Source of the DNA: Fimbriimonadales bacterium
Lineage (GTDB): Bacteria; Armatimonadota; Fimbriimonadia; Fimbriimonadales; ATM1
NCBI GenBank assembly: GCA_026129745.1
Contig: JAHCHL010000001.1
Coordinates: forward strand, 1 to 64,000
Reading direction: 5' to 3'
Length of the DNA stretch: 64,000 nucleotides
Made by a program: the position numbers and the translations under genes. The notes beneath the pieces are model-generated. The model did not search any database. It was not told where the DNA came from and worked only from the letters and a program-made list of their open reading frames with translations. Positions 1 to 64,000 of this stretch are shown here, piece by piece (the stretch's first letter is position 1; the number at the start of each line of letters is the position of its first letter).

Positions 1-555
1 TCGAAAAATCCGAACTTGCTGTTCGTCGGAACAGAAAAAGGCGTTTATGCAACGAACAACGGCGGAGTGAATTGGCACCAGTTCGTTTTGCCAAATATGC
101 CAAGACACGCGATTGTTCATGATGTTCAGATTCATCCGCGCGAGCGAGAGCTGATCGTCGCAACTCATGGCAGGAGTTTCTACATCATCGACATCGCTCC
201 ACTCGAAGAGACATTCGAAAGCAATGTGCACTTGTTCGATGTCAAACCTGCTATTAAGTTCGACAACAATCCGATCGACGTCGATCCATATGAGTTCGTC
301 GGTGAGAATCCACCGTATGGCGCTGTGATCTATTACTGGATCGATCCAGAACTAAACGGAGACAGACACTTGGTCGTTCAGGATGCGAGCGGACGTGAGG
401 TAATGGTGCTCGGCTTGCCTCCAACAGGTGGTTTGCGCCGCGCCGTTTGGGATCTGTCAGATGGAGATGGACTCGCCGCCACTGGAGAGTACACCGTTAC
501 ACTGCACGTTGGCGAGCGAAAGTTTTCAAAGAAAGTCCAAGTCGTGGATCCATAA
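1..555 (+). CDS. C-terminal part of a BNR/Vps10-like beta-propeller protein (5' truncated by window)
   Basis: The reading frame is open from the first base of the window, so the start lies upstream and only the last 184 residues are seen. They contain an Asp-box-like repeat (FVGTEKGVYATNNGG followed by NW) and the phrase ATHGRSFYIID, typical of the last propeller blades of BNR-repeat/sortilin-like glycosyl hydrolase-type proteins. A beta-sandwich-like tail follows, ending in YTVTLHVGERKFSKKVQVVDP, which resembles the Ig/FlgD-like C-terminus of such secreted proteins. These proteins are usually exported; the catalytic role of this family is mostly unassigned, so substrate and activity cannot be stated. 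It ends with TAA, convergent with the next gene. Confidence 0.75.
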   Translation, partial: SKNPNLLFVGTEKGVYATNNGGVNWHQFVLPNMPRHAIVHDVQIHPRERELIVATHGRSFYIIDIAPLEETFESNVHLFDVKPAIKFDNNPIDVDPYEFVGENPPYGAVIYYWIDPELNGDRHLVVQDASGREVMVLGLPPTGGLRRAVWDLSDGDGLAATGEYTVTLHVGERKFSKKVQVVDP

Positions 556-563
556 CAGTTGGC

Positions 564-1193
564 CTATCTGCGCCACAATCCCGTCGAACCGACAACGAAT
601 CGACGGACGCTCGTCGTCGACATGGACCCTGCTCGGTAGTTGAGAACGACTGGGCCTGAGGCGATTTGGATGATCGCTCCGTCGTTCCATGAACGGATTC
701 CACCGCCGAAGTCCAGCGATTCTGTAGTCGACATCCAGTCTCTCAGCGAGTCGAAGTTTCGCGGAAAGTCACTCTCGGAATTATCTTGACCACGTTCGAT
801 CTCGCCCACCTCTTCTCCCTCTTCCCGTATCACCCGCTCAGGTGGACTCCACAGCAGTTCGCCATTCGTGTTTCGCAACACAATTTCGCCTGTGTCTGTG
901 TAGATGATCCTGGCAAAAAGCGTGGGATCTTGATGAAGTTTCGAGTCGAAGCCGTCGACTATAACCCTCATGCCGGCACCAAGACTGACTGGTTGTGCGT
1001 TGAGAGCCGCCGATGGGGCCAAAAGCACGGTCCACAGTTTCCTTTCATCATCCCGAAACAGCATTCTCGCTTCGCCAGCAGACACGAATGCGACCACTTC
1101 TCCGGCCAATACGGTCGGAGTGCCGGGCCTTTGTGCCATCAAAGGTGCTATGACGAAGACTGTTAGGCAGAGAGCGAAAATGGGTCGTTTCAT
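564..1193 (-). CDS. Secreted protein of unknown function
   Basis: 209 residues. The ATG at 1193 is chosen over an in-frame upstream start because an AAAGGAG ribosome-binding site sits just before it and the protein then begins with a textbook signal peptide (MKRPIFALCLTVFVIAPLMA, then Q). The mature part starts with a small beta-rich region (VLAGEVVAFVSAGEARMLF, later MRVIVDGFDS and ARIIYTDTG) that could be an OB-like fold. An acidic linker rich in Glu around residues 120-135 and an uncharged beta-rich tail follow. I recognise no family. It is convergent with the propeller gene and divergent from the secreted protein at 1453. Confidence 0.7.
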   Translation of the reverse strand: MKRPIFALCLTVFVIAPLMAQRPGTPTVLAGEVVAFVSAGEARMLFRDDERKLWTVLLAPSAALNAQPVSLGAGMRVIVDGFDSKLHQDPTLFARIIYTDTGEIVLRNTNGELLWSPPERVIREEGEEVGEIERGQDNSESDFPRNFDSLRDWMSTTESLDFGGGIRSWNDGAIIQIASGPVVLNYRAGSMSTTSVRRFVVGSTGLWRR

Positions 1194-1452
1194 GTGGATT
1201 CTCCTTTGAGATCGGCTCGTTTTTCTGACGATCACGGCACGAATCGGGTTCTCGGCGGCAACATAAACGCGTTGTTATCAGACCTAAATCGAACGACTCC
1301 CCGGTGGGAAAACGTCACATTGAGGCAGGTGTCTTGAGTATCCTTGCAAACTACTGAGGTTTGTCAGCAGGCAATTGTGCCGGCTCGACAGGCACTACCG
1401 GGTGCTTTCAACGACGGCATCCAAATCTTTGATCCGAATGGAGGAAATGAAT
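1194..1452. other. Divergent intergenic region with a structured 5' leader
   Basis: This 259-bp gap separates two divergent secreted-protein genes. The leader of the right-hand gene can fold into short stems: CAAAC/GTTTG at about 1348-1365 and GTGCC/GGCAC at about 1377-1395. No riboswitch class is recognisable and no open frame looks coding. It probably holds both promoters, but no convincing -35/-10 pair was found. Confidence 0.35.
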
Positions 1453-3051
1453 ATGAGGAGCATTGCATTTGCCTTTGGGGCTCTTGCTCTTGCGGCGACG
1501 GCTTCGGCCGGTACAGGCGCAGACAACATCTACCGAAACATGCTCGCAGAGCCGGGCTTATACTTCCCGAGTGGCAATGAGTATGGAGACAAGATCACGC
1601 TCGGAACGGGCAGCAGAAACTTGACCTCTTTCACCATCGCCTACATTGCCGATATCGCCAGTCCGCAGAACGACGAAGTCGTCAAGATCCGAATCTATGA
1701 CGCGACAGGGCCAAATGGCGGCCCAGGCAATTTGCTTTGGGAAAGCAACGACCTGCCTATTCGGCCGGGCATCTGGAACAAGACAGTCGTCATCAACGGC
1801 GGGGTCACAGTCCCAGACGACATCATCTACACGGCCCAATTCAAGAACATGGCTAATGCAGTAGGCGACAGGGCCGGGCTTGTGCTTTCGAATCCTCCGA
1901 CACGCGGTTCGAGCGAAGACAACTTTTGGATGTTCGACATGGGATCTTGGGACTCGTACCAGTTCGGTGGTCCCACGCCACCCGTCGCCAACTTCCAGGC
2001 CTCGTTTTGGGTTGACGGTGCTGCGCCCCAGCCCTATCAGAATGAGAATCCGAACCTGCAGTACTACTTCCCTGGCTTCTTCGAGCCTGCTGACCAAATC
2101 GATCTCGAGGGCACGAAGCGCACCATAACCAAGGTTCGATTCCCAATCTATTGTCCGGGATTGACCACTCCAGGTGACGAAGAGCTTGTGGTTCGACTTT
2201 GGAAACTTGACGGGCCTGATCAAGAGCCAGGCACTATGCTCTGGGAGAGCGCGCCTGCGCCCTTCGTTGCCGACATCAACAACCTTCAGTTGTTTGAATT
2301 CAATGTGCCGAACATCGTTGTTGAAGATGCGATTGTGTGGTCTGTTGAGTTCAGAGGGGTCACGCAATCGTCTCCGCCCAATCCAACGGACAATGCAGGC
2401 GTCCTGCTAACCGGAAACATCGATACGACGACTAATTCGAGGGTCGACTTCGAACCGCAACTGGGTTCGAGCCAGAACTTCTTCCTCGGACGCAATGTTC
2501 CTGGTTCACCCCTATGGGACTACTTCTGGTTTGGAGCAACTGGACCTCAGTCGAACTTCGAGTTCTCAATGGAAGCAACTGGCGTAACCAAGGTTCAGCC
2601 CAATGCATTCCAAGTGTTGACTGGCGTTCAAACCGGCGGAAATCTGAACAGCTTGCTGTTCAACGACAATGACCGGCTGTTCGTGCGAGAGGCGCCGCCG
2701 CTTGCGCTCGGCCTTCCATCTGTCAACTTGCAGGTAGATGGCGTGTCGCCGACGGCGAACCCGAACGCGATCACTATTCGGGTGATCATGAACACAAGCG
2801 GTGCGCCTGCGGGCTCCGTGAACTTCCGAGTGATCGGAGTTCTTGGCAATAACACGACGGAGCTTCTGGCGACGTCGAACGGAACATCTGCAGATCAGAC
2901 GATCGTGATTACGCCTACCGGCGATTTGTCGCGCTTCGTACAGACTGGTTCGAATCGCCTACGCATTCGACTCCAGATGTTCGATCCAGGAACTCTGTTC
3001 TCGTTCGGATGGCTCGGAAGGTTCAACCAGGTCAGCTGGGAAATCGAGTAA
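1453..3051 (+). CDS. Secreted protein with two beta-sandwich repeats and a shared C-terminal domain
   Basis: 532 residues. The ATG at 1453 lies 8 nt after GGAGG (1440-1444), and the product then begins with a signal peptide (MRSIAFAFGALALAATASA). The mature protein has two related beta-rich modules, about residues 30-180 and 200-360; each contains a phrase of the type V-x-hydrophobic-R-hydrophobic-(Y/W) followed by PG(N/T)xLWES. The last 155 residues hold the domain motifs REAPPLALGLPSV and FDPGTLFSFGW. That domain recurs at the end of the proteins at 56641 and 57712. Export and a surface or extracellular role are inferred; the function of the domain is unknown. A strong terminator follows at 3073-3103. 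Confidence 0.8.
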   Translation: MRSIAFAFGALALAATASAGTGADNIYRNMLAEPGLYFPSGNEYGDKITLGTGSRNLTSFTIAYIADIASPQNDEVVKIRIYDATGPNGGPGNLLWESNDLPIRPGIWNKTVVINGGVTVPDDIIYTAQFKNMANAVGDRAGLVLSNPPTRGSSEDNFWMFDMGSWDSYQFGGPTPPVANFQASFWVDGAAPQPYQNENPNLQYYFPGFFEPADQIDLEGTKRTITKVRFPIYCPGLTTPGDEELVVRLWKLDGPDQEPGTMLWESAPAPFVADINNLQLFEFNVPNIVVEDAIVWSVEFRGVTQSSPPNPTDNAGVLLTGNIDTTTNSRVDFEPQLGSSQNFFLGRNVPGSPLWDYFWFGATGPQSNFEFSMEATGVTKVQPNAFQVLTGVQTGGNLNSLLFNDNDRLFVREAPPLALGLPSVNLQVDGVSPTANPNAITIRVIMNTSGAPAGSVNFRVIGVLGNNTTELLATSNGTSADQTIVITPTGDLSRFVQTGSNRLRIRLQMFDPGTLFSFGWLGRFNQVSWEIE

Positions 3052-3072
3052 CTCGAGATTCCTCTTGAACAT

Positions 3073-3103
3073 AAAATCGGCCGGCGACTCGCCGGCCGAT
3101 TTT
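3073..3103. terminator. Bidirectional rho-independent terminator
   Basis: A perfect 14-bp stem (AAAATCGGCCGGCG, 3073-3086, with its complement 3090-3103) closes a 3-nt ACT loop. It is flanked by A and T runs on both sides, so it can end both the rightward gene at 1453 and the leftward gene at 3107. Confidence 0.9.
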
Positions 3104-3106
3104 CTT

Positions 3107-3457
3107 TCATTTGACGTAAGTTTGCGGATCCATTTCCCGCAGTTCGACCGTTACTCTCGCAAGTCCGTTGCCTATCGATTGTGCAAATGCTCTCCGGAGT
3201 AGACTGGCGAACTCCTTTACGATCAGCTGGCGAAATTCAAGCGATCTGCCTTGAAGAATTGCGAGTTGGCAATGAACGTAGCCCGGCGTCGCGCCTTCAC
3301 CAGTGACCCAGACTTCTCGTTTGTGAAAATAGGCTTTTATCGATGCGGAATCGATCGTTTCGTAGATGGCGAGCAACGAGCAAAGCTCTTGAAGAATTCT
3401 CTGCGCATTGACACACTCGGCAAGGTTTTCGGACGCTTCGAGGTAAATGTGCGGCAT
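3107..3457 (-). CDS. 5-carboxymethyl-2-hydroxymuconate isomerase-like tautomerase
   Basis: 116 residues, close to the usual length of the CHMI (HpaF) branch of the tautomerase superfamily. It begins MPHIYLEASENL, matching the family start in which Pro2, exposed after Met removal, is the catalytic base. It lies 2 nt after the stop of the sugar-isomerase-like gene at 3460-4590, so the two are co-transcribed. No other homoprotocatechuate-pathway gene is nearby, so the physiological substrate may not be a hydroxymuconate; only the fold and likely keto-enol chemistry are supported. Confidence 0.75.
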   Translation of the reverse strand: MPHIYLEASENLAECVNAQRILQELCSLLAIYETIDSASIKAYFHKREVWVTGEGATPGYVHCQLAILQGRSLEFRQLIVKEFASLLRRAFAQSIGNGLARVTVELREMDPQTYVK

Positions 3458-3459
3458 TG

Positions 3460-4590
3460 CTATCCGTTATAGATGATCTTCTTGACCACTTCGATTGTAT
3501 TGGCTGCGTCGCCTGTCGACATCGCTGAGTCCAACACAGGCTTTCTGGCGTAGATTTTCAATGCCTTTTTCATGCAGTTCGCAAAGAACTCCAAGCTCAG
3601 GCGCATCGATCTCACTTGCTCTGTGCGATACGTGAATTGGTCTTCGCCAAACCAACCGTCGTATGATGTGTCAACAGCGGCATAGCAGAATTCGACAAGT
3701 CGCCAAATGTCGTCGGTTCCTGCAATGCGATCTTCGTCGTTGCTGTTGAACTTTGCCCCATTGATATGGAAATTCGCTATCGGCACGCCGACGCGCTTGA
3801 GCATATACAGAGAGTCTGCCGGTGTGTTCCCAACCATTTGCTCGTGTCCATAGTCGATGACGACCCCCATGACCGTCTTGCCCAAATTCTTGTTGACTTC
3901 CTTGGCGACCAGTGCTGCTTTTGCAACCGTATTAACGATCATGTTGCCCTCTCGCGGTTCTTTTTGTTTTGGCTCTGTTCCAAATTTCAAACCAAGCTGA
4001 TCGCATTTGGCAGCGATTTCGGTACAACCCTCGATGTACCACGAAAGCCTCTTACCGTAATCGACTTCAAAGTGATAATCCCAGCCATCCGATCCCGGCC
4101 AAAGATTGCAACTTACGCAGCCGACTTCCTTCGCAATCTCGACTCCTTGCAAGCAGAGTTGAATACATTCCATTCGAACTTTTGAATCAGGATGCGTTAC
4201 TCCTCCATACTTCCATTTCGGATCCGTCCACGTGTTCATGTTCATGTTCGTCGCGACAATCTTGTTGACTTCGAGGGCATCTTTCACGGAAGCAATGAAT
4301 GACGGATCTTTCTGGTATGCGGAGTCGATGAAAACCTTCTCGTGAAACTCGATTCCGCTGATACCAGCTTTCGATACTCGTTCAATTTGGGCGACAATAC
4401 TGTCATCGAAGCTTGGATCATTGCTGTTGTAGCCAACTGGGCAGAACCGGTCAAAGAACTCGCCTGCGCACCAATGGCCAGCGGCAAAGTGGATTCCAAA
4501 GTCCTGAATGAATTCGTCAACAAGTTCGCCTTCAAGATAGCCGTCGTACTTCGAGTCCAATAGCGACAGGGTCGTGGTGTCAACCTTCAT
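3460..4590 (-). CDS. Xylose-isomerase-like TIM-barrel protein (sugar isomerase/epimerase)
   Basis: 376 residues. The sequence has the pattern of the AP-endonuclease-2/xylose isomerase-like TIM barrel. Candidate metal and substrate residues lie at the strand ends: GISGIEFHEK (about residue 95), the Glu in FGTEPKQKE (about 205), VIDYGHE (about 245) and FHINGAKFNSND (about 275). These families isomerise or epimerise sugars and sugar phosphates in the cytoplasm, and no signal peptide is present. The exact sugar cannot be read from sequence. It is the first gene of a two-gene unit with the tautomerase-like gene. Confidence 0.75.
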   Translation of the reverse strand: MKVDTTTLSLLDSKYDGYLEGELVDEFIQDFGIHFAAGHWCAGEFFDRFCPVGYNSNDPSFDDSIVAQIERVSKAGISGIEFHEKVFIDSAYQKDPSFIASVKDALEVNKIVATNMNMNTWTDPKWKYGGVTHPDSKVRMECIQLCLQGVEIAKEVGCVSCNLWPGSDGWDYHFEVDYGKRLSWYIEGCTEIAAKCDQLGLKFGTEPKQKEPREGNMIVNTVAKAALVAKEVNKNLGKTVMGVVIDYGHEQMVGNTPADSLYMLKRVGVPIANFHINGAKFNSNDEDRIAGTDDIWRLVEFCYAAVDTSYDGWFGEDQFTYRTEQVRSMRLSLEFFANCMKKALKIYARKPVLDSAMSTGDAANTIEVVKKIIYNG

Positions 4591-4765
4591 AGTCGGCGAA
4601 CAGTTTCGACTTGCTTATCGCAGTTTCCTGCAAGCTTGGCAATTCACATCTCAAATGAGGACGTCAACCATTGACCATGCTCAACAGCTCGAATCAGACG
4701 AGGTCGGCCGAGGAGCACAGGCAAGCTGGCCCTCCGCACGCATCGGTGCACTCAGGACTGCCAAC
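4591..4765. other. Intergenic region, no gene seen
   Basis: These 175 bp lie between the 3' end of the DUF1800 gene and the start of the sugar-isomerase-like gene, both leftward. They probably hold the promoter of the latter. I see no coding frame, tRNA or clear terminator. Confidence 0.4.
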
Positions 4766-6235
4766 TCAATGCAATTGAAACTCTGGTGCGGAAAAAAGCA
4801 GAGTCGTTACTGCCCCAACCATCTTTGATGCCGACAGCTTGTCCTTGAGAGCGTCCAGTCCGCCATTCACTTCGCAGGCTTCATAGATTGGCTTCATCTT
4901 CTCTGCCGAGACTTCAGCGTCCAGTAAATCGCAGATGCCATCGACGAACTGTTTCGGCGTCGTTGGGCGATATTCGAGAAGGACTCTTGTGCCAAGCCCT
5001 TGGCCTCCGTCCTTCGATTCATTGTCTTCACCGAACAGCAGCGAGGCAAGTCGTATTCGTTGCGACATCGAATCGCTGCTGATCCAATTGCTTCCCCAAT
5101 TCCAACCTCCGACGTCCGGCGGAAACAAGAGCAACATTCCTTGGCCGTTCATCAAGAACACGACACCGGCGCTTATGTCGCGCAATAACTTCGGTAACGG
5201 CGTGGTTGGCTTGGCGTTACTTGGGCGAAGCGGCAAGAGCAATGTACCGAGATCGATTTGACGAATCAGGGGAATCGTAAAGTCCACCGGGCTCTTGACT
5301 TTCTTTCTGACGCACTTTTCCGAATAGAATTCTGGAGAGCGAGCTATCGCATAAAGCACTTGTTTGATGTCGCCGTCCGTGCTCAAATAGATTTGCGCCA
5401 ATTTGTTTACAATCGCCGGTTCAGGGTCATCGTATGCAAAGAACTCCCAAAGCCTTTTTGAGACAAAAGCAGCCGTCTCATTTCTCGATGCGAGCATCTC
5501 AAGCAGGGAGTCACCATCAAAGTTCGCTGTTTTTCCGAGCACGGTCTTTTTGCCATCATCGTGCAACTCAGGACTGTGCGCAAAGACGACCGGCATACGA
5601 TCTGCTTCGATAAATCTTCTCATTGTCGGCTGCACGTTTTCGCCGCCTTGTTCGAAAACCAAATATCGAATTCCCCAACCGGTGAATGCACGCGCAGCTT
5701 CCTTGACGTCGGCTTCCGAATAGTTGCCTTTGCCGAGCGTAAACAGCTCCAGCAACTCACGCGCAAAGTTCTCGTTTGGATTTCCCTTGATGCTTTGATC
5801 TGTATCGAGATAGCGAATCATTGCTGGGTCCTTGCTTACGGCCTTCAGCAGTTCTCCAAACTTTCCATTCGCGTTCTCGCGCAAGGTCTTCAGATATTTC
5901 AACATCATGGGACCGAATTCAACCTTCGTGCCGCTGACGGCAAAGTGGTCGTGCCAAAAGAGCGTTAACTTCTCTTGCAACGGCCTCTTGGTTATGATCA
6001 TCCGGAGCGCCCACCAGGCAGCCGGGCGAAACGGATCGAGGTAGACCTCGTCGTTGCCCTCTTCGAAGCAGAACTCCCATGGGCTGATCGGGAACCCTTC
6101 ATCGATTCTTTCGTATTCGATCAGCCTCTCAATAGTCCCGTCGATTCCGAGCGCCAGGAATTCTTTTAGCTCAGTGCGCGACGCCCCAAGGCCGAATCTG
6201 CGAAGCAGGTGGCGTATCTTGACCTCGTTGTTCAT
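4766..6235 (-). CDS. DUF1800 domain protein
   Basis: 489 residues. The ATG at 6235 is preferred over an upstream in-frame TTG because a GGAGAG motif sits just before it. The protein opens with NEVKIRHLLRRFGLGASRTEL and carries LTLFWHDHFAVSG and ENFARELLELFTLGKGNYSE, hallmarks of DUF1800. In many Bacteroidota, Planctomycetota and Armatimonadota a DUF1800 gene is paired with a DUF1501 (sulfatase-like) gene; no such partner is next to it here. No signal peptide is evident. The biochemical role of the family is not established. Confidence 0.88.
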   Translation of the reverse strand: MNNEVKIRHLLRRFGLGASRTELKEFLALGIDGTIERLIEYERIDEGFPISPWEFCFEEGNDEVYLDPFRPAAWWALRMIITKRPLQEKLTLFWHDHFAVSGTKVEFGPMMLKYLKTLRENANGKFGELLKAVSKDPAMIRYLDTDQSIKGNPNENFARELLELFTLGKGNYSEADVKEAARAFTGWGIRYLVFEQGGENVQPTMRRFIEADRMPVVFAHSPELHDDGKKTVLGKTANFDGDSLLEMLASRNETAAFVSKRLWEFFAYDDPEPAIVNKLAQIYLSTDGDIKQVLYAIARSPEFYSEKCVRKKVKSPVDFTIPLIRQIDLGTLLLPLRPSNAKPTTPLPKLLRDISAGVVFLMNGQGMLLLFPPDVGGWNWGSNWISSDSMSQRIRLASLLFGEDNESKDGGQGLGTRVLLEYRPTTPKQFVDGICDLLDAEVSAEKMKPIYEACEVNGGLDALKDKLSASKMVGAVTTLLFSAPEFQLH

Positions 6236-6339
6236 GCTCTCCAAAGCATTGTATGCCAGATTTAGCCAAATTCACTCGCTTTGGGGCTTGCGACCTGAGG
6301 TAGTCCAGTGTAGAATAGGCCTATTGGAGGTTATAGACG

Positions 6340-6978
6340 ATGAACTTGGCATTGTCTTTGATCGTAGGGTTAGTCATTTCGGCTTCGCCGGAAATAAGTG
6401 CGACCGGCGACGCGACCATTTCTGTTCCGGCAACGCATGTCCGTCTGATCTACGAGTTCACGGGGGTAGGCGCGGACCATGAGTCAGCCGAAGAAGATGC
6501 GAGAAGGATGGCTGCGCAGCTCAGATCGTACGCCGAAAAGAAGCACCACGGAATCACAGTGAGTCCGCGGAACAATTTAGGCGGTTTTAGCGGTTCTCGA
6601 ATTGCAGATGGAGTCAGCACGTTGCATTCTTCGTGGCAATTGGGGCCCGTCGCAATCGATGAAGCGATTCTGTTCGCAGAAGAGGCTGCGGAAGACACGC
6701 AACTTCCGATGCCAAAGTATGTCGTGCTGTTCCACGCCGATCAAAAGAGCGTCGAATCGAATGCAGTTCGCGATGCAACCTTGATTGCCCAGAATCGAGC
6801 ACGTGCCGCGGCTGAAGCTCTCGACATGAAACTGGGGAGTATCGTTCATGTGGAAGTCACAAGCGTTCTGATCCGCGAATCTGGAATTATTGGTCTCGAA
6901 TCATTTTCGAAGCGAGACAACTCGGACATTCTTTGCACAGCCAGAGTCAATGTTCGGTTCAGTTTGATTCCTAAGTAG
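6340..6978 (+). CDS. SIMPL (DUF541) domain protein, exported
   Basis: 212 residues with a TTGGAGG site about 10 nt before the ATG. A hydrophobic N-terminus (MNLALSLIVGLVISASPEIS) looks like a signal peptide. The mature protein shows the SIMPL pattern: GDATISVPATHVRLIYEFTG near the start and AQNRARAAAEALDMKLGSIV near residue 155, with a C-terminal strand ending in RVNVRFSL. SIMPL proteins are periplasmic or surface proteins (BP26/OMP28 type) that oligomerise; their exact function is unclear. The gene stands alone, divergent from the DUF1800 gene. Confidence 0.8.
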   Translation: MNLALSLIVGLVISASPEISATGDATISVPATHVRLIYEFTGVGADHESAEEDARRMAAQLRSYAEKKHHGITVSPRNNLGGFSGSRIADGVSTLHSSWQLGPVAIDEAILFAEEAAEDTQLPMPKYVVLFHADQKSVESNAVRDATLIAQNRARAAAEALDMKLGSIVHVEVTSVLIRESGIIGLESFSKRDNSDILCTARVNVRFSLIPK

Positions 6979-7001
6979 GATTCATCCGTCATACTGGCGC
7001 T

Positions 7002-7898
7002 GTGCGCCCGTCCGCGTTCAATGTGCCCCTGCTGTTCACCGTAGCAGCGTGGGGCTTTAACTTCGTCGCTCTCAAGCTTGTCTATGAGCAAGTTACTCCT
7101 GCGGCCACATCGCTGATCCGTTTCGCGATCACGTTCATCGCGATGATTCCGATATGTTTGCTGCTCAGGGAGCCACTGAAATATCCAAAGGGTGAAAGTC
7201 TAAGGATCCTTTGGTTGGGATTCGTAGCGATGGGAGCGTACATGATCCTCTTCTTAGAGGGCTTGGCGCGTACGACGCCTGCGGATTCTGCGATCATTCT
7301 TGCCACGTCTCCGATCTTCACTTACTTTTTCGCGATCATCGCAAAGCAAGAATTCTTCAGCATTCGGGCACTTCTTGGGTCGCTCGTCGCATTCTTCGGG
7401 GTAGGAGTCGTAGTACTCGGCGCAGGAGCTGGCGACAACGGCACATTACTCGGCAACGCATTGACTCTGGTTTCCAGTGTCGTATGGGCCTATAGCGCGG
7501 TGTTCAGCAAGCCGCTAATGCAGAGTTACTCGCCGGCACGTGTTTTTACTCTTGCGATGCCGGGTTCTTTGCTCGCTTTGATTCCTTACGCAACAGTGGC
7601 GGTTCATCAAACCGACTTCACTGCGTTGACACCGACGACTTGGGCAATGATTCTGCACGTTTCGCTGCTCGCTGGCGCACTGGGATTCACCGGCTTTTAC
7701 ATCGGTGTTCGCCAGGTCGGGGCGGCGGGAGCAATGCTGTATCAGTTTCTCGTTCCCCCGATCGCGATGCTTTGTGCAGTTGCGTTTCTCGGAAAGCAGA
7801 TCACAGTCATTCAGGTAGCAGGATTCCTCTTGGTAGTCGCAGGAGTTGTTTGGGCTACTCGCGCACGCCACCGAGCGGATGCAACTCCGGCACCTTAG
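7002..7898 (+). CDS. EamA-family (DMT) transporter
   Basis: 298 residues with about ten hydrophobic segments in two repeated halves, as in EamA-type drug/metabolite transporters of the inner membrane. Typical phrases are VAAWGFNFVALKLVYEQVTPAATSLIRF at the start of the first half and SVVWAYSAVFSKPLMQSYSP at the start of the second. The start is a GTG placed 6 nt after a CATACT -10-like hexamer with no Shine-Dalgarno site, consistent with a leaderless transcript. The substrate (amino acid or other metabolite efflux) cannot be inferred. Confidence 0.85.
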   Translation: MRPSAFNVPLLFTVAAWGFNFVALKLVYEQVTPAATSLIRFAITFIAMIPICLLLREPLKYPKGESLRILWLGFVAMGAYMILFLEGLARTTPADSAIILATSPIFTYFFAIIAKQEFFSIRALLGSLVAFFGVGVVVLGAGAGDNGTLLGNALTLVSSVVWAYSAVFSKPLMQSYSPARVFTLAMPGSLLALIPYATVAVHQTDFTALTPTTWAMILHVSLLAGALGFTGFYIGVRQVGAAGAMLYQFLVPPIAMLCAVAFLGKQITVIQVAGFLLVVAGVVWATRARHRADATPAP

Positions 7899-7945
7899 GT
7901 GATAGCTGCATTAGGTAGATTTTCAAACTCATTGGCAGGCACAAG

Positions 7946-9055
7946 ATGAGAATCGTCCACATTGTCGATTTGACAGACCCTCAAGGGACAGAAAGGCACC
8001 TATTGGAACTTGCTCAATCGCAAATCGAGAGGGGATTCGACGTTCTTGCAATCTGCCCTCCTCGAGGATGGTTGCCTTCAGCCCTTAAGCAGTGTTGCAT
8101 ACCGATCTATCTTCAAGAGGTGAGACGCAAGTCTCCATTGAGTTTGCTTCGTATACGCCGCCGAATTGCAAGCTTTGAGCCTGATGTGATCCATGCTCAC
8201 TCCGAACGATCCGCGGCTATTGCGCGCTTGCTGACGAAGCCGCGTGGTCGGCCAATTGTTGCAACAGTCCATATACCTCGCAATCATCCAGCCTATCGTC
8301 ACCTGACCTTGGAGCATGGCTTCCTGATAGCTGTTTCACATTTCTTGAGAGCGGAGTTGATCGAATACGGAATTCCAGATGAACGCATTGTCACGGTTCT
8401 GAATAGCACAATTTTGGCTTCGACTGCTAATGTGAATACAGACGCAACAATTCGCTCAGAACTCGGGATTCCAGAGGAAAAGCTTCTGTTTGCAATGGTT
8501 GCGAGGTATTGCGAAGACAAAGGTCAGTTAATTGCAGTTGAAGCGTTGAGCAAGCTGGACGAGGAAGTGCGAGCGAAAGTTCACATTTTGTTTGCAGGGC
8601 CATGCGATGAAGGCTGGGATAAACGCGTGGCGGATTCCGTTCGCGATCTGGGACTCGATGACTTTGTCACATTGCTTGGTCCAGTCGATAGCGGTGCCAA
8701 TCTGATTGGAGATTCCGATGTCTTGGTGTTGCCTAGCGCTCGTGAAGCGCTGCCCATATCCATTCTTGAAGCGATGGCATTGGGAAAGCCCGTTATAGCA
8801 ACCGATGTAGGTGGAATATCCGACGCACTCGTCGACGGCGAGACTGGCTTGTTTATCGATCGAGACGCCAGTTCTCTTGCAGGTGCCATGCGAAACCTTG
8901 CGACGGATCACTCACTGCGCAAGCGCATGGGCGTCGTGGCCCGCCGGCGCGCAGAGGAACTCTTCGCACCCAATCGGATGATCGACGAAATCTCCGCTGT
9001 CTACGACAGGGCAATCAACGCTTTTCGCGTTAAGCAATCACAACGTTCTCGTTAG
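7946..9055 (+). CDS. Family 4-type glycosyltransferase (GT-B fold)
   Basis: 369 residues. The N-terminal half begins with a Rossmann strand ([22 protein letters not shown]) and holds [13 protein letters not shown], the acceptor side of GT4-like enzymes. The C-terminal half has [19 protein letters not shown] followed by [11 protein letters not shown], the nucleotide-sugar binding region with its conserved Glu. Such enzymes add a sugar to a lipid or glycan on the cytoplasmic face of the membrane. No polysaccharide cluster surrounds it, so the acceptor is unknown. Its stop overlaps the stop of the convergent aldolase gene by 4 nt (TTAG). Confidence 0.88.
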
Positions 9056-10137
9056 GCGATGTCGACTTCTTTGCACAGGTAGACATCTTGAATCGCATGA
9101 AGGATTTCGATGCCTTCATTCATCGGTCTTTGGAATGCCTTTCTGCCAGAAATCAATCCCATTCCACCTGCGCGTTTGTTGATGACAGCCGTCATCACCG
9201 CGTCCTGAAGATCATTGTCGCCGCTCGCTCCACCCGAATTGATCAAACCGGAACGCCCCATGTAGCAATTCGCGACTTGGTATCGGCAGAGATCGATCGG
9301 ATGGTCGCTCGTTAGGTCAGAATAGATCCGCTTATCGGTCTTTCCGTAGCTGCTTCCTTCCATGTTGAGTGCTTGGTAGCCACCGTTGTTTTCGGGAAGT
9401 TTCTGCTTGATGATGTCTGCCTCAATAGTGACACCGAGATGGTTCGCCTGGCCGGTCAGATCTGCCGACACGTGATAGTCTTTGTCTTTTTTGAATTGCG
9501 GATTTCGCAGGTAGCACCAGAGAACGGTGGCCATTCCGAGTTCGTGTGCATGGTGGAATGCTTGACTCACCTCCACGATCTGCCGACCGCTCTCCTCGCT
9601 GCCATAGTAGATCGTTGCGCCAACTGCGACGGCACCCATATTCCAAGCTTGCTCGACGTTTCCGAACATGATCTGGTCGAACTTGTTCGGATAGGTTAAC
9701 AGTTCGTTGTGGTTGAGCTTCACGATAAACGGAATCTTGTGCGCATACTTGCGCGAACAAGCTCCGAGCACGCCGAGTGTCGAAGCTACGGCGTTGCAAC
9801 CGCCTTCAATGGCAAGTCGAATAATGTTCTCAGGATCGAAGTAAATCGGATTCTTCGCGAAGCTCGCACCTGCGCTGTGCTCAATTCCTTGGTCGACTGG
9901 CAAGATGCTTACATATCCCGTTCCGCTTAGCCGGCCATGATCGACAATCTGCTGCATCGACCGCATGACCTGTGGCCCTCTGTCGGTTTTCGAAACAACA
10001 CGATCGACGAAGTCAGGGCCTGGCAAATGAATCAGGCCGCTGTCGATCGTTTTGCACTTGTGACTGAGCAAGCTCTCAGCGTTCTCACCGAGAATTTCGG
10101 CGATTCGGTCGATTTCTCTCTGGGCGGTTATGGACAT
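9052..10137 (-). CDS. fbaB: Class I fructose-bisphosphate aldolase, DhnA/FbaB type
   Basis: 361 residues, the usual length of the archaeal/bacterial DhnA-type class I aldolase that cleaves fructose 1,6-bisphosphate via a lysine Schiff base. Recognisable stretches are [20 protein letters not shown] (about residue 76), [24 protein letters not shown] and the C-terminal [20 protein letters not shown], in which the phosphate-binding and catalytic region lies. Cytoplasmic glycolysis/gluconeogenesis is the expected role. It is a single gene; upstream lies a lipoprotein gene in the same direction. Confidence 0.9.
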
Positions 10138-10182
10138 GTTTCGTTCTCTAAGGTCTATTTTGGCAGGAAGACGGCCGTTCCG

Positions 10183-10944
10183 TCAGTCCAAAGGTTTCTC
10201 CAGAGATTCGGCTCCCCTTGTTTGCGGGCCTTTCGCTGCGTCTCTTGCAGTTCGCAAGACTTTGTACGACTCCACTTCGATGACGATCTGCTTTTCGGAC
10301 ACGGCAGACTGCAAGTTTGTGTCGGCATTGTGTTTCTTTGCCCAATCTTCCGATGCGAACGCAGTTCCGATTGCTTCTATCTCAACGCTCTTTGCAATCT
10401 GCTGATAGCGTTCCCAAACTTTGTTCGCTTCGTCGCGCAGTTCCTTTCTGGTCGGTCTGACAAGAATCCGCGGAGTGTCTCCGATCATGTCGTAACGAGC
10501 ACCCAAAACATTCTGTTTGAAGTGTCCCCAAGCGATAGCGTCCGGTGACGACTCTGCAGATCGAATCTGCGAATTGAATTCGCTCACGGCTCTTTGATAC
10601 TTCATGTACTCATCGACATCGGCCGCACTCGCAATGCGTTCGGGCTCGCCATCGAGAGAATTTACGAGCTTTTCCATAGAGTCATGATTCTCGAAAAAGT
10701 CAACCCAATTTAAGCTTGCATCCGGCACAAGAATCAACATGAACGATCCGTCGAAGCGAAAACTGCCGCCCTCTCCGAGTACCCATGCGACAGTCTTGAC
10801 TCGTTCGCCCTTCTTGGAAGCGAGTTGTCCGTATTGAACCATCGGCGCATCGCCCTTCGGTGACGAGGACTTCGAATCGCCGTTCTCGCTTGTTGTGCAA
10901 CCGGCGAATAGTGTTGCTGTCAATAGGAGGGCCTGCCATTTCAT
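10183..10944 (-). CDS. Lipoprotein of unknown function
   Basis: 253 residues. The N-terminus MKWQALLLTATLFAGC is a lipoprotein signal with lipobox LFAGC, so Cys16 should be lipidated. A short Ser/Lys-rich linker follows, then a mixed alpha/beta globular part: charged helices around residues 100-125 (ADVDEYMKYQRAVSEFN) and 170-190 (RKELRDEANKVWERYQQIA), and a final strand QIVIEVESYKV. I recognise no family. It lies between the acyltransferase and aldolase genes, all leftward with gaps of about 45 nt, so it could be co-transcribed. Confidence 0.72.
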   Translation of the reverse strand: MKWQALLLTATLFAGCTTSENGDSKSSSPKGDAPMVQYGQLASKKGERVKTVAWVLGEGGSFRFDGSFMLILVPDASLNWVDFFENHDSMEKLVNSLDGEPERIASAADVDEYMKYQRAVSEFNSQIRSAESSPDAIAWGHFKQNVLGARYDMIGDTPRILVRPTRKELRDEANKVWERYQQIAKSVEIEAIGTAFASEDWAKKHNADTNLQSAVSEKQIVIEVESYKVLRTARDAAKGPQTRGAESLEKPLD

Positions 10945-10990
10945 AGATTTGTATCATGCCGGTTTGGGAGGCTTGGGCGCAAGTGCCGGG

Positions 10991-11587
10991 TTATGCCGCG
11001 AGCCTCCTGAGTTCGGATTCGATCCAGGCGAGGATTTCGTCGTCGGACTCATTGGTGAAGGTTTTGGGTTCGCCGAAGCGGACCGATACACCGCCGAAAG
11101 CTGGCCTTGGGATCAGCTTTGAGAACGGCAGGATCCTGGTCGTTCCTTTGATTCCGGCGCAGATGACTGGCGCTCCAGCTTTGCGAATGATCATGGCTGC
11201 CCCCGGAAGGATTGGCAGCGGGTTTCCGTCTTCGCTGACTTCGCCTTCGGGAAACATCGCGACACACGCTCCGGACTTGAGGTACTCGATGGCGGTTCGG
11301 ATCGCCGTCCGGTCGGCGGTTCCCCGGCGGACAGGAAACGCTTTGAATGCCTTGATTAGTGGCCCTATGACTTTCATCTCGAAAAGTTCGGATTTGGCCA
11401 TGAAGTGAGTGGCACGGGGGATTGCATGGCCGAGGGTCGGGGGATCGGCGTCACTGATGTGGTTAGCGAGGACGAGGAGCGGGCCAGTTCTGGGGACGTT
11501 GGATCGGCCGTAGACCTTGACCGGCCCGAAGAGGAACATGAGGATGGCAGCCAGGATTTTTCCGATCCGCCACACGATCCGCGACAT
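10991..11587 (-). CDS. 1-acyl-sn-glycerol-3-phosphate acyltransferase-like protein (PlsC family)
   Basis: 198 residues if started at the ATG at 11587; an in-frame upstream extension reads as non-protein-like, proline/arginine-rich shadow sequence and was dropped. An N-terminal membrane segment (ILAAILMFLFGPVKVYG) precedes the acyltransferase box NHISDADPP (NHx4D, about residue 46) and the phosphate-binding box MFPEGEVSEDG (about residue 115). PlsC-family enzymes acylate lysophosphatidic acid to phosphatidic acid at the inner membrane. Other lyso-lipid acceptors are possible for family members of this length. Confidence 0.85.
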   Translation of the reverse strand: MSRIVWRIGKILAAILMFLFGPVKVYGRSNVPRTGPLLVLANHISDADPPTLGHAIPRATHFMAKSELFEMKVIGPLIKAFKAFPVRRGTADRTAIRTAIEYLKSGACVAMFPEGEVSEDGNPLPILPGAAMIIRKAGAPVICAGIKGTTRILPFSKLIPRPAFGGVSVRFGEPKTFTNESDDEILAWIESELRRLAA

Positions 11588-11648
11588 CGCCGGTAGTTTA
11601 GCGGAGATACAGAAATCTTGCGGGGTAAATGCCCGGTGAGATTGCGGA

Positions 11649-12644
11649 ATGAAACTTCCGAAGCATTCACCTCCGCGCTCGATGCGGGGTGCGTGTGGGC
11701 GGGGGACGAGCGGAAACATGATGCGAGGCGCCCAAGAAGGCCCTGGTCCTGACGGAGTCAACTTAGTCGGCGACGGGGCACAGAAGCTGAGGATTCTGTT
11801 CAACAGAGTCAGCGCGCTTCCGCGCCTTAATGATGCCGCCGTTAAGTTATTGCGCTTGCTCGAGAACGACAACGCGTCGGTCCATCAGCTCGAACTTATC
11901 ATTTCGAGCGATCCTGCGCTGGCGACGAAAGTTTTGCGCACTGCGTCGATGCTGCTCGACATTCCGTTTCAGCGCCGGCATCTGTCCATTGCGAGCGCAA
12001 TCATGCTCCTTGGCATTCGCAACACGCGATCGGTGGCGCTTTCTCTCGCGATTAATTCGACTTTGCTTACTTCGCGGCGCACACCGTTCTTCGAGCCGAA
12101 GCGTTTCGTTCGGCACAATCTCTTCGTCGCGTTTTCTGCGGCGAACGTTTATCGACGGATACAGCTCGATCGGTTTCCTGATGCGAAATGGTCACCAGAC
12201 GAGATCTTTGCGGCAGGGCTGCTTTACAACTTAGGCATTCCCATTCACTATCACGTCCATCAAGAGCTTTACAACTTTCTCGCGCTGCAAGCGAGAGACG
12301 AATCCGCGACGTTCACTGACATGTTTCGGCGAATGTATGGCGAAACGCTCGGCGATTTGGCCGCTGAAACCGCGAACCTTTGGGAACTGCCGCCACTGTT
12401 TGGCAGAGTGATGCGCGATGTCGAATCGAACATCGAGCTCGATGAGGCATCGCTGCCTGCAGCCTGCGTTCGCTATGGCCGATTCTTGGCGCACGAGTCC
12501 GGCTTTTTCGAGTTGCCATGGGAAGCGCGAGATCAAAATGCGGACGAGATCGTTCAGACGATCGCGTTCGATGCGGACCTCGTTCCTGCGGTGCGCGAGT
12601 TGGCTGAGCGGCAGGTTTCATCTTACGCAAGAATCGCTGCGTGA
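11649..12644 (+). CDS. HDOD-domain signalling protein
   Basis: Up to 331 residues. The start is uncertain: ATG at 11649 or, more plausibly by sequence character, at 11718/11721. The body is an HDOD domain, the non-hydrolytic relative of HD-GYP: LPRLNDAAVKLLRLLEND, LIISSDPALATKVLRTASM, then a helical region with IASAIMLLGIRNTRSVALSL and FAAGLLYNLGIPIHYHVH. HDOD proteins act in regulatory pathways (chemotaxis, DNA damage, c-di-GMP-linked control) as scaffolds. No accessory receiver or GGDEF domain is fused here, so its partner is unknown. Confidence 0.85.
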   Translation: MKLPKHSPPRSMRGACGRGTSGNMMRGAQEGPGPDGVNLVGDGAQKLRILFNRVSALPRLNDAAVKLLRLLENDNASVHQLELIISSDPALATKVLRTASMLLDIPFQRRHLSIASAIMLLGIRNTRSVALSLAINSTLLTSRRTPFFEPKRFVRHNLFVAFSAANVYRRIQLDRFPDAKWSPDEIFAAGLLYNLGIPIHYHVHQELYNFLALQARDESATFTDMFRRMYGETLGDLAAETANLWELPPLFGRVMRDVESNIELDEASLPAACVRYGRFLAHESGFFELPWEARDQNADEIVQTIAFDADLVPAVRELAERQVSSYARIAA

Positions 12645-12980
12645 TTGGCGGATTGCCTGGTTGACGTCCGCCAGCAATTCGTTTCGCATCGTTTGGCCGA
12701 CTTGTCACTCGCGTTCAGCAATGGTGACGAACTCACCGGCAAGTTTGAACTTGATTTTGCCCTCGTCACCGCCGTCACCACTCTCACCGCAAATTTTGGG
12801 ATTTGCGTTCTTTTCATCATGTGATAGCGTTTTGAGCTTAGCTTGCTCGGAGACGAATCCACAAGCGTCCGCATCGTTTAAGGCATTTCAAGCGCGAAGT
12901 GTCAACTGTTTGCCAGCCATTCTTGGAGTTGATGGTGCAACGGAATCGGGGTTGGCGGAATCTGCTATGGTCATTCGCAG
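12645..12980. other. Intergenic region with a possible decayed small gene
   Basis: A 336-bp gap between the HDOD and tspO genes, both rightward. On the minus strand it contains a protein-like but start-less frame, described in the next entry. Immediately before tspO there is a weak TATGGT hexamer 9 nt from the ATG. Nothing else was recognised. Confidence 0.4.
12705..12891 (-). pseudogene. Possible frameshifted small zinc-ribbon-like gene
   Basis: Reading leftward, a 60-codon open frame ends at TGA (12705-12707) with the coding-like tail EGKIKFKLAGEFVTIAERE, preceded by CGFVSEQAKLKTL and KICGE. It has no in-frame start. The -1/+2 frame just upstream begins TTG at 12891 and reads M-K-C-L-K; joining the two frames at about 12876 would give a small protein starting with a Cys pair and CG motifs, like a zinc ribbon. 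A TTGACA -35-like hexamer lies at 12900-12905. This may be a genuine frameshift, a sequencing error or chance. Confidence 0.3.
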
Positions 12981-13499
12981 ATGCCGTCAATGAAGGCTGA
13001 GAGTTTGTGCAACAAACCGACGTCCGTTCAGTTCGCGGGGCTGATCGGCTGGCTGCTGCTGTGCCTCGGTGTTGGTGCCGTCGGCGGCATCGCGTCCGCG
13101 TCGGCTGCCGACTTCTATGCTGAACTCACTCGCCCTACGTGGTCGCCGCCCGCATGGCTCTTTGGGCCGGTGTGGACGTTTCTTTACGTTTCGATGGCGA
13201 TTGCAGCTTGGCTCGTGTGGCGAAACGGTTCGAAGGGCGTGACTTTGGCACTCTGGCTGTTCGGCCTTCAGCTCGCGCTCAATGCACTTTGGAGTTGGCT
13301 GTTCTTCGCATGGCGATTGGGCGGGTGGTCGTTCACGGACATCGTGCTCCTTTGGATCCTGATCGTTTGCACGATTGTGTACTTTTGGCGGATCAGCCGG
13401 GTCGCTGCAGTTCTGCTCATTCCCTATTTGCTTTGGGTCACTTTCGCATCTGCGCTGAATTGGACGCTATGGCAGACGAATCCGAGCGTACTGCAATAG
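12981..13499 (+). CDS. tspO: TspO/MBR family protein
   Basis: 172 residues, the usual length for the five-helix TspO/peripheral benzodiazepine receptor family. It contains the diagnostic WSPPAWLFGPVWTFLYVSMA after helix 1, LALNALWSWLFFAW in the middle, and the C-terminal PYLLWVTFASALNWTLWQ. TspO proteins bind tetrapyrroles and cholesterol-like ligands in the membrane, with proposed roles in porphyrin transport or degradation and stress response. The ATG at 12981 or the one three codons later can serve as start. Neither neighbour relates to haem. Confidence 0.93.
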   Translation: MPSMKAESLCNKPTSVQFAGLIGWLLLCLGVGAVGGIASASAADFYAELTRPTWSPPAWLFGPVWTFLYVSMAIAAWLVWRNGSKGVTLALWLFGLQLALNALWSWLFFAWRLGGWSFTDIVLLWILIVCTIVYFWRISRVAAVLLIPYLLWVTFASALNWTLWQTNPSVLQ

Positions 13500-13536
13500 T
13501 CGCTCTGCGATGCCGCTTCGCAGCTGCAATCAACAA

Positions 13537-14340
13537 TTACGGAGGCGCAAGCGCGACGACGTAATGCCACTCGTTCTGAAGCCGATAACCGTCTGGCGTC
13601 TTGAACGGAGCGACCGCATCAAGGAGCGCTGTGCGAACCGCGTCTTCTCCTGCCACTTGCACTGCTTCGACGACGATCCCTGGAGCAAGCAACCGCCGTG
13701 CCGCTGAGTCTTCATCAGGAAAGACGAAAGCCCAACTCGATTCGAAGCGGTCGATCGGGTCCAGGCCCGCAGCCCGCGCCATGTCTTCCAAAACTCCTTC
13801 TTCAAACAGCTTCGGTGGAGCTGGCGCGTTCGGATCAGGCGGTGGAAAGAACCGCATCAGCGCATGCTTCATCGCATCGAGGTTGCAATTCTCTGGTCGT
13901 CCCCATATTTGGATTACGATCGGTGCACGTGGTTTTGCGACGCGCCCCGCTTCACGCAGAGCTTGCACCATATTTGAAGCATAGAAGAACGAATTGAAGC
14001 CCGTCACGAGGTCGAAAGTATCGTCCTCGAACGGGAGCGCCTCCATCTCGCCTTGCCGGAGATCGGCGTTCGGAACGACACTTCGCGCTTGATCGAGAAG
14101 TCCGGAGGCCGCATCCAGGCCATAGACCTTTGCGCCGCGCTCTGCCGCCAAGCGCAGAAAGACACCGGCGCCGCAGCCAATGTCCAAGACGCGGTCTCCG
14201 CTCTTGATGGGCACTCTATCGAGTGCGGCCATATAAGTGGGGATCTGTTGTTCTTCGATCGCGCGCCAGTCTTCGCCACGAGCACCCCATAAGGGGCCCC
14301 AGCGATTGGCGCTGCCGAGTGGCTTTGTGCCATCGATCAT
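13537..14340 (-). CDS. Class I SAM-dependent methyltransferase
   Basis: 267 residues. The ATG at 14340 is supported by a perfect GGAGG about 6 nt upstream; a longer in-frame extension lacks this and was rejected. Motif I is VLDIGCGAGVFLRLAAERGA (about residue 47), the acidic strand-2 end is KVYGLDAASGLL, and motif II/post-I region reads GEMEALPFEDDTFDLVTGFNSFFY. This is the Methyltransf_11 (UbiE-like) type. The acceptor substrate is unknown; the enzyme is cytoplasmic. It is divergent from the DinB-like gene. Confidence 0.88.
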   Translation of the reverse strand: MIDGTKPLGSANRWGPLWGARGEDWRAIEEQQIPTYMAALDRVPIKSGDRVLDIGCGAGVFLRLAAERGAKVYGLDAASGLLDQARSVVPNADLRQGEMEALPFEDDTFDLVTGFNSFFYASNMVQALREAGRVAKPRAPIVIQIWGRPENCNLDAMKHALMRFFPPPDPNAPAPPKLFEEGVLEDMARAAGLDPIDRFESSWAFVFPDEDSAARRLLAPGIVVEAVQVAGEDAVRTALLDAVAPFKTPDGYRLQNEWHYVVALAPP

Positions 14341-14427
14341 GTTAAGCCTCCTATCGCAACTATTGTACAGCGTCGGACGCAGTTTCGAGCGCGCTTGGTT
14401 AGCCCTCCCCATGCAAAAATCCAGAAT

Positions 14428-14910
14428 ATGGAATTGATCGAGACTTCGAAACAGAGAGCGGTGAGCTGCATGGAGTACTTCTTGCGAAACTTCTCTCATG
14501 TGCCAGATGACAAACTTCATTGGACTCCTACTCCGACTGCGAAGTCTGCAATTCGCATCGCTGCGCATACGGCGCTGTATGCAGGGCGGTTCGCGAAGAT
14601 GATTCGCGATCGGCGGCTGCCTGTCACCGGCAGATTGCAGGAATGGCTGGCTGAACGCGACGCGGAAGAGATGGCGATAACGACGCGCGAAGAGGTGGAG
14701 CGAGTTTTTCGCGAAGGCACGAAAGAGGTACTCGAAGCGCTCGACACCTTGAAGCCAGAAGACATCGAACTGTCACTCGATTCCGGTCAGGGATGGGCGA
14801 TGCCGATGACGTTTTTGATCGGCTTGCCCGGCTTTCATGCGACGCTACATGCGGGACAGATAGACTATTTGCAAACTTGCTGGGGGGATATGGAGGTGTA
14901 TGTTGGGTGA
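14428..14910 (+). CDS. DinB-like superfamily protein
   Basis: 160 residues from the ATG at 14428. The sequence is a four-helix bundle pattern of the DinB/YfiT superfamily: ELIETSKQRAVSCMEYFLRN, then IRIAAHTALYAGRFAKMI containing a putative metal-binding His, and the C-terminal PGFHATLHAGQIDYLQ that supplies two more His residues. Members act as metal-dependent thiol transferases or stress proteins; the exact activity here cannot be assigned. It is divergent from the methyltransferase gene. Confidence 0.82.
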   Translation: MELIETSKQRAVSCMEYFLRNFSHVPDDKLHWTPTPTAKSAIRIAAHTALYAGRFAKMIRDRRLPVTGRLQEWLAERDAEEMAITTREEVERVFREGTKEVLEALDTLKPEDIELSLDSGQGWAMPMTFLIGLPGFHATLHAGQIDYLQTCWGDMEVYVG

Positions 14911-15144
14911 GGGGCTTTTCGACAAACCCCAAGCTGGCCCTCGGCCTTAGAATACAGCGTTTGATCGTGACTGCCAGTAGTGGGCACCGGTACAATCTCA
15001 CTCTCAAATCAGAACCTGGGGTTTCAAGCCCGATCTCGCAAGTATTCGGTTCCTGCCGTCACAACCTTGTATAATGGGGCAGTAGAAGTAAGGCGGGCAT
15101 CCAGCGAGCGAGGTAGTTGGTGGTTCCGCCGAGGAAGGGACGCA

Positions 15145-16128
15145 ATGTTTCGAATGTTTTATGTATGCTTGTTCGCTGGCACAGTGCTGAACTGTGTTCA
15201 TGCAGCCCCTCAGTATGGTTTTGATGGCCCGAAAATATTGCTCAAGACACCTGAGGGTCGCTTGGTCTCAACCACGCTTCAACAAGGACGACCTGCCTGG
15301 GGCAACTTTCAAAATGAGACAGGTCATAGCATTTGGGAGGTCTGGGACCAATCAGGAACAGAAATCTCGCATGGCACGCGAATTTCACTTCGGTTGGTAC
15401 GCGATGGGCTTTTCCTCTCTCATCAGCGAGGCGCAAGTCAGATGGTCGCGAATCGTACAATAGCTGCCGATTGGGAAACATTCGTGGTTGTTCGTGATGC
15501 AGGCGAAGGGCGAGTAAAAAACGGCGACTGGGTATACCTTAAAGCTTATGGACATGGCGACTATGTGTCGGTGAGAATGGATATGATTGGCAAACCACTG
15601 TTTGCCCAAGCCCCTTTACCTGATTCATGGGAGCGTTTTCAGTGGATAGATATCCACGACAATGAGCGGATTTATGACGTAAATCAAGTCACCACAAAAC
15701 GAACGAAGAATAATTGTGTTCTTTACGCGAGAGAAAGGCTTGGAGGTAACACCAAACTTGTTCCGAAGGGGTTGTTTAGTTTAACCAATAAGCTAAAAGT
15801 ATGCGATGTAAGGCCATCTCGGGGACACTACCTAAGTTGGAATCAGTTCTTAGCAGACGGAAATCGGGCCTGGGTAGGTCGCATGGTTGTGATTGAGACC
15901 GGGCAGGAAGAGGGACACGTCGCGGTACTCGAACAAATACACGCTGACGGCACCGTCACGATTCGCGAGTCGAACTACCCCTACGACGTTAGTGACAAGA
16001 AGCTTCCCAATGGTCCTGGCATAAGAAGCCGACGAGGTTATCCTGGTGCCATTCCGCTAGCTTCAGATGGTCGTCCACTTTCAAATTTCAAGTCGCTAAA
16101 GATAGTGGGATTGCGAACTGGGCGTTGA
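15145..16128 (+). CDS. Secreted protein with beta-trefoil-like and CHAP domains
   Basis: 327 residues. The ATG at 15145 follows GAGGAAGG; a signal peptide (MFRMFYVCLFAGTVLNCVHAA) follows directly. Residues about 25-175 contain repeats such as GPKILLKTPEGRLVSTTLQQG, GTRISLRLVRDGLFLSHQRG and GDWVYLKAYGHGDYVSVR, which resemble a fascin/ricin-like beta-trefoil. Residues about 190-320 form a CHAP-type cysteine amidase domain: NNCVLYARERLGG with the candidate catalytic Cys, GHVAVLEQI with the His and RESNYPYD with the acidic/Asn residue. CHAP enzymes cut peptidoglycan or glutathionylspermidine amide bonds. A trefoil binding module fused to CHAP suggests a secreted wall-targeting hydrolase. Confidence 0.75.
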   Translation: MFRMFYVCLFAGTVLNCVHAAPQYGFDGPKILLKTPEGRLVSTTLQQGRPAWGNFQNETGHSIWEVWDQSGTEISHGTRISLRLVRDGLFLSHQRGASQMVANRTIAADWETFVVVRDAGEGRVKNGDWVYLKAYGHGDYVSVRMDMIGKPLFAQAPLPDSWERFQWIDIHDNERIYDVNQVTTKRTKNNCVLYARERLGGNTKLVPKGLFSLTNKLKVCDVRPSRGHYLSWNQFLADGNRAWVGRMVVIETGQEEGHVAVLEQIHADGTVTIRESNYPYDVSDKKLPNGPGIRSRRGYPGAIPLASDGRPLSNFKSLKIVGLRTGR

Positions 16129-16376
16129 AGGCGTCCGTTTCCATGCTGGTCGCTCGAAAGCCGTGGCGTAGCCAGACTCGCCAGCCCGGCAACAGACGTC
16201 TGCCGCTCGGCGGGAGAGTACTACGGGCGGGTTCGGAGGGTTTCTATCCAGCTACTGCTGGCTGTGGTGAGAAAAAAGTTATCGCCGAAGATAATTTGCC
16301 CTCGCTCTCCATTTGCGAAGCCATTGCATATCCATTCCCACAGAATGCGGCGTGCGTGGCCCTATCTACGAGTGAG
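16129..16376. other. Intergenic region, no gene seen
   Basis: About 250 bp after the CHAP gene and before the inverted-repeat element. Open frames exist on both strands but their products are compositionally odd and share nothing recognisable. Together with the element and the region up to 17029 it forms a 900-bp non-coding patch. Confidence 0.35.
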
Positions 16377-16384
16377 TCGGGTGG

Positions 16385-16443
16385 CACGGACAGATTCGTT
16401 TGCAGGTCTGTGCCGGCGAGAACGTATGACGAATCTGTCCGTG
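16385..16443. repeat. REP-like palindrome, left copy
   Basis: The 15-bp arms CACGGACAGATTCGT (16385-16399) and ACGAATCTGTCCGTG (16429-16443) are perfectly complementary and enclose a 29-nt loop. The same arms, with small changes, make the right copy at 16715-16773. Confidence 0.85.
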
Positions 16444-16455
16444 AACGGCCCTCGA

Positions 16456-16688
16456 TCAGGCAATCGCTTCGCAAACATCAATCAAAATCGGAGAATCGCC
16501 TTCTGCGTGAAACGCGCGAGCGCTCGACCGCTTCCAATCGAAGTTGCTTTCAACCAGGCCGCGCCGGAGCGGATTCTCATGAATGGAGTTGATCGCAGCA
16601 CGAATCGCTTTCGGCGATAGCAATACCAAGTTCGTTCGTGAGCATGTCCTGGATCGTTGAAATTCTCGCGAAGCTTGAACTTCTGCAC
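16456..16688 (-). pseudogene. Internally deleted REP-associated tyrosine transposase (RAYT, IS200-like Y1)
   Basis: From a GTG at 16688 one frame reads QKFKLRENFNDPGHAHE and then WYCYRR, the conserved beginning of RAYT-type transposases. At about 16612 the match moves to the next frame, KAIRAAINSIHENPLRRGLV, then FDWKRSSARAF, and ends at TGA (16456). That is the conserved family C-terminus (the IDYIHxNPVRRGLV...W.WSSAR pattern). The central part carrying the HUH metal-binding motif and the catalytic Tyr is missing, so the product cannot be active. It lies exactly between two inverted REP-like palindromes. Confidence 0.82.
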
Positions 16689-16714
16689 GGGGGAGGATGC
16701 TACCCTTCGCCGTT

Positions 16715-16773
16715 CACGGACAGATTCTTTGGGAGCGTGATGTCTCCGTGGGGTCATGAAGAATTTGTCCGTG
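16715..16773. repeat. REP-like palindrome, right copy (inverted relative to the left copy)
   Basis: Arms CACGGACAGATTCTT (16715-16729) and AAGAATTTGTCCGTG (16759-16773) differ from perfect complementarity at one position and enclose 29 nt. Size and loop length equal those of the left copy. Confidence 0.85.
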
Positions 16774-16970
16774 CCACCCGACCTCACACTTGCAGGGGAA
16801 AGTCTCCAAGAGGGGATGGGGTAAGCCTGGCCACCCGGCCGACATTCGCGCTGGGCGACGTCGGGAAGGTGTTTTGGGTTCGCGGCGCATGAGTTTCGCC
16901 ACGGGGCGAATTCGGCCCGTTCTCCGAACCCAGCAGCGTGACGATTCCGGGATAGAATGACAACGGCCGG

Positions 16971-16994
16971 CAGCCGACCGAATCCGGTCGGCTG
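16971..16994. repeat. Strong hairpin upstream of the nuclease-like gene
   Basis: A perfect 10-bp stem (CAGCCGACCG / CGGTCGGCTG) with an AATC loop, 36 nt before the ATG at 17030. It is not followed by a T run, so it is not a standard terminator. It could be an operator, an mRNA stability element or a further mobile-element scar. Confidence 0.6.
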
Positions 16995-17029
16995 CTGGGC
17001 GTTTGGCCGCCGTAGGCGACGGGTAGAAA

Positions 17030-17995
17030 ATGGAGTCAAGCATTGGTTCTTTGGAACTTCCCGCTGGCGCTGCCCGATTAGTGTATCGCTTCATGCAGCG
17101 TTGCGAAAACGTCTCGCCAAGGACTGCTTGGCTGACCAAAAACGTTGAAGAAATAGACCCGTCACTCGAAGATAGCGATAGAGTCATTCTCCATTTACCG
17201 GAGCCGTGGCTTCCACTCTTCAAGGCGATGTTCATTGTCGCACGCTCCTGCCGCGAATTACTGCATGAACAACAAGTTGAGGTAGCAAAACATGTCTGTG
17301 AAGGGTTGCCACCAATAGGCAGAGTTCCAAACCTGGATGACGTTCTCAGCAAGAAGTTGCAGCCGGTTAGACTTGACTTGCGCAATTTTTTTGGTCATGC
17401 CTACGCAGCTTGCGTCTACAGCCGAATAGTTCGAGCAGGATTCGATTGTGAGTTCGTGAGGCACATCGACCATAAGAAGACTCCTGACCTGTTAAGTAGA
17501 GAAGGAGGCGTGTATGTCGAGTGTAAGGACGCTCTTAGCGATGCGGGAGTTTCTGGGTCCGACGAAGACGTTGTGCGCAAATTGCAGTGCATGATACGCA
17601 TTGCAGATCAGCAATTGTCTGCCATCGATCCGAGGAATGAGTTTGAACACGTCATAGCCCTGGATTTGCCGGAAGGAGTCGTATCAAGGTTTAGGGAGAT
17701 GCGAGAACCAAATCGGGAACAGCTTGCTAGAGCGATTTTCGGGTTACCAGGCATTTCCCCTTGTGGCACCTGGATCGACCGGGAGCCGATCATTGATAAC
17801 CCGAGCCGTGTCATCTTGACCGACTTCGACTTTGGCATCCACTCAGCCAATCCCGCTCGAGCGATTCAGAGAGAACCCATTTGGTTCGCTCCAATGTTCC
17901 GCGCCGCCAATACCGAACGCCTAAGTCGTTTCGTTCAATCTATTCTCTCAGTTGATTCCGAGCCGCCAGAACCAATTGAGGATGTATCGAGATAG
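17030..17995 (+). CDS. Lone protein with a PD-(D/E)XK nuclease-like core
   Basis: 321 residues, no signal peptide. The central region carries KTPDLLSREGGVYVECKD: Pro152-Asp153 about ten residues before Glu164-x-Lys166, the arrangement of the PD-(D/E)XK nuclease superfamily, preceded by a helix (AYAACVYSRIVRAGFD) as in that fold. The N-terminal 110 residues and the C-terminal 140 residues match no family I know. It stands alone, 250 bp downstream of the MITE-like relic and just before uvrA; the adjacent DNA is non-coding. A role in restriction, defence or repair is possible but only the core motif supports it. Confidence 0.65.
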   Translation: MESSIGSLELPAGAARLVYRFMQRCENVSPRTAWLTKNVEEIDPSLEDSDRVILHLPEPWLPLFKAMFIVARSCRELLHEQQVEVAKHVCEGLPPIGRVPNLDDVLSKKLQPVRLDLRNFFGHAYAACVYSRIVRAGFDCEFVRHIDHKKTPDLLSREGGVYVECKDALSDAGVSGSDEDVVRKLQCMIRIADQQLSAIDPRNEFEHVIALDLPEGVVSRFREMREPNREQLARAIFGLPGISPCGTWIDREPIIDNPSRVILTDFDFGIHSANPARAIQREPIWFAPMFRAANTERLSRFVQSILSVDSEPPEPIEDVSR

Positions 17996-18054
17996 CCGCC
18001 GACGTTAATTCCTGTATCCCCCCGTCTACCATTTCTGAGTAAACTACGCCTCAG

Positions 18055-20940
18055 ATGCCGCAGGATAAGATCGTCATTCATGGCGCGCGGGAGCACAACC
18101 TCCGAAACCTTCACATTGAGATACCGAGGGACAAGCTCGTCGTTATCACCGGCCTCAGCGGCTCCGGCAAATCCTCGCTCGCTTTCGACACGATCTACGC
18201 TGAAGGGCAGCGGCGATATGTTGAGTCTTTGAGCGCATACGCGCGGCAGTTTTTGGGGCAGATGGACAAGCCCGACGTGGATTACATCGAGGGGCTTTCG
18301 CCCGCGGTGAGCATCGATCAGAAGTCGGCGTCGCGCAACCCGCGCTCGACAGTCGGCACGGTGACGGAGATTTACGACTACATGCGCATTTTGTTTGCGC
18401 GCGCGGGGATACCGCATTGTCCTGGATGCGGCAAACCGATTCAGCGGCAATCCACTGAGCAGATCGTGGACGCGATCATGGAATTCGGCGAAGGCGCCAA
18501 ACTACAGATCCTCGCGCCGATCGTTCGCTCGCGAAAGGGCGAATTCAAAACGGTCATCGGCGATATTCAAAAGCAGGGCTTCGTTCGCGTGCGCGTTGAC
18601 GGCGAGATGTATGAAGTGACCGACGACATTCCGATGGATCGGTATAAGCAGCACACCATCGAGGCGGTCGTGGATCGCGTGGTCGTGAAAGAAGGGATCG
18701 AGACGCGATTGGCTGATTCGGTGGAGACAGCACTGAAACTCGGGAACGGTTTGGTGACGATTTTCGCGGTCGGCGGCGAAGAGCGATTGTTCAGCGAGCA
18801 TTTCGCGTGCCCAGATTGCGGGATCTCTTTGGGCGAGATCGAGCCGAGGATGTTTTCGTTCAACTCGCCTTATGGCGCGTGCGAAGAGTGCAACGGTTTG
18901 GGGACAAAGACGGAGTTCGATCCCGACCTTTTGGTTCCTGACGGTACGGTTTCTTTGCGGGGGGGTGCGATTGCGCCATTCGTTCACAAGAACGGAGAAC
19001 TTAAAGAGTGGTGGCCGGATGTTTTGGACGGCTTGGCGCGGGCGCTGAAGGTGGATCCTGAAACGGCGTATGAGGATTTGCCGGCTCGCGTTAAGAAGAT
19101 CGTTATGGAGGGTTATGACAAGCCCGTGACGGTCGAACTGAAGTATTCGGGGGGGCGAGTGCGAAAGATCAACACCGAATGGGACGGCGTCTTGCAGATT
19201 CTACAGAAGCGATATCAGACGACAGAGAGCGAGTGGGTCAAGCAAGACCTCGAACAGTACATGTCGACGAACCCGTGTCCGCGATGCAAAGGCGCTCGTT
19301 TGAAGGACGCGACCTTGGCGGTCACGCTGGCGGACAAAAACATCGCGCACGTTTCGGAGATGACCATTGAGGAGGCGCTGACGTTCTTCGAGTCATTGCC
19401 AAAGCGCTTGAGTGCGCGGCAGAAGAAGATTGCGGAACGCGCGATCAAAGAGATTTCGTCGCGGTTGGGATTCTTGCAAGACGTCGGTTTGGGGTATCTG
19501 ACGTTGAGCCGAAATGCGCGGACATTGGCGGGAGGCGAGGCACAGAGAATTCGGCTCGCTACGCAGATCGGATCGGGATTGATGGGCGTTCTCTACATCC
19601 TCGATGAGCCCAGCATCGGTTTGCACCAGCGCGACAACGCGCGGCTAATCCAAACGCTTCTTCGTTTGCGCGATCTGGGAAACACGGTTATAGTCGTTGA
19701 GCACGATGAAGAGACGATGCGCGCTGCGGATTGGGTGATTGACCTCGGTCCTGGAGCTGGTGAGCATGGCGGCGAAGTCGTTGCGCAGGGCACGTATGCG
19801 CAGTTCTTGAAATCTGGCTCACTGACCGCACAGTATTTGACCGGCAAGAAGGTCGTTTTGCCGCCGAGCGAGCGAAGGGTCGGCGATGGGCGAGTGTTGC
19901 GAATCGAAGGTGCAAGTGGAAACAACCTGAAAAGCATTGATGTCGAGATTCCCCTTGGGATGTTCGTTTGCATAACAGGCGTTTCGGGTTCGGGAAAGTC
20001 TACGCTGATTCAAGACACGCTGTTTCCGCGATTGATGTACGAGATTCACGGCACACGCGGCGTTTGGCAACCGCACAAGAAGATCCGCGGCATGGAAGAG
20101 ATCGACAAAGTCATTGACATTGACCAATCCCCCATCGGGCGCACGCCGAGGAGCAATCCTGCGACGTACACCGGCACGTTTGACATGATTCGCGAGCTGT
20201 TCGCAATGACCCCAGATGCGAAGATGAGGGGATACAAGGCCGGGCGCTTCTCGTTCAACGTGAAAGGCGGAAGGTGCGAAGCGTGCAAAGGCGACGGCAT
20301 TATCAAGATTGAAATGGTGTTTCTTCCGGACGTTTATGTGCCCTGTGAGGTGTGCAAAGGAAAGCGATACAACCGCGAGAGCCTCGAGATACGCTATAAG
20401 GGCAAGAACATCAGCGAAGTCTTGGACATGACGATTTCTGAGGCGTTGGAGTTTTTCCAAGCGATTCCAAAGATTCATCGCAAGCTTCAGACGCTGGAGG
20501 ATGTCGGGCTTGGTTACATTCGGATGGGTCAGCCAGCAACGACGCTATCGGGGGGGGAGGCACAGAGGATAAAACTTGCAGCGGAGTTGAGCAAGCGTTC
20601 TACGGGGGCGACGCTGTATATTTTGGATGAGCCGACGACCGGGCTGCACTTCGAAGACATTCGCAAGCTGCTCGGCGTTTTGCATCGGTTGGTTGATCAG
20701 GGGAACACGGTCGTTGTGATCGAGCATAACTTGGATGTGATTAAGACAGCGGATTGGATCGTGGACCTGGGACCCGATGGTGGAAACCGAGGCGGCGAGG
20801 TCGTTGTTGCGGGAACTCCGGAGTCGGTTGCGAAGTGTGCGGCGAGTCACACCGGAAAGTTCTTACGATCTGTGCTCAATGCGATACCGTCCGGCAACGG
20901 CAAACAGCCAGGTGCAAAGAAGGCGGTTTCTCGAAGGTAG
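18055..20940 (+). CDS. uvrA: Excinuclease ABC subunit UvrA
   Basis: 961 residues, full length for UvrA, the damage-sensing ABC ATPase of nucleotide excision repair. It has two Walker A motifs ([12 protein letters not shown] near residue 32 and [12 protein letters not shown] near 644), two signature motifs (ending in [12 protein letters not shown] and [15 protein letters not shown]) and zinc-binding CxxC pairs (CPGCGKP, CPDCG with CEECNGLG, and CEACKGDG with CEVCKGKR). The ATG is 9 nt after a TAAACT -10-like hexamer without an RBS. It is probably co-transcribed with ribF, 12 nt downstream. uvrB and uvrC are not in the window. Confidence 0.98.
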
Positions 20941-20952
20941 ACTTTCGCGTTC

Positions 20953-21873
20953 ATGCTAACCGTCTTCGGTCTCGAATCGCTGTCTCCTGGCTGGAGCGAA
21001 TCAACCGTTTGCATCGGAGTATTCGACGGCGTTCACCTGGGGCATCAAGCGCTGATTCGCGCTGCTGCATCGGATGCGCGTTTGAATGGGAGGCCTTGTG
21101 TTGCGCTGACTTTCGACCGTCATCCGATGTCAGTCCTGAGACCGAAGTTCGCTCCTCAAACGGTCTTGCCGTTGCACGCGAGGGTTGAGAAAATTCGACC
21201 ATGCGGTGCTGATGTGCTCGTGATCGCGCGGTTCGACCACGAGTTTGCGTCGATTGAAGCGGATCGATTCATTGAGGAAGTTTTGAAGTCTCAGCTCAAG
21301 GCTGCTTCGGTCGTTGTCGGGCACGACTTTGCATTTGGGAAGGATCGCGGGGGGGATGTCGAGTTTCTGCGGACACGCATTCCAACAGAGGTGATGCAAC
21401 CATTCGAAAAGTCAGGGCGGCGCGTCAGTTCGACTGAAGTCAGGAAGGCAATCGCTTCGGGTCATGTCAGCGATGCGGCGGAGTTGCTTGGTGGTGACTT
21501 TTGCCTTTATGGCGTCGTCGTTCGCGGCAATCGGCTTGGGCGTGAAATCGGCATTCCGACGATCAATCTTGCATTGGCGACGCAGCAGATTTTGCCTGCC
21601 GATGGAATCTATGCAGGGTGGGCGGAGACAGAAATTGGACGTTTCGAAGCGGCGATTTCTATTGGCAAACGGCCAACTGTCGACGGTGCAGGTTTTGCTA
21701 TCGAAGCGCACCTTCTTGAGTTTCCTGACGTCGAGATATATGGACATTGTGTTGCGCTGTCATTCGCGCATCGCATTCGTGACGAAGAAAAGTTTTCATC
21801 GGTCGAGGCGATGGCGGAGCAGATGCAGCGCGATGTTGCAGAGATCAAGAGAGTGCTGAGGGCCATGAAATGA
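20953..21873 (+). CDS. ribF: Bifunctional riboflavin kinase/FMN adenylyltransferase
   Basis: 306 residues, the standard RibF length. The N-terminal nucleotidyltransferase domain has CIGVFDGVHLGHQALIR (GxFDGxHxGH motif) and VVGHDFAFGKDRGG. The C-terminal flavokinase domain has RLGREIGIPTINL (GR.lG.PTaNl motif), LPADGIYAG and, later, VEIYGHCVALSF. It makes FMN and FAD from riboflavin and ATP in the cytoplasm. It follows uvrA by 12 nt and overlaps the next gene, ATG (21870) into TGA (21871-21873). Confidence 0.96.
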   Translation: MLTVFGLESLSPGWSESTVCIGVFDGVHLGHQALIRAAASDARLNGRPCVALTFDRHPMSVLRPKFAPQTVLPLHARVEKIRPCGADVLVIARFDHEFASIEADRFIEEVLKSQLKAASVVVGHDFAFGKDRGGDVEFLRTRIPTEVMQPFEKSGRRVSSTEVRKAIASGHVSDAAELLGGDFCLYGVVVRGNRLGREIGIPTINLALATQQILPADGIYAGWAETEIGRFEAAISIGKRPTVDGAGFAIEAHLLEFPDVEIYGHCVALSFAHRIRDEEKFSSVEAMAEQMQRDVAEIKRVLRAMK

Positions 21874-22376
21874 AGAAGTTGCCGATGTGGGCTGTCGCAT
21901 CGTTGGTTGCCGCTGTCGCCATTCTGGTCATCGTTGCCGTGAATGTCGTGCAGATTTTGGCGAAGCCGGGCGCAAGCGAACAAATGCGACTGGCTGTGAA
22001 CGAAATGAAAGAAGCGACGTTGACTGGAAAGCCGGGAGGGTTTTTAGAGCACATGTCACGTAGCCTGAAGTTGCCGCCCCCTTATGATGCAATGGTTTCG
22101 AATCCGCATGCGGAGTTGAGTCGTTGGATTAGGCAAGCGGAAATCGAGCGGCTTGAGGTTACCGATGTCAGACCGGAGGTATACGGCACGTCGGGTGTCG
22201 TTCACGCGAACGTGGAACTGGTCGTGTCTGCACCTTTTACATTCAGCTACAATGGTCCGGTCGAGATCAACTTTCGCAAGGAGGTTCACAAGCGGCTCTT
22301 TGTGATTCCGGAAGAGAAGTGGCTTGTGGAGAGTTTCGGGCCAGTCGATCCATCGAACTTTCAATACGGATTTTGA
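21870..22376 (+). CDS. Membrane-anchored protein of unknown function
   Basis: 168 residues. A single N-terminal membrane segment (MWAVASLVAAVAILVIVAVNVVQIL) is followed by an extracytoplasmic region with an NTF2-like character: helix EQMRLAVNEMKEATLTGKPGGFLEHM, then beta strands from EIERLEVTDVRPEVYG to the C-terminal KRLFVIPEEKWLVESFG. This resembles DUF4878/lumazine-type periplasmic proteins but no family is certain. Its start overlaps the ribF stop and a small lipoprotein gene follows 5 nt later, so it belongs to the uvrA-ribF transcription unit. Confidence 0.7.
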   Translation: MKKLPMWAVASLVAAVAILVIVAVNVVQILAKPGASEQMRLAVNEMKEATLTGKPGGFLEHMSRSLKLPPPYDAMVSNPHAELSRWIRQAEIERLEVTDVRPEVYGTSGVVHANVELVVSAPFTFSYNGPVEINFRKEVHKRLFVIPEEKWLVESFGPVDPSNFQYGF

Positions 22377-22381
22377 GAACT

Positions 22382-22573
22382 ATGAAGAACACAGTCTTGT
22401 TCGTTTCGCTTGCCATGTTGGCTGCGTTTGTTGCAGGTTGCTCCTGCGGTGGAAGCAGCGCAGATGAAGAACCTAATGATGAGTTTCGCCAAGAACCTCC
22501 GCCGGATGCCGAAGGCAACCGCCCATCGGCCCCCGGGGTTGAGCGCGATGTGCCGGTTGAAGAATCGCGTTAG
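22382..22573 (+). CDS. Small lipoprotein
   Basis: 63 residues from the ATG at 22382 (an in-frame upstream start was rejected because it would bury the signal peptide). MKNTVLFVSLAMLAAFVAGC is a lipoprotein signal with lipobox FVAGC; the mature part is a short acidic, proline-rich, probably disordered tail (EPNDEFRQEPPPDAEGN). It follows the membrane-anchored protein by 5 nt. Its stop TAG overlaps the TAA of the convergent response regulator gene by 4 nt. A second lipoprotein of similar size lies at 46314-46481. Confidence 0.72.
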   Translation: MKNTVLFVSLAMLAAFVAGCSCGGSSADEEPNDEFRQEPPPDAEGNRPSAPGVERDVPVEESR

Positions 22574-23238
22574 ACGAACTTGTAGCCGATTCCGCGAACT
22601 GTCACGATTCTCGGCGATTCTCCGTTGCCGGATTCGATTTGCTTTCGCAACCAACTGACGTGAACATCGACTGTTCTCGGAGTCACGTAAGCGTCGGGTC
22701 CCCAAACTCGGTCGAGCAGTGCGTCCCTTGTGAAGACCTTTCCAGGATTCGACGCGAGGAAATAGAGGAGGGCGAATTCTTTTGGCTTCAGCTCGAGGCG
22801 ATTGTCACGCACCCACGCCTCGTGTCGGTCGGGATCGACAGTCAGCGTTCCAACATTGATGGGCTTCGCTTCAGATGTGGGCTTCGACCGTCTAAGGATC
22901 GCCCTAATTCGGGCGGAGAGTTCTGCGAGGTTAAACGGTTTTGTTAGGTAATCGTCGCCTCCGACTTCAAAGCCTTTGAGTCGATCCGTTTCGCTTGCAC
23001 GAGCCGACAAGAACAGGATCGGCATTTTGCTTTCGTCCCGAATCGTCTTTGCGAGTTCGAAGCCGCTTCTGCCTGGAAGCATTACGTCGAGGACGATGAG
23101 GTCTGGCCGTTGAAGTCTGAAGTGTTTGACCGCGTCTTCTGCGGTCGAGCTCGTTACGACTGTGTGACCGTCTTTCGACAGTTGTCTTGCTATCGTCTCA
23201 AGCAGGCTCGGTTCATCTTCAACGACCAGAATCTTCAT
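22570..23238 (-). CDS. OmpR/PhoB-family response regulator
   Basis: 222 residues. The receiver domain has the acidic pocket VVEDEP, phosphoacceptor Asp51 in VLDVMLPGRSG, the switch residue in LFLSAR and Lys100 in YLTKPF. The C-terminal winged helix (about 125-222) has LTVDPDRHEAWV, LKPKEFALLYFLASNPGKVF, VTPRTVDVHVSWLRKQIE and GIGYKFV. A GGAGAG site precedes the ATG. No histidine kinase gene is adjacent; upstream and 10 nt away is the KOW/barrel-sandwich protein gene, probably co-transcribed. Confidence 0.95.
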   Translation of the reverse strand: MKILVVEDEPSLLETIARQLSKDGHTVVTSSTAEDAVKHFRLQRPDLIVLDVMLPGRSGFELAKTIRDESKMPILFLSARASETDRLKGFEVGGDDYLTKPFNLAELSARIRAILRRSKPTSEAKPINVGTLTVDPDRHEAWVRDNRLELKPKEFALLYFLASNPGKVFTRDALLDRVWGPDAYVTPRTVDVHVSWLRKQIESGNGESPRIVTVRGIGYKFV

Positions 23239-23248
23239 AGGCTCTCCG

Positions 23249-24370
23249 TCATGTTGCGATTATTTCTACGTTTGCGCGTGGCACCGTTACAACCGTTCCG
23301 TCTGCGAGTCTTGCTTTCAGCACTCTGACTTCGGTGCCCGATTCGACTGTTTGCAGTTCGGGCGGAAGTTCAACCACTTCGCCGAGTCTTCCAAAGTAGG
23401 GTTCTCTTATGATTCGAATGGGAGTTCCCTTATCGAGCGCGCTGCCTGCATCCGCGGCGGGCTCACCAGTTGGTGGGTTGTCGTTTGGAACAATGACTTC
23501 AGGTCGAATGACGCCAGCGCGAATTTGTGTCGCGCCGTTGATGCTCGCATCTTTTCCATCGACGGACTTGAATAGCTCGAAGGTGCGTCTTGCCATGGCG
23601 AGGTTGCCAAATCCTTCCGTCGCAACGATTGTGAGTGGGATGTTCTCTTGCCCTGTGATGGCGACGCCTATGTCATAGCCGAGATACTGAGTTATGTCCA
23701 CATCTCTTACGGCTCCGGCGATCAATCCAACGACACCGACGCGTTCTGCTTCTTTGATCGCATCGAGAGTCACGCCAGACCCACCAATGAGGACACGCCC
23801 TTTGTCTTCGTCGCCAATGTGGTGTTTGTCGAGCACTTCATCCGGAGATGCGACAGCGACTCGAATCGTGCCGAACCTCTCACCGCCGATCCCGAAAATG
23901 CCTTGCACGATGGCACCACGGGTTTCGATGACTGCTCCTTCTTCCGGAATGATGTCGACGACCGTTCCCTTCAAGTACGCTTTGATTTCGACGGGTATTG
24001 GCGCCTCCCTGACAAGCAAGTTGCCAGTCACTTCCGAGAGCGCTTCGACGGTTCCTTCGTAGTCGCTGGTGACTGTGCCTTTGAACAGTCCGAACAGTCC
24101 CTTGGATTCGGCAATAAGCGTTCCTTTCTCAACCTTGTCGCCCACTTTGACCTTGAGCAGGCCCGCAACTTCTTTAGTTTCGACACCGAGCTTCTCTGCC
24201 ACTTTTATGGTTTGAAGCATTCCAGGCAGCTCGGTTCTCGCGACCGGCGTATCCGGCTCGACCTTGTCTCCATCTTTGACCAAGACCTGGCCTTTTAGCG
24301 GCAGACGGCGAATTTTGCGCACGATCTGGTCGTGGCTAACTGTCAGTCCGGGTGTGTAGGCTGTGCCCAA
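23249..24370 (-). CDS. Barrel-sandwich-hybrid/KOW-motif protein of unknown function
   Basis: 373 residues. I place the start at a TTG (24370), 8 nt after GGAGG, giving MGTAYTPGLTVS. The N-terminal 120 residues contain repeated biotinyl/lipoyl-like (RnfC-N-like) hairpins: GQVLVKDGDKVEPDTPVA, LLKVKVGDKVEKGTLIAESKG and GTVVDIIPEEGAVIETRG. A central alpha/beta part has GRVLIGGSGVTLDAIKEAERVGVVGLIAGA, then GYDIGVAITGQE. The C-terminus has a KOW-like motif (EPYFGRLGEVVELP). No membrane segment or signal is seen. It may position or sense a cofactor, but no activity is established. It is coupled to the response regulator downstream. Confidence 0.75.
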   Translation of the reverse strand: MGTAYTPGLTVSHDQIVRKIRRLPLKGQVLVKDGDKVEPDTPVARTELPGMLQTIKVAEKLGVETKEVAGLLKVKVGDKVEKGTLIAESKGLFGLFKGTVTSDYEGTVEALSEVTGNLLVREAPIPVEIKAYLKGTVVDIIPEEGAVIETRGAIVQGIFGIGGERFGTIRVAVASPDEVLDKHHIGDEDKGRVLIGGSGVTLDAIKEAERVGVVGLIAGAVRDVDITQYLGYDIGVAITGQENIPLTIVATEGFGNLAMARRTFELFKSVDGKDASINGATQIRAGVIRPEVIVPNDNPPTGEPAADAGSALDKGTPIRIIREPYFGRLGEVVELPPELQTVESGTEVRVLKARLADGTVVTVPRANVEIIAT

Positions 24371-24645
24371 TTCTGTTTCCTCCGAGCGCCCCAATTGGGC
24401 GGTGATTTGCGCCCAAGTTTAGCACCCAGTACCGGTCGAAGCTATTTTGCGATGCGGTTGCTAAGGGGATGTTAAGGGCTTGGCCTGACCTGCGGAATGT
24501 GCGGTATTTACCGCAATTCCTCCATAGCAAATCGCCCTGATTTCTTGGTTGGCCCGTATTGGTACGGTTCTTGCTCGGAAGTTCGGTGGGTAGAAGGCCC
24601 AATAGGAAACGCATAAACTTCCTCTCCCATGCCCTCGCCCACACG

Positions 24646-24722
24646 GCACCGTTGCCAAGCCCTCAGGCAGACGGTGCAACCACCAGGGGCCGGAATCGCC
24701 CACCGGCCCCTCCTTCCTTTTG
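24646..24722 (+). ncRNA. Candidate 3' end of a structured small RNA
   Basis: Two successive hairpins end a possible rightward transcript. The first pairs GCACCGT-TGCC (24646-24656) with GGCA-G-ACGGTGC (24666-24677), with one bulged G. The second is the terminator AGGGGCCGG/CCGGCCCCT. It does not match tmRNA, RNase P, SRP or 6S signatures that I know, and no promoter for it was clearly identified, so both existence and 5' end are unproven. Confidence 0.35.
24685..24722 (+). terminator. Rho-independent terminator
   Basis: A perfect 9-bp GC-rich stem (AGGGGCCGG 24685-24693, CCGGCCCCT 24703-24711) with a 9-nt loop is followed by CCTTCCTTTT. It points rightward, yet no rightward gene lies upstream, which implies an unannotated transcript or long-range readthrough. 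Confidence 0.75.
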
Positions 24723-24730
24723 AGTCGTCG

Positions 24731-24736
24731 TATAAT
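24731..24736 (+). promoter_or_regulatory. -10 box of a leaderless dienelactone hydrolase transcript
   Basis: A perfect TATAAT sits 7 nt before the ATG at 24744. Transcription would begin at or one base before the start codon; no Shine-Dalgarno site precedes it. The -35 position has no clear consensus. Confidence 0.65.
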
Positions 24737-24743
24737 CCCATTC

Positions 24744-25424
24744 ATGAAGGGCGAGATGATCACGTTTTCTGGAAACGGCAAGGAGTTTCAAGGGTATTTG
24801 GCGAGATCGGCGCAAGGGACCGGCCCCGGTGTCATCGTCATTCAAGAATGGTGGGGATTGGTTCCGCACATCAAGGACGTCGCCGATCGGTTTGCCGAAG
24901 AAGGCTTCACGGCGTTAGCTCCGGACCTATACGAAGGGGAGAGCACAACCGAGCCGGACGATGCCGGCACGCTGATGATGGCGCTCGACATAGCGAAGAC
25001 CGAAAAGCTTCTGAGGGGTGCCGTCGAGCGGCTGCTTGCGGATGAGGCAACCGCCGGAGAGAAGGCCGGAGTCGTTGGATTCTGCATGGGTGGCCAGCTT
25101 TCGATGTTCGCTGCGGCGACGAATCCAAAGATCGGAGCCTGTGTGAACTTCTATGGAATTCATCCGAACGTGAATCCGCCTTTCGAGAACCTGGAAGCTC
25201 CAATTCTTGGCCTATTCGCAGCGAACGATCATTACGCAACGCCTGAAGCTGTAGCGAAGCTTAAGCAAACTTTGGATTCGCATGGCAAGCGCTATGAGTT
25301 TCACACTTACCCCGATACGGATCACGCGTTTTTCAACAATGATCGGCCTGAAGTCTACAATGCGGGAGCAGCGGAAGATGCATGGAAAAGGGTTACTGCG
25401 TTCCTTCGCAACGAATTGACATGA
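24744..25424 (+). CDS. Dienelactone hydrolase family protein
   Basis: 226 residues with the alpha/beta-hydrolase pattern of the dienelactone hydrolase family. The nucleophile elbow is GFCMGGQ (Cys instead of Ser, as in dienelactone hydrolase), with VIQEWWGLVPHIKDVADRFA near the N-terminus, an acidic residue in FAANDHYATPE and the catalytic His in TDHAFFN. It hydrolyses lactone or carboxylester substrates in the cytoplasm; the actual substrate is unknown and no aromatic degradation genes are adjacent. A leaderless start is likely. Its TGA overlaps the ATG of the next gene. Confidence 0.88.
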   Translation: MKGEMITFSGNGKEFQGYLARSAQGTGPGVIVIQEWWGLVPHIKDVADRFAEEGFTALAPDLYEGESTTEPDDAGTLMMALDIAKTEKLLRGAVERLLADEATAGEKAGVVGFCMGGQLSMFAAATNPKIGACVNFYGIHPNVNPPFENLEAPILGLFAANDHYATPEAVAKLKQTLDSHGKRYEFHTYPDTDHAFFNNDRPEVYNAGAAEDAWKRVTAFLRNELT

Positions 25425-25837
25425 AGCTCAATGAGTGGTCCGTTGAAAAGAAGAAGTCGATATTCGAAGCGCTTGCTTCGAGGCACGATCCGCCCATAGG
25501 TGAGTTTGACCGCGCACTTCTAAAAGAGTGTTTCGCAAAGGGCCATGCACAAATGGGTGCGACGGTTTATGAGCCGCATGCTATCTGCTTCGAGTTTATT
25601 TTTCCGGATCCGTTGTCCACTTCGACAGTTCTAAGTGTGCGTGTCGAATCTCCTGAGCGGATCGTGTTTCTTCCTGTACCGCCGTGGGTGATCGAAAGCA
25701 TTTGGCAAGGCGATGTCGACGGGTCGTATCACTTCGAGTCGGAAGCTAAGGCACTTCTCGACGAGTACATTGTGGAGTTGGCACCGGAATCGAATGCAAA
25801 GTGGTTTGGCCCGAGGCCAGCGAAGCGGCGTGAATGA
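25421..25837 (+). CDS. Conserved-looking protein of unknown function
   Basis: 138 residues; its ATG overlaps the stop of the dienelactone hydrolase gene (ATGA), so the two are translationally coupled. The product is soluble: two helices at the start (EWSVEKKKSIFEALASRHDPP and FDRALLKECFAKGHA), a central beta section with VYEPHAICFEFIFPD and ERIVFLPVPPWVIESIWQ, and a C-terminal helix. I recognise no family. Confidence 0.7.
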   Translation: MKLNEWSVEKKKSIFEALASRHDPPIGEFDRALLKECFAKGHAQMGATVYEPHAICFEFIFPDPLSTSTVLSVRVESPERIVFLPVPPWVIESIWQGDVDGSYHFESEAKALLDEYIVELAPESNAKWFGPRPAKRRE

Positions 25838-25843
25838 AGCTGG

Positions 25844-26158
25844 TCACGATTTGGTAAGCGCAAATGCGTTTCCGAAGGGATCTCTGACATAAATTTCGCC
25901 GTCGCCTTCTCCTATCTTTGCAAATCCTTCACTTAGCAGGTGTTCAGCCGCTTTGTCAACATCTTGAACCGCGAGGTTGAACGTCGGTGTCGTACCGTCA
26001 TCTGCCGTCATGAAGAGCCTAAGCGCGCCTGAGTCAAGTTCAATCCACTCGTCGCCTTCGTTTACTTGAGAGAACCCTAACACTCGCTGGTAAAAACCTG
26101 CAGCCTTCCGGAAGTCTTCGGCTCCGAGGGCAATGCAATTCGTTGTTTTGAACTCCAT
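25844..26158 (-). CDS. VOC-superfamily (glyoxalase/bleomycin-resistance-like) protein
   Basis: 104 residues, a single VOC unit. It opens FKTTNCIALGAEDFRKAAGFYQRVLG, the typical first beta-alpha-beta with FYxxVLG, and ends YVRDPFGNAFALTKS, the last strand with DPxGN. Such proteins are metal-dependent isomerases or dioxygenases, or ligand-binding resistance proteins. The short length and lack of a clear Glu/His metal set leave activity open. It is convergent with the unknown gene at 25421. Confidence 0.8.
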   Translation of the reverse strand: MEFKTTNCIALGAEDFRKAAGFYQRVLGFSQVNEGDEWIELDSGALRLFMTADDGTTPTFNLAVQDVDKAAEHLLSEGFAKIGEGDGEIYVRDPFGNAFALTKS

Positions 26159-26180
26159 TTATCGATGCTACCTGACCGCA

Positions 26181-28157
26181 TCAGATGCGTAATTCGAATG
26201 GAACGACCGCTTTGAGGATGATCCGCATTTGGAACGAATCTGCATTGGGGTCCCCGACGATCAGATAGTATTCTGCTCCGAAGTTTCCTGATTGCCTGAA
26301 CGAGAGATACCAGTTTGCTTTGGAGTCTCTGACTACGACTCGACCTGCAATCGATTGGTACTCCGTCAGTTCAACGTTTATTCCAGCGATGTGCAATTGA
26401 CTTCTTTGACTGCCGTTGTTTTCAAATGAAAGTTGCCCTGAAACGGTCAGCCTAAACGGAAACTTGTGGTAGCCATAAATGCTTCCTCTTATGTAGTCAT
26501 TTCCGTCGACGGTTCCGAAGACGGTGCCGGCCGAAATGGAAGTGTAAGGGTTGTTGCTTGGGTACGTGACGAGTCCGCCGTAAAGCCTGTCCATCGATCC
26601 TTGGAAGTTGGAAATCGAATGCCTTAGATTCAGCTTAAGGCCATTTCGGAGCGATACGTCTGCGTTGAATGATCTTGTGTCGAAATACACCCCTGATCCA
26701 TCCCACTTATCGGAATCGAAGAATGATGCCGCGACGCCGACTTGTGAAACACTGCCAGTTGTGAAAAACTTTTCGTACTGAAGCCTTCCCTGCCAACCTT
26801 TCAACCCTCTTCTTGGCGCAAAGCCGATCCGTGGGAAATACTCCGGACTGATTTGTTGCCAACCAAAGCTACCCTGGAATTCCTTGTCGCCATAGAAAAT
26901 GTCTGCGTCGAACCTGTTGCCGTAGCCGAGCTCTGAATCGTGAGTCGTCGCATGGATCATTCCAATTCCCCACCGTTCACCTCGCAACATCAGTTCTGCG
27001 TTCAAGGCGTTGTTCGATATTCCAGTGTCTTCGCGGTCGCTGTATACCCAACCGAGCGTCAAGCTCGATCTCGGGTCGAGGGCTTGTCGGTATCTGACGG
27101 CAGAGTTCGTTGCGTGTCCAATCTGCACGGTCGTCAATGCGCCGATCGAGATGTTGTCCGACACATTTCCGAAGACTTTCCCGCCAACATCGAATTGACC
27201 TATGCGTTGCGATGCAAAAGGTCTTGCGCTCCCCCCAAGTCGAAAGAAGTCGCCGCCTTCGACGAAGAACGGCCGACGCTCATCAGCAAGCCTCTCGAAT
27301 CGTGAAAACTCAAGCCCAAGGACTGCGCTTTCGATATTTTGGAAGTCGGGGTTGACTGACCCAAGCGCGGTCACTTGCGGATTGATTCGATATCGAAGGT
27401 CGACGCCGGTATTGAAGACGATCTCGTCTTGTGGTTCGCTGTATCCGATGACTTGGTACGGCAACGCTTGAATGACACTTGCCCGATCGATTTGTGGAAT
27501 TGAAACTTGCTTCCAAATGGCGTGCCTATCGGAACGTTCGTCGGGGCCGATGTTCGCGTAGGCGGCGGTAAACTGCTGGCGACGATAGACTCTTCCAAGG
27601 TTGATGTCGATGTCCCTCGTTCCTGACCCTGGCAATGGAAGAATCGCCCATGGAATTGCTATCTCCACTTCATAGCCCAAGTCTGTTATACGAGACTTTG
27701 CGATCCAGTCGCCTTGCCACTCCCTCTTCGCAGCACGCCCACCCGCTATACTGAATCGGCTCCCCCCTCCGGCTGATACTTCGAACTGGCTGAAGTCGTC
27801 GCCTCTCTTTGTGGCAAACGCATTGATGACAAACCAAACAACGTCATCGCCTGAGAGGTTTCCACCTCTTCGGTATTCGGTCGCCCGGATTTGGGATGGG
27901 TTCGGATCATCGCAAACAAAGGCGATGTAGATGTTCGACGGATCGTATCCGATCCATGCTCTCGTTCGGAATGGCTCTCGTGAGCCATCGGCGAGCAGCG
28001 TTAACCCTTCGACCATCGCCGCTTCGCTCCACTCATCGGCGTTAACAAAGCCATCGATCGTTGGAGGTGCGCTGATCTGCTTCCCTTCAATCACGGGATT
28101 TTGCGAGGCAGCCAATACCGGCAATAGGACAAGCAGAAGTGCAGCAACGCGTCGCAT
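26181..28157 (-). CDS. DUF5916-type protein with N-terminal CBM9-like domain, probable outer-membrane barrel
   Basis: 658 residues from the ATG at 28157, which gives a signal peptide (MRRVAALLLVLLPVLAASQ); a longer in-frame extension was rejected. Residues about 25-200 match the CBM9-like/DOMON domain: APPTIDGFVNADEWSEA, then WIGYDPSNIYIAFVCDD. The remaining 450 residues are rich in alternating amphipathic strands (SLTLGWVYSDRED, GSFGWQQISPEYFPRIGF, LTVSGQLSFENN), and QNIESAVLGLEFSRFERLADERRPFFVEGGDFF is a family signature. These proteins are predicted outer-membrane barrels of unknown role in carbohydrate-rich niches. A TACACT hexamer lies 5 nt before the ATG. Confidence 0.82.
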   Translation of the reverse strand: MRRVAALLLVLLPVLAASQNPVIEGKQISAPPTIDGFVNADEWSEAAMVEGLTLLADGSREPFRTRAWIGYDPSNIYIAFVCDDPNPSQIRATEYRRGGNLSGDDVVWFVINAFATKRGDDFSQFEVSAGGGSRFSIAGGRAAKREWQGDWIAKSRITDLGYEVEIAIPWAILPLPGSGTRDIDINLGRVYRRQQFTAAYANIGPDERSDRHAIWKQVSIPQIDRASVIQALPYQVIGYSEPQDEIVFNTGVDLRYRINPQVTALGSVNPDFQNIESAVLGLEFSRFERLADERRPFFVEGGDFFRLGGSARPFASQRIGQFDVGGKVFGNVSDNISIGALTTVQIGHATNSAVRYRQALDPRSSLTLGWVYSDREDTGISNNALNAELMLRGERWGIGMIHATTHDSELGYGNRFDADIFYGDKEFQGSFGWQQISPEYFPRIGFAPRRGLKGWQGRLQYEKFFTTGSVSQVGVAASFFDSDKWDGSGVYFDTRSFNADVSLRNGLKLNLRHSISNFQGSMDRLYGGLVTYPSNNPYTSISAGTVFGTVDGNDYIRGSIYGYHKFPFRLTVSGQLSFENNGSQRSQLHIAGINVELTEYQSIAGRVVVRDSKANWYLSFRQSGNFGAEYYLIVGDPNADSFQMRIILKAVVPFELRI

Positions 28158-28264
28158 CGGTGAGTGTACGGAGTCATTCTGGTCGCCGTTACGAGCAGGC
28201 ACTTTGGACCCAGTCGCTACATTTAGTCAGCCAGAGACGGCGAATTATTGCATATTGGATCCGT

Positions 28265-28786
28265 TCAGAATCGGAGAGATTTGGACATGACGACGCTCCG
28301 ATAGTTCGTGCATTGCCATTGCACGTGCTCAATGAATGCGAAACTCTTTTTGCTGTAGTAGCTTATCAGATGCCCTGCGTTTTCAGAGGTGTCGAGCGCC
28401 AAGTGATTGGCGCCATCGGCGATTGCCAGGAATTCACAACATTCAATCAGCTTGGAGCCGATCCCGAGTCGTTGCAACTCCGGATGAACAGCAAACTGAC
28501 CGAAGGATGCGACATCGATTCTGTCAAGCCAGGGCGATCCGTCCGTTTTGTCGCACGGATAGAATGAAACTGTGGCGACGAGCTTTCCATCTCGTTCTCC
28601 AACAACAGTCTTTGCGCCATTGCATCGGTCTTTTGTCTTGCCCGGAGACTGGTGAGTCGCTAAGTAGTGAAGGCCTTGCTTTGCGAGAGGAGCATAGGCG
28701 AGGTGAAGCAGTTCCGTTAGTTCTTCAAACGAGTCTTGATCAGAGAGCTCGCGCAGGGTTACACCATTGAAGCTTGTTGGAAGCAT
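28265..28786 (-). CDS. GNAT-family N-acetyltransferase
   Basis: 173 residues. It shows the GNAT core: VTLRELSDQDSFEELTELLH at the N-terminus, VATVSFYPCD (beta 4 region), ASFGQFAVHPELQRLGIGSKLIE containing the acetyl-CoA pyrophosphate loop (Q/RxxGxG/A, here QRLGIG), then ALDTSENAGHLISYYSKKSF. The enzyme transfers an acetyl group from acetyl-CoA to an amine; the substrate is unknown. It lies just downstream of the tRNA-Leu gene in the same direction. Confidence 0.88.
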   Translation of the reverse strand: MLPTSFNGVTLRELSDQDSFEELTELLHLAYAPLAKQGLHYLATHQSPGKTKDRCNGAKTVVGERDGKLVATVSFYPCDKTDGSPWLDRIDVASFGQFAVHPELQRLGIGSKLIECCEFLAIADGANHLALDTSENAGHLISYYSKKSFAFIEHVQWQCTNYRSVVMSKSLRF

Positions 28787-28799
28787 TTGGTTTTTTTGG

Positions 28800-28882
28800 T
28801 GGGCAAGGAGAGACTCGAACTCTCACGTCTTTTGGACACTGGAACCTAAATCCAGCGCGTCTACCAGTTCCGCCACTCGCCC
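28800..28882 (-). tRNA. tRNA-Leu (anticodon UAG)
   Basis: 83-nt class II tRNA read on the minus strand. It has the acceptor stem GGGCGAG/CTTGCCC (one G-U pair) and discriminator A, a D-arm with TGGTAGACGCG, anticodon stem CTGGA/TCCAG around TTTAGGT giving anticodon TAG, a long variable arm (TGTCCAAAAGACGT) and a T-arm with GTTCGAGTC. The CCA end is not encoded. Confidence 0.95.
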
Positions 28883-28909
28883 TGGAGATCGCGATAGTAC
28901 CCGTTGCCT

Positions 28910-29275
28910 TCATTGCACTTCGAGGAGAATAGTTTCCGTAAGATCGGCATCTCCATCGAAGTAGCGAATCTCAAGGCGATGTGTGCCTTTCGTAAATCCC
29001 AGCAAGCCAGTCCAGCGGTCTGATTTCGGCGTCATCGGTATCTCTCTAAAGATGCCTGGGCGCGTCGTGTCGCTGACGATTACCTCTGGCGTGGCACGCT
29101 GGTAGTGTGTCCCGCCTTTTGTGGCGAATACATCAACTTGCACCAGACCTTCTTTTGCCGGCGAAGGGTTCGTTTCGATACGGATTTGGACTCTGTCGGG
29201 TGACTTTTGGGAGTCGCCGCCACTCGAGCAACCAAGAACCGAGATGACGAGCGCTGCGAGCAGGATCCTGAGCAT
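28910..29275 (-). CDS. Small lipoprotein with an Ig-like (YtkA/FixH-like) domain
   Basis: 121 residues from the ATG at 29275; in-frame upstream sequence overlaps the next gene and is not signal-like. MLRILLAALVISVLGC is a lipoprotein signal with lipobox VLGC. The mature part is beta-rich (VQIRIETNPSPAKEGLVQVDVFA, then RWTGLLGFTKGTHRLEIRYF), similar in layout to YtkA/FixH-like domains. It could be an extracytoplasmic binding protein. It is 19 nt after the VOC gene and may form part of the CocE-VOC unit. Confidence 0.7.
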   Translation of the reverse strand: MLRILLAALVISVLGCSSGGDSQKSPDRVQIRIETNPSPAKEGLVQVDVFATKGGTHYQRATPEVIVSDTTRPGIFREIPMTPKSDRWTGLLGFTKGTHRLEIRYFDGDADLTETILLEVQ

Positions 29276-29294
29276 CGGGTTTGGTTTTATACCC

Positions 29295-29672
29295 CTACGA
29301 TTGGAACAGCGCGCAAATCGCGCCTGCTGGGTCGCGGATGAAAGCGAACCCGCCCGACCCATAAGCGTGCTTTTTCGTAAGAACTTCACCACCACGGGCC
29401 TTGACTTGCTCCAGGCTTTTGTCGAGGTCTGCGACTGTGAAGTAGACCATCCACATCGGATCGCAATCTGGAGTAACCGCCGTCTTGTGGCAGACGCCTG
29501 CCGCGGGATCCGAACCTTCTGGAGGGATCATGTTGTAATCGTCGAAATCTCCGCAGTCGACCGCTTCTGATTTCCAGCCAATCACGTGGGCATAGAAGTC
29601 GCGAAGTTCTTCGCAACGATCTGAACTGATGTCGACCCAGCCGACTGTCCCGACTTTAGGCACGTAGCTCAT
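29295..29672 (-). CDS. VOC-superfamily protein
   Basis: 125 residues from an ATG (29672) that overlaps the TGA of the upstream CocE-like gene (ATGA); a GTG five codons earlier is possible. The sequence is VGTVGWVDISSDRCEELRDFYAHVIGWK at the start, YFTVADLDKSLEQVKARGGEVL in the middle and FAFIRDPAGAICALFQ at the end. This is the pattern of VOC proteins of the CFP-30/uncharacterised group. Its coupling to CocE suggests co-production, but no common pathway is evident. It is a different subgroup from the VOC protein at 25844. Confidence 0.85.
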   Translation of the reverse strand: MSYVPKVGTVGWVDISSDRCEELRDFYAHVIGWKSEAVDCGDFDDYNMIPPEGSDPAAGVCHKTAVTPDCDPMWMVYFTVADLDKSLEQVKARGGEVLTKKHAYGSGGFAFIRDPAGAICALFQS

Positions 29673-31534
29673 CGTGTTTGAATCCACCTTACTGAGATTC
29701 TTGAAGGCATGTTTCGAGTGAAGTACACACGGTGATCGGCTTTTTGAAACGTATCTTCACCGCATTTGTAAATGTCCGTGAACGTTTGCGGATTTCGGTC
29801 TACAAGTGGGAACCACGAAGACTGGACATGCACCATGATCCGATGTCCTCGTTTGAACGTGTGCAGGATGTCCGGCATTGTGAACTTGACCAAAGTTGGT
29901 TGATGCGGATTGAGAGGCGAGGGATTTGTCCAGCTATGCCTGTACTTTGCGCGCATGGGTTCGCCGCGAACGAGCATTTGATAACCGCCCATTTGAATCT
30001 CTGATCCACGAGGCGAATCGTTTGGCGCATTGTCCGGATAGACGTCGATGAGCTTGACGATATAGTCGGCATCCGTTCCGCTCGTTGCGATCCAGAGGGA
30101 AACTTCGACCGGTCCTCCGAGTGTTATGTCCTCTTCGAGGGCTTCAGTTTGGAATCGCAAGATGTCGTTCCGATGTTGTGCGAATCGTTGATCTTCAAGC
30201 AAGTATTGCCTCGGCATTCCGGTCGATACGGCCGCCGTAAATGGAACGGGGTTCGCAGGGTCGTTTACATACTCTGCAAAGTCGATGGCCGTGACTTCTC
30301 CAGGTTGTGTTTGCGACAAGCGACCACTTGCGCCAAGGTACAAGGTGAACTCTCTTGAGTTGTCCGGCGGGAACTGCGAGAAGGTCAGCCAACGGTTCGC
30401 ACCCGTGTTGAACAGAGTCAGTTTGGGAGCGGCAAACGATCCGCGATCTTTCAAATAGTATTCGAAAAACGGAAACTGAATGTTATTTCGGAAGTACTCG
30501 CCAGTTCTCTCAACGAAGCGAATATCGTGAAGCGAATCGCCTGCTTGAGACGACCAAGTTCCGTGATACCAAGGGCCCATCACAAGGTGCGCTTTGTGCC
30601 CCGGATTGAAGTTGTCGATCGCCTTATAGAGCGCGAGAGGACCGTAAAGGTCTTCCGCATCGAACCAGCCTCCGACGACAAGTACCGCGTGACGAATGTT
30701 CTTCATATGTTGCGGAACGTTCTGCGCTTGCCAATATTCGTTGTAATCGCCGTTATCCATCCACTGCTGCCACAACTCGATTTGGTTCATGTTGTACTTC
30801 GTATTGGCATTTCTGAGCGGGCCCATTTCGAGAAAGAACTTGTAACCGTCGTTGGTTCCGTGTTGGAACACTCGGGGGCCGTAGTCTTGTGTAGGTCCTT
30901 CTCTTTTCTTCCCAAAGCCTGCGATGAAGTTCATCGCGTGGGGCAAGAAGAACGCGCCGTTGTGGTGCATGTCGTCACCGAGCCAGTTGTCGCACATCGG
31001 AGCTTGCGGTGAAGACGCTCTGAGAGCAGGATGTGCATCGATCATTCCAGCCGCGGTGTAGAAACCGGGAAACGAAATTCCCCATTGCCCGACTCGTCCG
31101 TTATTATTTGGAATGTTCTCGATGAGCCATTGGATCGTGTCGTAAGTGTCTGTCGATTCGTCGACTTGTGTGCCCGTTTTGTTTGGAATGTAAGGCGTCA
31201 TCCACTTGAAATCGCCTTCTGACATGTATCTGCCACGTACATCCTGATAGACGAAGATATAGCCGGAACTCGCGAAATCGCTCGACGGGCCCAGCGACGT
31301 TCTGTAAGCGTCGCCGTATGGGCGCACACTGTACGGTGTTCTCATCATCATGATCGGATAGCGCTGGGCTTGGTCTTTGGGCGTGTAAATCGAAGTGAAC
31401 AAGCGGACTCCATCTCGCATAGTTATGTAGACTTCTTGCTTGTCGTAGTTGGCTTGTATATCGTACTGCTGGCAGTAGCCAGCGATCGCGAGCAGTGCGA
31501 AAATTGCGACTGAAGTGAGCCTTGTTTTCATCAT
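29669..31534 (-). CDS. CocE/NonD-family hydrolase (peptidase S15 type), exported
   Basis: 621 residues. N-terminal signal peptide (MMKTRLTSVAIFALLAIAGYC). The catalytic domain has VYITMRDGVRLFTSIYTPKD, GRVGQWGISFPGFYTAAGMI with the nucleophile Ser in GISFPG, and the C-terminal jelly roll typical of S15/CocE (ITLGGPVEVSLWIATSGTDADYIVKLIDVYPD, and further on GHRIMVHVQSSWFPL). Members hydrolyse esters, beta-lactam precursors or X-Pro dipeptides; the substrate is not deducible. The signal indicates action outside the cytoplasm, and the secreted M14 peptidase gene upstream fits a peptide-scavenging role. Confidence 0.9.
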   Translation of the reverse strand: MMKTRLTSVAIFALLAIAGYCQQYDIQANYDKQEVYITMRDGVRLFTSIYTPKDQAQRYPIMMMRTPYSVRPYGDAYRTSLGPSSDFASSGYIFVYQDVRGRYMSEGDFKWMTPYIPNKTGTQVDESTDTYDTIQWLIENIPNNNGRVGQWGISFPGFYTAAGMIDAHPALRASSPQAPMCDNWLGDDMHHNGAFFLPHAMNFIAGFGKKREGPTQDYGPRVFQHGTNDGYKFFLEMGPLRNANTKYNMNQIELWQQWMDNGDYNEYWQAQNVPQHMKNIRHAVLVVGGWFDAEDLYGPLALYKAIDNFNPGHKAHLVMGPWYHGTWSSQAGDSLHDIRFVERTGEYFRNNIQFPFFEYYLKDRGSFAAPKLTLFNTGANRWLTFSQFPPDNSREFTLYLGASGRLSQTQPGEVTAIDFAEYVNDPANPVPFTAAVSTGMPRQYLLEDQRFAQHRNDILRFQTEALEEDITLGGPVEVSLWIATSGTDADYIVKLIDVYPDNAPNDSPRGSEIQMGGYQMLVRGEPMRAKYRHSWTNPSPLNPHQPTLVKFTMPDILHTFKRGHRIMVHVQSSWFPLVDRNPQTFTDIYKCGEDTFQKADHRVYFTRNMPSRISVRWIQTR

Positions 31535-31555
31535 TTTGGGCTCTTCTTCGACGGA

Positions 31556-33229
31556 TCAGTATTGGTTTTCCTGCACGGATGTTGCTTGTTCACGCGGCAC
31601 ATTCATGGGAGAGAAGACTTTGAATACAGGAGCAGCTTTGCCGGCATCCGGTAAACCGAAAAAGCCCCAAGCGATAGCCCCGTCAAGCCCTTCTGGTTCG
31701 AGCAAATAGAATGCGAGGATTCCAAGCGGTTGAGCTGTATCCACGTAGAACCAACCGGCGCTCGCTTCGAGTGTGCGGCTCATGTGCTCACCCTCCAATC
31801 GAATCAGCCTTCTACCTTGGAACGGCTGCAGGCCTTGGATGGACTCTGTAACCAGAAAGTGATCGGCAACAACTGTGGAGCTTGCAAGGAGTCGTTCGAC
31901 GACGATTCCGTGTCGAATCAGCAGCTCTGCAACATCTTTGTGTTCGGCAGAGAAAAGGTATCCACCGGGGAACTTAGCTGTTCGCGTTTCCACGAATCTG
32001 TCGAAGACATCGAGTTGGACTTTTTCAATTTCTTTCGGTGCTTTGTTTCTTGCGACAGGCTCGACAGGTTGAGCAACCTCCAGCAAAACGTCTTCGATTC
32101 CTCTGCTCTTCATTTCGAAGCGCACGCCGAGTTCCATTGAGCTTCCCTTCTTGGCGTCGATTCCCATTTGGACCACTCTTGCGTCCGCACCGCGAGTCAG
32201 CTCGATAATCTTCACTTTGTCTTGTGCGACCTCGACAAGGATCGACACAACGAATGCGTGTGTGACAGCGATGCGGTCTTTGAATGCAAGGTAGCTTGTT
32301 GCTTCGCTTAGGATTCCGATTCGGTTGCGAAGACCGACGTAAGTCGAAACGTACCTTCCTTCGACGCCGAAGGTTTCCCACCTGCGCGTATCTCCCCTGC
32401 GCGTTGCATTTCCATAGTCGAACAGCTCGAAGCCGTAATCCGATCGCATACCTTTGCGCAGCCTTGGGAGCAATTCGTCGCGCGTGTATCTAATCACATC
32501 TGGCTCGGTTATCGGAGACATCGGGGGGGCATAGGTCAACTGGTACCCATGCCGAGTTCCGTTCGTCGTGTGCAGGTCCATCACGACATCAGGATCCCAT
32601 GTCGTGTAAATTCGATTGAGAACCGCACGCATTTCATGCGAGTCCGCCTTTATGCAGTCGCGATTGAGGTCGAAGCCCTGACCATTCGGCCTCGTGCCAA
32701 CGATTTCCGGGCCATCTTGGGAGCCTCGATTTCTCATTCCGTCTCCGAAATTGTCATTTCCGTCAGCGTTGTAGATCGGAACGAAGAGAAGGATGCACTC
32801 GTCGAGGATCCGTCGCAAGCGGAACAACTCTGGAGTTGGCGTCATCTGCGGATTGCGATAAACGTCGAGCATGATCGCAAATTCGCGCATCAGTTGGAGG
32901 CTCGCTTCTTTTCCTTCGACTTCACCTCCATGAATGTTTGCCTGAATATAGACGATGGCTTTGCCGCTTCGCCTCGCGTCGGCTGGTCCTGCAACCGGCG
33001 AATCCGAAACGATGACCAATGGGATTTTTCGTCCTTCCTCACTCGTGCCGATAAATTCCATGCGAAACGGCGCACCAAGACGTTGCAACTCTTCGATGAA
33101 CGCAAGGACCTCTTGGTGACTCGAAGTCTCGCGGTAAGCGGATGTTTCGGCTTTCGTTTGCGGCCAGCTTTGGGCGAGTGCAGGGCCAGGGATACAAAAA
33201 GCGAGCAGGGAGATAACAGCATTGCGCAT
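31556..33229 (-). CDS. Secreted M14-family zinc carboxypeptidase
   Basis: 557 residues from the ATG at 33229; the long in-frame upstream sequence overlaps the divergent MlaE gene and was rejected. MRNAVISLLAFCIPGPALAQ is a signal peptide. The zinc site is IHGGEVEGKEA (His100, Glu103) and MDLHTTNG (about residue 208). FVPIYNADGNDNF and GQGFDLNRDCIK give the substrate-binding Asn-Arg, and ILSEATSYLAF holds the candidate general-base Glu. It removes C-terminal residues or cuts amide bonds outside the cytoplasm. The 22-nt gap to the CocE gene suggests an operon. A TATATT hexamer lies 7 nt before the ATG. Confidence 0.9.
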   Translation of the reverse strand: MRNAVISLLAFCIPGPALAQSWPQTKAETSAYRETSSHQEVLAFIEELQRLGAPFRMEFIGTSEEGRKIPLVIVSDSPVAGPADARRSGKAIVYIQANIHGGEVEGKEASLQLMREFAIMLDVYRNPQMTPTPELFRLRRILDECILLFVPIYNADGNDNFGDGMRNRGSQDGPEIVGTRPNGQGFDLNRDCIKADSHEMRAVLNRIYTTWDPDVVMDLHTTNGTRHGYQLTYAPPMSPITEPDVIRYTRDELLPRLRKGMRSDYGFELFDYGNATRRGDTRRWETFGVEGRYVSTYVGLRNRIGILSEATSYLAFKDRIAVTHAFVVSILVEVAQDKVKIIELTRGADARVVQMGIDAKKGSSMELGVRFEMKSRGIEDVLLEVAQPVEPVARNKAPKEIEKVQLDVFDRFVETRTAKFPGGYLFSAEHKDVAELLIRHGIVVERLLASSTVVADHFLVTESIQGLQPFQGRRLIRLEGEHMSRTLEASAGWFYVDTAQPLGILAFYLLEPEGLDGAIAWGFFGLPDAGKAAPVFKVFSPMNVPREQATSVQENQY

Positions 33230-33271
33230 GCGGGGGAATATACCGGCTTTATCAGGGATATACTCCCGACT
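33230..33271. promoter_or_regulatory. Compact divergent leaderless promoters
   Basis: Only 42 bp separate two divergent starts. Leftward TATATT (33237-33242) lies 7 nt before the M14 ATG; rightward TATACT (33259-33264) lies 7 nt before the MlaE ATG. The hexamers are 16 bp apart. No Shine-Dalgarno site precedes either gene, so both mRNAs should be leaderless and the two polymerases would compete. Confidence 0.65.
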
Positions 33272-34039
33272 ATGTCGATACCGGCGAAGGGAGCGTTGCG
33301 ATGGTTGCTGCCTCCTTTCGTATTCGTCGGCGAGGTTTCGATCCTCCTGATTGAGTTTGTTCGTCGGCTCTTCAGGAGGCCGTTCGAGGGCAACGAAACA
33401 CTCTCCCAAATGGCTTTCATCGGGGTCAATTCGGTGCCGATCGTCGCCCTGACGACTTTCGCTTCTGGCGCAGTGCTGTCTCTCTATTTGGCTCCGCTGC
33501 TGCGACAGTCTGGCGCTGGGGAGCTGTTGGGCGGTGTGATCGGCTTGACGGTCGGGCGGGAGCTTGCTCCAGTCATCGCTGGAATCATGGTGGCGGCGCG
33601 ATGCGGAAGTGCGATGGCCGCCCAAATCGGATCGATGGCTGTCACGGAGCAGATCGACGCGCTTCGCGCACTGGCGGTAAACCCGTACTCCTATCTGCTC
33701 GTTCCGAGGGTGTTGGCGGGCGTTTTGATGCTGCCGATACTCGGACTCATTGGTGCTTACTCGGCGGGGACTGGCGCGCTGCTCGTCGCTTCAACTCACG
33801 GCATTCCTGCATCGCAGTTCATGCGTTCGCTCGAAGTGTTCACCGAGCCGTGGGATTTTATCGGCGGAGTCATCAAAACGATGTTCTTTGGACTCATCAT
33901 AGCGGTCGTTTCGTGTCAGCAGGGATTGCGAACGACTGGCGGAGCAGTTGGGGTTGGGAGAGCGACGACCGGCGCCGTCGTAATCAGCATGGTGCTGATC
34001 TATGTAGCGAACTACTTCATCGCTGCTTGGTTCTATTGA
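33272..34039 (+). CDS. mlaE: MlaE-family ABC transporter permease (orphan)
   Basis: 255 residues from the ATG at 33272. Five to six membrane segments and the MlaE (DUF140) signatures are present: LLPPFVFVGEVSILLIEFVRR, GVIGLTVGRELAPVIAGIMVAARCGSAMAAQIGSMAVTEQIDALRALAVNP and VIKTMFFGLIIAVVSCQQG. MlaE is the inner-membrane permease of Mla-type phospholipid transport between the membranes. The usual partners, the MlaF ATPase and MlaD MCE protein, are not adjacent; the next gene is convergent nuoN. The gene alone argues for partners elsewhere in the genome. Confidence 0.92.
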   Translation: MSIPAKGALRWLLPPFVFVGEVSILLIEFVRRLFRRPFEGNETLSQMAFIGVNSVPIVALTTFASGAVLSLYLAPLLRQSGAGELLGGVIGLTVGRELAPVIAGIMVAARCGSAMAAQIGSMAVTEQIDALRALAVNPYSYLLVPRVLAGVLMLPILGLIGAYSAGTGALLVASTHGIPASQFMRSLEVFTEPWDFIGGVIKTMFFGLIIAVVSCQQGLRTTGGAVGVGRATTGAVVISMVLIYVANYFIAAWFY

Positions 34040-34063
34040 CGCTGATCACTCGTGCGTCGAATG

Positions 34064-35575
34064 TCAGCCGCCGAGCCAGGACTTCAGCGGATCGATGAAG
34101 AGCACAATCGCAAAGAGGCCAATCGCGCAAAGGAAACAAGTTGCGAACAGCCCAACGTTGACAGGCGCGAACTTCGTCGGATGAACTTCCGGGTCGCGAA
34201 GCGTCGCTTGGACAATCTTCAAGTAGTATGCGACGCTTATAACCGAGTTGACAGCGAGAATTAGTGCAAGCCAGACGAGATTCGCGTTGACCGCATCGAA
34301 GAAGATGAAAAGCTTGCCAAAGAATCCGCCGGTCGGAGGTACGCCAGCAAGCGATGCCATGAATACGATCATCATCGCTGCAGGAAACGGCGCGCGGCGC
34401 CACATACCGTAGAGATCTTCGAGCAAAGTTCCCTCTTTGCCTTTGCTCGCGGCAGACGAAAGCACAGCGAAAGCACCGAGCGTCATGACCGTGTAAGCGA
34501 TGAGATAGAACGCTACGGTTTCGTATCCGATGGTTAGATTGGGCATGCCTTTTGCCTTTGCCCAAGCGACGATCGCAACCAAAATGTAGCCTGCTTGCGC
34601 GATGCTCGAATAGCCGAGAATTCTCTTCGCATCTTTTTGCGCAAGAGCGATCAAGTTTCCGACCGTCATTGTGATTACTGCGAGCACTGTCAAGATCGGA
34701 ATCCAAACATCTTTCATCGCCATCGATGCATCGAGAAATCGAATGAGCGCAGCGAACGCTGCGACTTTCGAGGCGGCGGCCATGAAGCCCGTGACAACCG
34801 TCGGTGCGCCCTGATAAACGTCGGGTGTCCACATATGGAAGGGAACGAGCGCGACTTTGAATGCGAAGCCGACGAGTATCAGCCCCATGCCCGCGTACGC
34901 TACGTTGACCGCAGTGGGGTCGGGAAGTTCCAAAGAGAACAACGCAGGAATGCCCGCAACGTTCGTCGTTCCAGTCGCACCATAAATGAGGGAGATGCCA
35001 TAGAGCATGAATCCCGACGCGAACGCGCCAAGCAGGAAGTACTTTAGCGCGGACTCTTGTGAGCGTTTGTCCTTTTGGCTGAGACCAGCGAGCACGTAAA
35101 GCGCGATCGAAAGCGTTTCGAGTCCAAGGAAGACAATGAGGAGGTCGCGCGAAGTCGCCATGATCATTCCGCCCATCGCGGCCCACATGACAAGCGGATA
35201 GAACTCTCCAAACGCCAATCGCTTTTCTCGGAGATAGCCTTCGCTGAAGATAACCGTTAGGAAAGCAGTCGCTATGAGGGTGAGCTGAATGATTTGACCG
35301 AATCGGTCATGCAGGAACAGCCCTCCTCCCACGGACCCTTGCGCATTGTCGAATCGCGGCCCAAACGATTCGAGCGCTGGAAGATTCCAGTGGTAGACGA
35401 CGCACCCTGCCGCTGCAGCGAGACCGACGATGCAAACCCATACAATCACGTCATTGCTTCTTCGCGGCCAGATCATTTCGATCAGCATCGCAACGACGCC
35501 GGTGGTTGCGACCGCGATCAGAGGAAGCAGGGCTTCCCACGGGATGGGTGCTGGTTGGGCAAGTGCGCTATTCAT
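34064..35575 (-). CDS. nuoN: NADH-quinone oxidoreductase subunit N
   Basis: 503 residues, about 14 membrane segments, proton-pumping antiporter-like subunit of complex I. Typical stretches are GMIMATSRDLLIVFLGLETLSIALYVLAG, AFKVALVPFHMWTPDVYQGAPTVVTGFMAAASKVAAF and SIAQAGYILVAIVAW. The key Lys of the HMWTPD-V-YQGAP region (KVA) and Glu in LGLETLS are present. It is the last gene of the nuo operon; its start (35575) overlaps the upstream URO-D-like gene by 8 nt. Confidence 0.96.
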   Translation of the reverse strand: MNSALAQPAPIPWEALLPLIAVATTGVVAMLIEMIWPRRSNDVIVWVCIVGLAAAAGCVVYHWNLPALESFGPRFDNAQGSVGGGLFLHDRFGQIIQLTLIATAFLTVIFSEGYLREKRLAFGEFYPLVMWAAMGGMIMATSRDLLIVFLGLETLSIALYVLAGLSQKDKRSQESALKYFLLGAFASGFMLYGISLIYGATGTTNVAGIPALFSLELPDPTAVNVAYAGMGLILVGFAFKVALVPFHMWTPDVYQGAPTVVTGFMAAASKVAAFAALIRFLDASMAMKDVWIPILTVLAVITMTVGNLIALAQKDAKRILGYSSIAQAGYILVAIVAWAKAKGMPNLTIGYETVAFYLIAYTVMTLGAFAVLSSAASKGKEGTLLEDLYGMWRRAPFPAAMMIVFMASLAGVPPTGGFFGKLFIFFDAVNANLVWLALILAVNSVISVAYYLKIVQATLRDPEVHPTKFAPVNVGLFATCFLCAIGLFAIVLFIDPLKSWLGG

Positions 35576-36332
35576 GCGGCGCTGTGCTCCTCAATCGATT
35601 GCATTCGTTTGCAATTGTTTCAAAGTCATCGTTCAGTTTCGATTCGGCGAAGAAAACGATTCCCATTCCATTGAACTCTTCCCAAAGGGAAGTTCTATCA
35701 CCATGAAGTCCGCAGGCAAGCGTTCCCATTCGAAGGTTGCGGACTTCGCTTGGAGGGATGCCGCTTTCTCGTTCGTTCCACGCAAAGGCGGATGCCGGCA
35801 AGTCGCTAACAAAATCGAGATAGACTCCGTCGCCTCCTTCGACATACACAACGTTGAACCGAGCTTCGGATATTGATTCGAGGAGTTCGCGGTCGCGTTC
35901 GAGATGATTTCCGCCGTACTGCATCGGTGTCGACCATTTTGGAGCAGCGCCGATGAGTCGATAGAACGCTCCATCGCAGCCTGCATCGATGGCCCACTCC
36001 AGCGTTTCCGAGATCTGCTTCACATACTTCGTTTGCAAGACGTCGCCTTCGGATGGATCGACTTCGATAACCGCATTTAGATCGATGTCATCGACGAGCG
36101 CAAGGCCGTATGGATTCATCGTTTCAAACAGCACGGCAGGCCCGTCGCTGCCAAGTTCGTCGATCAGCGAGGTGGCGTCATCGTTCGAAGGCGTGATCAG
36201 TGCATCCGGCTTATACTCACGTGCGAATTCGAGCAACTCGATGTAGCTCGTTTGGGGAAACCATGCGAACCACGGCGCGCGATCTGCCGCACCGCCGCGT
36301 GAAGCCGCTATCAACCTTTCGCGGCAGTTCAC
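35568..36332 (-). CDS. URO-D-like protein inserted in the nuo operon
   Basis: 254 residues. The N-terminus CRERLIAASRGGAADRAPWFAWF and later segments (SISETLEWAIDAGCDGAFYRLIGAAPKW and the C-terminal SKLNDDFETIANECNRL) resemble the uroporphyrinogen decarboxylase/MtaA-CmuA fold, but it is shorter than HemE (about 340 aa) and lacks clear HemE catalytic signatures. It is stitched into the operon: its ATG overlaps the nuoM stop (ATGA, 36329-36332) and its stop overlaps the nuoN start by 8 nt. This implies co-translation with complex I subunits. Whether it has a role in complex I or in methyl/tetrapyrrole chemistry is unknown. Confidence 0.72.
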   Translation of the reverse strand: MNCRERLIAASRGGAADRAPWFAWFPQTSYIELLEFAREYKPDALITPSNDDATSLIDELGSDGPAVLFETMNPYGLALVDDIDLNAVIEVDPSEGDVLQTKYVKQISETLEWAIDAGCDGAFYRLIGAAPKWSTPMQYGGNHLERDRELLESISEARFNVVYVEGGDGVYLDFVSDLPASAFAWNERESGIPPSEVRNLRMGTLACGLHGDRTSLWEEFNGMGIVFFAESKLNDDFETIANECNRLRSTAPHE

Positions 36333-38026
36333 CTCGATGCCACCGCCTTCATTTCTTCCTTCTGTCGGTAATGGCTGTTTTGCACGAGAACGCGGCCTTG
36401 CGTCCAGCTTCCGAGGTCATCGCCGTCTCGTTCGAGCGCTTCGACGATATCGCCGTTTCTATTAATGTCGATTTCCTTGTTAGCCCAGGTCGGTCTTTCG
36501 CCTGGAGGAAGCAACGTTTGATGCCTTACCGCATTGATGCTCGCTTCCATTTTTTGCGTGAAGAACGTCGGATACAGTCCGGCCCAAAAGATGAACACAA
36601 CAAGCAGCCAAACGGACGCTTGCTCCCAAGGCTTGATGTCACGAAGTCGCTTGATTGCAGGCTTGTCATTCGGGCCGTAAAACACCTTCTGATACATCCA
36701 GAGCAGATACACGGCTGCAAGGACCACTCCTGCGCCCGCAGCGATTGGCATCCAAAGCGGGACTGCGCCTTCGAATCCTGCTTGGAACGCGCCGAGCATA
36801 GCAAGGAACTCTCCAATGAAGCCGTTCATGCTTGGAAGTCCGACTGAACTGAGCATGATGATCAGAAACAGCATGGCAAACATCGGCATTTGCCTTTTGA
36901 GGCCGCTGTAGTCTTTGAAGAGTCGCGAGTGTGTTCGCTCATAGATCATTCCGACCATCAAGAACAGTGCGCCCGTGCTGATTCCGTGGTTGATGGACTG
37001 CAGAACACCGCCTGTAATTCCGTTGTGGTTGAGCGCGAAAATGCCAAGCATAACGAAACCGAGGTGGCTAACCGACGAATAAGCGACGAGGCGCTTCCAG
37101 TCGGTTTGCACGGCGGCCATGATGGCGCCATAGATGATGCCGACGACAGCGAGGCCCATCATGAAAGGAGCGGCTTGAACCGTTGCTTCTGGAAACAGCG
37201 GCAAACAGAACCGCAGGAAACCGTACGCTCCCATTTTCAGCATAACTGCGGCGAGGATGATCGACCCTGCTGTCGGCGCTTCGGTGTGCGCGTCAGGCAG
37301 CCATGTATGCACCGGGAACATTGGAACCTTGACGGCGAAGGCGAGCGCGAACGCCGCAAAGAGCAGCAACTGAACGTTTCCAACGGCGAGTTCGCCTCGA
37401 CTTGCCAGGTCTTGGAGAAGGATGAGATCGAACGTTCCAGCCATGTTGCGGATCGCGACGATGGCGACGAGCATGAAGATCGATCCAAGGAACGTGTATA
37501 GGAAGAACTTAGCCGAAGCGTATTGTCTGTTCTTGCCACCCCACACGAGGATCAAGATGTACATCGGAATCAGCGTGGCTTCGAAAAAGACATAAAAGAG
37601 AATCAAGTCGAGCGCACAAAACACGCCGAGCATCGCCGTCTCCAACACGAGCACAGAGATCATGAAGTCTTTCGCGCGCTCTTTGACATAGAAGCTGAAC
37701 CAGATCGCGATGACGGTGATGAATGTCGTAAGCAGAACGAGCCAGAGACTAATTCCATCAATACCAAGCTTGTAGGTGATGCCCCACGATTTGATCCAAG
37801 GTATCGATTCGACAAACTGAAAATGGTATGTGTTGCCGCTGAAGAAGTACCAAACGGAAATCGATGCGATCAGCGTCACGACGGAGCAGACGAGGGCGAG
37901 GTACCGATGCCACGACGCGTATTCGCGCGGGATCAGCGCGAGAATGGCCGCTCCGATGAGCGGGATGAAAATCATGAGACTGAGGAGTCCCATGCCTTGC
38001 GTTGTCGTTTGCGCCAATGTGTTCAT
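36329..38026 (-). CDS. nuoM: NADH-quinone oxidoreductase subunit M
   Basis: 565 residues with about 14 membrane segments. NuoM-type signatures are YKLGIDGISLWLVLLTTFITVIAIWFSF, ETAMLGVFCALDLILFYVFFEATLIPMYIL with the conserved Glu, HTWLPDAHTEAPTAGSIILAAVMLKMGAYGFLRF and RLVAYSSVSHLGFVMLG. A distinctive C-terminal tail of about 70 residues follows the last helix (NREIDINRNG-like acidic, soluble). It sits 3 nt after nuoL and overlaps the URO-D-like gene by 4 nt. Confidence 0.96.
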   Translation of the reverse strand: MNTLAQTTTQGMGLLSLMIFIPLIGAAILALIPREYASWHRYLALVCSVVTLIASISVWYFFSGNTYHFQFVESIPWIKSWGITYKLGIDGISLWLVLLTTFITVIAIWFSFYVKERAKDFMISVLVLETAMLGVFCALDLILFYVFFEATLIPMYILILVWGGKNRQYASAKFFLYTFLGSIFMLVAIVAIRNMAGTFDLILLQDLASRGELAVGNVQLLLFAAFALAFAVKVPMFPVHTWLPDAHTEAPTAGSIILAAVMLKMGAYGFLRFCLPLFPEATVQAAPFMMGLAVVGIIYGAIMAAVQTDWKRLVAYSSVSHLGFVMLGIFALNHNGITGGVLQSINHGISTGALFLMVGMIYERTHSRLFKDYSGLKRQMPMFAMLFLIIMLSSVGLPSMNGFIGEFLAMLGAFQAGFEGAVPLWMPIAAGAGVVLAAVYLLWMYQKVFYGPNDKPAIKRLRDIKPWEQASVWLLVVFIFWAGLYPTFFTQKMEASINAVRHQTLLPPGERPTWANKEIDINRNGDIVEALERDGDDLGSWTQGRVLVQNSHYRQKEEMKAVASR

Positions 38027-38029
38027 GCG

Positions 38030-40240
38030 TTATCTTGAAATCGAATAGAAGATGTAGGAGGCGATAGCGAGTGCCCCGATGAGAATGGCCATCGCGTAGG
38101 CCCTAACGAAACCAGACTGTGTTTTGCGGATGAGTTTTCCAGTCGAAGCAACGACCCATGGAATGCCGTTTACGAAGAGGGTATCGATGACTCCCTTGTC
38201 GAAGATCTTATAGAACGCATCCGAGAACTTGCCACCGATATCGACAAACGTTTTGACCATCGCGTTGTCGTATCCCCATTGCGAACCAGCGAGCCTGCGA
38301 AGTTTGGTGTCTTCGTTCTGTGGAATTCCTTTCTTGTACCGCGCGCGATTCCAAAGGATTCCCAACAGCCCTGCTGCAATCGACAAAAGTATCAGAACGG
38401 CTTCGGTCGAATGCGAAACCTTGAACATTTCTTTTGCGGGAAGCACGGTCGGTTGCGCAGAAACGGCGTTCCATTCTTTGAATAGATTAGTAGTGTGCGC
38501 GCCGAACACTTCGGTAACAGGGTAGCCACCCGACAGAATGAGTCCACCGAAGGTAGAGAGCACAGCAAGGACGACGAGCGGAAACCACATCGCCGGCTTG
38601 ACTTCGTTAGGTTCATGCGACGGGCCCAGGTCGTGGTGATCGTGATCTTGTCCGTCTTCGTGTTCATCGACATATTCGATGAAGAAACCATGCTCATCGT
38701 GGCCGTGATCATGATGGTCGTCGTGTTCGTGATGCTGGGCGTGATGGTGAACATGCGCCGGTTCGGGCAAGTTTCTCCAACGCTCTTCTCCGCTGAAGAA
38801 CGTTAGCCAAAACATTCGAGTCATGTATGCTGCGGTCAAGACAGCTGTTGCGAGACCGATCGCCCACAAGATGACTGGATTGATCGCCCATCCTTGCGAG
38901 TGCCAGTATTCATTGCTTGCAAAGACCTTTCCAAGGATGTCGTCTTTGCTCCAAAAGCCTGCCCAAATCGGAATTCCGCAAATTGCGAGCCATCCCATAA
39001 GCATCGATCCATAAGTGATCTTCATGTACTTTCGCAATCCGCCGTAGTTGCGCAGGTCTTGATTGTGCGCCATTGCGTAGATCACTGCACCGGCGCCCAG
39101 GAACAGCAGAGCTTTGAAGAACGCGTGGGTCGTGACATGGAACATTCCCGTCGAGAATGCGCCGACACCGCACGCAAGGAACATGAAGCCCAGTTGCGAA
39201 ACCGTCGAGTATGCGAGAACTTTCTTGATGTCGTACTGACCCCAAGCGATAGTCGCTGCAAAGATCGCGGTGAAACAGCCGATGACTGCGACCGTTCCCA
39301 TTGCGAAGGCCGACATTTCAAAGAACACATGGCATCGCGTGACGAGGTACACGCCAGCGGTGACCATCGTCGCGGCGTGGATGAGCGCGGATACAGGCGT
39401 TGGGCCTGCCATCGCGTCTGGAAGCCAAAGGTAGAGCGGGAACTGCGCGGATTTGCCGACGGCGCCGATAAACAGCAGCAGCGGGATTGCCCATACCACT
39501 GCTCCGCCCCATTCTCCAACGACTTGCTGTGCGAGCGGCAGAATGACGTCGAAACTCAAATAGCGCGTTTCACCGCCGAGCAAGGTTTGGCTCGATGCGA
39601 ATACGACGGCGATGAGAAACATGCCGAGCGCCATCCCCCAATCGCCGATGCGGTTAACGATGAACGCTTTGTTCGCTGCCTTTGCGTTTTCGATGTCTTC
39701 GTACCAGAATCCGATCAGGAGATAAGAGCAAAGGCCCACTCCTTCCCAACCTATGAAGACGAGCGCGAGGTTGTTGCCCAAAACGAGCATCAACATGAAC
39801 GCGATAAATAGATTCAAGTAGGTGAAGAAACGAGGGTAATCCTTATCGTCGGCCATGTAGCCGGTCGCGTATAGGTGGATGAGTGCACCGATACCTGTGA
39901 TGATCAACACCATCGTCAGCGACAGCGGATCGACTCGCAATTCGAATGGTATGTGAATCGATTGAAGGTTGATCCAGTCGAACCAAGTACTAATCGCGAC
40001 CCTTGCGTTTTCTGGCTGGTTTGCAATGTGCGACACCAGGATGCAACCGATCACGAACGCTGCTGCAATTGGCAGGACGGCCATAAAGCCGAGGATTCGG
40101 CGGCCAGTCGACTTGCCAAACGCACGTTCGATCGCTTTCCCGAATGCAGCCTGGAACAAGAATCCAGCAAGCGGCAACAGCAAGACGAGCCAAACGAGAT
40201 TGAGACCCGACGGCATCGACGGATCCATCAGTTCTGGCAT
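38030..40240 (-). CDS. nuoL: NADH-quinone oxidoreductase subunit L with histidine-rich insert
   Basis: 736 residues, longer than E. coli NuoL (about 613). A GGAGGG site precedes the ATG. Antiporter signatures are GIGALIHLYATGYM (with GWEGVGLCSYLLIGFWYE), GKSAQFPLYLWLPDAMAGPTPVSALIHAATMVTAGVYLVTR and AYSTVSQLGFM. A striking soluble insert of about 45 residues at about 493-540 is almost all His, Asp and Glu, between TM segments. The C-terminal part has the lateral helix region (YDNAMVKTFVDIGGKFSDAFYKIFDKG). It lies 28 nt after nuoK and 3 nt before nuoM. Confidence 0.96.
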   Translation of the reverse strand: MPELMDPSMPSGLNLVWLVLLLPLAGFLFQAAFGKAIERAFGKSTGRRILGFMAVLPIAAAFVIGCILVSHIANQPENARVAISTWFDWINLQSIHIPFELRVDPLSLTMVLIITGIGALIHLYATGYMADDKDYPRFFTYLNLFIAFMLMLVLGNNLALVFIGWEGVGLCSYLLIGFWYEDIENAKAANKAFIVNRIGDWGMALGMFLIAVVFASSQTLLGGETRYLSFDVILPLAQQVVGEWGGAVVWAIPLLLFIGAVGKSAQFPLYLWLPDAMAGPTPVSALIHAATMVTAGVYLVTRCHVFFEMSAFAMGTVAVIGCFTAIFAATIAWGQYDIKKVLAYSTVSQLGFMFLACGVGAFSTGMFHVTTHAFFKALLFLGAGAVIYAMAHNQDLRNYGGLRKYMKITYGSMLMGWLAICGIPIWAGFWSKDDILGKVFASNEYWHSQGWAINPVILWAIGLATAVLTAAYMTRMFWLTFFSGEERWRNLPEPAHVHHHAQHHEHDDHHDHGHDEHGFFIEYVDEHEDGQDHDHHDLGPSHEPNEVKPAMWFPLVVLAVLSTFGGLILSGGYPVTEVFGAHTTNLFKEWNAVSAQPTVLPAKEMFKVSHSTEAVLILLSIAAGLLGILWNRARYKKGIPQNEDTKLRRLAGSQWGYDNAMVKTFVDIGGKFSDAFYKIFDKGVIDTLFVNGIPWVVASTGKLIRKTQSGFVRAYAMAILIGALAIASYIFYSISR

Positions 40241-40268
40241 ATCGCCCTCCGTTTGACTTGCAGTTTCA

Positions 40269-40613
40269 TCATCCTCTCAAAATGTTCATTTCGTCTATGT
40301 CGATCGTTTCTTTGGTGCGGAAGATCGCCATGATGATTCCGAGACCTATCGCGACTTCTGCTGCTGCGACTGCCATAACGAACACGACAGCCATTTGGCC
40401 ATTCATGACGGTCGCATCCTTCGAGATCATGCCAATTAGCGGAAACTCGTGATAGCGGGCGAAGGACAAGAATGTCAGGTTTGCGGCATTGAGCATCAGC
40501 TCGATGCACATGAAGATCACGATTGGATTGCGCTTCATGACGACGCCGACCGCGCCGATCAAAAACATCACTGCACCCAGAGCGAGGAAACCCATCAAGG
40601 GAATGCCTTCCAT
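40269..40613 (-). CDS. nuoK: NADH-quinone oxidoreductase subunit K
   Basis: 114 residues, three membrane segments. Signatures are GFLALGAVMFLIGAVGVVMKRNPIVIFMCIELMLNAANLTFL (with the conserved Glu in CIELMLNA) and VFVMAVAAAEVAIGLGIIMAIF (second conserved Glu). The ATG at 40613 overlaps the nuoJ stop as TGATG, with GGAGAGG just upstream; a GTG three bases earlier is possible. NuoK is part of the membrane proton-transfer arm. Confidence 0.96.
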   Translation of the reverse strand: MEGIPLMGFLALGAVMFLIGAVGVVMKRNPIVIFMCIELMLNAANLTFLSFARYHEFPLIGMISKDATVMNGQMAVVFVMAVAAAEVAIGLGIIMAIFRTKETIDIDEMNILRG

Positions 40614-41116
40614 CACCCTCTCCTCTTCGCGAGCAGAATTGAGCCCACGATGCCGACGAGCAGCAGTATGCTGCAGATTTCAAATCCGTAAACGTAATTC
40701 GAGAAGAGCGCGGTACCCACTGATTTTGTCGTGCCAAGTTCTGGGTTCGACGTCGGATTTACTGCCCATTCGAGCGGCATGATGACTTGCGAAAACACAA
40801 CAATGCCGAGTGCACCGGCAACAGCGACCGCACCCCACCATTTTATGTAGCTCTTCTCTTGGAGCATTTGCGGCGCACTGAGATTGAGAAGGAGGATTAC
40901 GAACAGGAACAGCATCATGATGAGGCCCGTATAGACCAAGATTTGGCTGATACCGATCAGGTCGTAATTCATCATAAAATAGAGGACCCCTAAAATAAAG
41001 AAGTTTCCAGCAAGGCAAATCGCGCTTCTAACCGGACTTTTGAACGCGATTACGCCGACTGCAGAGATCACCGCTAACAGCGAAAGAATGACGAAGGCAA
41101 CGGTCTCTACTGTCAT
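40613..41116 (-). CDS. nuoJ: NADH-quinone oxidoreductase subunit J
   Basis: 167 residues with five hydrophobic segments. AFVILSLLAVISAVGVIAFKSPVRSAICLAGNFFILGVLYFMMNYDLIGISQILVYTGLIMMLFLFVILLLN matches the NuoJ family in order and spacing. It overlaps nuoH by 4 nt at its start and nuoK by TGATG at its end. nuoI, which normally lies between nuoH and nuoJ, is absent here. Confidence 0.95.
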   Translation of the reverse strand: MTVETVAFVILSLLAVISAVGVIAFKSPVRSAICLAGNFFILGVLYFMMNYDLIGISQILVYTGLIMMLFLFVILLLNLSAPQMLQEKSYIKWWGAVAVAGALGIVVFSQVIMPLEWAVNPTSNPELGTTKSVGTALFSNYVYGFEICSILLLVGIVGSILLAKRRG

Positions 41117-42387
41117 GACCGTGTCACCTCAATAGTAGTATCCGTGTTTGCAGGCATATCGATCAGCGTGACTGAGGGTCCGAACTTTTTGGCTTTCGGA
41201 ATTCGGACAGTCGCGACGTAAGTCGCATAGATGAGAATCAGGAGTCCAAATGCGCCAAACATTGCAGGCCATCCGTACATCATCCATATCGCTACGACGA
41301 CGAAATTGAGTGCGGCGATGGGAAGAAGATACTTCCAGCCAAGCGCCATAAGCTGATCGTAACGCAGTCTTGGAAGCGTGGCGCGAATCCAGATAAAGAA
41401 CGTCAGGAACAGCGTCGCTTTGCCAAGGAACCAAAATGGCGCGAGCCAGGGATTCAGCAAAAAGGTGAGCGCGGATGCGAGCCAACCCATTCCGTTGTTT
41501 GCAGCGAGACCAGCAAGATACTCAAGGTTGAGTGGCAGCGGACTCCAGCCACCGAAAAAGAGAACCGCAAAGATTGCCGAGAACGCGAGCATGGTCGCAT
41601 ATTCGCCCATGAAGAACACGGCGAACTTCATCGAGGAGTACTCCGTGTGAAATCCTGCGATGAGTTCCGACTCGGCTTCCGGCAAGTCAAACGGCGCGCG
41701 GTTCGTTTCGGCGACCATGCAGATAAAGAAGATGACGCCCGCCACTAAACCGAACGGTGTGAGGATGAACCAGCTCTGCAGCCACTCTTGTCCATAGAGC
41801 GGTTCGAATTGCCTCTGCACCATTTCGGTTAGTCGAAGCGAGCCAGAAGGGAGCGCGACGCAATACAGCGCGACTCCCATTGCGAGTTCATAACTCACCA
41901 ACTGGGCCGCGCTGCGAATGCCTCCGAGCAGCGAGTACTTGTTGTTTGAGGCCCAACCGCCGAGAACGACGCCGTAAACACCGAGCGATGAGATGGCGAG
42001 GATCCAGAGAATGCCGATGTCGACGTCCGCGATCGGTGTCAGCAGTTTGTTTGGCCCCCAGGGTGTCGTCGCCAGAATGACGAATGCTGGAAACAAGGCG
42101 ATCGCAGGCGCGATCATGTAGATCAGCCGATCGACTTTGTCTGGAATGACCTCTTCTTTTAGGAACAGTTTGATGCCGTCTGCAATCGGCTGAAGGAATC
42201 CAAACGGGCCGACGCGATTGGGTCCGATTCTGTCTTGGAACCAAGAAAGCAATCGGCGTTCCCACCAAATGATGCCTGGAACGACTGCGAGTATGAAACC
42301 GACTATGATGCCGATTCGCAACAGCGCCCACCAAATGGAGTCGCCGCTCTCAGTTTCAATACTGTTATAGAGTGAAGTCGCGAGCAT
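41113..42387 (-). CDS. nuoH: NADH-quinone oxidoreductase subunit H
   Basis: 424 residues, eight or more membrane segments. Signatures are WWERRLLSWFQDRIGPNRVGPFGFLQPIADGIKLFLKEEVIPD (quinone-site loop), ETNRAPFDLPEAESELIAGFHTEYSSMKFAVFFMGEY and the C-terminal FIWIRATLPRLRYDQLMALGWKYLLP. NuoH links the hydrophilic arm to the proton pumps and forms the quinone chamber. The C-terminus is somewhat longer than in E. coli (325 aa). It lies 21 nt after nuoG and overlaps nuoJ by 4 nt. Confidence 0.97.
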   Translation of the reverse strand: MLATSLYNSIETESGDSIWWALLRIGIIVGFILAVVPGIIWWERRLLSWFQDRIGPNRVGPFGFLQPIADGIKLFLKEEVIPDKVDRLIYMIAPAIALFPAFVILATTPWGPNKLLTPIADVDIGILWILAISSLGVYGVVLGGWASNNKYSLLGGIRSAAQLVSYELAMGVALYCVALPSGSLRLTEMVQRQFEPLYGQEWLQSWFILTPFGLVAGVIFFICMVAETNRAPFDLPEAESELIAGFHTEYSSMKFAVFFMGEYATMLAFSAIFAVLFFGGWSPLPLNLEYLAGLAANNGMGWLASALTFLLNPWLAPFWFLGKATLFLTFFIWIRATLPRLRYDQLMALGWKYLLPIAALNFVVVAIWMMYGWPAMFGAFGLLILIYATYVATVRIPKAKKFGPSVTLIDMPANTDTTIEVTRS

Positions 42388-42408
42388 GTCCTCTCGAAGC
42401 CCTTTGCG

Positions 42409-44547
42409 CTATGGCGTGTTGCTCGGCACCTCCATCGCAGTGTATTCGACATCGACCGCCTGTGGCTCCGTCGATTGATTGGCTGGAATGACAACCCCTT
42501 CGCCTTCGAGGTTCTCATAGATGGCCGATTGAAATTTTTGATGACTCGCTGCAATCAACTGCATGACTTCGTGAGCATGGAACGGCGGCGGGTCACCTTT
42601 CATCCTAAGCAAGAGCTCGCCGAAGGATTTCCATGCAGGCTTGGCGCTCCCTTTTGCCGCGATGATCGGCTTGATTCGCTGAACCCTCCGCTCCAAGTTT
42701 GTATAAGTGCCGTCTTTCTCGCTGAACGCACACGCAGGAAGCAAGACGCTTGCGAACTGCACACACTCTGATTTTATGTGGTTTTGCACAACTAAGAATT
42801 CGACCGTTTCGAGCGCCTTTGTGACCAACTCATTGTCATGAGAGAGCGAGAGAGGGTCGCATTCGAGCAGCCAAAGGGCTTTCATCTCGCCACTTGCACA
42901 CGCTTCAAGTATTTCGCGCGTATTCTTCCCTTCCGCGCTTGGCATGAATTCGATCTGTCTCGCCCCTTCTTCATTGGCTGATGTCGCGAAAAGGTTGTAC
43001 TTTTCAGAGCTATTGCAAGCAATTGTGAGATTGCTAAGAGCGCCGACGACGTGCTCGCCGTTTCTGAGGTCGAGAAGCGAGCGGCTTGCTGCGAGGGCGA
43101 ATCCGGACTTCATCGCATCTGCTGCTCTCCGGATCGCTTCTTCGCCAACTCCGGTTATTGAGGACGCTTCGGCGATGTCGACGCCTCCGGCACCTGTTGC
43201 GGCTCGGTGGATTGCTCCCAGCAACACCGCTTCCGTACCTGGTCTATATCGCAATGAAGTGTGTGCGAATGTGTCTGCCTCGCACGCTTCCGGACAAGCC
43301 ACGATTACTTTTGCATCGTTTCGGAACCATGCTTTTCTGATTCGCAAGAAAAGAATGGGTTGTTCTTCGGCAATGTTGTTTCCAAATACGAAAATGACCG
43401 GTTCGTTTTCGAAATCAGCGATCGACGTTGCAACGCGATAGAGCGCGTCACTTTTCGGGAGGCATCGAGTCCATCGATGATCCAAGTTATTAGAGCCAAA
43501 CGCCTCTGTGAAAAGTCGTTTTAGCATGAATATGTCTTCGTTCGATGCTTTTCCGCCTACGAGTGCAGCGCACTTTGAGCCTGCCGACTGGAACGCAACC
43601 GATACTTGTTGGAATGCAGTTGCCCAATTCGACTCGATCAGCTTGTCGCCATCTCTAACAAAGACTTCCGTAAGGCGATCGGGGGAATTCAAGTAGTTCT
43701 GGCCAAACTTTCCCTTATCACAAGTCCACTCTTCGTTCACGGCTTCGTTAGTTCTGCCGTTGATTCGCACCAAGGACGCGACTCGATAGTCGAACCAAGT
43801 ATTGCAGCCATTTGAGCATTCGAGGCAAATCGATGGCTTTGTTTGTAGGTCCCAAGGCCGAGCACGGAATCGATATTCCGCCGAAGTCAAGGCTCCAACC
43901 GGACAGATTTCGATGACGTTGCCACTGAATCGGCTCTCGAAATCTGTCAGTTCGAAAGTGCTCGGCTGCATCATCGCACCACGGAATCGAAAAGCGAGTT
44001 GGGAATCACCACTGATTTCCTCGGTGAAACGCACACATCGACCGCATTGAATGCACCTTTCCAAATCGAGCGTCACGTACTTACTGAGCGGAAATGCTTT
44101 CGGCAAATGTCGCTTGATTTCAACATACCGCGTCGTCGATGGCCCATAAAAGATTGTGTTGTTCTGCAGCGGACATTCGCCGCCGCGGTCGCAAATCGGG
44201 CAATCGAGTGGGTGGTTGATTAGCAGGAACTCAAGGACGCCCTTCCGATCTCGACGGACCTTTTCAGTGTCCGTGTAGACGACCATGTTGTTGTCTGCTG
44301 GCAGCGTGCAGCCCGCCTGCGGCTTCGGCATCATTCTTACCGAGCCATCTGGCTGTTTGAACCCGACATCGACCAGGCACATTCGGCACATGCCGACAGG
44401 CTTCATCCGGGAGTGGTAGCAAAAGATGGGGATTTCGAGGCCGATGCGCTTTACCGACTCGACGATGAGTTCCCCTCTTGGGACCTCGATCTCGATGTCG
44501 TTGATGGTGAGGATCACCGATTGTGGTTCGTTCGCTGCTGCAGCCAT
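42409..44547 (-). CDS. nuoG: NADH-quinone oxidoreductase subunit G
   Basis: 712 residues. The N-terminal [2Fe-2S] domain has Cys43, Cys54, Cys57 and Cys80; a His112-Cys116-Cys119-Cys125 site holds a [4Fe-4S] cluster; and the next ferredoxin-like motif is CIQCGRCVRF (Cys165, 168, 171, with the last Cys in EICPVGAL). The rest is a molybdopterin-oxidoreductase-like domain without cofactor motifs. It is the first visible gene of the nuo unit; nuoE and nuoF, which often precede nuoG, are not upstream. No RBS is obvious before the ATG. Confidence 0.96.
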   Translation of the reverse strand: MAAAANEPQSVILTINDIEIEVPRGELIVESVKRIGLEIPIFCYHSRMKPVGMCRMCLVDVGFKQPDGSVRMMPKPQAGCTLPADNNMVVYTDTEKVRRDRKGVLEFLLINHPLDCPICDRGGECPLQNNTIFYGPSTTRYVEIKRHLPKAFPLSKYVTLDLERCIQCGRCVRFTEEISGDSQLAFRFRGAMMQPSTFELTDFESRFSGNVIEICPVGALTSAEYRFRARPWDLQTKPSICLECSNGCNTWFDYRVASLVRINGRTNEAVNEEWTCDKGKFGQNYLNSPDRLTEVFVRDGDKLIESNWATAFQQVSVAFQSAGSKCAALVGGKASNEDIFMLKRLFTEAFGSNNLDHRWTRCLPKSDALYRVATSIADFENEPVIFVFGNNIAEEQPILFLRIRKAWFRNDAKVIVACPEACEADTFAHTSLRYRPGTEAVLLGAIHRAATGAGGVDIAEASSITGVGEEAIRRAADAMKSGFALAASRSLLDLRNGEHVVGALSNLTIACNSSEKYNLFATSANEEGARQIEFMPSAEGKNTREILEACASGEMKALWLLECDPLSLSHDNELVTKALETVEFLVVQNHIKSECVQFASVLLPACAFSEKDGTYTNLERRVQRIKPIIAAKGSAKPAWKSFGELLLRMKGDPPPFHAHEVMQLIAASHQKFQSAIYENLEGEGVVIPANQSTEPQAVDVEYTAMEVPSNTP

Positions 44548-44732
44548 GCGGGAATTCGGCGTCGGACGGCCTGATCTTAGGGACGTGTTCTACCCTATCG
44601 GAGGCTCAGATTGTGATGGATTTCACAGAGTGAGGAATCGGTTGGGCCGCGACCAAAGTCTGAAGGCTGAAACTTACCTTCGATCAAGCTTCCACCGAGA
44701 GCAGATCCTTGCCAAACTCACTCCTGCCTACT
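44548..44732. other. Intergenic region upstream of the nuo operon
   Basis: 185 bp between the saccharopine-dehydrogenase-like gene and nuoG, both leftward. A TAAGAT hexamer about 30 nt before the nuoG start is a candidate -10 box; no gene is seen. If this is the operon promoter, the visible nuo genes form a unit of their own rather than the tail of a longer operon. Confidence 0.4.
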
Positions 44733-45893
44733 TTACGATTCCGATTCGGTGATCTCGATTCCCCGTTTGGCGAGCTCATTGACCACGACAGTTCCTGGAA
44801 CTGCCAGCTCGTAAGGAATTACACCTGCTGCGACGTTGCCTTTGGCTATTTCGATCATGTTGATCGACGAAGGGAATCCGGTCATTCTCTCCATCGCACT
44901 GAATCCGGTCGCGTCGTCTTGCTTGTCCCAAATGTCGATTTGCAGGGTCTTAATTTGACCTTGCTGCTTGCCGAGAACGACAGCGCGCACGAGAATCTGA
45001 TCCTTGTCATTGGGATCGTGTAGCGCGTCGCTCATGATCTTGTGGAACATCTCTCGCGGGCGCACCTTGCAGCCATCCACTTCCATTGGTTCTTGCGACC
45101 AGAAGCCGAAGTCCATGAAGATACGCATGAGCGCGCAGTGTCCTGGGAATCGAATGGTCTTGTACTCATACGTTCGGACTTTGCCGAGGAATGTGTGTGG
45201 AGCGGTGCTCGTACCGCCGCTTGTCACGAATGCTTCCATTGTGCCGAGTCCTGGCCAATAAATCTCTTCGAGATCTGACAACGTTTGCGGCCTTGCCAGT
45301 TCCCCATTTCTAATGGCATAAGCATCGTCTGTGTATTCGGCTACCAAACCTTCAATGTTGAATACCAGCTTGTAGTTGAATGGAGGCTTCGGATTTTGTG
45401 GCAAACCGCCGCAATACAGCCTGACATCTTCGACTTCTTCGCACTTTGACATCAGGTGGGTGGCGAGACTGTTAACCAGTCCCGGCGCAAGGCCTGTGTC
45501 GGGAATGATTGAAACACCGGCCGCTTTCGCGGCATCATCGAATCGCATCGTTTCGAGCGTGACCTCGGTATCGCCACCCATATCGATCATGTTCGTCGCA
45601 GTCTTGATAGCGACTGGAGCGATCTTCGGGTGCATCCAATAGGGCACACAGGAAGCGACAACGTCGATCGGCTTGAGGAAGTTTGCGAGTTGCGATTCGT
45701 CGAGTGCATCGACCGTTTGCGGTTCGCAGATTGCAGCTCCAACCAATGCGTTGACTCGCGACGAGTTACGTTTCGCTTGCTCGAAGTCGCGGTCGCCCAT
45801 AACGATCCGCCCAGCGTCGCCATATCGTGCAAGGTCGTATGCGACGGCTGTGCCTTGCATGCCAGATCCAAGAATTGCGTAAGTTTTTGCCAT
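44733..45893 (-). CDS. Saccharopine dehydrogenase-like NAD(P)-dependent oxidoreductase
   Basis: 386 residues from the ATG at 45893 (AGAGGG upstream). The Rossmann fold opens AILGSGMQGTAVAYDLARYG and continues with an acidic strand-2 end (GRIVMGDRDFEQA). The middle part has CVPYWMHPKIAPVAIKTATNMIDMGGDTEVT and PDTGLAPGLVNSLATHL, as in the lysine-6-dehydrogenase/saccharopine reductase group. It oxidises or reduces an amino-acid substrate with NAD(P); no other lysine genes are nearby. Confidence 0.85.
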   Translation of the reverse strand: MAKTYAILGSGMQGTAVAYDLARYGDAGRIVMGDRDFEQAKRNSSRVNALVGAAICEPQTVDALDESQLANFLKPIDVVASCVPYWMHPKIAPVAIKTATNMIDMGGDTEVTLETMRFDDAAKAAGVSIIPDTGLAPGLVNSLATHLMSKCEEVEDVRLYCGGLPQNPKPPFNYKLVFNIEGLVAEYTDDAYAIRNGELARPQTLSDLEEIYWPGLGTMEAFVTSGGTSTAPHTFLGKVRTYEYKTIRFPGHCALMRIFMDFGFWSQEPMEVDGCKVRPREMFHKIMSDALHDPNDKDQILVRAVVLGKQQGQIKTLQIDIWDKQDDATGFSAMERMTGFPSSINMIEIAKGNVAAGVIPYELAVPGTVVVNELAKRGIEITESES

Positions 45894-45922
45894 TCGTCTA
45901 TTGCCCTCTTCGCGCAAAAAAA

Positions 45923-45939
45923 CGCGGTCAGCGACCGCG
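45923..45939. repeat. Short GC hairpin before the histone-H1-like gene
   Basis: A perfect 7-bp stem (CGCGGTC/GACCGCG) with an AGC loop, flanked by an A7 run on its left. It may terminate leftward transcription arriving from the right or mark the leader of the basic-protein gene. Confidence 0.5.
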
Positions 45940-45975
45940 CTGGCCTATCATACCACGCGGCACATCGGAGGTAAT

Positions 45976-46296
45976 ATGCCGCAGAAACCCAAGGGACTCA
46001 AGATCTTTATGCGAATAAGAAACAAAGAGATTCGACGCCGACGCCACCGAAAAGAAAAGGTCATCAAGGCCGCCATCAAAGAGGCGAAGCAGGCGGGCAA
46101 GCCACGAGCAAGAAAATCCGCTGCCGAGCCGAAGGCAAAAGAGGCGGCCGCAACTGTCGAGAAGGCCAAGGCTCCAGCGAAGAAGGCGCCTGCCAAGAAA
46201 ACTGCAACGGCGAAAAAGGCTTCAACAGAAAAGAAGGCTCCCGCCAAGAAAGCCACTAAGAAGAAGGCGGACGATCAGCCTGCCGTCGAAGACTAG
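45976..46296 (+). CDS. Lysine/alanine-rich histone-H1-like protein
   Basis: 106 residues. The ATG at 45976 is preceded by GGAGG at a 4-nt spacing; an upstream in-frame start would lie before it without an RBS. A short basic N-terminus (MPQKPKGLKIFMRIRNKEIRRRRHRKEK) is followed by low-complexity repeats of the type PAKKA/AKKA (APAKKAPAKKTATAKKAST, EKKAPAKKATKKK). This resembles the C-terminal tails of eukaryotic H1 and bacterial H1-like nucleoid proteins. DNA or RNA binding is inferred from composition; the fold is likely disordered. The N-terminal 45 residues could be a small RNA- or ribosome-binding region. Confidence 0.75.
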   Translation: MPQKPKGLKIFMRIRNKEIRRRRHRKEKVIKAAIKEAKQAGKPRARKSAAEPKAKEAAATVEKAKAPAKKAPAKKTATAKKASTEKKAPAKKATKKKADDQPAVED

Positions 46297-46313
46297 GGTT
46301 TAGGGCCGGAAGC

Positions 46314-46481
46314 CTATTCTTCCTCTGAGTGAACTGCCCGACCTACGCCCTTTAGCATCGAGTATTGCCCTTCTTCGTCGTTCGCCGGCTTCGGGTTGCG
46401 CTCGACGAATGGGTCTTCTCCATCGCATCCGATTAGAATCGCAGACGCGACTACTAATAGCGCAAGCACCCCGTATTTCAT
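46314..46481 (-). CDS. Small lipoprotein
   Basis: 55 residues (ATG at 46481, TAG at 46314). MKYGVLALLVVASAILIGC is a lipoprotein signal with lipobox LIGC; the mature 37 residues are polar and acidic (EDPFVERNPKPANDEEG). Codon use is coding-like. It is convergent with the H1-like gene and 60 nt downstream of the S10 peptidase gene. No family is recognised. Confidence 0.65.
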   Translation of the reverse strand: MKYGVLALLVVASAILIGCDGEDPFVERNPKPANDEEGQYSMLKGVGRAVHSEEE

Positions 46482-46541
46482 ACTGGGTCAATACCACGGT
46501 CGACTGCCGATCACCCAAGTAATTGTGCGCGACTCCTCCAT

Positions 46542-47996
46542 CTATGATGCAGATCGAATGAACGATTCTGCGTGTCCGGCTAGGGTTTCGAGACACTTGA
46601 CGTCAATGTACATCATGTGCCCGGCAGGATAGTATTCGACGCGAACGTTGTCTTTAAGAGTTGGGTCGAGTCCGAGATGGGACAGCGTGTATTCGGTGGC
46701 GAAATACGGCGTTGCAAGATCATAGTAACCGCTGGCGACAAAGAGCTTCATGTGAGGGTTTTTTGCAAACGCTTCTCTAAGAGCTTCGCTTGTATCGGGG
46801 TGTCCATCGCTGGCAGAACCCCAGTCCCACGGCTCTTCGATTCCGCCCCCGAGGATCTTGTATTCGATGTCTGTCTTGAAACCGAGTTCGTTTCGGGCGT
46901 ACTGATTGAACATTGCAGTATAGGGCGGCCGAATCGCCGTCATGCTTGGATCGTGATCGGGATGTTCGCCTGTGGCATGCTCTTCGATTCCTAAGAATCT
47001 AGAATCAAGCCGCCCCACTGTTCGCTTGCGGTCTCGAAGCAGTTCCTTGCAGAATTGCATGATTTCGATGCGAAGATTGCAGTGGTCAATGTAAGTTTCG
47101 CTTAGGCCCGTAAATTGGGCAATCTTCTTGATAACGTTTGACTTTTCTGATTCAGACAATCGATCTCCCTTTGCTAGTGAAGACGCATACTCGCCAATTG
47201 CAAATTGCTCACAGTCTTTGAGGAACTTTTCGAGTTGAGTTTTTGCGCCAGCTCTCTTGTGGAACCATGCGGTCGCGCAATAAGTCGGGAGAAACAGCAT
47301 ATATGGAAGATCGTTTCCCTTGTTGAATCTCGCAGTTTGGAAGTTAAGAATGGACGATACGAGCATGATGCCATTGAACGCAATGCCCATTTCGATCAGT
47401 TTTGCGGACAGTCCGGCTGCGCGAGTTGTTCCGTAGCTTTCTCCCACCATAAACAGCGGTGAATCCCAACGCTCGTAACGGGTTAGATACAGCCTGATGA
47501 CTTCACTCAGGCTATCGATGTCTCCCTTGACGCCCCAGAACTTTTTGCCAATTTCTTTGTTTGCGGCGCGGCTGTAGCCTGTGCCGACTGGATCGATAAA
47601 CACAATGTCCGTATGGTTCAGCCACGTGTGCGGGTTGTCGACAAGCTTGTAAGGTGGCGGAGGAAGCGCACCATCTTCTTCCATTCTCACTCGCTTAGGA
47701 CCCAGCGCGCCAAGGTGCAGCCAGACCGAAGAGCTGCCAGGCCCCCCATTGAAGCTGAACATAAGCGGTCGGTTCTTTTTTCCGCCGACCTTCGTGTATG
47801 CCATGAAAAAGACGTTCGCCTCGTGCTCGCCGAACTCTGTCTTGAGCGGCAACATCCCAGCGGTCACTTTGTATTTGAGCGATCCTTCGGCGAGTTTCAG
47901 CTCATGCGTCGTTTCGACAGGTGGGTCTTCGGATAGGGGTCTATTGCTCGGCGTTCCTGGCGTCGGATCAGGCATGGTCTTTTGTTCTGCCTTCAA
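46542..47996 (-). CDS. Serine carboxypeptidase-like protein (peptidase S10)
   Basis: 484 residues if the TTG at 47996 (AGGAA upstream) is the start; the ATG seven codons later is an alternative. The S10 signatures are LMFSFNGGPGSSSVWLHLG (oxyanion region), MVGESYGTTRAAGLS with the nucleophile Ser, LFVASGYYDLATPYFATEYTL with the Asp and VEYYPAGHMMYID with the His. S10 enzymes remove C-terminal residues at low pH and are usually exported. No signal peptide is seen here, which is odd. It is divergent from the APH-like kinase gene 35 nt away. Confidence 0.9.
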   Translation of the reverse strand: MKAEQKTMPDPTPGTPSNRPLSEDPPVETTHELKLAEGSLKYKVTAGMLPLKTEFGEHEANVFFMAYTKVGGKKNRPLMFSFNGGPGSSSVWLHLGALGPKRVRMEEDGALPPPPYKLVDNPHTWLNHTDIVFIDPVGTGYSRAANKEIGKKFWGVKGDIDSLSEVIRLYLTRYERWDSPLFMVGESYGTTRAAGLSAKLIEMGIAFNGIMLVSSILNFQTARFNKGNDLPYMLFLPTYCATAWFHKRAGAKTQLEKFLKDCEQFAIGEYASSLAKGDRLSESEKSNVIKKIAQFTGLSETYIDHCNLRIEIMQFCKELLRDRKRTVGRLDSRFLGIEEHATGEHPDHDPSMTAIRPPYTAMFNQYARNELGFKTDIEYKILGGGIEEPWDWGSASDGHPDTSEALREAFAKNPHMKLFVASGYYDLATPYFATEYTLSHLGLDPTLKDNVRVEYYPAGHMMYIDVKCLETLAGHAESFIRSAS

Positions 47997-48031
47997 GGGT
48001 TGGGTTCCTGCCTGCGCTAAACTACGCCGAT

Positions 48032-49102
48032 TTGATTCGATCGCACCAAGACCCCGCGCAAATTGCTGGCAACTTTCGTCTGTGCGCGCCCGTAGTGGCC
48101 GTCGAGAGGGTCGGAATCGGACACATCAACGACTCATATCGAGTTCGCACGGGTGATGGCAGATTGTTTCTTCTGCAACGGATCAACACGGGGATCTTTC
48201 ATGATCCCGAAAAGTTGATGGACAACATCGTCAGGGTTATCGATCACTTAGCACAGCGGTGCGAATCGGAGCGCGATCGGAGGGTATTGACGCTTGTTCC
48301 AACCGCCAATGGGCACCCGTTCTTCGAGTTTGAAAGTGCATTTTGGAGAATGTATGTCTTTATCGATGGCACTTATATTCATCGCGCCGTGCAAGGGCCA
48401 GGCGAGTCGCGCACCGCTGGTCGAGCGTTCGGTAGGTTTCAGGCAATGCTCCATGACTTGTCGCCGCAGTCGTTGCACGAGACGATCGAAGGGTTTCATG
48501 ACACACCTGCGAGATTCGAAGTCTTCGAAAAGGCTGTCGAAGTGGATGCATTCCTAAGAGTTCGTGAATGCGAGACTGAGATTCAGTTTGCAATGGATCG
48601 TGCGACGTTGTCGAGCGAACTTGTCAAGCAAGGTTTGCCGACTCGGATTGCGCACAATGACGCAAAGATCAGCAATGTGCTTCTTGACACCGACACGGAC
48701 GAGGCGCTATGCGTGGTCGATCTCGACACAGTCATGGCAGGAAGCTCTCTCTTCGACTTCGGAGACATGATACGAACTATGACGACGGGCAAGGATGAGG
48801 ACGAAGCAGACTATGCTTCGGTGAGGATTCAGACTGAATTGTTTCGTGCACTTGTGGAAGGCTATCTTTCCGAAGCGAACGCTTTTTTGACAGAAGACGA
48901 GCGAAGGCTGCTTGTCACGTCGGGCATGGTCATCACTTATGAGCAAGGCCTACGGTTCCTAACCGACTACTTGAGCGGCGACGTTTATTATCGGCAGTCC
49001 TTTCCATCACAGAACCTTCAACGAGCGCGGGCGCAATTCGCGCTGCTTGCTTCAATGGAGCTCGAGCGGAGTAAGCTCGAACAGATCGTTCGAAATGTTT
49101 GA
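48032..49102 (+). CDS. Aminoglycoside phosphotransferase/homoserine kinase-like protein
   Basis: 356 residues from a TTG at 48032, placed 8 nt after a TAAACT -10-like hexamer; longer in-frame starts would overlap the divergent S10 gene. The APH-fold parts are VGIGHINDSYRVRTGDGRLFLLQRIN (nucleotide-binding lobe), RIAHNDAKISNVLLD (catalytic loop, HND in place of HGD) and CVVDLDTVMAGSSLFDFGDMIR (metal-binding DxD). This family phosphorylates choline, homoserine, sugars such as N-acetylhexosamines, or antibiotics. N-acetylhexosamine kinase-like function fits well but is not proven. It is followed 8 nt later by a membrane protein gene. Confidence 0.85.
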   Translation: MIRSHQDPAQIAGNFRLCAPVVAVERVGIGHINDSYRVRTGDGRLFLLQRINTGIFHDPEKLMDNIVRVIDHLAQRCESERDRRVLTLVPTANGHPFFEFESAFWRMYVFIDGTYIHRAVQGPGESRTAGRAFGRFQAMLHDLSPQSLHETIEGFHDTPARFEVFEKAVEVDAFLRVRECETEIQFAMDRATLSSELVKQGLPTRIAHNDAKISNVLLDTDTDEALCVVDLDTVMAGSSLFDFGDMIRTMTTGKDEDEADYASVRIQTELFRALVEGYLSEANAFLTEDERRLLVTSGMVITYEQGLRFLTDYLSGDVYYRQSFPSQNLQRARAQFALLASMELERSKLEQIVRNV

Positions 49103-49110
49103 GGCCTGCG

Positions 49111-49728
49111 ATGCAAATGGAGAACCCTCTTAAGGGGCACTTGAACCGTGAAAGAACTGTTCTGACATTTCGTCAGCGTTCTTTAGAATACTACGCCACC
49201 TATGTAGCCATGCTTTTGGGCGTGGCGATGACTCTTGGTGGATTCGGAGATTTGCTGTTTGGGTTTCCGCAAACAGGCATGCCGCATTGGAATCTCACCT
49301 TCGGTCCTATGTTTTTTGTGGCTGGCTTTTGGGCCTATCTGCTCTTTCGATTCATTCGTTTCGACTTAAGGAAGCGCACGTACTATATGCGTGAACGGAG
49401 TGGAATGTTTGCACAAGTTTCTACCGGTTCGATCGACGAGATCAACTGCCTCGGTCTTGAGAAGTACATGGGGATTGTTCCTGCATTAACACGCTCACAG
49501 CTCGGCACTTGGAGCGCGCCCGGCTCTGTGCCGTCGGGCATTGGTTTCGGATATGTCTATGTGCTGAGACTATGGTGGAAGGACTCTTCGAGGTATCCGC
49601 CTGTCATCGAGCACTTTCACTCTTCTGCAACTTATGGTTCACTCGATGCGATGCAAGGCGATTTTGTGGCGAACGCAAAGCTATACGCGCAGCTCATGCA
49701 AGTACCGCTATTCGGGCAGATCAACTAA
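49111..49728 (+). CDS. Membrane protein of unknown function
   Basis: 205 residues from the ATG at 49111 (GAGG six nt upstream). Two membrane segments near the N-terminus ([22 protein letters not shown] and [22 protein letters not shown]) are followed by a soluble beta-rich region with [29 protein letters not shown]. It resembles PH-like/DUF-type membrane-anchored domains without a clear family. It follows the APH-like gene by 8 nt, and its TAA overlaps the TAG of the convergent prepilin-like gene by 4 nt (CTAA). Confidence 0.7.
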
Positions 49729-50567
49729 TCTTCTGGATAGATGTGCTTGTATACGGAGAACATCGGGCGTCTCAGTTGCCGATACTGCATCCACTTTGCA
49801 TGCGTGTCAGCCCAAATCGCATTCGTTCCTTTCAGATGGAGAAAGTGGAAGTGGTCGCGCAGCACCGGATCTTCTGGTGGCGATGAGAACCAATCGGCGC
49901 TTTGGAGCCAGTTGCAAACCGGTGCCCTTGCGTTGTGTTCCCACATGATGAGCGTGTTGGCCGGATCGGCGATTTCAGAGTCTGTGACACCTTCACCGAC
50001 AATGCTGCCGTCGGGTGCAGTCGTCGCAGTTTTTGAAGTTGGCCCGAACTCATTGCCTTGTGCCGTTGGATTGGTCGAATAGTATGCGCTCGGCCATGTC
50101 GTGCTGAACCAGTTAAGGGCGTATGCTGTCTGCCATGTCTGTGGCATCGATGGGCAACGTTTGATCGACGGGCTTTGAATGTATGGATCGATGATGCCTG
50201 GCCTCATCGGATTTTGCGCGGGCATGTTCTGTTGACCATAGAACCCGTCTTGAAACGGCGCATTATTGTTGTCATAACCTAACCACATCTTTTGAGGAGC
50301 GAATTGCGCCCCAATGTCTTCGTGATAGCTGCATGGAAACCATTTGTCGTCATGATCGACAAGATAGGTTCTCGTGGCTGTGCCAATTTGCTTCATGTTG
50401 CTCATGCACGCAGTTCGTTTAGCGACTTGGCGCGCCTGTGCGAGCACCGGGAATAAGATTGACGCGAGAATTGCGATGATCGCAATGACGACAAGAAGCT
50501 CGATGAGAGTGAAGGCCCGTCCTAATCTGATTGCGGCCAATTTGAGCATCCTCCTGCTTACAGACAT
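49725..50567 (-). CDS. Prepilin-like secreted protein with N-terminal cleavage/methylation motif
   Basis: 280 residues. The start is uncertain (ATG 50567 or 50549). The type IV prepilin motif is present: [30 protein letters not shown], with the conserved Glu at +5 of the mature helix. It is followed by [22 protein letters not shown], typical of the large DUF1559-like prepilin families of Planctomycetota and Armatimonadota. A C-terminal ADTHAKW phrase resembles the GHVKW-type ending of these proteins. It should be processed by a prepilin peptidase and sit in the cell envelope. It is the last gene of the leftward group that includes spermidine synthase. Confidence 0.85.
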
Positions 50568-50623
50568 CTGACGCTCAGGATGTCTCATTCGTTCGATCAC
50601 TTACAAATGGACATGGACGGTTG

Positions 50624-51490
50624 TCAGTGTTGCTGGCCGATTTGGGCAAACTCAAGACGAGATTGGCCGAAGTTGTAGGCAGACTCGTCGAGATAGGATA
50701 GGTCGCGCACACTCCTCTTCCTGTCCTTCCAAGATGCAGCAATCGTCGCACCTCGGCTTCCCCAGCAGAACGCAGAGAATCCGCCGAACGAGGGTACGAC
50801 GGCGAAGTAGTCTCCAACCTTCGGGAAGACGCTTGAGAAGTTCGATCGAATCGCATCCAAAGAGTAAGGACAGAAAACGAAATTGTCTGCTTGGCTGATC
50901 ACGAATCCTCTATCCGAAAGCATTTCCAAAAGTTTTCTGTAGAACGGCTCCGTGAAGAGTTGCTCGCTTAGTGCGCCGTCCTCTTCCTCATAGACATCCG
51001 TGCAATCGACGACGATCAGGTCATAAGGTTCGCGCTTTTGTTGAACGAACTCAAAGGCATCCTGGATATGAACGTGGACTCGCGTATCTTCGAAAACTCC
51101 TTCATTGAGAAATGATAGGTGACGGCGACTGACTTCAATGACTTCCTTGTCGATTTCAACAAGATCCACGAGTTCGATCGAGTCATGCTTCAGCACTTCG
51201 CGCAGTACCGCGCCATCGCCTCCGCCGATCACGAAAGCTCGCGTCGGAGACTCGATGTTCAGCAACGGCACATGAACCAGCGATTCGTGATAGGCGCTCT
51301 CATCAATTTCGGCAAGTTGAACGTGCCTATCGAGAAACAGCATTCGACCCAGCGCGGGCGTGTCATAGACTTCAATAAGCTGATATTGCGATTGCACGCT
51401 TGCCAGTTGCTTTCCCGCAAGAGCGCGCATAGCCAGCTTGTCCGATCGGATTGGGTATTCGATGTATCGAGCGTCTTCCTGAATGTGCAC
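50624..51490 (-). CDS. speE: Spermidine synthase family protein
   Basis: About 288 residues. The start may be GTG at 51490, 8 nt after a TAGAAT -10-like hexamer, or a GTG six codons further upstream. Signature regions: RALAGKQLASVQSQYQLIEVYDTPALGRMLFLDRHVQLAEIDESAYHESLVHVPLL, FVIGGGDGAVLREVLKH (SAM-binding Gly-rich loop), VEIDKEVIEV and the catalytic Asp in VVDCTDVYEE. It transfers an aminopropyl group from decarboxylated SAM to putrescine. The C-terminus after about residue 235 is typical in length. It is preceded by the DprE1-like gene in the same direction, so cotranscription is likely. Confidence 0.9.
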   Translation of the reverse strand: MHIQEDARYIEYPIRSDKLAMRALAGKQLASVQSQYQLIEVYDTPALGRMLFLDRHVQLAEIDESAYHESLVHVPLLNIESPTRAFVIGGGDGAVLREVLKHDSIELVDLVEIDKEVIEVSRRHLSFLNEGVFEDTRVHVHIQDAFEFVQQKREPYDLIVVDCTDVYEEEDGALSEQLFTEPFYRKLLEMLSDRGFVISQADNFVFCPYSLDAIRSNFSSVFPKVGDYFAVVPSFGGFSAFCWGSRGATIAASWKDRKRSVRDLSYLDESAYNFGQSRLEFAQIGQQH

Positions 51491-51511
51491 TATGATAGAT
51501 TCTAACACGAC

Positions 51512-52975
51512 TCACAAGATTTGAGATTCGTCTGTGGTCTCCAGCGCATTCGATACTGGCACAAACTCACCGAAGATTCTTCGAGATAGGTCGGATTGAA
51601 GAATCATCTCCGGATCGATTCGCTGCTTGATTGCCATGAAACTCGAAATTGAAGCTTCGTCGAGGAAGAGTTTAGCCGCACCGCGTTGGAGCGTGCTGTC
51701 TTTTGCAAAGTAGAACTTGCCACCTGCTTCGAATACGATCTCATCGAGGGCACGGATCAGTTCACGAAAGCTTTCTCTGTTTTTCTTGGTGACTTTGTAA
51801 TCGAGAGCCAAAGAGAAACCATCGACCGCATGGCTCAGCAGAAAGCTATCAGGACGATGGCGTTTCATCACAGTGAGAAATGGCACGAAGCCTCTGTCTT
51901 GGGAAAGCGTAATGATTCTATCGAATGCGTCTCGTGCTCGATCCATTGGAATGAATGGTTGGTACTGCACAAGACCGCCGGGACGATAACTCCACTTCCA
52001 ATTCGGAGCTGAGTCCAGAAGGAAATTGAATGCTGCGAGGCTCTGCCGATATCGCTTTCCGTGTTCTCTCTTTCCGGCCGTGTACTTTGCCCAATTTACG
52101 ATTCGCATTCCAGTTGGTCGAACCCATGGCCGCATCAACTTCCACATTCGAGATCGCGCAATCCAACCCGCCACCGTATCCGGCAGTTTCTGGGCATCGA
52201 CTCTCAGCGACTCTTCCGGGTGCGCGTCGTCCCCTTCTTTTAGGTAATCAGCGATATGAATGAGACCACGCCCGCAGCGAGGGCCCGATGCAAATGCGTC
52301 AATCCAAGCTACGATGTAATCGTGCTGCTCAGCTTTGGATTGAAACGCTTCGAATGCGGCATCGAAATTGGGGACAGAAATCGCTTGCACGTCGAGATAG
52401 CCTGAGTGAATCCGCTTTAGTTGAAGAGTGATAGAGGCTATCACTCCGAGCAATCCAAAGGATCCGATCACAGCAAAGAAGAGTTCCGGTTCGCTATCGC
52501 GATCGACTTGAATCACTTCACCATTCGGTGTGAGCAGATCGAAGGACAAGACGTGCTCGCCGATCGTTCCTTCGTGGAGGTTGTTCTTTCCGTGAATGTT
52601 CGCTGCAAGCGCGCCCCCGAGCGTTATGTAGCTCGTCCCACTGACCACTGGCGGCCACCATCCATCCCCGATTGCATAGTGCCACAGCTCTTGAATCGTG
52701 ACTCCTGGCTCACATTTTACTATGCCATTTCTCGGATCGAACTCAAGAATTCTTTTCATTCGAGAAAGATCGATAACGATGTTCTCTGCGTTCTGGAACG
52801 CATCGCCGTAACTGTTGCCTGCGCCCTTGAGAGCGACCGTCTTTCCGCATTGACGAGCAACTTCGAATACTTCAACGATCGCGTCAATGGTTACGGGTCT
52901 ATAGACGTAGGCGACACTATTTGAAGACATACCCCACGCCTCGACTCGCTCAAGACGTTCGATTGGCGGATTCAA
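51512..52975 (-). CDS. FAD-linked oxidoreductase resembling DprE1
   Basis: 487 residues. FAD-binding (PCMH) motifs VALKGAGNSYGDAFQNAENIVIDL and VVSGTSYITLGGALAANIHGKNNLHEGTIGEHVLSFDLLTPNGEV closely follow the order seen in DprE1, the decaprenylphosphoryl-ribose 2'-oxidase of actinobacteria; the C-terminal part has the berberine-bridge-like sheet (LVQYQPFIPMDRARDAFDRI). The adjacent SDR gene overlaps its start by 4 nt (ATGA), repeating the DprE1-DprE2 arrangement. An epimerisation of a polyprenyl-phosphate sugar is therefore inferred; a generic sugar or aldonolactone oxidase remains possible. The partner prenyltransferase (UbiA/DprA) is not in the window. Confidence 0.82.
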   Translation of the reverse strand: MNPPIERLERVEAWGMSSNSVAYVYRPVTIDAIVEVFEVARQCGKTVALKGAGNSYGDAFQNAENIVIDLSRMKRILEFDPRNGIVKCEPGVTIQELWHYAIGDGWWPPVVSGTSYITLGGALAANIHGKNNLHEGTIGEHVLSFDLLTPNGEVIQVDRDSEPELFFAVIGSFGLLGVIASITLQLKRIHSGYLDVQAISVPNFDAAFEAFQSKAEQHDYIVAWIDAFASGPRCGRGLIHIADYLKEGDDAHPEESLRVDAQKLPDTVAGWIARSRMWKLMRPWVRPTGMRIVNWAKYTAGKREHGKRYRQSLAAFNFLLDSAPNWKWSYRPGGLVQYQPFIPMDRARDAFDRIITLSQDRGFVPFLTVMKRHRPDSFLLSHAVDGFSLALDYKVTKKNRESFRELIRALDEIVFEAGGKFYFAKDSTLQRGAAKLFLDEASISSFMAIKQRIDPEMILQSDLSRRIFGEFVPVSNALETTDESQIL

Positions 52976-53724
52976 ATGTTGAGTCTCCTAAAGATAAAAG
53001 ACGGAATCATTCGAATAATTCGCGAGATTAGCCACCAACGCCACGGCACATAGACCGTTCGATTTGAGCGCTTTGCAGCGTCGATGATCAAACTGGCTGC
53101 TTTTTGAGCGGAAATCATGAATGGCTGTTTCCCTCTCTTTGCCGTCATGTCGGTTTCGACGGGTCCTGGTTTAACTGTAACAACGTTGACGCCTTGCACC
53201 GCAAGTCGATTCCTCAAGGACTCAAGGTAGCACTCCAATCCCGCTTTGCTTGCACCGTAAGCTGGATTGCCCCTGCGTCCTCGGTCACCTGCGACTGATC
53301 CGACACCGACAATAGTGCCTGCCTTTGCCCTTTCAAATCTTTTCGCCGCTGGATTCAGCCATGCCATCGCTCCTATCAGATTTGTGTCGACGATGTTCTT
53401 GTCCTTTATAATGTCGTATTCTGTTGGTCCCACCATCGGCATGACGCCTGCAACGTAAAAGACGATGTCCAATCCTCCAAGGTCTTGGATGATGTGTTCA
53501 AAGTTCGTGGCAGCGTTCTCAAAGTCGAGAACATCGAAGTTGAACGGTATCGCCAAGTGCAAGGATGGCCCATTGATATCGATGGCAATCCGTCGAATTC
53601 TATCTTCCCTGCGCGCGACGAGCGCCACGCGGCAACCTGTTGCAGCAAGCTTGCGAGCGATCTGTTCTCCGAGACCGCTCGACGCGCCGATCACCATCGC
53701 AAACTTCCAGTCCGGTTGAATCAT
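52972..53724 (-). CDS. SDR-family oxidoreductase resembling DprE2
   Basis: 250 residues, classical short-chain dehydrogenase. It has MVIGASSGLGEQIARKLAATG (TGxxxGxG coenzyme loop, residues about 11-25), FYVAGVM in the NNAG position and AYGASKAGLECYLESLRNRL (YxxxK catalytic pair), then TVKPGPVETDMTAKRG. A hydrophobic basic C-terminal helix (RWWLISRIIRMIPSFIFRRL) suggests membrane association, as for enzymes acting on polyprenyl substrates. It is translationally coupled to the DprE1-like gene, which supports a two-step oxidation-reduction of a lipid-linked sugar. Confidence 0.82.
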   Translation of the reverse strand: MIQPDWKFAMVIGASSGLGEQIARKLAATGCRVALVARREDRIRRIAIDINGPSLHLAIPFNFDVLDFENAATNFEHIIQDLGGLDIVFYVAGVMPMVGPTEYDIIKDKNIVDTNLIGAMAWLNPAAKRFERAKAGTIVGVGSVAGDRGRRGNPAYGASKAGLECYLESLRNRLAVQGVNVVTVKPGPVETDMTAKRGKQPFMISAQKAASLIIDAAKRSNRTVYVPWRWWLISRIIRMIPSFIFRRLNI

Positions 53725-53729
53725 ATCGC

Positions 53730-54830
53730 TTAGATGACATCCCTCGGCTCACTCGGAGCAGGGTACTTCATTGGGACGTCGACAGGCATCGGAAGGATTT
53801 GCCTGACTGGGTAGTTGATCGCGATTCCTGCTTCCGCGAACTTTCGATGGACGGCTTTGATGTACTCATGCTTCAAACGAAAGCTCATTTCAAAGTCGAC
53901 AGCTCGAAGCGTGACCGTGCCAGTAATGTTCGAATCAGCGAATTCTTTGAATCGAACGATGGGTTCGAACTGTGTGTCAGCGCCCGGAACTACCATGACG
54001 ACCTCTTTAGCCGTGGCGATCAGGACTTCTTCGACTTCTTCGAGATTCTCTTGATAGCCCACGCCGAAGTCTATGTACACTCTAACGGAGTTCTCCGGCA
54101 GATAGAAATTCGTTACTATCGAAGATGTCAGCTTCGAATTGGGCACAACGATCATCGTCTCGCCGTATGGCCTAATTCGCGTGGTTCGCCAACCTATCTC
54201 CTCAACGAATCCTTCTTGTCCGGAATCGAGTCGGACGTAGTCGCCAATCTTCAGCGTACGATCCATGGTCAATGAGAGCGATGCGAAGTAATTGCCAAGC
54301 GTATCCTGCAATGCCAGCGCAATTGCGATGCCGGCGACTCCTAATGAAGCGAGTACCGGGCCAATGTTTACACCGAGCAAATTCAAGGCTGTTATGAGTC
54401 CGATTGCAGCGAACATGGCTGCTGCGAGCTTTCTCATGAACAGGTAGTCGCTTGGATCTCTGCCTGCCCTTCTTGCCAAAAATCTCAATCCGACGACAGC
54501 GAGGCGATAAGCAAGATAGAATCCGATTAGAATTGCAATTGCGATCAGCCACTTCTCGAACAGCGACCAATTTCGGAGTCGAAGCGCATCTACGTCCCAC
54601 GTTCTAACTGAGAGCGAGCAAATATAAAAGCCAAGAACTAGCGATCCTAGAAAGATCGGCAAGCGCAGTTGCCATGCAAGAGTTTCGCGAAGCGGCTCAC
54701 CCGTTGCAGCCTGCGCCCTCTTCGCGATAACTTTGAAGACAGAGTTCGCGCCGATTGCCAGAACTATCGGGATCGCAAATCCGAATGCGGCTATCAGGAA
54801 GTCGATCGGACTGACTTTGCTGAAGTCCAT
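53730..54830 (-). CDS. MscS-family mechanosensitive channel
   Basis: 366 residues. I place the start at ATG 54830, 8 nt after TAATCT (54839-54844); a TTG eight codons upstream is an alternative. About four N-terminal membrane segments precede the pore/beta domain: VNIGPVLASLGVAGIAIALALQDTLGNYFASLSLTMDRTLKIGDYV, then RTTRIRPYGETMIVVPNSKL. The C-terminal vestibule-like domain ends in AGIAINYPVRQI. MscS-type channels release solutes on hypo-osmotic shock. It lies just downstream of the cyclase gene on the same strand but has its own likely promoter. Confidence 0.9.
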   Translation of the reverse strand: MDFSKVSPIDFLIAAFGFAIPIVLAIGANSVFKVIAKRAQAATGEPLRETLAWQLRLPIFLGSLVLGFYICSLSVRTWDVDALRLRNWSLFEKWLIAIAILIGFYLAYRLAVVGLRFLARRAGRDPSDYLFMRKLAAAMFAAIGLITALNLLGVNIGPVLASLGVAGIAIALALQDTLGNYFASLSLTMDRTLKIGDYVRLDSGQEGFVEEIGWRTTRIRPYGETMIVVPNSKLTSSIVTNFYLPENSVRVYIDFGVGYQENLEEVEEVLIATAKEVVMVVPGADTQFEPIVRFKEFADSNITGTVTLRAVDFEMSFRLKHEYIKAVHRKFAEAGIAINYPVRQILPMPVDVPMKYPAPSEPRDVI

Positions 54831-54838
54831 TGTGTCTA

Positions 54839-54844
54839 AGATTA
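54839..54844 (-). promoter_or_regulatory. -10 box of a leaderless mscS-like transcript
   Basis: TAATCT on the minus strand lies 8 nt before the chosen ATG of the mechanosensitive channel gene, inside the end of the upstream cyclase gene. No Shine-Dalgarno site is present. Confidence 0.5.
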
Positions 54845-54854
54845 CCGCGTACAA

Positions 54855-56546
54855 CTAACTCGAGACATCCAGAACTATGAAGACCGGGTGACTATCCACC
54901 CTTTCGTCGAGTTGCGCGAAGCGCTCGTCTGGCAAATGTTCCTTTATTTGACCCGTAACAACGATTCCGCCTGGAGGAGCATACTTTTCTATGTGGGCTG
55001 CGACGTCTACGACATTCGTGAATACAACTTGATCCAACTCGCCGTGGACCTGTCCACAATGGAGTCCGATCCGCACACGAAATGGTTGTTCCAACCTATT
55101 GCCAACTTGATTGAACCCTTGTATCTCTCTTTGCAGCGCACGTGACGCCTCAAGCGCATCGCTGGCGTTGTTGAACTTCGCCACGGCACCATCCCCGGAT
55201 ATGCTGTGAATCGAACCGGCGTAATGTCGAACCGTTCTTCCGACAAAGTCATGAAATGCGCGGAACGACGCTTCTACCTTCAGTGGATCCTCTTGTGCTT
55301 TTAGCTTTGTGCTCTTGACCACGTCGATAAACATCACAAAGATTTCTGCCGAGCCCGTTTGCAGCAGCTTTTGTAGTCGAATGATCTCGCTTAGAATCGT
55401 TGTTTGGTCAGCCGCAGCAAGCTGGCGGTTCCTCTGTGCTCGCTCTTCGATTGTTCCAGCAACGCCGCCAATCGATGCGACGAGTGCGAAGAACAGCGCA
55501 TTGATCCCAAAGTCAATAAGCGTATCAGGAAACGTTATCGGTCCACTATGGATGAGATCGAGCGCGCCCTTCGCCGTTGCGAATATCAACCCAGCCAAGA
55601 ATCCGTTAGCAATGCTTCTTGTCAGGAATCCGATCATGGGAACGACAATCGCCATCAGCAAAAAGTTAGCTATTCCGAATGCCGCTAATGACTGTGGAGA
55701 CTGTTCGCCCATCGGAAGACCTATCGCAATGCGCTCTAACAGCAAGATGAAGCCGACTCCAAGTCCTGCACACGCTGAGAAAATCGCCCACTTTTCTCTG
55801 GCCGACTCCACCCATTGCCACTTGCTTTGCGACACGATGGAAGTCGGAGCTGTCGTCAATTTCTCTTGTAAATCAAAGATTCGTTGCAGCAGTTGAAGTC
55901 GATCCTGGCGCTCCTCTTCGCTTGTTTCCCTGCGAATGCGAATGAATGCACCCAGGATTGCTGCCATCGCGAGGAACATCGCAAGCAACCCGGAAAGAAA
56001 GAGCGTGACGGCAATCATCGCGATGACTTGTCCCAAACCGAATCTCGGTCCGGTTGCTTGAAAAACTATCGACAGCGACATCCAGCCCAGGACAGAAACG
56101 AACGCGGTCAGGATCGCGTATCTCGCCTGTCCGATGAGCAGGTTTACGGATACCAACAAGGCGAACGCGATGACAAGAGTCACTCCGAGTGTGATGTTTC
56201 CAGCGAATTGATCCATTCGCTTTGCGATTTCGCTCGCTGTGGCGACGCACAAACCTGCCAAAGCAGAAACGACAACGGGGCGATTTCGCAACGCCCTGGC
56301 GCAGCCCTTGCAAAAACGAGAAATCGCAATCAAGAATCCGTTTCGATCTGGACGCTCTGGCCTATCCTTTTTCGTTCCGGCCACTTTGAGCGACTCTCGA
56401 ACCAGGCTCTCAGGAAGTCCAAATCTGATCGAGAGTTCTTTTGGGTCTTCAGCGGCCGCGTCTCTTATGTCGCGCACATAGGAGGCGAACTCGAGCATCT
56501 TTTCAGCGTCGAGTACCGGAGAGCCAGTTGCGCCGTCCTGGGCCAT
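54855..56546 (-). CDS. Membrane-bound class III adenylate/guanylate cyclase
   Basis: 563 residues from the ATG at 56546. Residues about 75-310 contain about eight to ten hydrophobic segments in two groups around a soluble Arg/Glu-rich helix (IRRETSEEERQDRLQLL), unlike the simple CHASE/HAMP cyclases. The catalytic domain (about 385-563) has the first metal Asp in FVMFIDVVKST, the second in SISGDGAVAKFN, then IGLHCGQVHGEL and VVDVAAHIEKYAPPGGIVVT. The base-specifying residues cannot be read with certainty, so cAMP versus cGMP is open. The two N-terminal hydrophilic helices (residues 1-65) carry a possible sensor. Confidence 0.85.
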   Translation of the reverse strand: MAQDGATGSPVLDAEKMLEFASYVRDIRDAAAEDPKELSIRFGLPESLVRESLKVAGTKKDRPERPDRNGFLIAISRFCKGCARALRNRPVVVSALAGLCVATASEIAKRMDQFAGNITLGVTLVIAFALLVSVNLLIGQARYAILTAFVSVLGWMSLSIVFQATGPRFGLGQVIAMIAVTLFLSGLLAMFLAMAAILGAFIRIRRETSEEERQDRLQLLQRIFDLQEKLTTAPTSIVSQSKWQWVESAREKWAIFSACAGLGVGFILLLERIAIGLPMGEQSPQSLAAFGIANFLLMAIVVPMIGFLTRSIANGFLAGLIFATAKGALDLIHSGPITFPDTLIDFGINALFFALVASIGGVAGTIEERAQRNRQLAAADQTTILSEIIRLQKLLQTGSAEIFVMFIDVVKSTKLKAQEDPLKVEASFRAFHDFVGRTVRHYAGSIHSISGDGAVAKFNNASDALEASRALQREIQGFNQVGNRLEQPFRVRIGLHCGQVHGELDQVVFTNVVDVAAHIEKYAPPGGIVVTGQIKEHLPDERFAQLDERVDSHPVFIVLDVSS

Positions 56547-56640
56547 CGAGTCTAAACTACCTCGTGCGATCGCCCGAGGGTTTCGCCAAGGCACAACGAC
56601 CTATGGTCAAAAACGGCCTGCTCGGACCGCGTGCCTCGCC

Positions 56641-57699
56641 TTAGAGGCCAAGCTCCCAATTGACCTGGTTGATCCGACCAACCCAACCGAACGAAAAGAG
56701 CGTTCCTGGGTCAAACCACCTGACTCGTATCCGAACTCTTCTGGTGCCGGACTCAATGAATCGATTCGGGTCGCCCGTGGGGTCTATGATGATAACGTTA
56801 TCGGCCGCAGTTCCTTGCCTTGTGTCGACCGTTTCGAATACGTTTGTCGAATAGTTGAACATTTGGATCACTTGTGTGACGGCAGATGCCGGTGCGCCGC
56901 TTGTGGAAGTTACGACGCGGAGTCTCATCGTTGCAATGGTGGAGACCGGACTTGTTCCGTCGATTCGGACATCGATCGATGGTGCTCCAAGTGCGACCGG
57001 CGGAGCCTCTCGCATGATCAGTCTGTCACTATCTTGAAATCTTAGAGAGTCGATGTTTCCGCTTTGGACAACGCCGGTTAGCATGAGCAGAGCGTTTGGA
57101 AAAACGGTTGGGCCTGCAACTGCGGTTACATTGTCGACTCCCATGAATCCAACAAATGGATCGCCACCGGAACTGGCGTTTACGTTGTGGCGAATCATGA
57201 ATCTTGTGACGTCCGCCATGCAGGTTGCAAAACTGTCGGAGCCTGCAACGCGCACCATCGTGCTCGCACTCAGGATAAAAGAAACTCTGGTCCATTCAGA
57301 ATTGGCAGGGAGAATAACGGCGGTCGATGACGTCCATTGCGTCGCTTGTCCCGGTCCGAAGATCACAGCTCGCATGTGAATGGGCTGGCTCGACATGTTC
57401 TTAAGATGCATTTCGACGGTCTTAACTCCAGCAGCCGTGTAATTGCCTGACCATTGGAGCGTGTTGTATGTCGCGAGTCTGCTGCCAGGACCGGATCCGC
57501 CGCGAGATTCAACTTCGAGGTAGCGATCGCCCGCGCCGTTTGGCCCTCCGTTTGGAATGTTGTTCATCCACGGACCGCCGTCCCAAGCTTGGAGCGTTCC
57601 ATCTTGAAAGTCGTCCACTTGGCCAAGCGTTATGGCTTGCGCGCTTAAACATAGCGCTGCTCCGAAACTAAGTGCTAAGAGTGTTTTGATGAATTTCAT
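56641..57699 (-). CDS. Secreted protein with shared C-terminal domain
   Basis: 352 residues. Signal peptide MKFIKTLLALSFGAALCLSAQA. Residues about 25-185 form a lectin-like/CBM-like beta-sandwich (VDDFQDGTLQAWDGGPW, then MHLKNMSSQPIHMRAVIFGP) and the last 150 residues repeat the domain found at the ends of the proteins at 1453 and 57712, with MREAPPVALGAPSIDV and FDPGTLFSFGW. It lies 12 nt downstream of the protease gene, in the same operon. A role as extracellular binding protein is inferred. Confidence 0.8.
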   Translation of the reverse strand: MKFIKTLLALSFGAALCLSAQAITLGQVDDFQDGTLQAWDGGPWMNNIPNGGPNGAGDRYLEVESRGGSGPGSRLATYNTLQWSGNYTAAGVKTVEMHLKNMSSQPIHMRAVIFGPGQATQWTSSTAVILPANSEWTRVSFILSASTMVRVAGSDSFATCMADVTRFMIRHNVNASSGGDPFVGFMGVDNVTAVAGPTVFPNALLMLTGVVQSGNIDSLRFQDSDRLIMREAPPVALGAPSIDVRIDGTSPVSTIATMRLRVVTSTSGAPASAVTQVIQMFNYSTNVFETVDTRQGTAADNVIIIDPTGDPNRFIESGTRRVRIRVRWFDPGTLFSFGWVGRINQVNWELGL

Positions 57700-57711
57700 T
57701 ATGAATGCACC

Positions 57712-58935
57712 TTACGGCAAGATTTCCCAAATTGCCATGTCGATTCTTGCTTGCCATCCAAAAGAAAAAAGAGAGCCGGGATCGAACCAGGACAGTCGCG
57801 CTTGAACGAGTCCAGTGCCGGGTTGCACGAACCTCGTTGGATCGCCTGACGGCGTTACGACGATCATGTTGTCTGATGCAGTCGAAGCCCGTGAGTCGAC
57901 CAGTTCCCAAGTGTTGGATTGATGATTTCGCAACTCGATTTGCTGTGTTACCGCGTTCGCCGGCGCTGCGCTCGTGCTCGCCTCAAGTCGGAAAGTCAGC
58001 TTCGATGGGGATTGAATCGGCGAATTGCCCGAGACGGTGACTCGAACAGACGGCAATCCAAGTGCGAGCGGCGGGGCTTCGCGAACTCTGTACCTGCTGT
58101 CGTCGCTGAACCAAAGCGTCATCAGTCCATCGCCAAGGCCGACGCCGGTCTGAATCGTGACAGACGCCGGAGTGATCCTTTCAGGGACGATCGACTTGAT
58201 CCATTGCGCATACGCACTGACGCGAATGTCACCGAAAAGTGAACCGTGTTTTGGCGGCGTTGGGCCGCCTTGCACATTTCCAACCCAGCTATGGATGCCT
58301 GCCACTTTCCAAACTCCGCCGTCATTGACAAACGTCGGTCCGCCAGAGTCTCCACCGCCAAGCGTGCATTCGTTTTCAACTGGGCCGCCATCACCGAATG
58401 TGTCGCGACCACTTCCGTCGAAATCGCAAATCATGAAGTTGCCTTGTACGCCACCAAGGCTTAGGAATTGGATCAGAGAGATTCTATTGCGTCCTGCACG
58501 CTTGACGCCTGCGCCACCCGTATATTGATACTCGCCGTTGATGATCTCTCCGGTTACGCCGTATCCAACGACTTCGCCGATCATTCCGATTTCGGAACTT
58601 CCTGTGTAGATCGGATACCAACCGGGAAATGGATTTGAGAATTCGATGACGGCAATGTCGTCCGTCGGGTGTTGATAGACTTTGATGCTTGAATATGCCG
58701 GACCGCCGTCCATTACAAATCTGCCTTCCGTGTCGCCCATGAATGCGACGTGCCTTGCGGTCAAGACCCATCGATCTCCGATAGCGACTCCAGACCATTT
58801 CTGAGCTTCGGTGCCGAATTGGCCTGCGTAGGGCCAATTGGATGTTGGAAGGTCTGGAACGACTGCTTTCGAAAGAAGCAACGGCCCGGACGCGCACGCG
58901 ACGAGCACAAGCCTTAATGCCCACCTGATCATCAT
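57712..58935 (-). CDS. Secreted trypsin-like serine protease with shared C-terminal domain
   Basis: 407 residues, AAGGAGAG upstream of the ATG, signal-like N-terminus (MMIRWALRLVLVACASGPLLLSKA). The S1-type catalytic triad is visible: His in WVLTARHVAF (about residue 62), Asp in PTDDIAVIEF (about 93) and Ser in LGGGDSGGPTFV (about 204). Residues about 255-407 carry VREAPPLALGLPSVRV and FDPGSLFSFGW, the same domain as in the proteins at 1453 and 56641. It cleaves proteins outside the cytoplasm. The domain might anchor or guide the protease to the surface, but this is inference. Confidence 0.88.
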   Translation of the reverse strand: MMIRWALRLVLVACASGPLLLSKAVVPDLPTSNWPYAGQFGTEAQKWSGVAIGDRWVLTARHVAFMGDTEGRFVMDGGPAYSSIKVYQHPTDDIAVIEFSNPFPGWYPIYTGSSEIGMIGEVVGYGVTGEIINGEYQYTGGAGVKRAGRNRISLIQFLSLGGVQGNFMICDFDGSGRDTFGDGGPVENECTLGGGDSGGPTFVNDGGVWKVAGIHSWVGNVQGGPTPPKHGSLFGDIRVSAYAQWIKSIVPERITPASVTIQTGVGLGDGLMTLWFSDDSRYRVREAPPLALGLPSVRVTVSGNSPIQSPSKLTFRLEASTSAAPANAVTQQIELRNHQSNTWELVDSRASTASDNMIVVTPSGDPTRFVQPGTGLVQARLSWFDPGSLFSFGWQARIDMAIWEILP

Positions 58936-59021
58936 TCAAATCTCTCCTTGCGTATTTTACGATACGGCAAAGAAGGGCATTCGCGCCCCAGCAAAAGTAC
59001 TTGGCTTGCCGCGGAATCCTG

Positions 59022-62000
59022 TTAAGAACAGCCGCTCGTCGCTCCACAAGACTGGCACTTCAAGCAGGTTCCATTGCGCACGAGCGTGAATTGGCCGCAC
59101 TCGTTGCAGGGATCGCCTTCGTAGCCTTGAAGTCTTGCTTGTCGAATCTTCGCTTCAATCTCTGCACCTCCGGACGTTACTCGGACCGCTTCGATGGATG
59201 AGGATTGTTTTGGCGCTTCGAGCCGAAATCCTGCTCCTTCATGATTCTCGCGAGACTGTCCAGGGACCGGCCTGTCGCCATGGTTCTCATCGACGATTTC
59301 TTCGTCTGTGAAGTCATCTTCTTGAAGCGGCTTTCCGATCGTGTCGCTTCGCAAGTCTTCTGGTGAAACATGCATGAAGTCCGTCCTTGAGAGGTATGTG
59401 ACTGCCAGCTCTCTGAAGATGTAATCGATGACTGAGGTTGCCATTTTGATGTGGTCGTTGCCAGTCACCATTCCATTCGGTTCAAAGCGAGTGAAGCAGA
59501 ACGCATCGACGAACTCTTCAAGGGGTACGCCATATTGCAATCCGAGTGAGATCGCAATCGCGAAACAGTTCATTAAGCTTCGGAATGCCGCGCCTTCGCG
59601 GTGCATATCGACAAAGATTTCTCCAAGCGATCCATCTTCGTATTCGCCTGTTCGCAAATAGACTTTGTGTCCGCCAACTCTTGCTTTCTGCGTGTATCCT
59701 CTCCGCCTGGCAGGGAGCAACCTCCTCTTTGCGATGTAGCGATAGACGAGCTTTTGTGCCTGTCGGGCAGGTTCGGATAGCGTCGAATCGATCTCGAGAA
59801 TTGCCGCGGCCGCGTCGTCGAGCGCACTGTTGAGAGGCTGACTCAGCTTTGAGCCATCTCGATACAGAGCATTGGCTTTTAGGCCAAGCTTCCAGCTCAA
59901 CTTGTATGCATTCTCAATGTCATCAACGATAGCGTGGCTTGGCAAGTTGATTGTTTTGCTGATTGCCCCGCTTATAAACGGCTGTGCGGCAGCCATTGCG
60001 CGGATATGGCCTTCATAGGTGATGTATCTCTTGCCTATCTTGCCGCACTTATTCGCACAATCGAAAACTGGGTAGTGTTCGAGTCGCAAGTGGGGAGCCC
60101 CTTCAATAGTCATGGTTCCGCAAACATACGCATTCGCTTCGTCGATTTCTTCTTGTGAGAAACCGAGCGCAGCGAGCATGTCGAAGTTCCAATCATCGAG
60201 CTGTTCCGGCGTAAAGCCAAGTTTATCGATACAGAACTCGCGTCCGAGCGTGTACTGGTTGAATGCGAAGTTGATTTCAAATGCAGATGCGAGCGCATTC
60301 TCGAGTCTGCCGATAGCTTCACCATCGAAGCCCTTTTCTTCAAGTTCAGCGTGTGTGATCGTTGGCGATCCAGTTAGCGTTCCTGCGCCCATGCAGTATT
60401 TGACAATGTCTTCAATCTGCTCGACGTTGTAGCCAAGTCTTTCGAGTGCGATTGGAACCGATTGGTTAATGATCTTGAAGTAACCTCCGCCGGCAAGTTT
60501 CTTGAACTTGACCAATGCGAAGTCTGGTTCGATGCCGGTTGTATCGCAATCCATAATCAAGCCAATGGTTCCAGTTGGCGCGAGCACGGTCACTTGTGCG
60601 TTGCGATAGCCGTGCGCTTCACCAAGCTCGAGCGCTTTGTCCCATGCTTCTCTCGCTGCCTTCAGCATGTCGGTCGGCGCCTCGTCAGGATCGATTCCCA
60701 CCGGCTTAATGCTCAGTTCCTCGTATTCGTTGGGGCCTGTATTGTAGGCGGCTCTTCGGTGGTTTCGAATGACCCGCAGCATATGGTCGCGATTCTTTTG
60801 AAATCTTGGGAAGGGACCCAGCTCTCTGGCGAGCTGGGCAGAAGTGGCGTATGACTCTCCACCAAGAATCGCAGTCAGGCAGCCCGTAATCGCGTTTCCC
60901 TGGGGACTGTCATAAGGGATGCCCATTTGCATCAACAGCGCACCCAAGTTCGCGTATCCGAGTCCGAGCGTTCGGTAGTCATAGGAAAGCTGCGCGATTT
61001 CTTTGCTTGGAAACTGCGCCATTAGCACGCTGATCTCAAGAACGATCGTCCAAAGATGAATGGCGTGCTTGTAACCTTCGATATCGAAGTCGTGAGTTTT
61101 TGGATCATAGAATGCACAAAGGTTTAGGCTTGCGAGATTGCAGGCGGTGTCATCCAGGAACATATATTCGCTGCACGGATTGCTCGCGTTGATTCTCCCG
61201 CCTTCAGGACATGTATGCCATTCGTTGATCGTGGTGTCGTACTGAAGTCCAGGATCCGCGCATGCCCATGCTGAATAGCAAATCGAATCCCAAAGCTCCT
61301 TTGCCGCTACTTTCTTTGCGACCGACTTATCTATTCGATTGAGCAAATCCCAATCGCGACCTTCGTCGACTGCATTGAGAAATTCATTCGACACGCGAAT
61401 CGAATTGTTGGAGTTTTGGCCGCTGACCGTCAAATAAGCTTCAGAGTTCCAGTCCGTATCATAGATGGGGAACTCAATCGCTCTGTATCCTTGCTCAGCG
61501 AGTTGAATAACTCGTTGGATGTAATTCAAAGGCACTTCCGACCCCTTTGCTGCGGCGATCGCATTTCTGAGGTCGCTGTTTCTTCTCGGGTCGAATCGCT
61601 CGTCCACGTCTCTCCAGCCGTGGCATGCCTTCATGATTGCATTGAGATGAAGATTGCAAAGCTTGGAGCCAGCAACAAGCGAAGCGACCTTTTGCTCTTC
61701 GATGACTTTCCATTCGATGAACTCTTCGACGTCTGGATGGTCGATGTCGAGGCACACCATCTTTGCGGCACGCCTTGTGGTTCCGCCCGACTTAACTGCA
61801 CCTGCACTTCTGTCACCCACGCGAAGGAACGACATCAAGCCACTGGATTTTCCGCCTCCGCTTAGCGACTCGCCTTCTCCACGGAGACTCGAAAAGTTGG
61901 TTCCTACTCCGCTGCCGTACTTGAAGATTCTCGCTTCTCGCGTCCAGAGGTCCATGATTCCGCCGGGGTTGACCAGGTCGTCTTTGACTGAGAGAATGAA

Positions 62001-62513
62001 GCACGCATGCGGTTGCGGCCGCTCGTATGCGTTTTCACTTTTCTTGACTTCTCCTGTTTCTGGATCGACATAGTAATGCCCTTGCGCCGGGCCTGTGATT
62101 CCGTATGCATAATGAAGTCCCGTGTTGAACCATTGCGGACTATTCGGTGCAGCCATTTGCCGCGCCATCATGTAGCAGAGTTCGTCGTAAAACGCTTGCG
62201 CGTCTGCATCAGAATCGAAGTAGCCGTGTTTTTCGCCCCAATATCGCCAGCAACCTGCCAATCGATGAAAGACTTGTCTCGCATCCTTTTCGGAGCCCGT
62301 AGATTCGTCTTCTTGCGGTACGCCTGCTTTTCGAAAATACTTTTGCGCGAGGATGTCGGTGGCAACTTGCGACCACTCCGCAGGAACCATGATGTCTTCC
62401 ATGGAGAACACACTGGATCCATCTGGATTCCTTATTTCTGATCTGCGCGAAACGAACTCGATGCCTTCATAGGCATCGGAGCCGCCCTTAGTAAACCGTC
62501 GTTCAATCTTCAT
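59022..62513 (-). CDS. nrdJ: Adenosylcobalamin-dependent ribonucleotide reductase (class II)
   Basis: 1163 residues from the ATG at 62513 (GGGAGG upstream). The class II features are present: [50 protein letters not shown] (substrate-site Cys), [25 protein letters not shown] and, near the C-terminus, the redox Cys pair. The end [22 protein letters not shown] is a zinc-ribbon-like tail. It makes deoxynucleotides from ribonucleotides with B12, independent of oxygen. It follows the nrdR gene by 45 nt in the same direction, so nrdR-nrdJ is an operon under its own repressor. Confidence 0.96.
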
Positions 62514-62558
62514 TTGTATTGTCCTCCCTGGAAGCCCGAGCTGATGCCCGGTGCGCAT

Positions 62559-63068
62559 TCAGTTCCTTTGCAGTTTGGCAAGTGATTCACGTTCTCCGCG
62601 TAGCCTCGCGGACTTTCTTGTTCTTTTGAGTGATGCGACGAACTCACGAAACTCTTCGGGATCGTCGAACTCCCTGTAAACGCTCGCGAATCGAATGTAA
62701 GCGACTGGGTCGATGTCGCCCAGTCGCTCAAGAATGAGTTCCCCTATTTCAATGCTGGAGACTTCCGCATCTGGAAGTTCAAGAAGCTTTCGTTCAAGGT
62801 CTTCGGCAGCGGACGCAAGAATCGAAGTTGGTACCGGTCGTTTGCGGCAGGCGATCTCCATGCTCGAGAGGACCTTTGCTCGCAGAAACGGCTCCCTTCT
62901 GCCGTCCTTTTTGACGACGAACAGCCTACGCTGCTCGACCTCTTCGAAGGTTGTGTACCTGTGCCCGCACTTCAGGCACTCTCGCCTACGGCGAATGGCG
63001 GCTCCGTCTCTGGCCGATCTGGAATCGATGACCTTGTCTTCAGGATAGCCGCAGCAGGGACACTTCAT
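62559..63068 (-). CDS. nrdR: Transcriptional repressor NrdR
   Basis: 169 residues from the ATG at 63068. The N-terminal zinc ribbon is MKCPCCGYPEDKVIDSRSARDGAAIRRRRECLKCGHRYTTFEEVE (CPCC and CLKC pairs). The ATP-cone follows at about residues 46-136 (VVKKDGRREPFLRAKVLSSMEIACRKRPV). NrdR binds NrdR-boxes when dATP is high and shuts down ribonucleotide reductase genes. It is about 20 residues longer than E. coli NrdR, with a charged tail (KRTRKSARLRGERESLAKLQ). It precedes nrdJ. Confidence 0.96.
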   Translation of the reverse strand: MKCPCCGYPEDKVIDSRSARDGAAIRRRRECLKCGHRYTTFEEVEQRRLFVVKKDGRREPFLRAKVLSSMEIACRKRPVPTSILASAAEDLERKLLELPDAEVSSIEIGELILERLGDIDPVAYIRFASVYREFDDPEEFREFVASLKRTRKSARLRGERESLAKLQRN

Positions 63069-63126
63069 GGTCGGGGTTCCTACCATTTCCCGGGTAGGCC
63101 GGGCACCCATATCTGGGCATACGAAT

Positions 63127-63155
63127 AGTGTGGCACACAACATCTCGCGTGTCAA
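63127..63155 (-). promoter_or_regulatory. nrdR-nrdJ promoter with an overlapping NrdR-box-like palindrome
   Basis: On the minus strand TTGACA (63150-63155) is 17 nt from CACACT (63127-63132). An imperfect palindrome with ACAC and GTGT ends, 18 bp (63135-63152), overlaps the -35 and spacer. It resembles a NrdR box (ACAC-N8-GTGT) but has two extra bases between the half-sites, so autoregulation by NrdR is plausible but not certain. Confidence 0.45.
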
Positions 63156-63297
63156 GGGGTCAGGCAAAGTTTTTCAAATATTCTTCTTCCCATGCCTTCC
63201 CCACCCCGTTTCTACCGGTTTTCCACAGCTTTCTCACCCCAGTCGTTTGGTCCCTGGACATTTGCCTCTTTGTGAGGGGTGCTATAACGGTCGCACC

Positions 63298-64000
63298 GTG
63301 CCGGCAGTCGAGTTCTTTCAACAGAATCCGTTTCACACGTTTGCGGCGATTGTGCTGTTGGCCGCAATTGTCGGAGCCGTCGGTCTTTGGCTTCGGCAAC
63401 CTCTCATCGTTGCGTTCATCGCAGTCGGCATCATTGCCGGGCCATCTGTTCTTGGCTTGGTCGACCCTGGCCTTGGCAAGGGCGAGCAGATGCAGTTGCT
63501 TTCCCAAATGGGGATTGCGATTCTTTTGTTCGTTGTCGGCCTGAAGCTCGATGTTCACTTGATCCGAACGTTAGGGCCGGTTTCCCTCGCAACCGGCTTG
63601 GGCCAAGTCGCATTCACTTCTATCGTCGGCTATCTAATCATCATTGCGATGGGGATCGACACGATTCCAGCGATCTACATCGCGGTCGCGCTCACGTTTT
63701 CGAGCACGATCATCATCGTCAAACTTCTCTCGGACAAGAGAGAGTTAGATGCTCTTCATGGACGCATTGCAGTCGGATTTCTGATCGTTCAAGACATCGT
63801 CGTTGTTCTGGCGATGATCTTCCTGGCCGCGTTAGGTTCTGGCGATGCTGATCGGAACGCAGCTGCTGAGTTTGGGTTAGTACTTGCAAAAGGTCTCGGC
63901 TTTCTCGGAGTCATCTCGTTGCTAATGCGAGTGGGATTGCCTCAGTTGATGCAATTGATTGCAAAGTCGCCTGAACTGCTCGTGCTCTTTTCCATTGCAT
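63298..64000 (+). CDS. CPA2-family cation/proton antiporter (3' truncated by window)
   Basis: From a GTG at 63298 the frame is open to the last base of the window; only about 234 residues are seen. It begins PAVEFFQQNPFHTFAAIVL and has many membrane segments with CPA2/KefB-type features: RQPLIVAFIAVGIIAGPSVLG, GIAILLFVVGLKLDVHLIRTLG, VALTFSSTIIIVKLLSDKREL and HGRIAVGFLIVQDIVVVLAMIF (the QD motif). A TATAAC hexamer (63283-63288) lies 9 nt before the start. It exchanges Na+ or K+ for protons across the inner membrane; a C-terminal regulatory TrkA-N domain may lie beyond the window. Confidence 0.88.
   Translation, partial: MPAVEFFQQNPFHTFAAIVLLAAIVGAVGLWLRQPLIVAFIAVGIIAGPSVLGLVDPGLGKGEQMQLLSQMGIAILLFVVGLKLDVHLIRTLGPVSLATGLGQVAFTSIVGYLIIIAMGIDTIPAIYIAVALTFSSTIIIVKLLSDKRELDALHGRIAVGFLIVQDIVVVLAMIFLAALGSGDADRNAAAEFGLVLAKGLGFLGVISLLMRVGLPQLMQLIAKSPELLVLFSIA

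Follow-up and report, generated by a model that had tools for sequence, protein, structure and literature searches.

The window, a 64-kb stretch of Armatimonadota DNA, contains a 405-bp unit that consists of two inverted 59-bp palindromes and the remains of a transposase gene between them, much as an earlier note on this DNA had described it. Palindrome B (16385-16443) has perfect 15-bp arms, and palindrome A (16715-16773) has 15-bp arms with a single G-T mismatch; each has a 29-nt loop and carries a GGGTGG head that points outward. Folding as single-stranded DNA, compared with shuffled sequences, gave z values of -5.6 for 16385-16443 and -5.1 for 16715-16773. These palindromes are the sole hairpins of their class (a 14-bp arm with no more than 1 mismatch and a loop of 24 to 40 nt) in the entire window, and five Markov-simulated 64-kb sequences contained none. 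The outer inverted repeats, previously described as perfect over 16 bp, are indeed perfect but one base longer (17/17 bp, 16376-16392 and 16766-16782), and 21 of 22 bp match when the comparison is extended to 22 bp.

The gene belongs to the RAYT (TnpAREP) family. Two pieces of it, both on the minus strand and in different frames, lie between the palindromes. Alignment to an intact RAYT encoded in the same genome (referred to below as the C6 RAYT) shows 72% identity for the N-terminal piece (16590-16688) and 78% identity for the C-terminal piece (16462-16623), in agreement with the earlier claim that the termini were kept and the core was lost. The HUH motif is absent from the window copy, having been removed by the deletion, and the codon for the catalytic Tyr, TAC in the C6 RAYT, is TCC (Ser). 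The HUH motif, the WQ motif, and this Tyr are invariant across nine aligned RAYTs. Because the HUH motif is missing and Ser occupies the Tyr position, the window copy is a pseudogene of the family and not a working member. Open reading frames of 185, 118, and 223 aa that run over the unit were dismissed as frame noise; Pfam matches were insignificant for the three minus-strand frames tested. The features of the locus are as follows.

16376..16392, no strand: left member of the 17-bp outer inverted repeat, without mismatch to 16766-16782
16379..16443, plus strand: palindrome B, the downstream REP; GGGTGG head (16379-16384) facing outward, hairpin at 16385-16443, inner tail GAACGG
16456..16617, minus strand: C-terminal remnant of the RAYT pseudogene (SPKAIRAAINSIHENPLRRGL...EAIA*), in a frame different from that of the N-terminal remnant and with Ser in place of the catalytic Tyr
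16610..16617, minus strand: deletion junction TCGCCGAA; shared short repeat, 325 bp missing relative to the intact copy
16618..16688, minus strand: N-terminal remnant of the RAYT pseudogene (VQKFKLRENFNDPGHAHERTWYCYR); 72% identity to intact RAYT residues 2-33
16715..16779, minus strand: palindrome A, the upstream REP; GGGTGG head (16774-16779) facing outward, hairpin at 16715-16773, inner tail GAACGG
16766..16782, no strand: outer inverted repeat, right copy; pairs with the left copy at 16376-16392
16814..16841, minus strand: flank outside palindrome A; 28 bp, 93% identical to C6:81177-81204, with an extra GGGTGGC motif

Two neighboring features may be mentioned here. The product of the gene at 14980-16128 has a CHAP domain at its C terminus (28.4 bits, cutoff 26). 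On the other side, a separate 42-bp inverted repeat (16962-17003; 19-bp arms, 89% complementary, 4-nt gap) immediately precedes the gene at 17030 and is terminator-like on the minus strand.

Intact copy and other palindromes in the genome

The available genome is a draft of 2.62 Mb in 20 contigs, ~95% complete. It encodes an intact 186-aa RAYT at C6:81323-81880, flanked by the same palindromes, which bears out the proposal that the window locus is the relic of a REP-associated transposon with an intact family member elsewhere in the genome. The C6 protein contains EHIH as its HUH motif, YIHTNP as its Y motif, and a WQ motif. It scores 82.5 bits (cutoff 80) against the NCBIfam model NF047646 (REP-associated tyrosine transposase, REP_Tyr_transpos) and a borderline 22.9 bits, just below the threshold of 23, against Pfam Y1_Tnp. 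A second full-length RAYT, at C17:2727-3275, has several small deletions relative to the C6 copy, with the frame changed and then restored; these indels may reflect either true decay or assembly error.

A genome-wide search for the palindromes recovered 14 of them at 11 loci, so the palindromes are not unique. Eight of these loci carry one palindrome each and fall into two sets. At C7:201, C7:2612, C4:13686, and C17:8314, palindrome A is accompanied by a short stretch of the RAYT leader. At C4:16006, C4:17105, C6:80289, and C17:38961, there is a single gene-free palindrome of ~70 bp with outward heads on both sides; at C4:17105, one of the two heads is mutated and the left flank has diverged. 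Compared with the full unit, the gene-free palindromes of these four loci correspond to its left flank, then to palindrome B from the loop through the right arm, and then to its right flank, which is the arrangement expected after recombination between the outer arm of palindrome A and the inner arm of palindrome B. Loss of the gene together with one palindrome would thus explain them, and the reverse order, insertion of a gene and one REP into a two-headed palindrome, is also possible. A more general scheme, in which the outer arm of one REP recombines with the inner arm of its partner, so that the RAYT and one REP are lost and the two-headed hairpin that is left could spread like a REPIN, with the window copy representing a stalled route through internal deletion, appears doubtful.

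Homology among the related copies runs well past the palindromes. The segments C6:81177-83730 and C17:2581-5107, which start at the left flank of the unit, are 96% identical over 2.6 kb. Shared flanks of this extent point to duplication of larger segments as the means of spread, rather than movement of a unit with defined ends, and unit-wise transposition was rejected as the origin of the other copies. The regions around the palindromes resemble joints between repeated segments of a gene-cassette-like kind. Within C4:6000-25000, C7:1-12000, and C17:1-19000, there are stretches of several hundred bases that are 94 to 97% identical and end beside palindromes, such as C7:2170-2754 and C4:13244-13833, with unrelated genes between the copies.

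Conservation of the hairpins among relatives

Between the window and C6 units, the hairpin stems are identical at 59 of 60 positions, the loops at 20 of 32 and 15 of 31 aligned columns, and the gene remnants at 76 to 79%. In another genus of the family (genome G005), the RAYTs are ~50 to 55% identical and are flanked by hairpins of the same polarity, with an outward GTGTGC or GGGTGG head, a stem of ~14 to 16 bp, a loop of ~30 nt, and an inner GAAC tail. Among 17 distinct hairpins (a set that leaves out the four own-genome rows C7a, C7b, C4a, and C17c), 12 of the 15 stem pairs have changed on both sides, and none of 500 shuffles reached the covariation score. The hairpins of the relatives were picked by an inverted-repeat scan, which inflates the percentage of paired positions; their heads, tails, and positions were not subject to this selection.

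An alignment scan identified 80 RAYT loci in Planctomycetota, Armatimonadota, and Zixibacteria, 75 of them with enough flanking sequence. An outward [GT]GTG[GC]C head with a hairpin was present on both sides of the gene at 38 of these 75 loci, versus 0 to 2 in controls. A single-sequence scan of genome contigs with the intact RAYT gave no match. The nearest named RAYT loci are those of Armatimonadota (B31T1B5 and H1_ARM1, the latter being CP054189), which places the window in that phylum and probably in Fimbriimonadales. Since many hairpins at the wider set of loci have loops of just 3 to 15 nt, a long loop seems to be particular to this branch. By these comparisons, the palindromes are functional parts of the RAYT element. 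RAYT fragments with only the N-terminal or only the C-terminal part are numerous in the relatives (e.g., L074, L076, and L072 in genome G001 and L077 and L079 in G005), and RAYT decay looks common in this group.

Loss of the gene and alternative explanations

Relative to the C6 RAYT, the window copy lacks 325 bp; as this number is not a multiple of 3, the loss shifts the frame. In C6, the ends of the missing segment are TCGGCGAA and TCGCCGAA, 8-bp near-repeats, and the window retains a single TCGCCGAA at 16610-16617, so the loss probably occurred by slippage or by microhomology-mediated joining across the short repeat. The change from Tyr to Ser is independent of this deletion. Over ~77 codons shared by the remnants and the C6 gene, most differences are synonymous (pS of 0.57, pN of 0.12, pN/pS of 0.22; Fisher P of 9e-11). 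If the window copy had already been nonfunctional when the two lineages separated, roughly half of the divergence would have accumulated neutrally, and a pN/pS much closer to 0.5 would be expected. The low ratio indicates a gene that was functional until recently. The relic is thus a diverged sister of the C6 RAYT that worked for most of its separate history and was broken recently, and not a degraded offshoot of the C6 copy as it exists today.

We consider it highly probable (~0.93) that the locus is a RAYT/REPtron-type element, that is, an HUH/Y1 transposase gene between outward-facing, GTGG-headed hairpin REPs, whose function was recently lost. The sequences show that divergence from the C6 copy, with the coding sequence and hairpin stems conserved, came before the loss of gene function through the frame-shifting 325-bp deletion and the loss of the catalytic tyrosine. 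By analogy with the studied TnpAREP proteins, the enzyme would have recognized single-stranded hairpins and cut beside them before it decayed. Some properties speak against the RAYT/REP assignment: the 59-bp hairpins, with their 29-nt loop, exceed the usual REP length of 20 to 40 bp, the Y1_Tnp score of the intact copy is borderline, and the heads read GTGG, not GTAG, although a GT[AG]G head is accepted for REPs (PMC6006769).

The earlier note had gone further and called the unit MITE-like. Its shape fits this term, as it is a short element (405 bp) with terminal inverted repeats (17 bp) and no active transposase; MITE behavior is not supported. MITEs occur as multiple non-autonomous copies, and the search for further 405-bp units returned the window copy only: the deleted form was found nowhere else in the genome and in none of 60 relatives, all from outside the genus of the host. 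MITE amplification was rejected on these grounds, and the single copy shows no sign of mobility. While the relic itself cannot act, its stems and outer heads are intact, so mobilization in trans by the C6 RAYT is possible, and the ends could still serve as its substrates. That the unit is indeed a functional non-autonomous element moved in this way would agree with the near-identity of its stems and outward heads to those of the intact unit and with the presence of an intact RAYT in the genome; the reading is nevertheless improbable, given the single copy, the shared flanks that place related units within larger duplications (96% identity over 2.6 kb), and the observation that established REPtrons apparently are not mobile as whole units, though mobilization of REPs may occur (PMC6006769).

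Two other explanations deserve less credit. The draft state of the assembly in 20 contigs, the location of other copies near contig ends, and the several small indels of the C17 copy raise the question of whether the internal deletion could be an assembly artifact, with the RAYT intact in the cell. However, with ~23% divergence from the other copies, the relic cannot have come from their collapse; in addition, it has the independent Tyr-to-Ser change, and the junction falls at a short repeat, as junctions of real deletions often do; an artifact is therefore very unlikely. Still harder to credit is the idea that the palindromes are host regulatory hairpins, such as terminators, between the CHAP gene that ends at 16128 and the gene at 17030, with the transposase remnant being incidental. 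They are intergenic and fold strongly, as such hairpins should, but RAYTs of other genera lie between the same hairpins, whose polarity is maintained and whose stems covary, and neither palindrome has a terminator-like T tract, for which reason a terminator role was rejected.

Relation to known systems

Taken by itself, the locus is a case of ordinary mobile-element decay: a RAYT element, broken not long ago and still with intact REP ends, which represents a known kind of element in a little-studied phylum and a new host. It is useful mainly for showing how the decay happened. In a literature search judged by titles, no paper on RAYTs in Armatimonadota was recognized; the data extend a long-looped, GTGG-headed RAYT/REP system to a genus of that phylum. 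With a copy caught soon after its loss of function, an intact copy, and gene-free palindromes, a single genome offers testable intermediates that bear on how REP palindromes become separated from their transposase or persist after its loss.

Like the RAYT/TnpAREP REPtrons, the element combines a Y1 transposase gene with two inverted hairpins that have outward GT[AG]G-type heads (Nunvar 2010, PMC2817692; PMC6006769; PMC8266576), the intact C6 copy has the HUH, WQ, and Y---NP motifs, and the hairpin stems covary between relatives. It differs from them in the loop, which is ~29 to 35 nt here versus a few nt, and in that the window gene is dead. REPs are 20 to 40 bp long and often reach high copy numbers, whereas the palindromes found here, few in number and long, are REP-like by position and head and may be regarded as a long-looped, low-copy variant. 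The four gene-free, two-headed palindromes of ~70 bp, each with one hairpin, resemble the REP doublets known as REPINs (Bertels and Rainey 2011, PMC3116915), in which an inverted REP pair folds into one hairpin that serves as the replicating unit, but occur at only four sites, each composed of the outer flanks of the unit and its downstream palindrome.

In TIRtrons (TIRYT; Di Nocera 2013, PMC3733652), too, long terminal inverted repeats enclose a RAYT-like gene, and some of these repeats contain self-complementary tracts. In contrast to those TIRs, which are not REPs, the repeats described here are headed hairpins (a GTGG head plus a hairpin), and the GGGGWSAS motif, present in most TIRYT, was not found in the outer repeat sequence. 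The subclass linked to TIRYT, 2.1, is listed with a protein of 238 aa, versus 186 aa here (PMC6006769). The EHIH and YIHTNP motifs of the C6 RAYT exactly match no subclass row of the table in that paper, subclass 2.6 being the nearest by motif. Finally, IS200/IS605 elements share the HUH/Y1 nuclease superfamily with the C6 RAYT, in line with its Y1_Tnp score at the Pfam threshold, but the C6 protein falls within the REP-associated NCBIfam model and the unit has no accessory gene.
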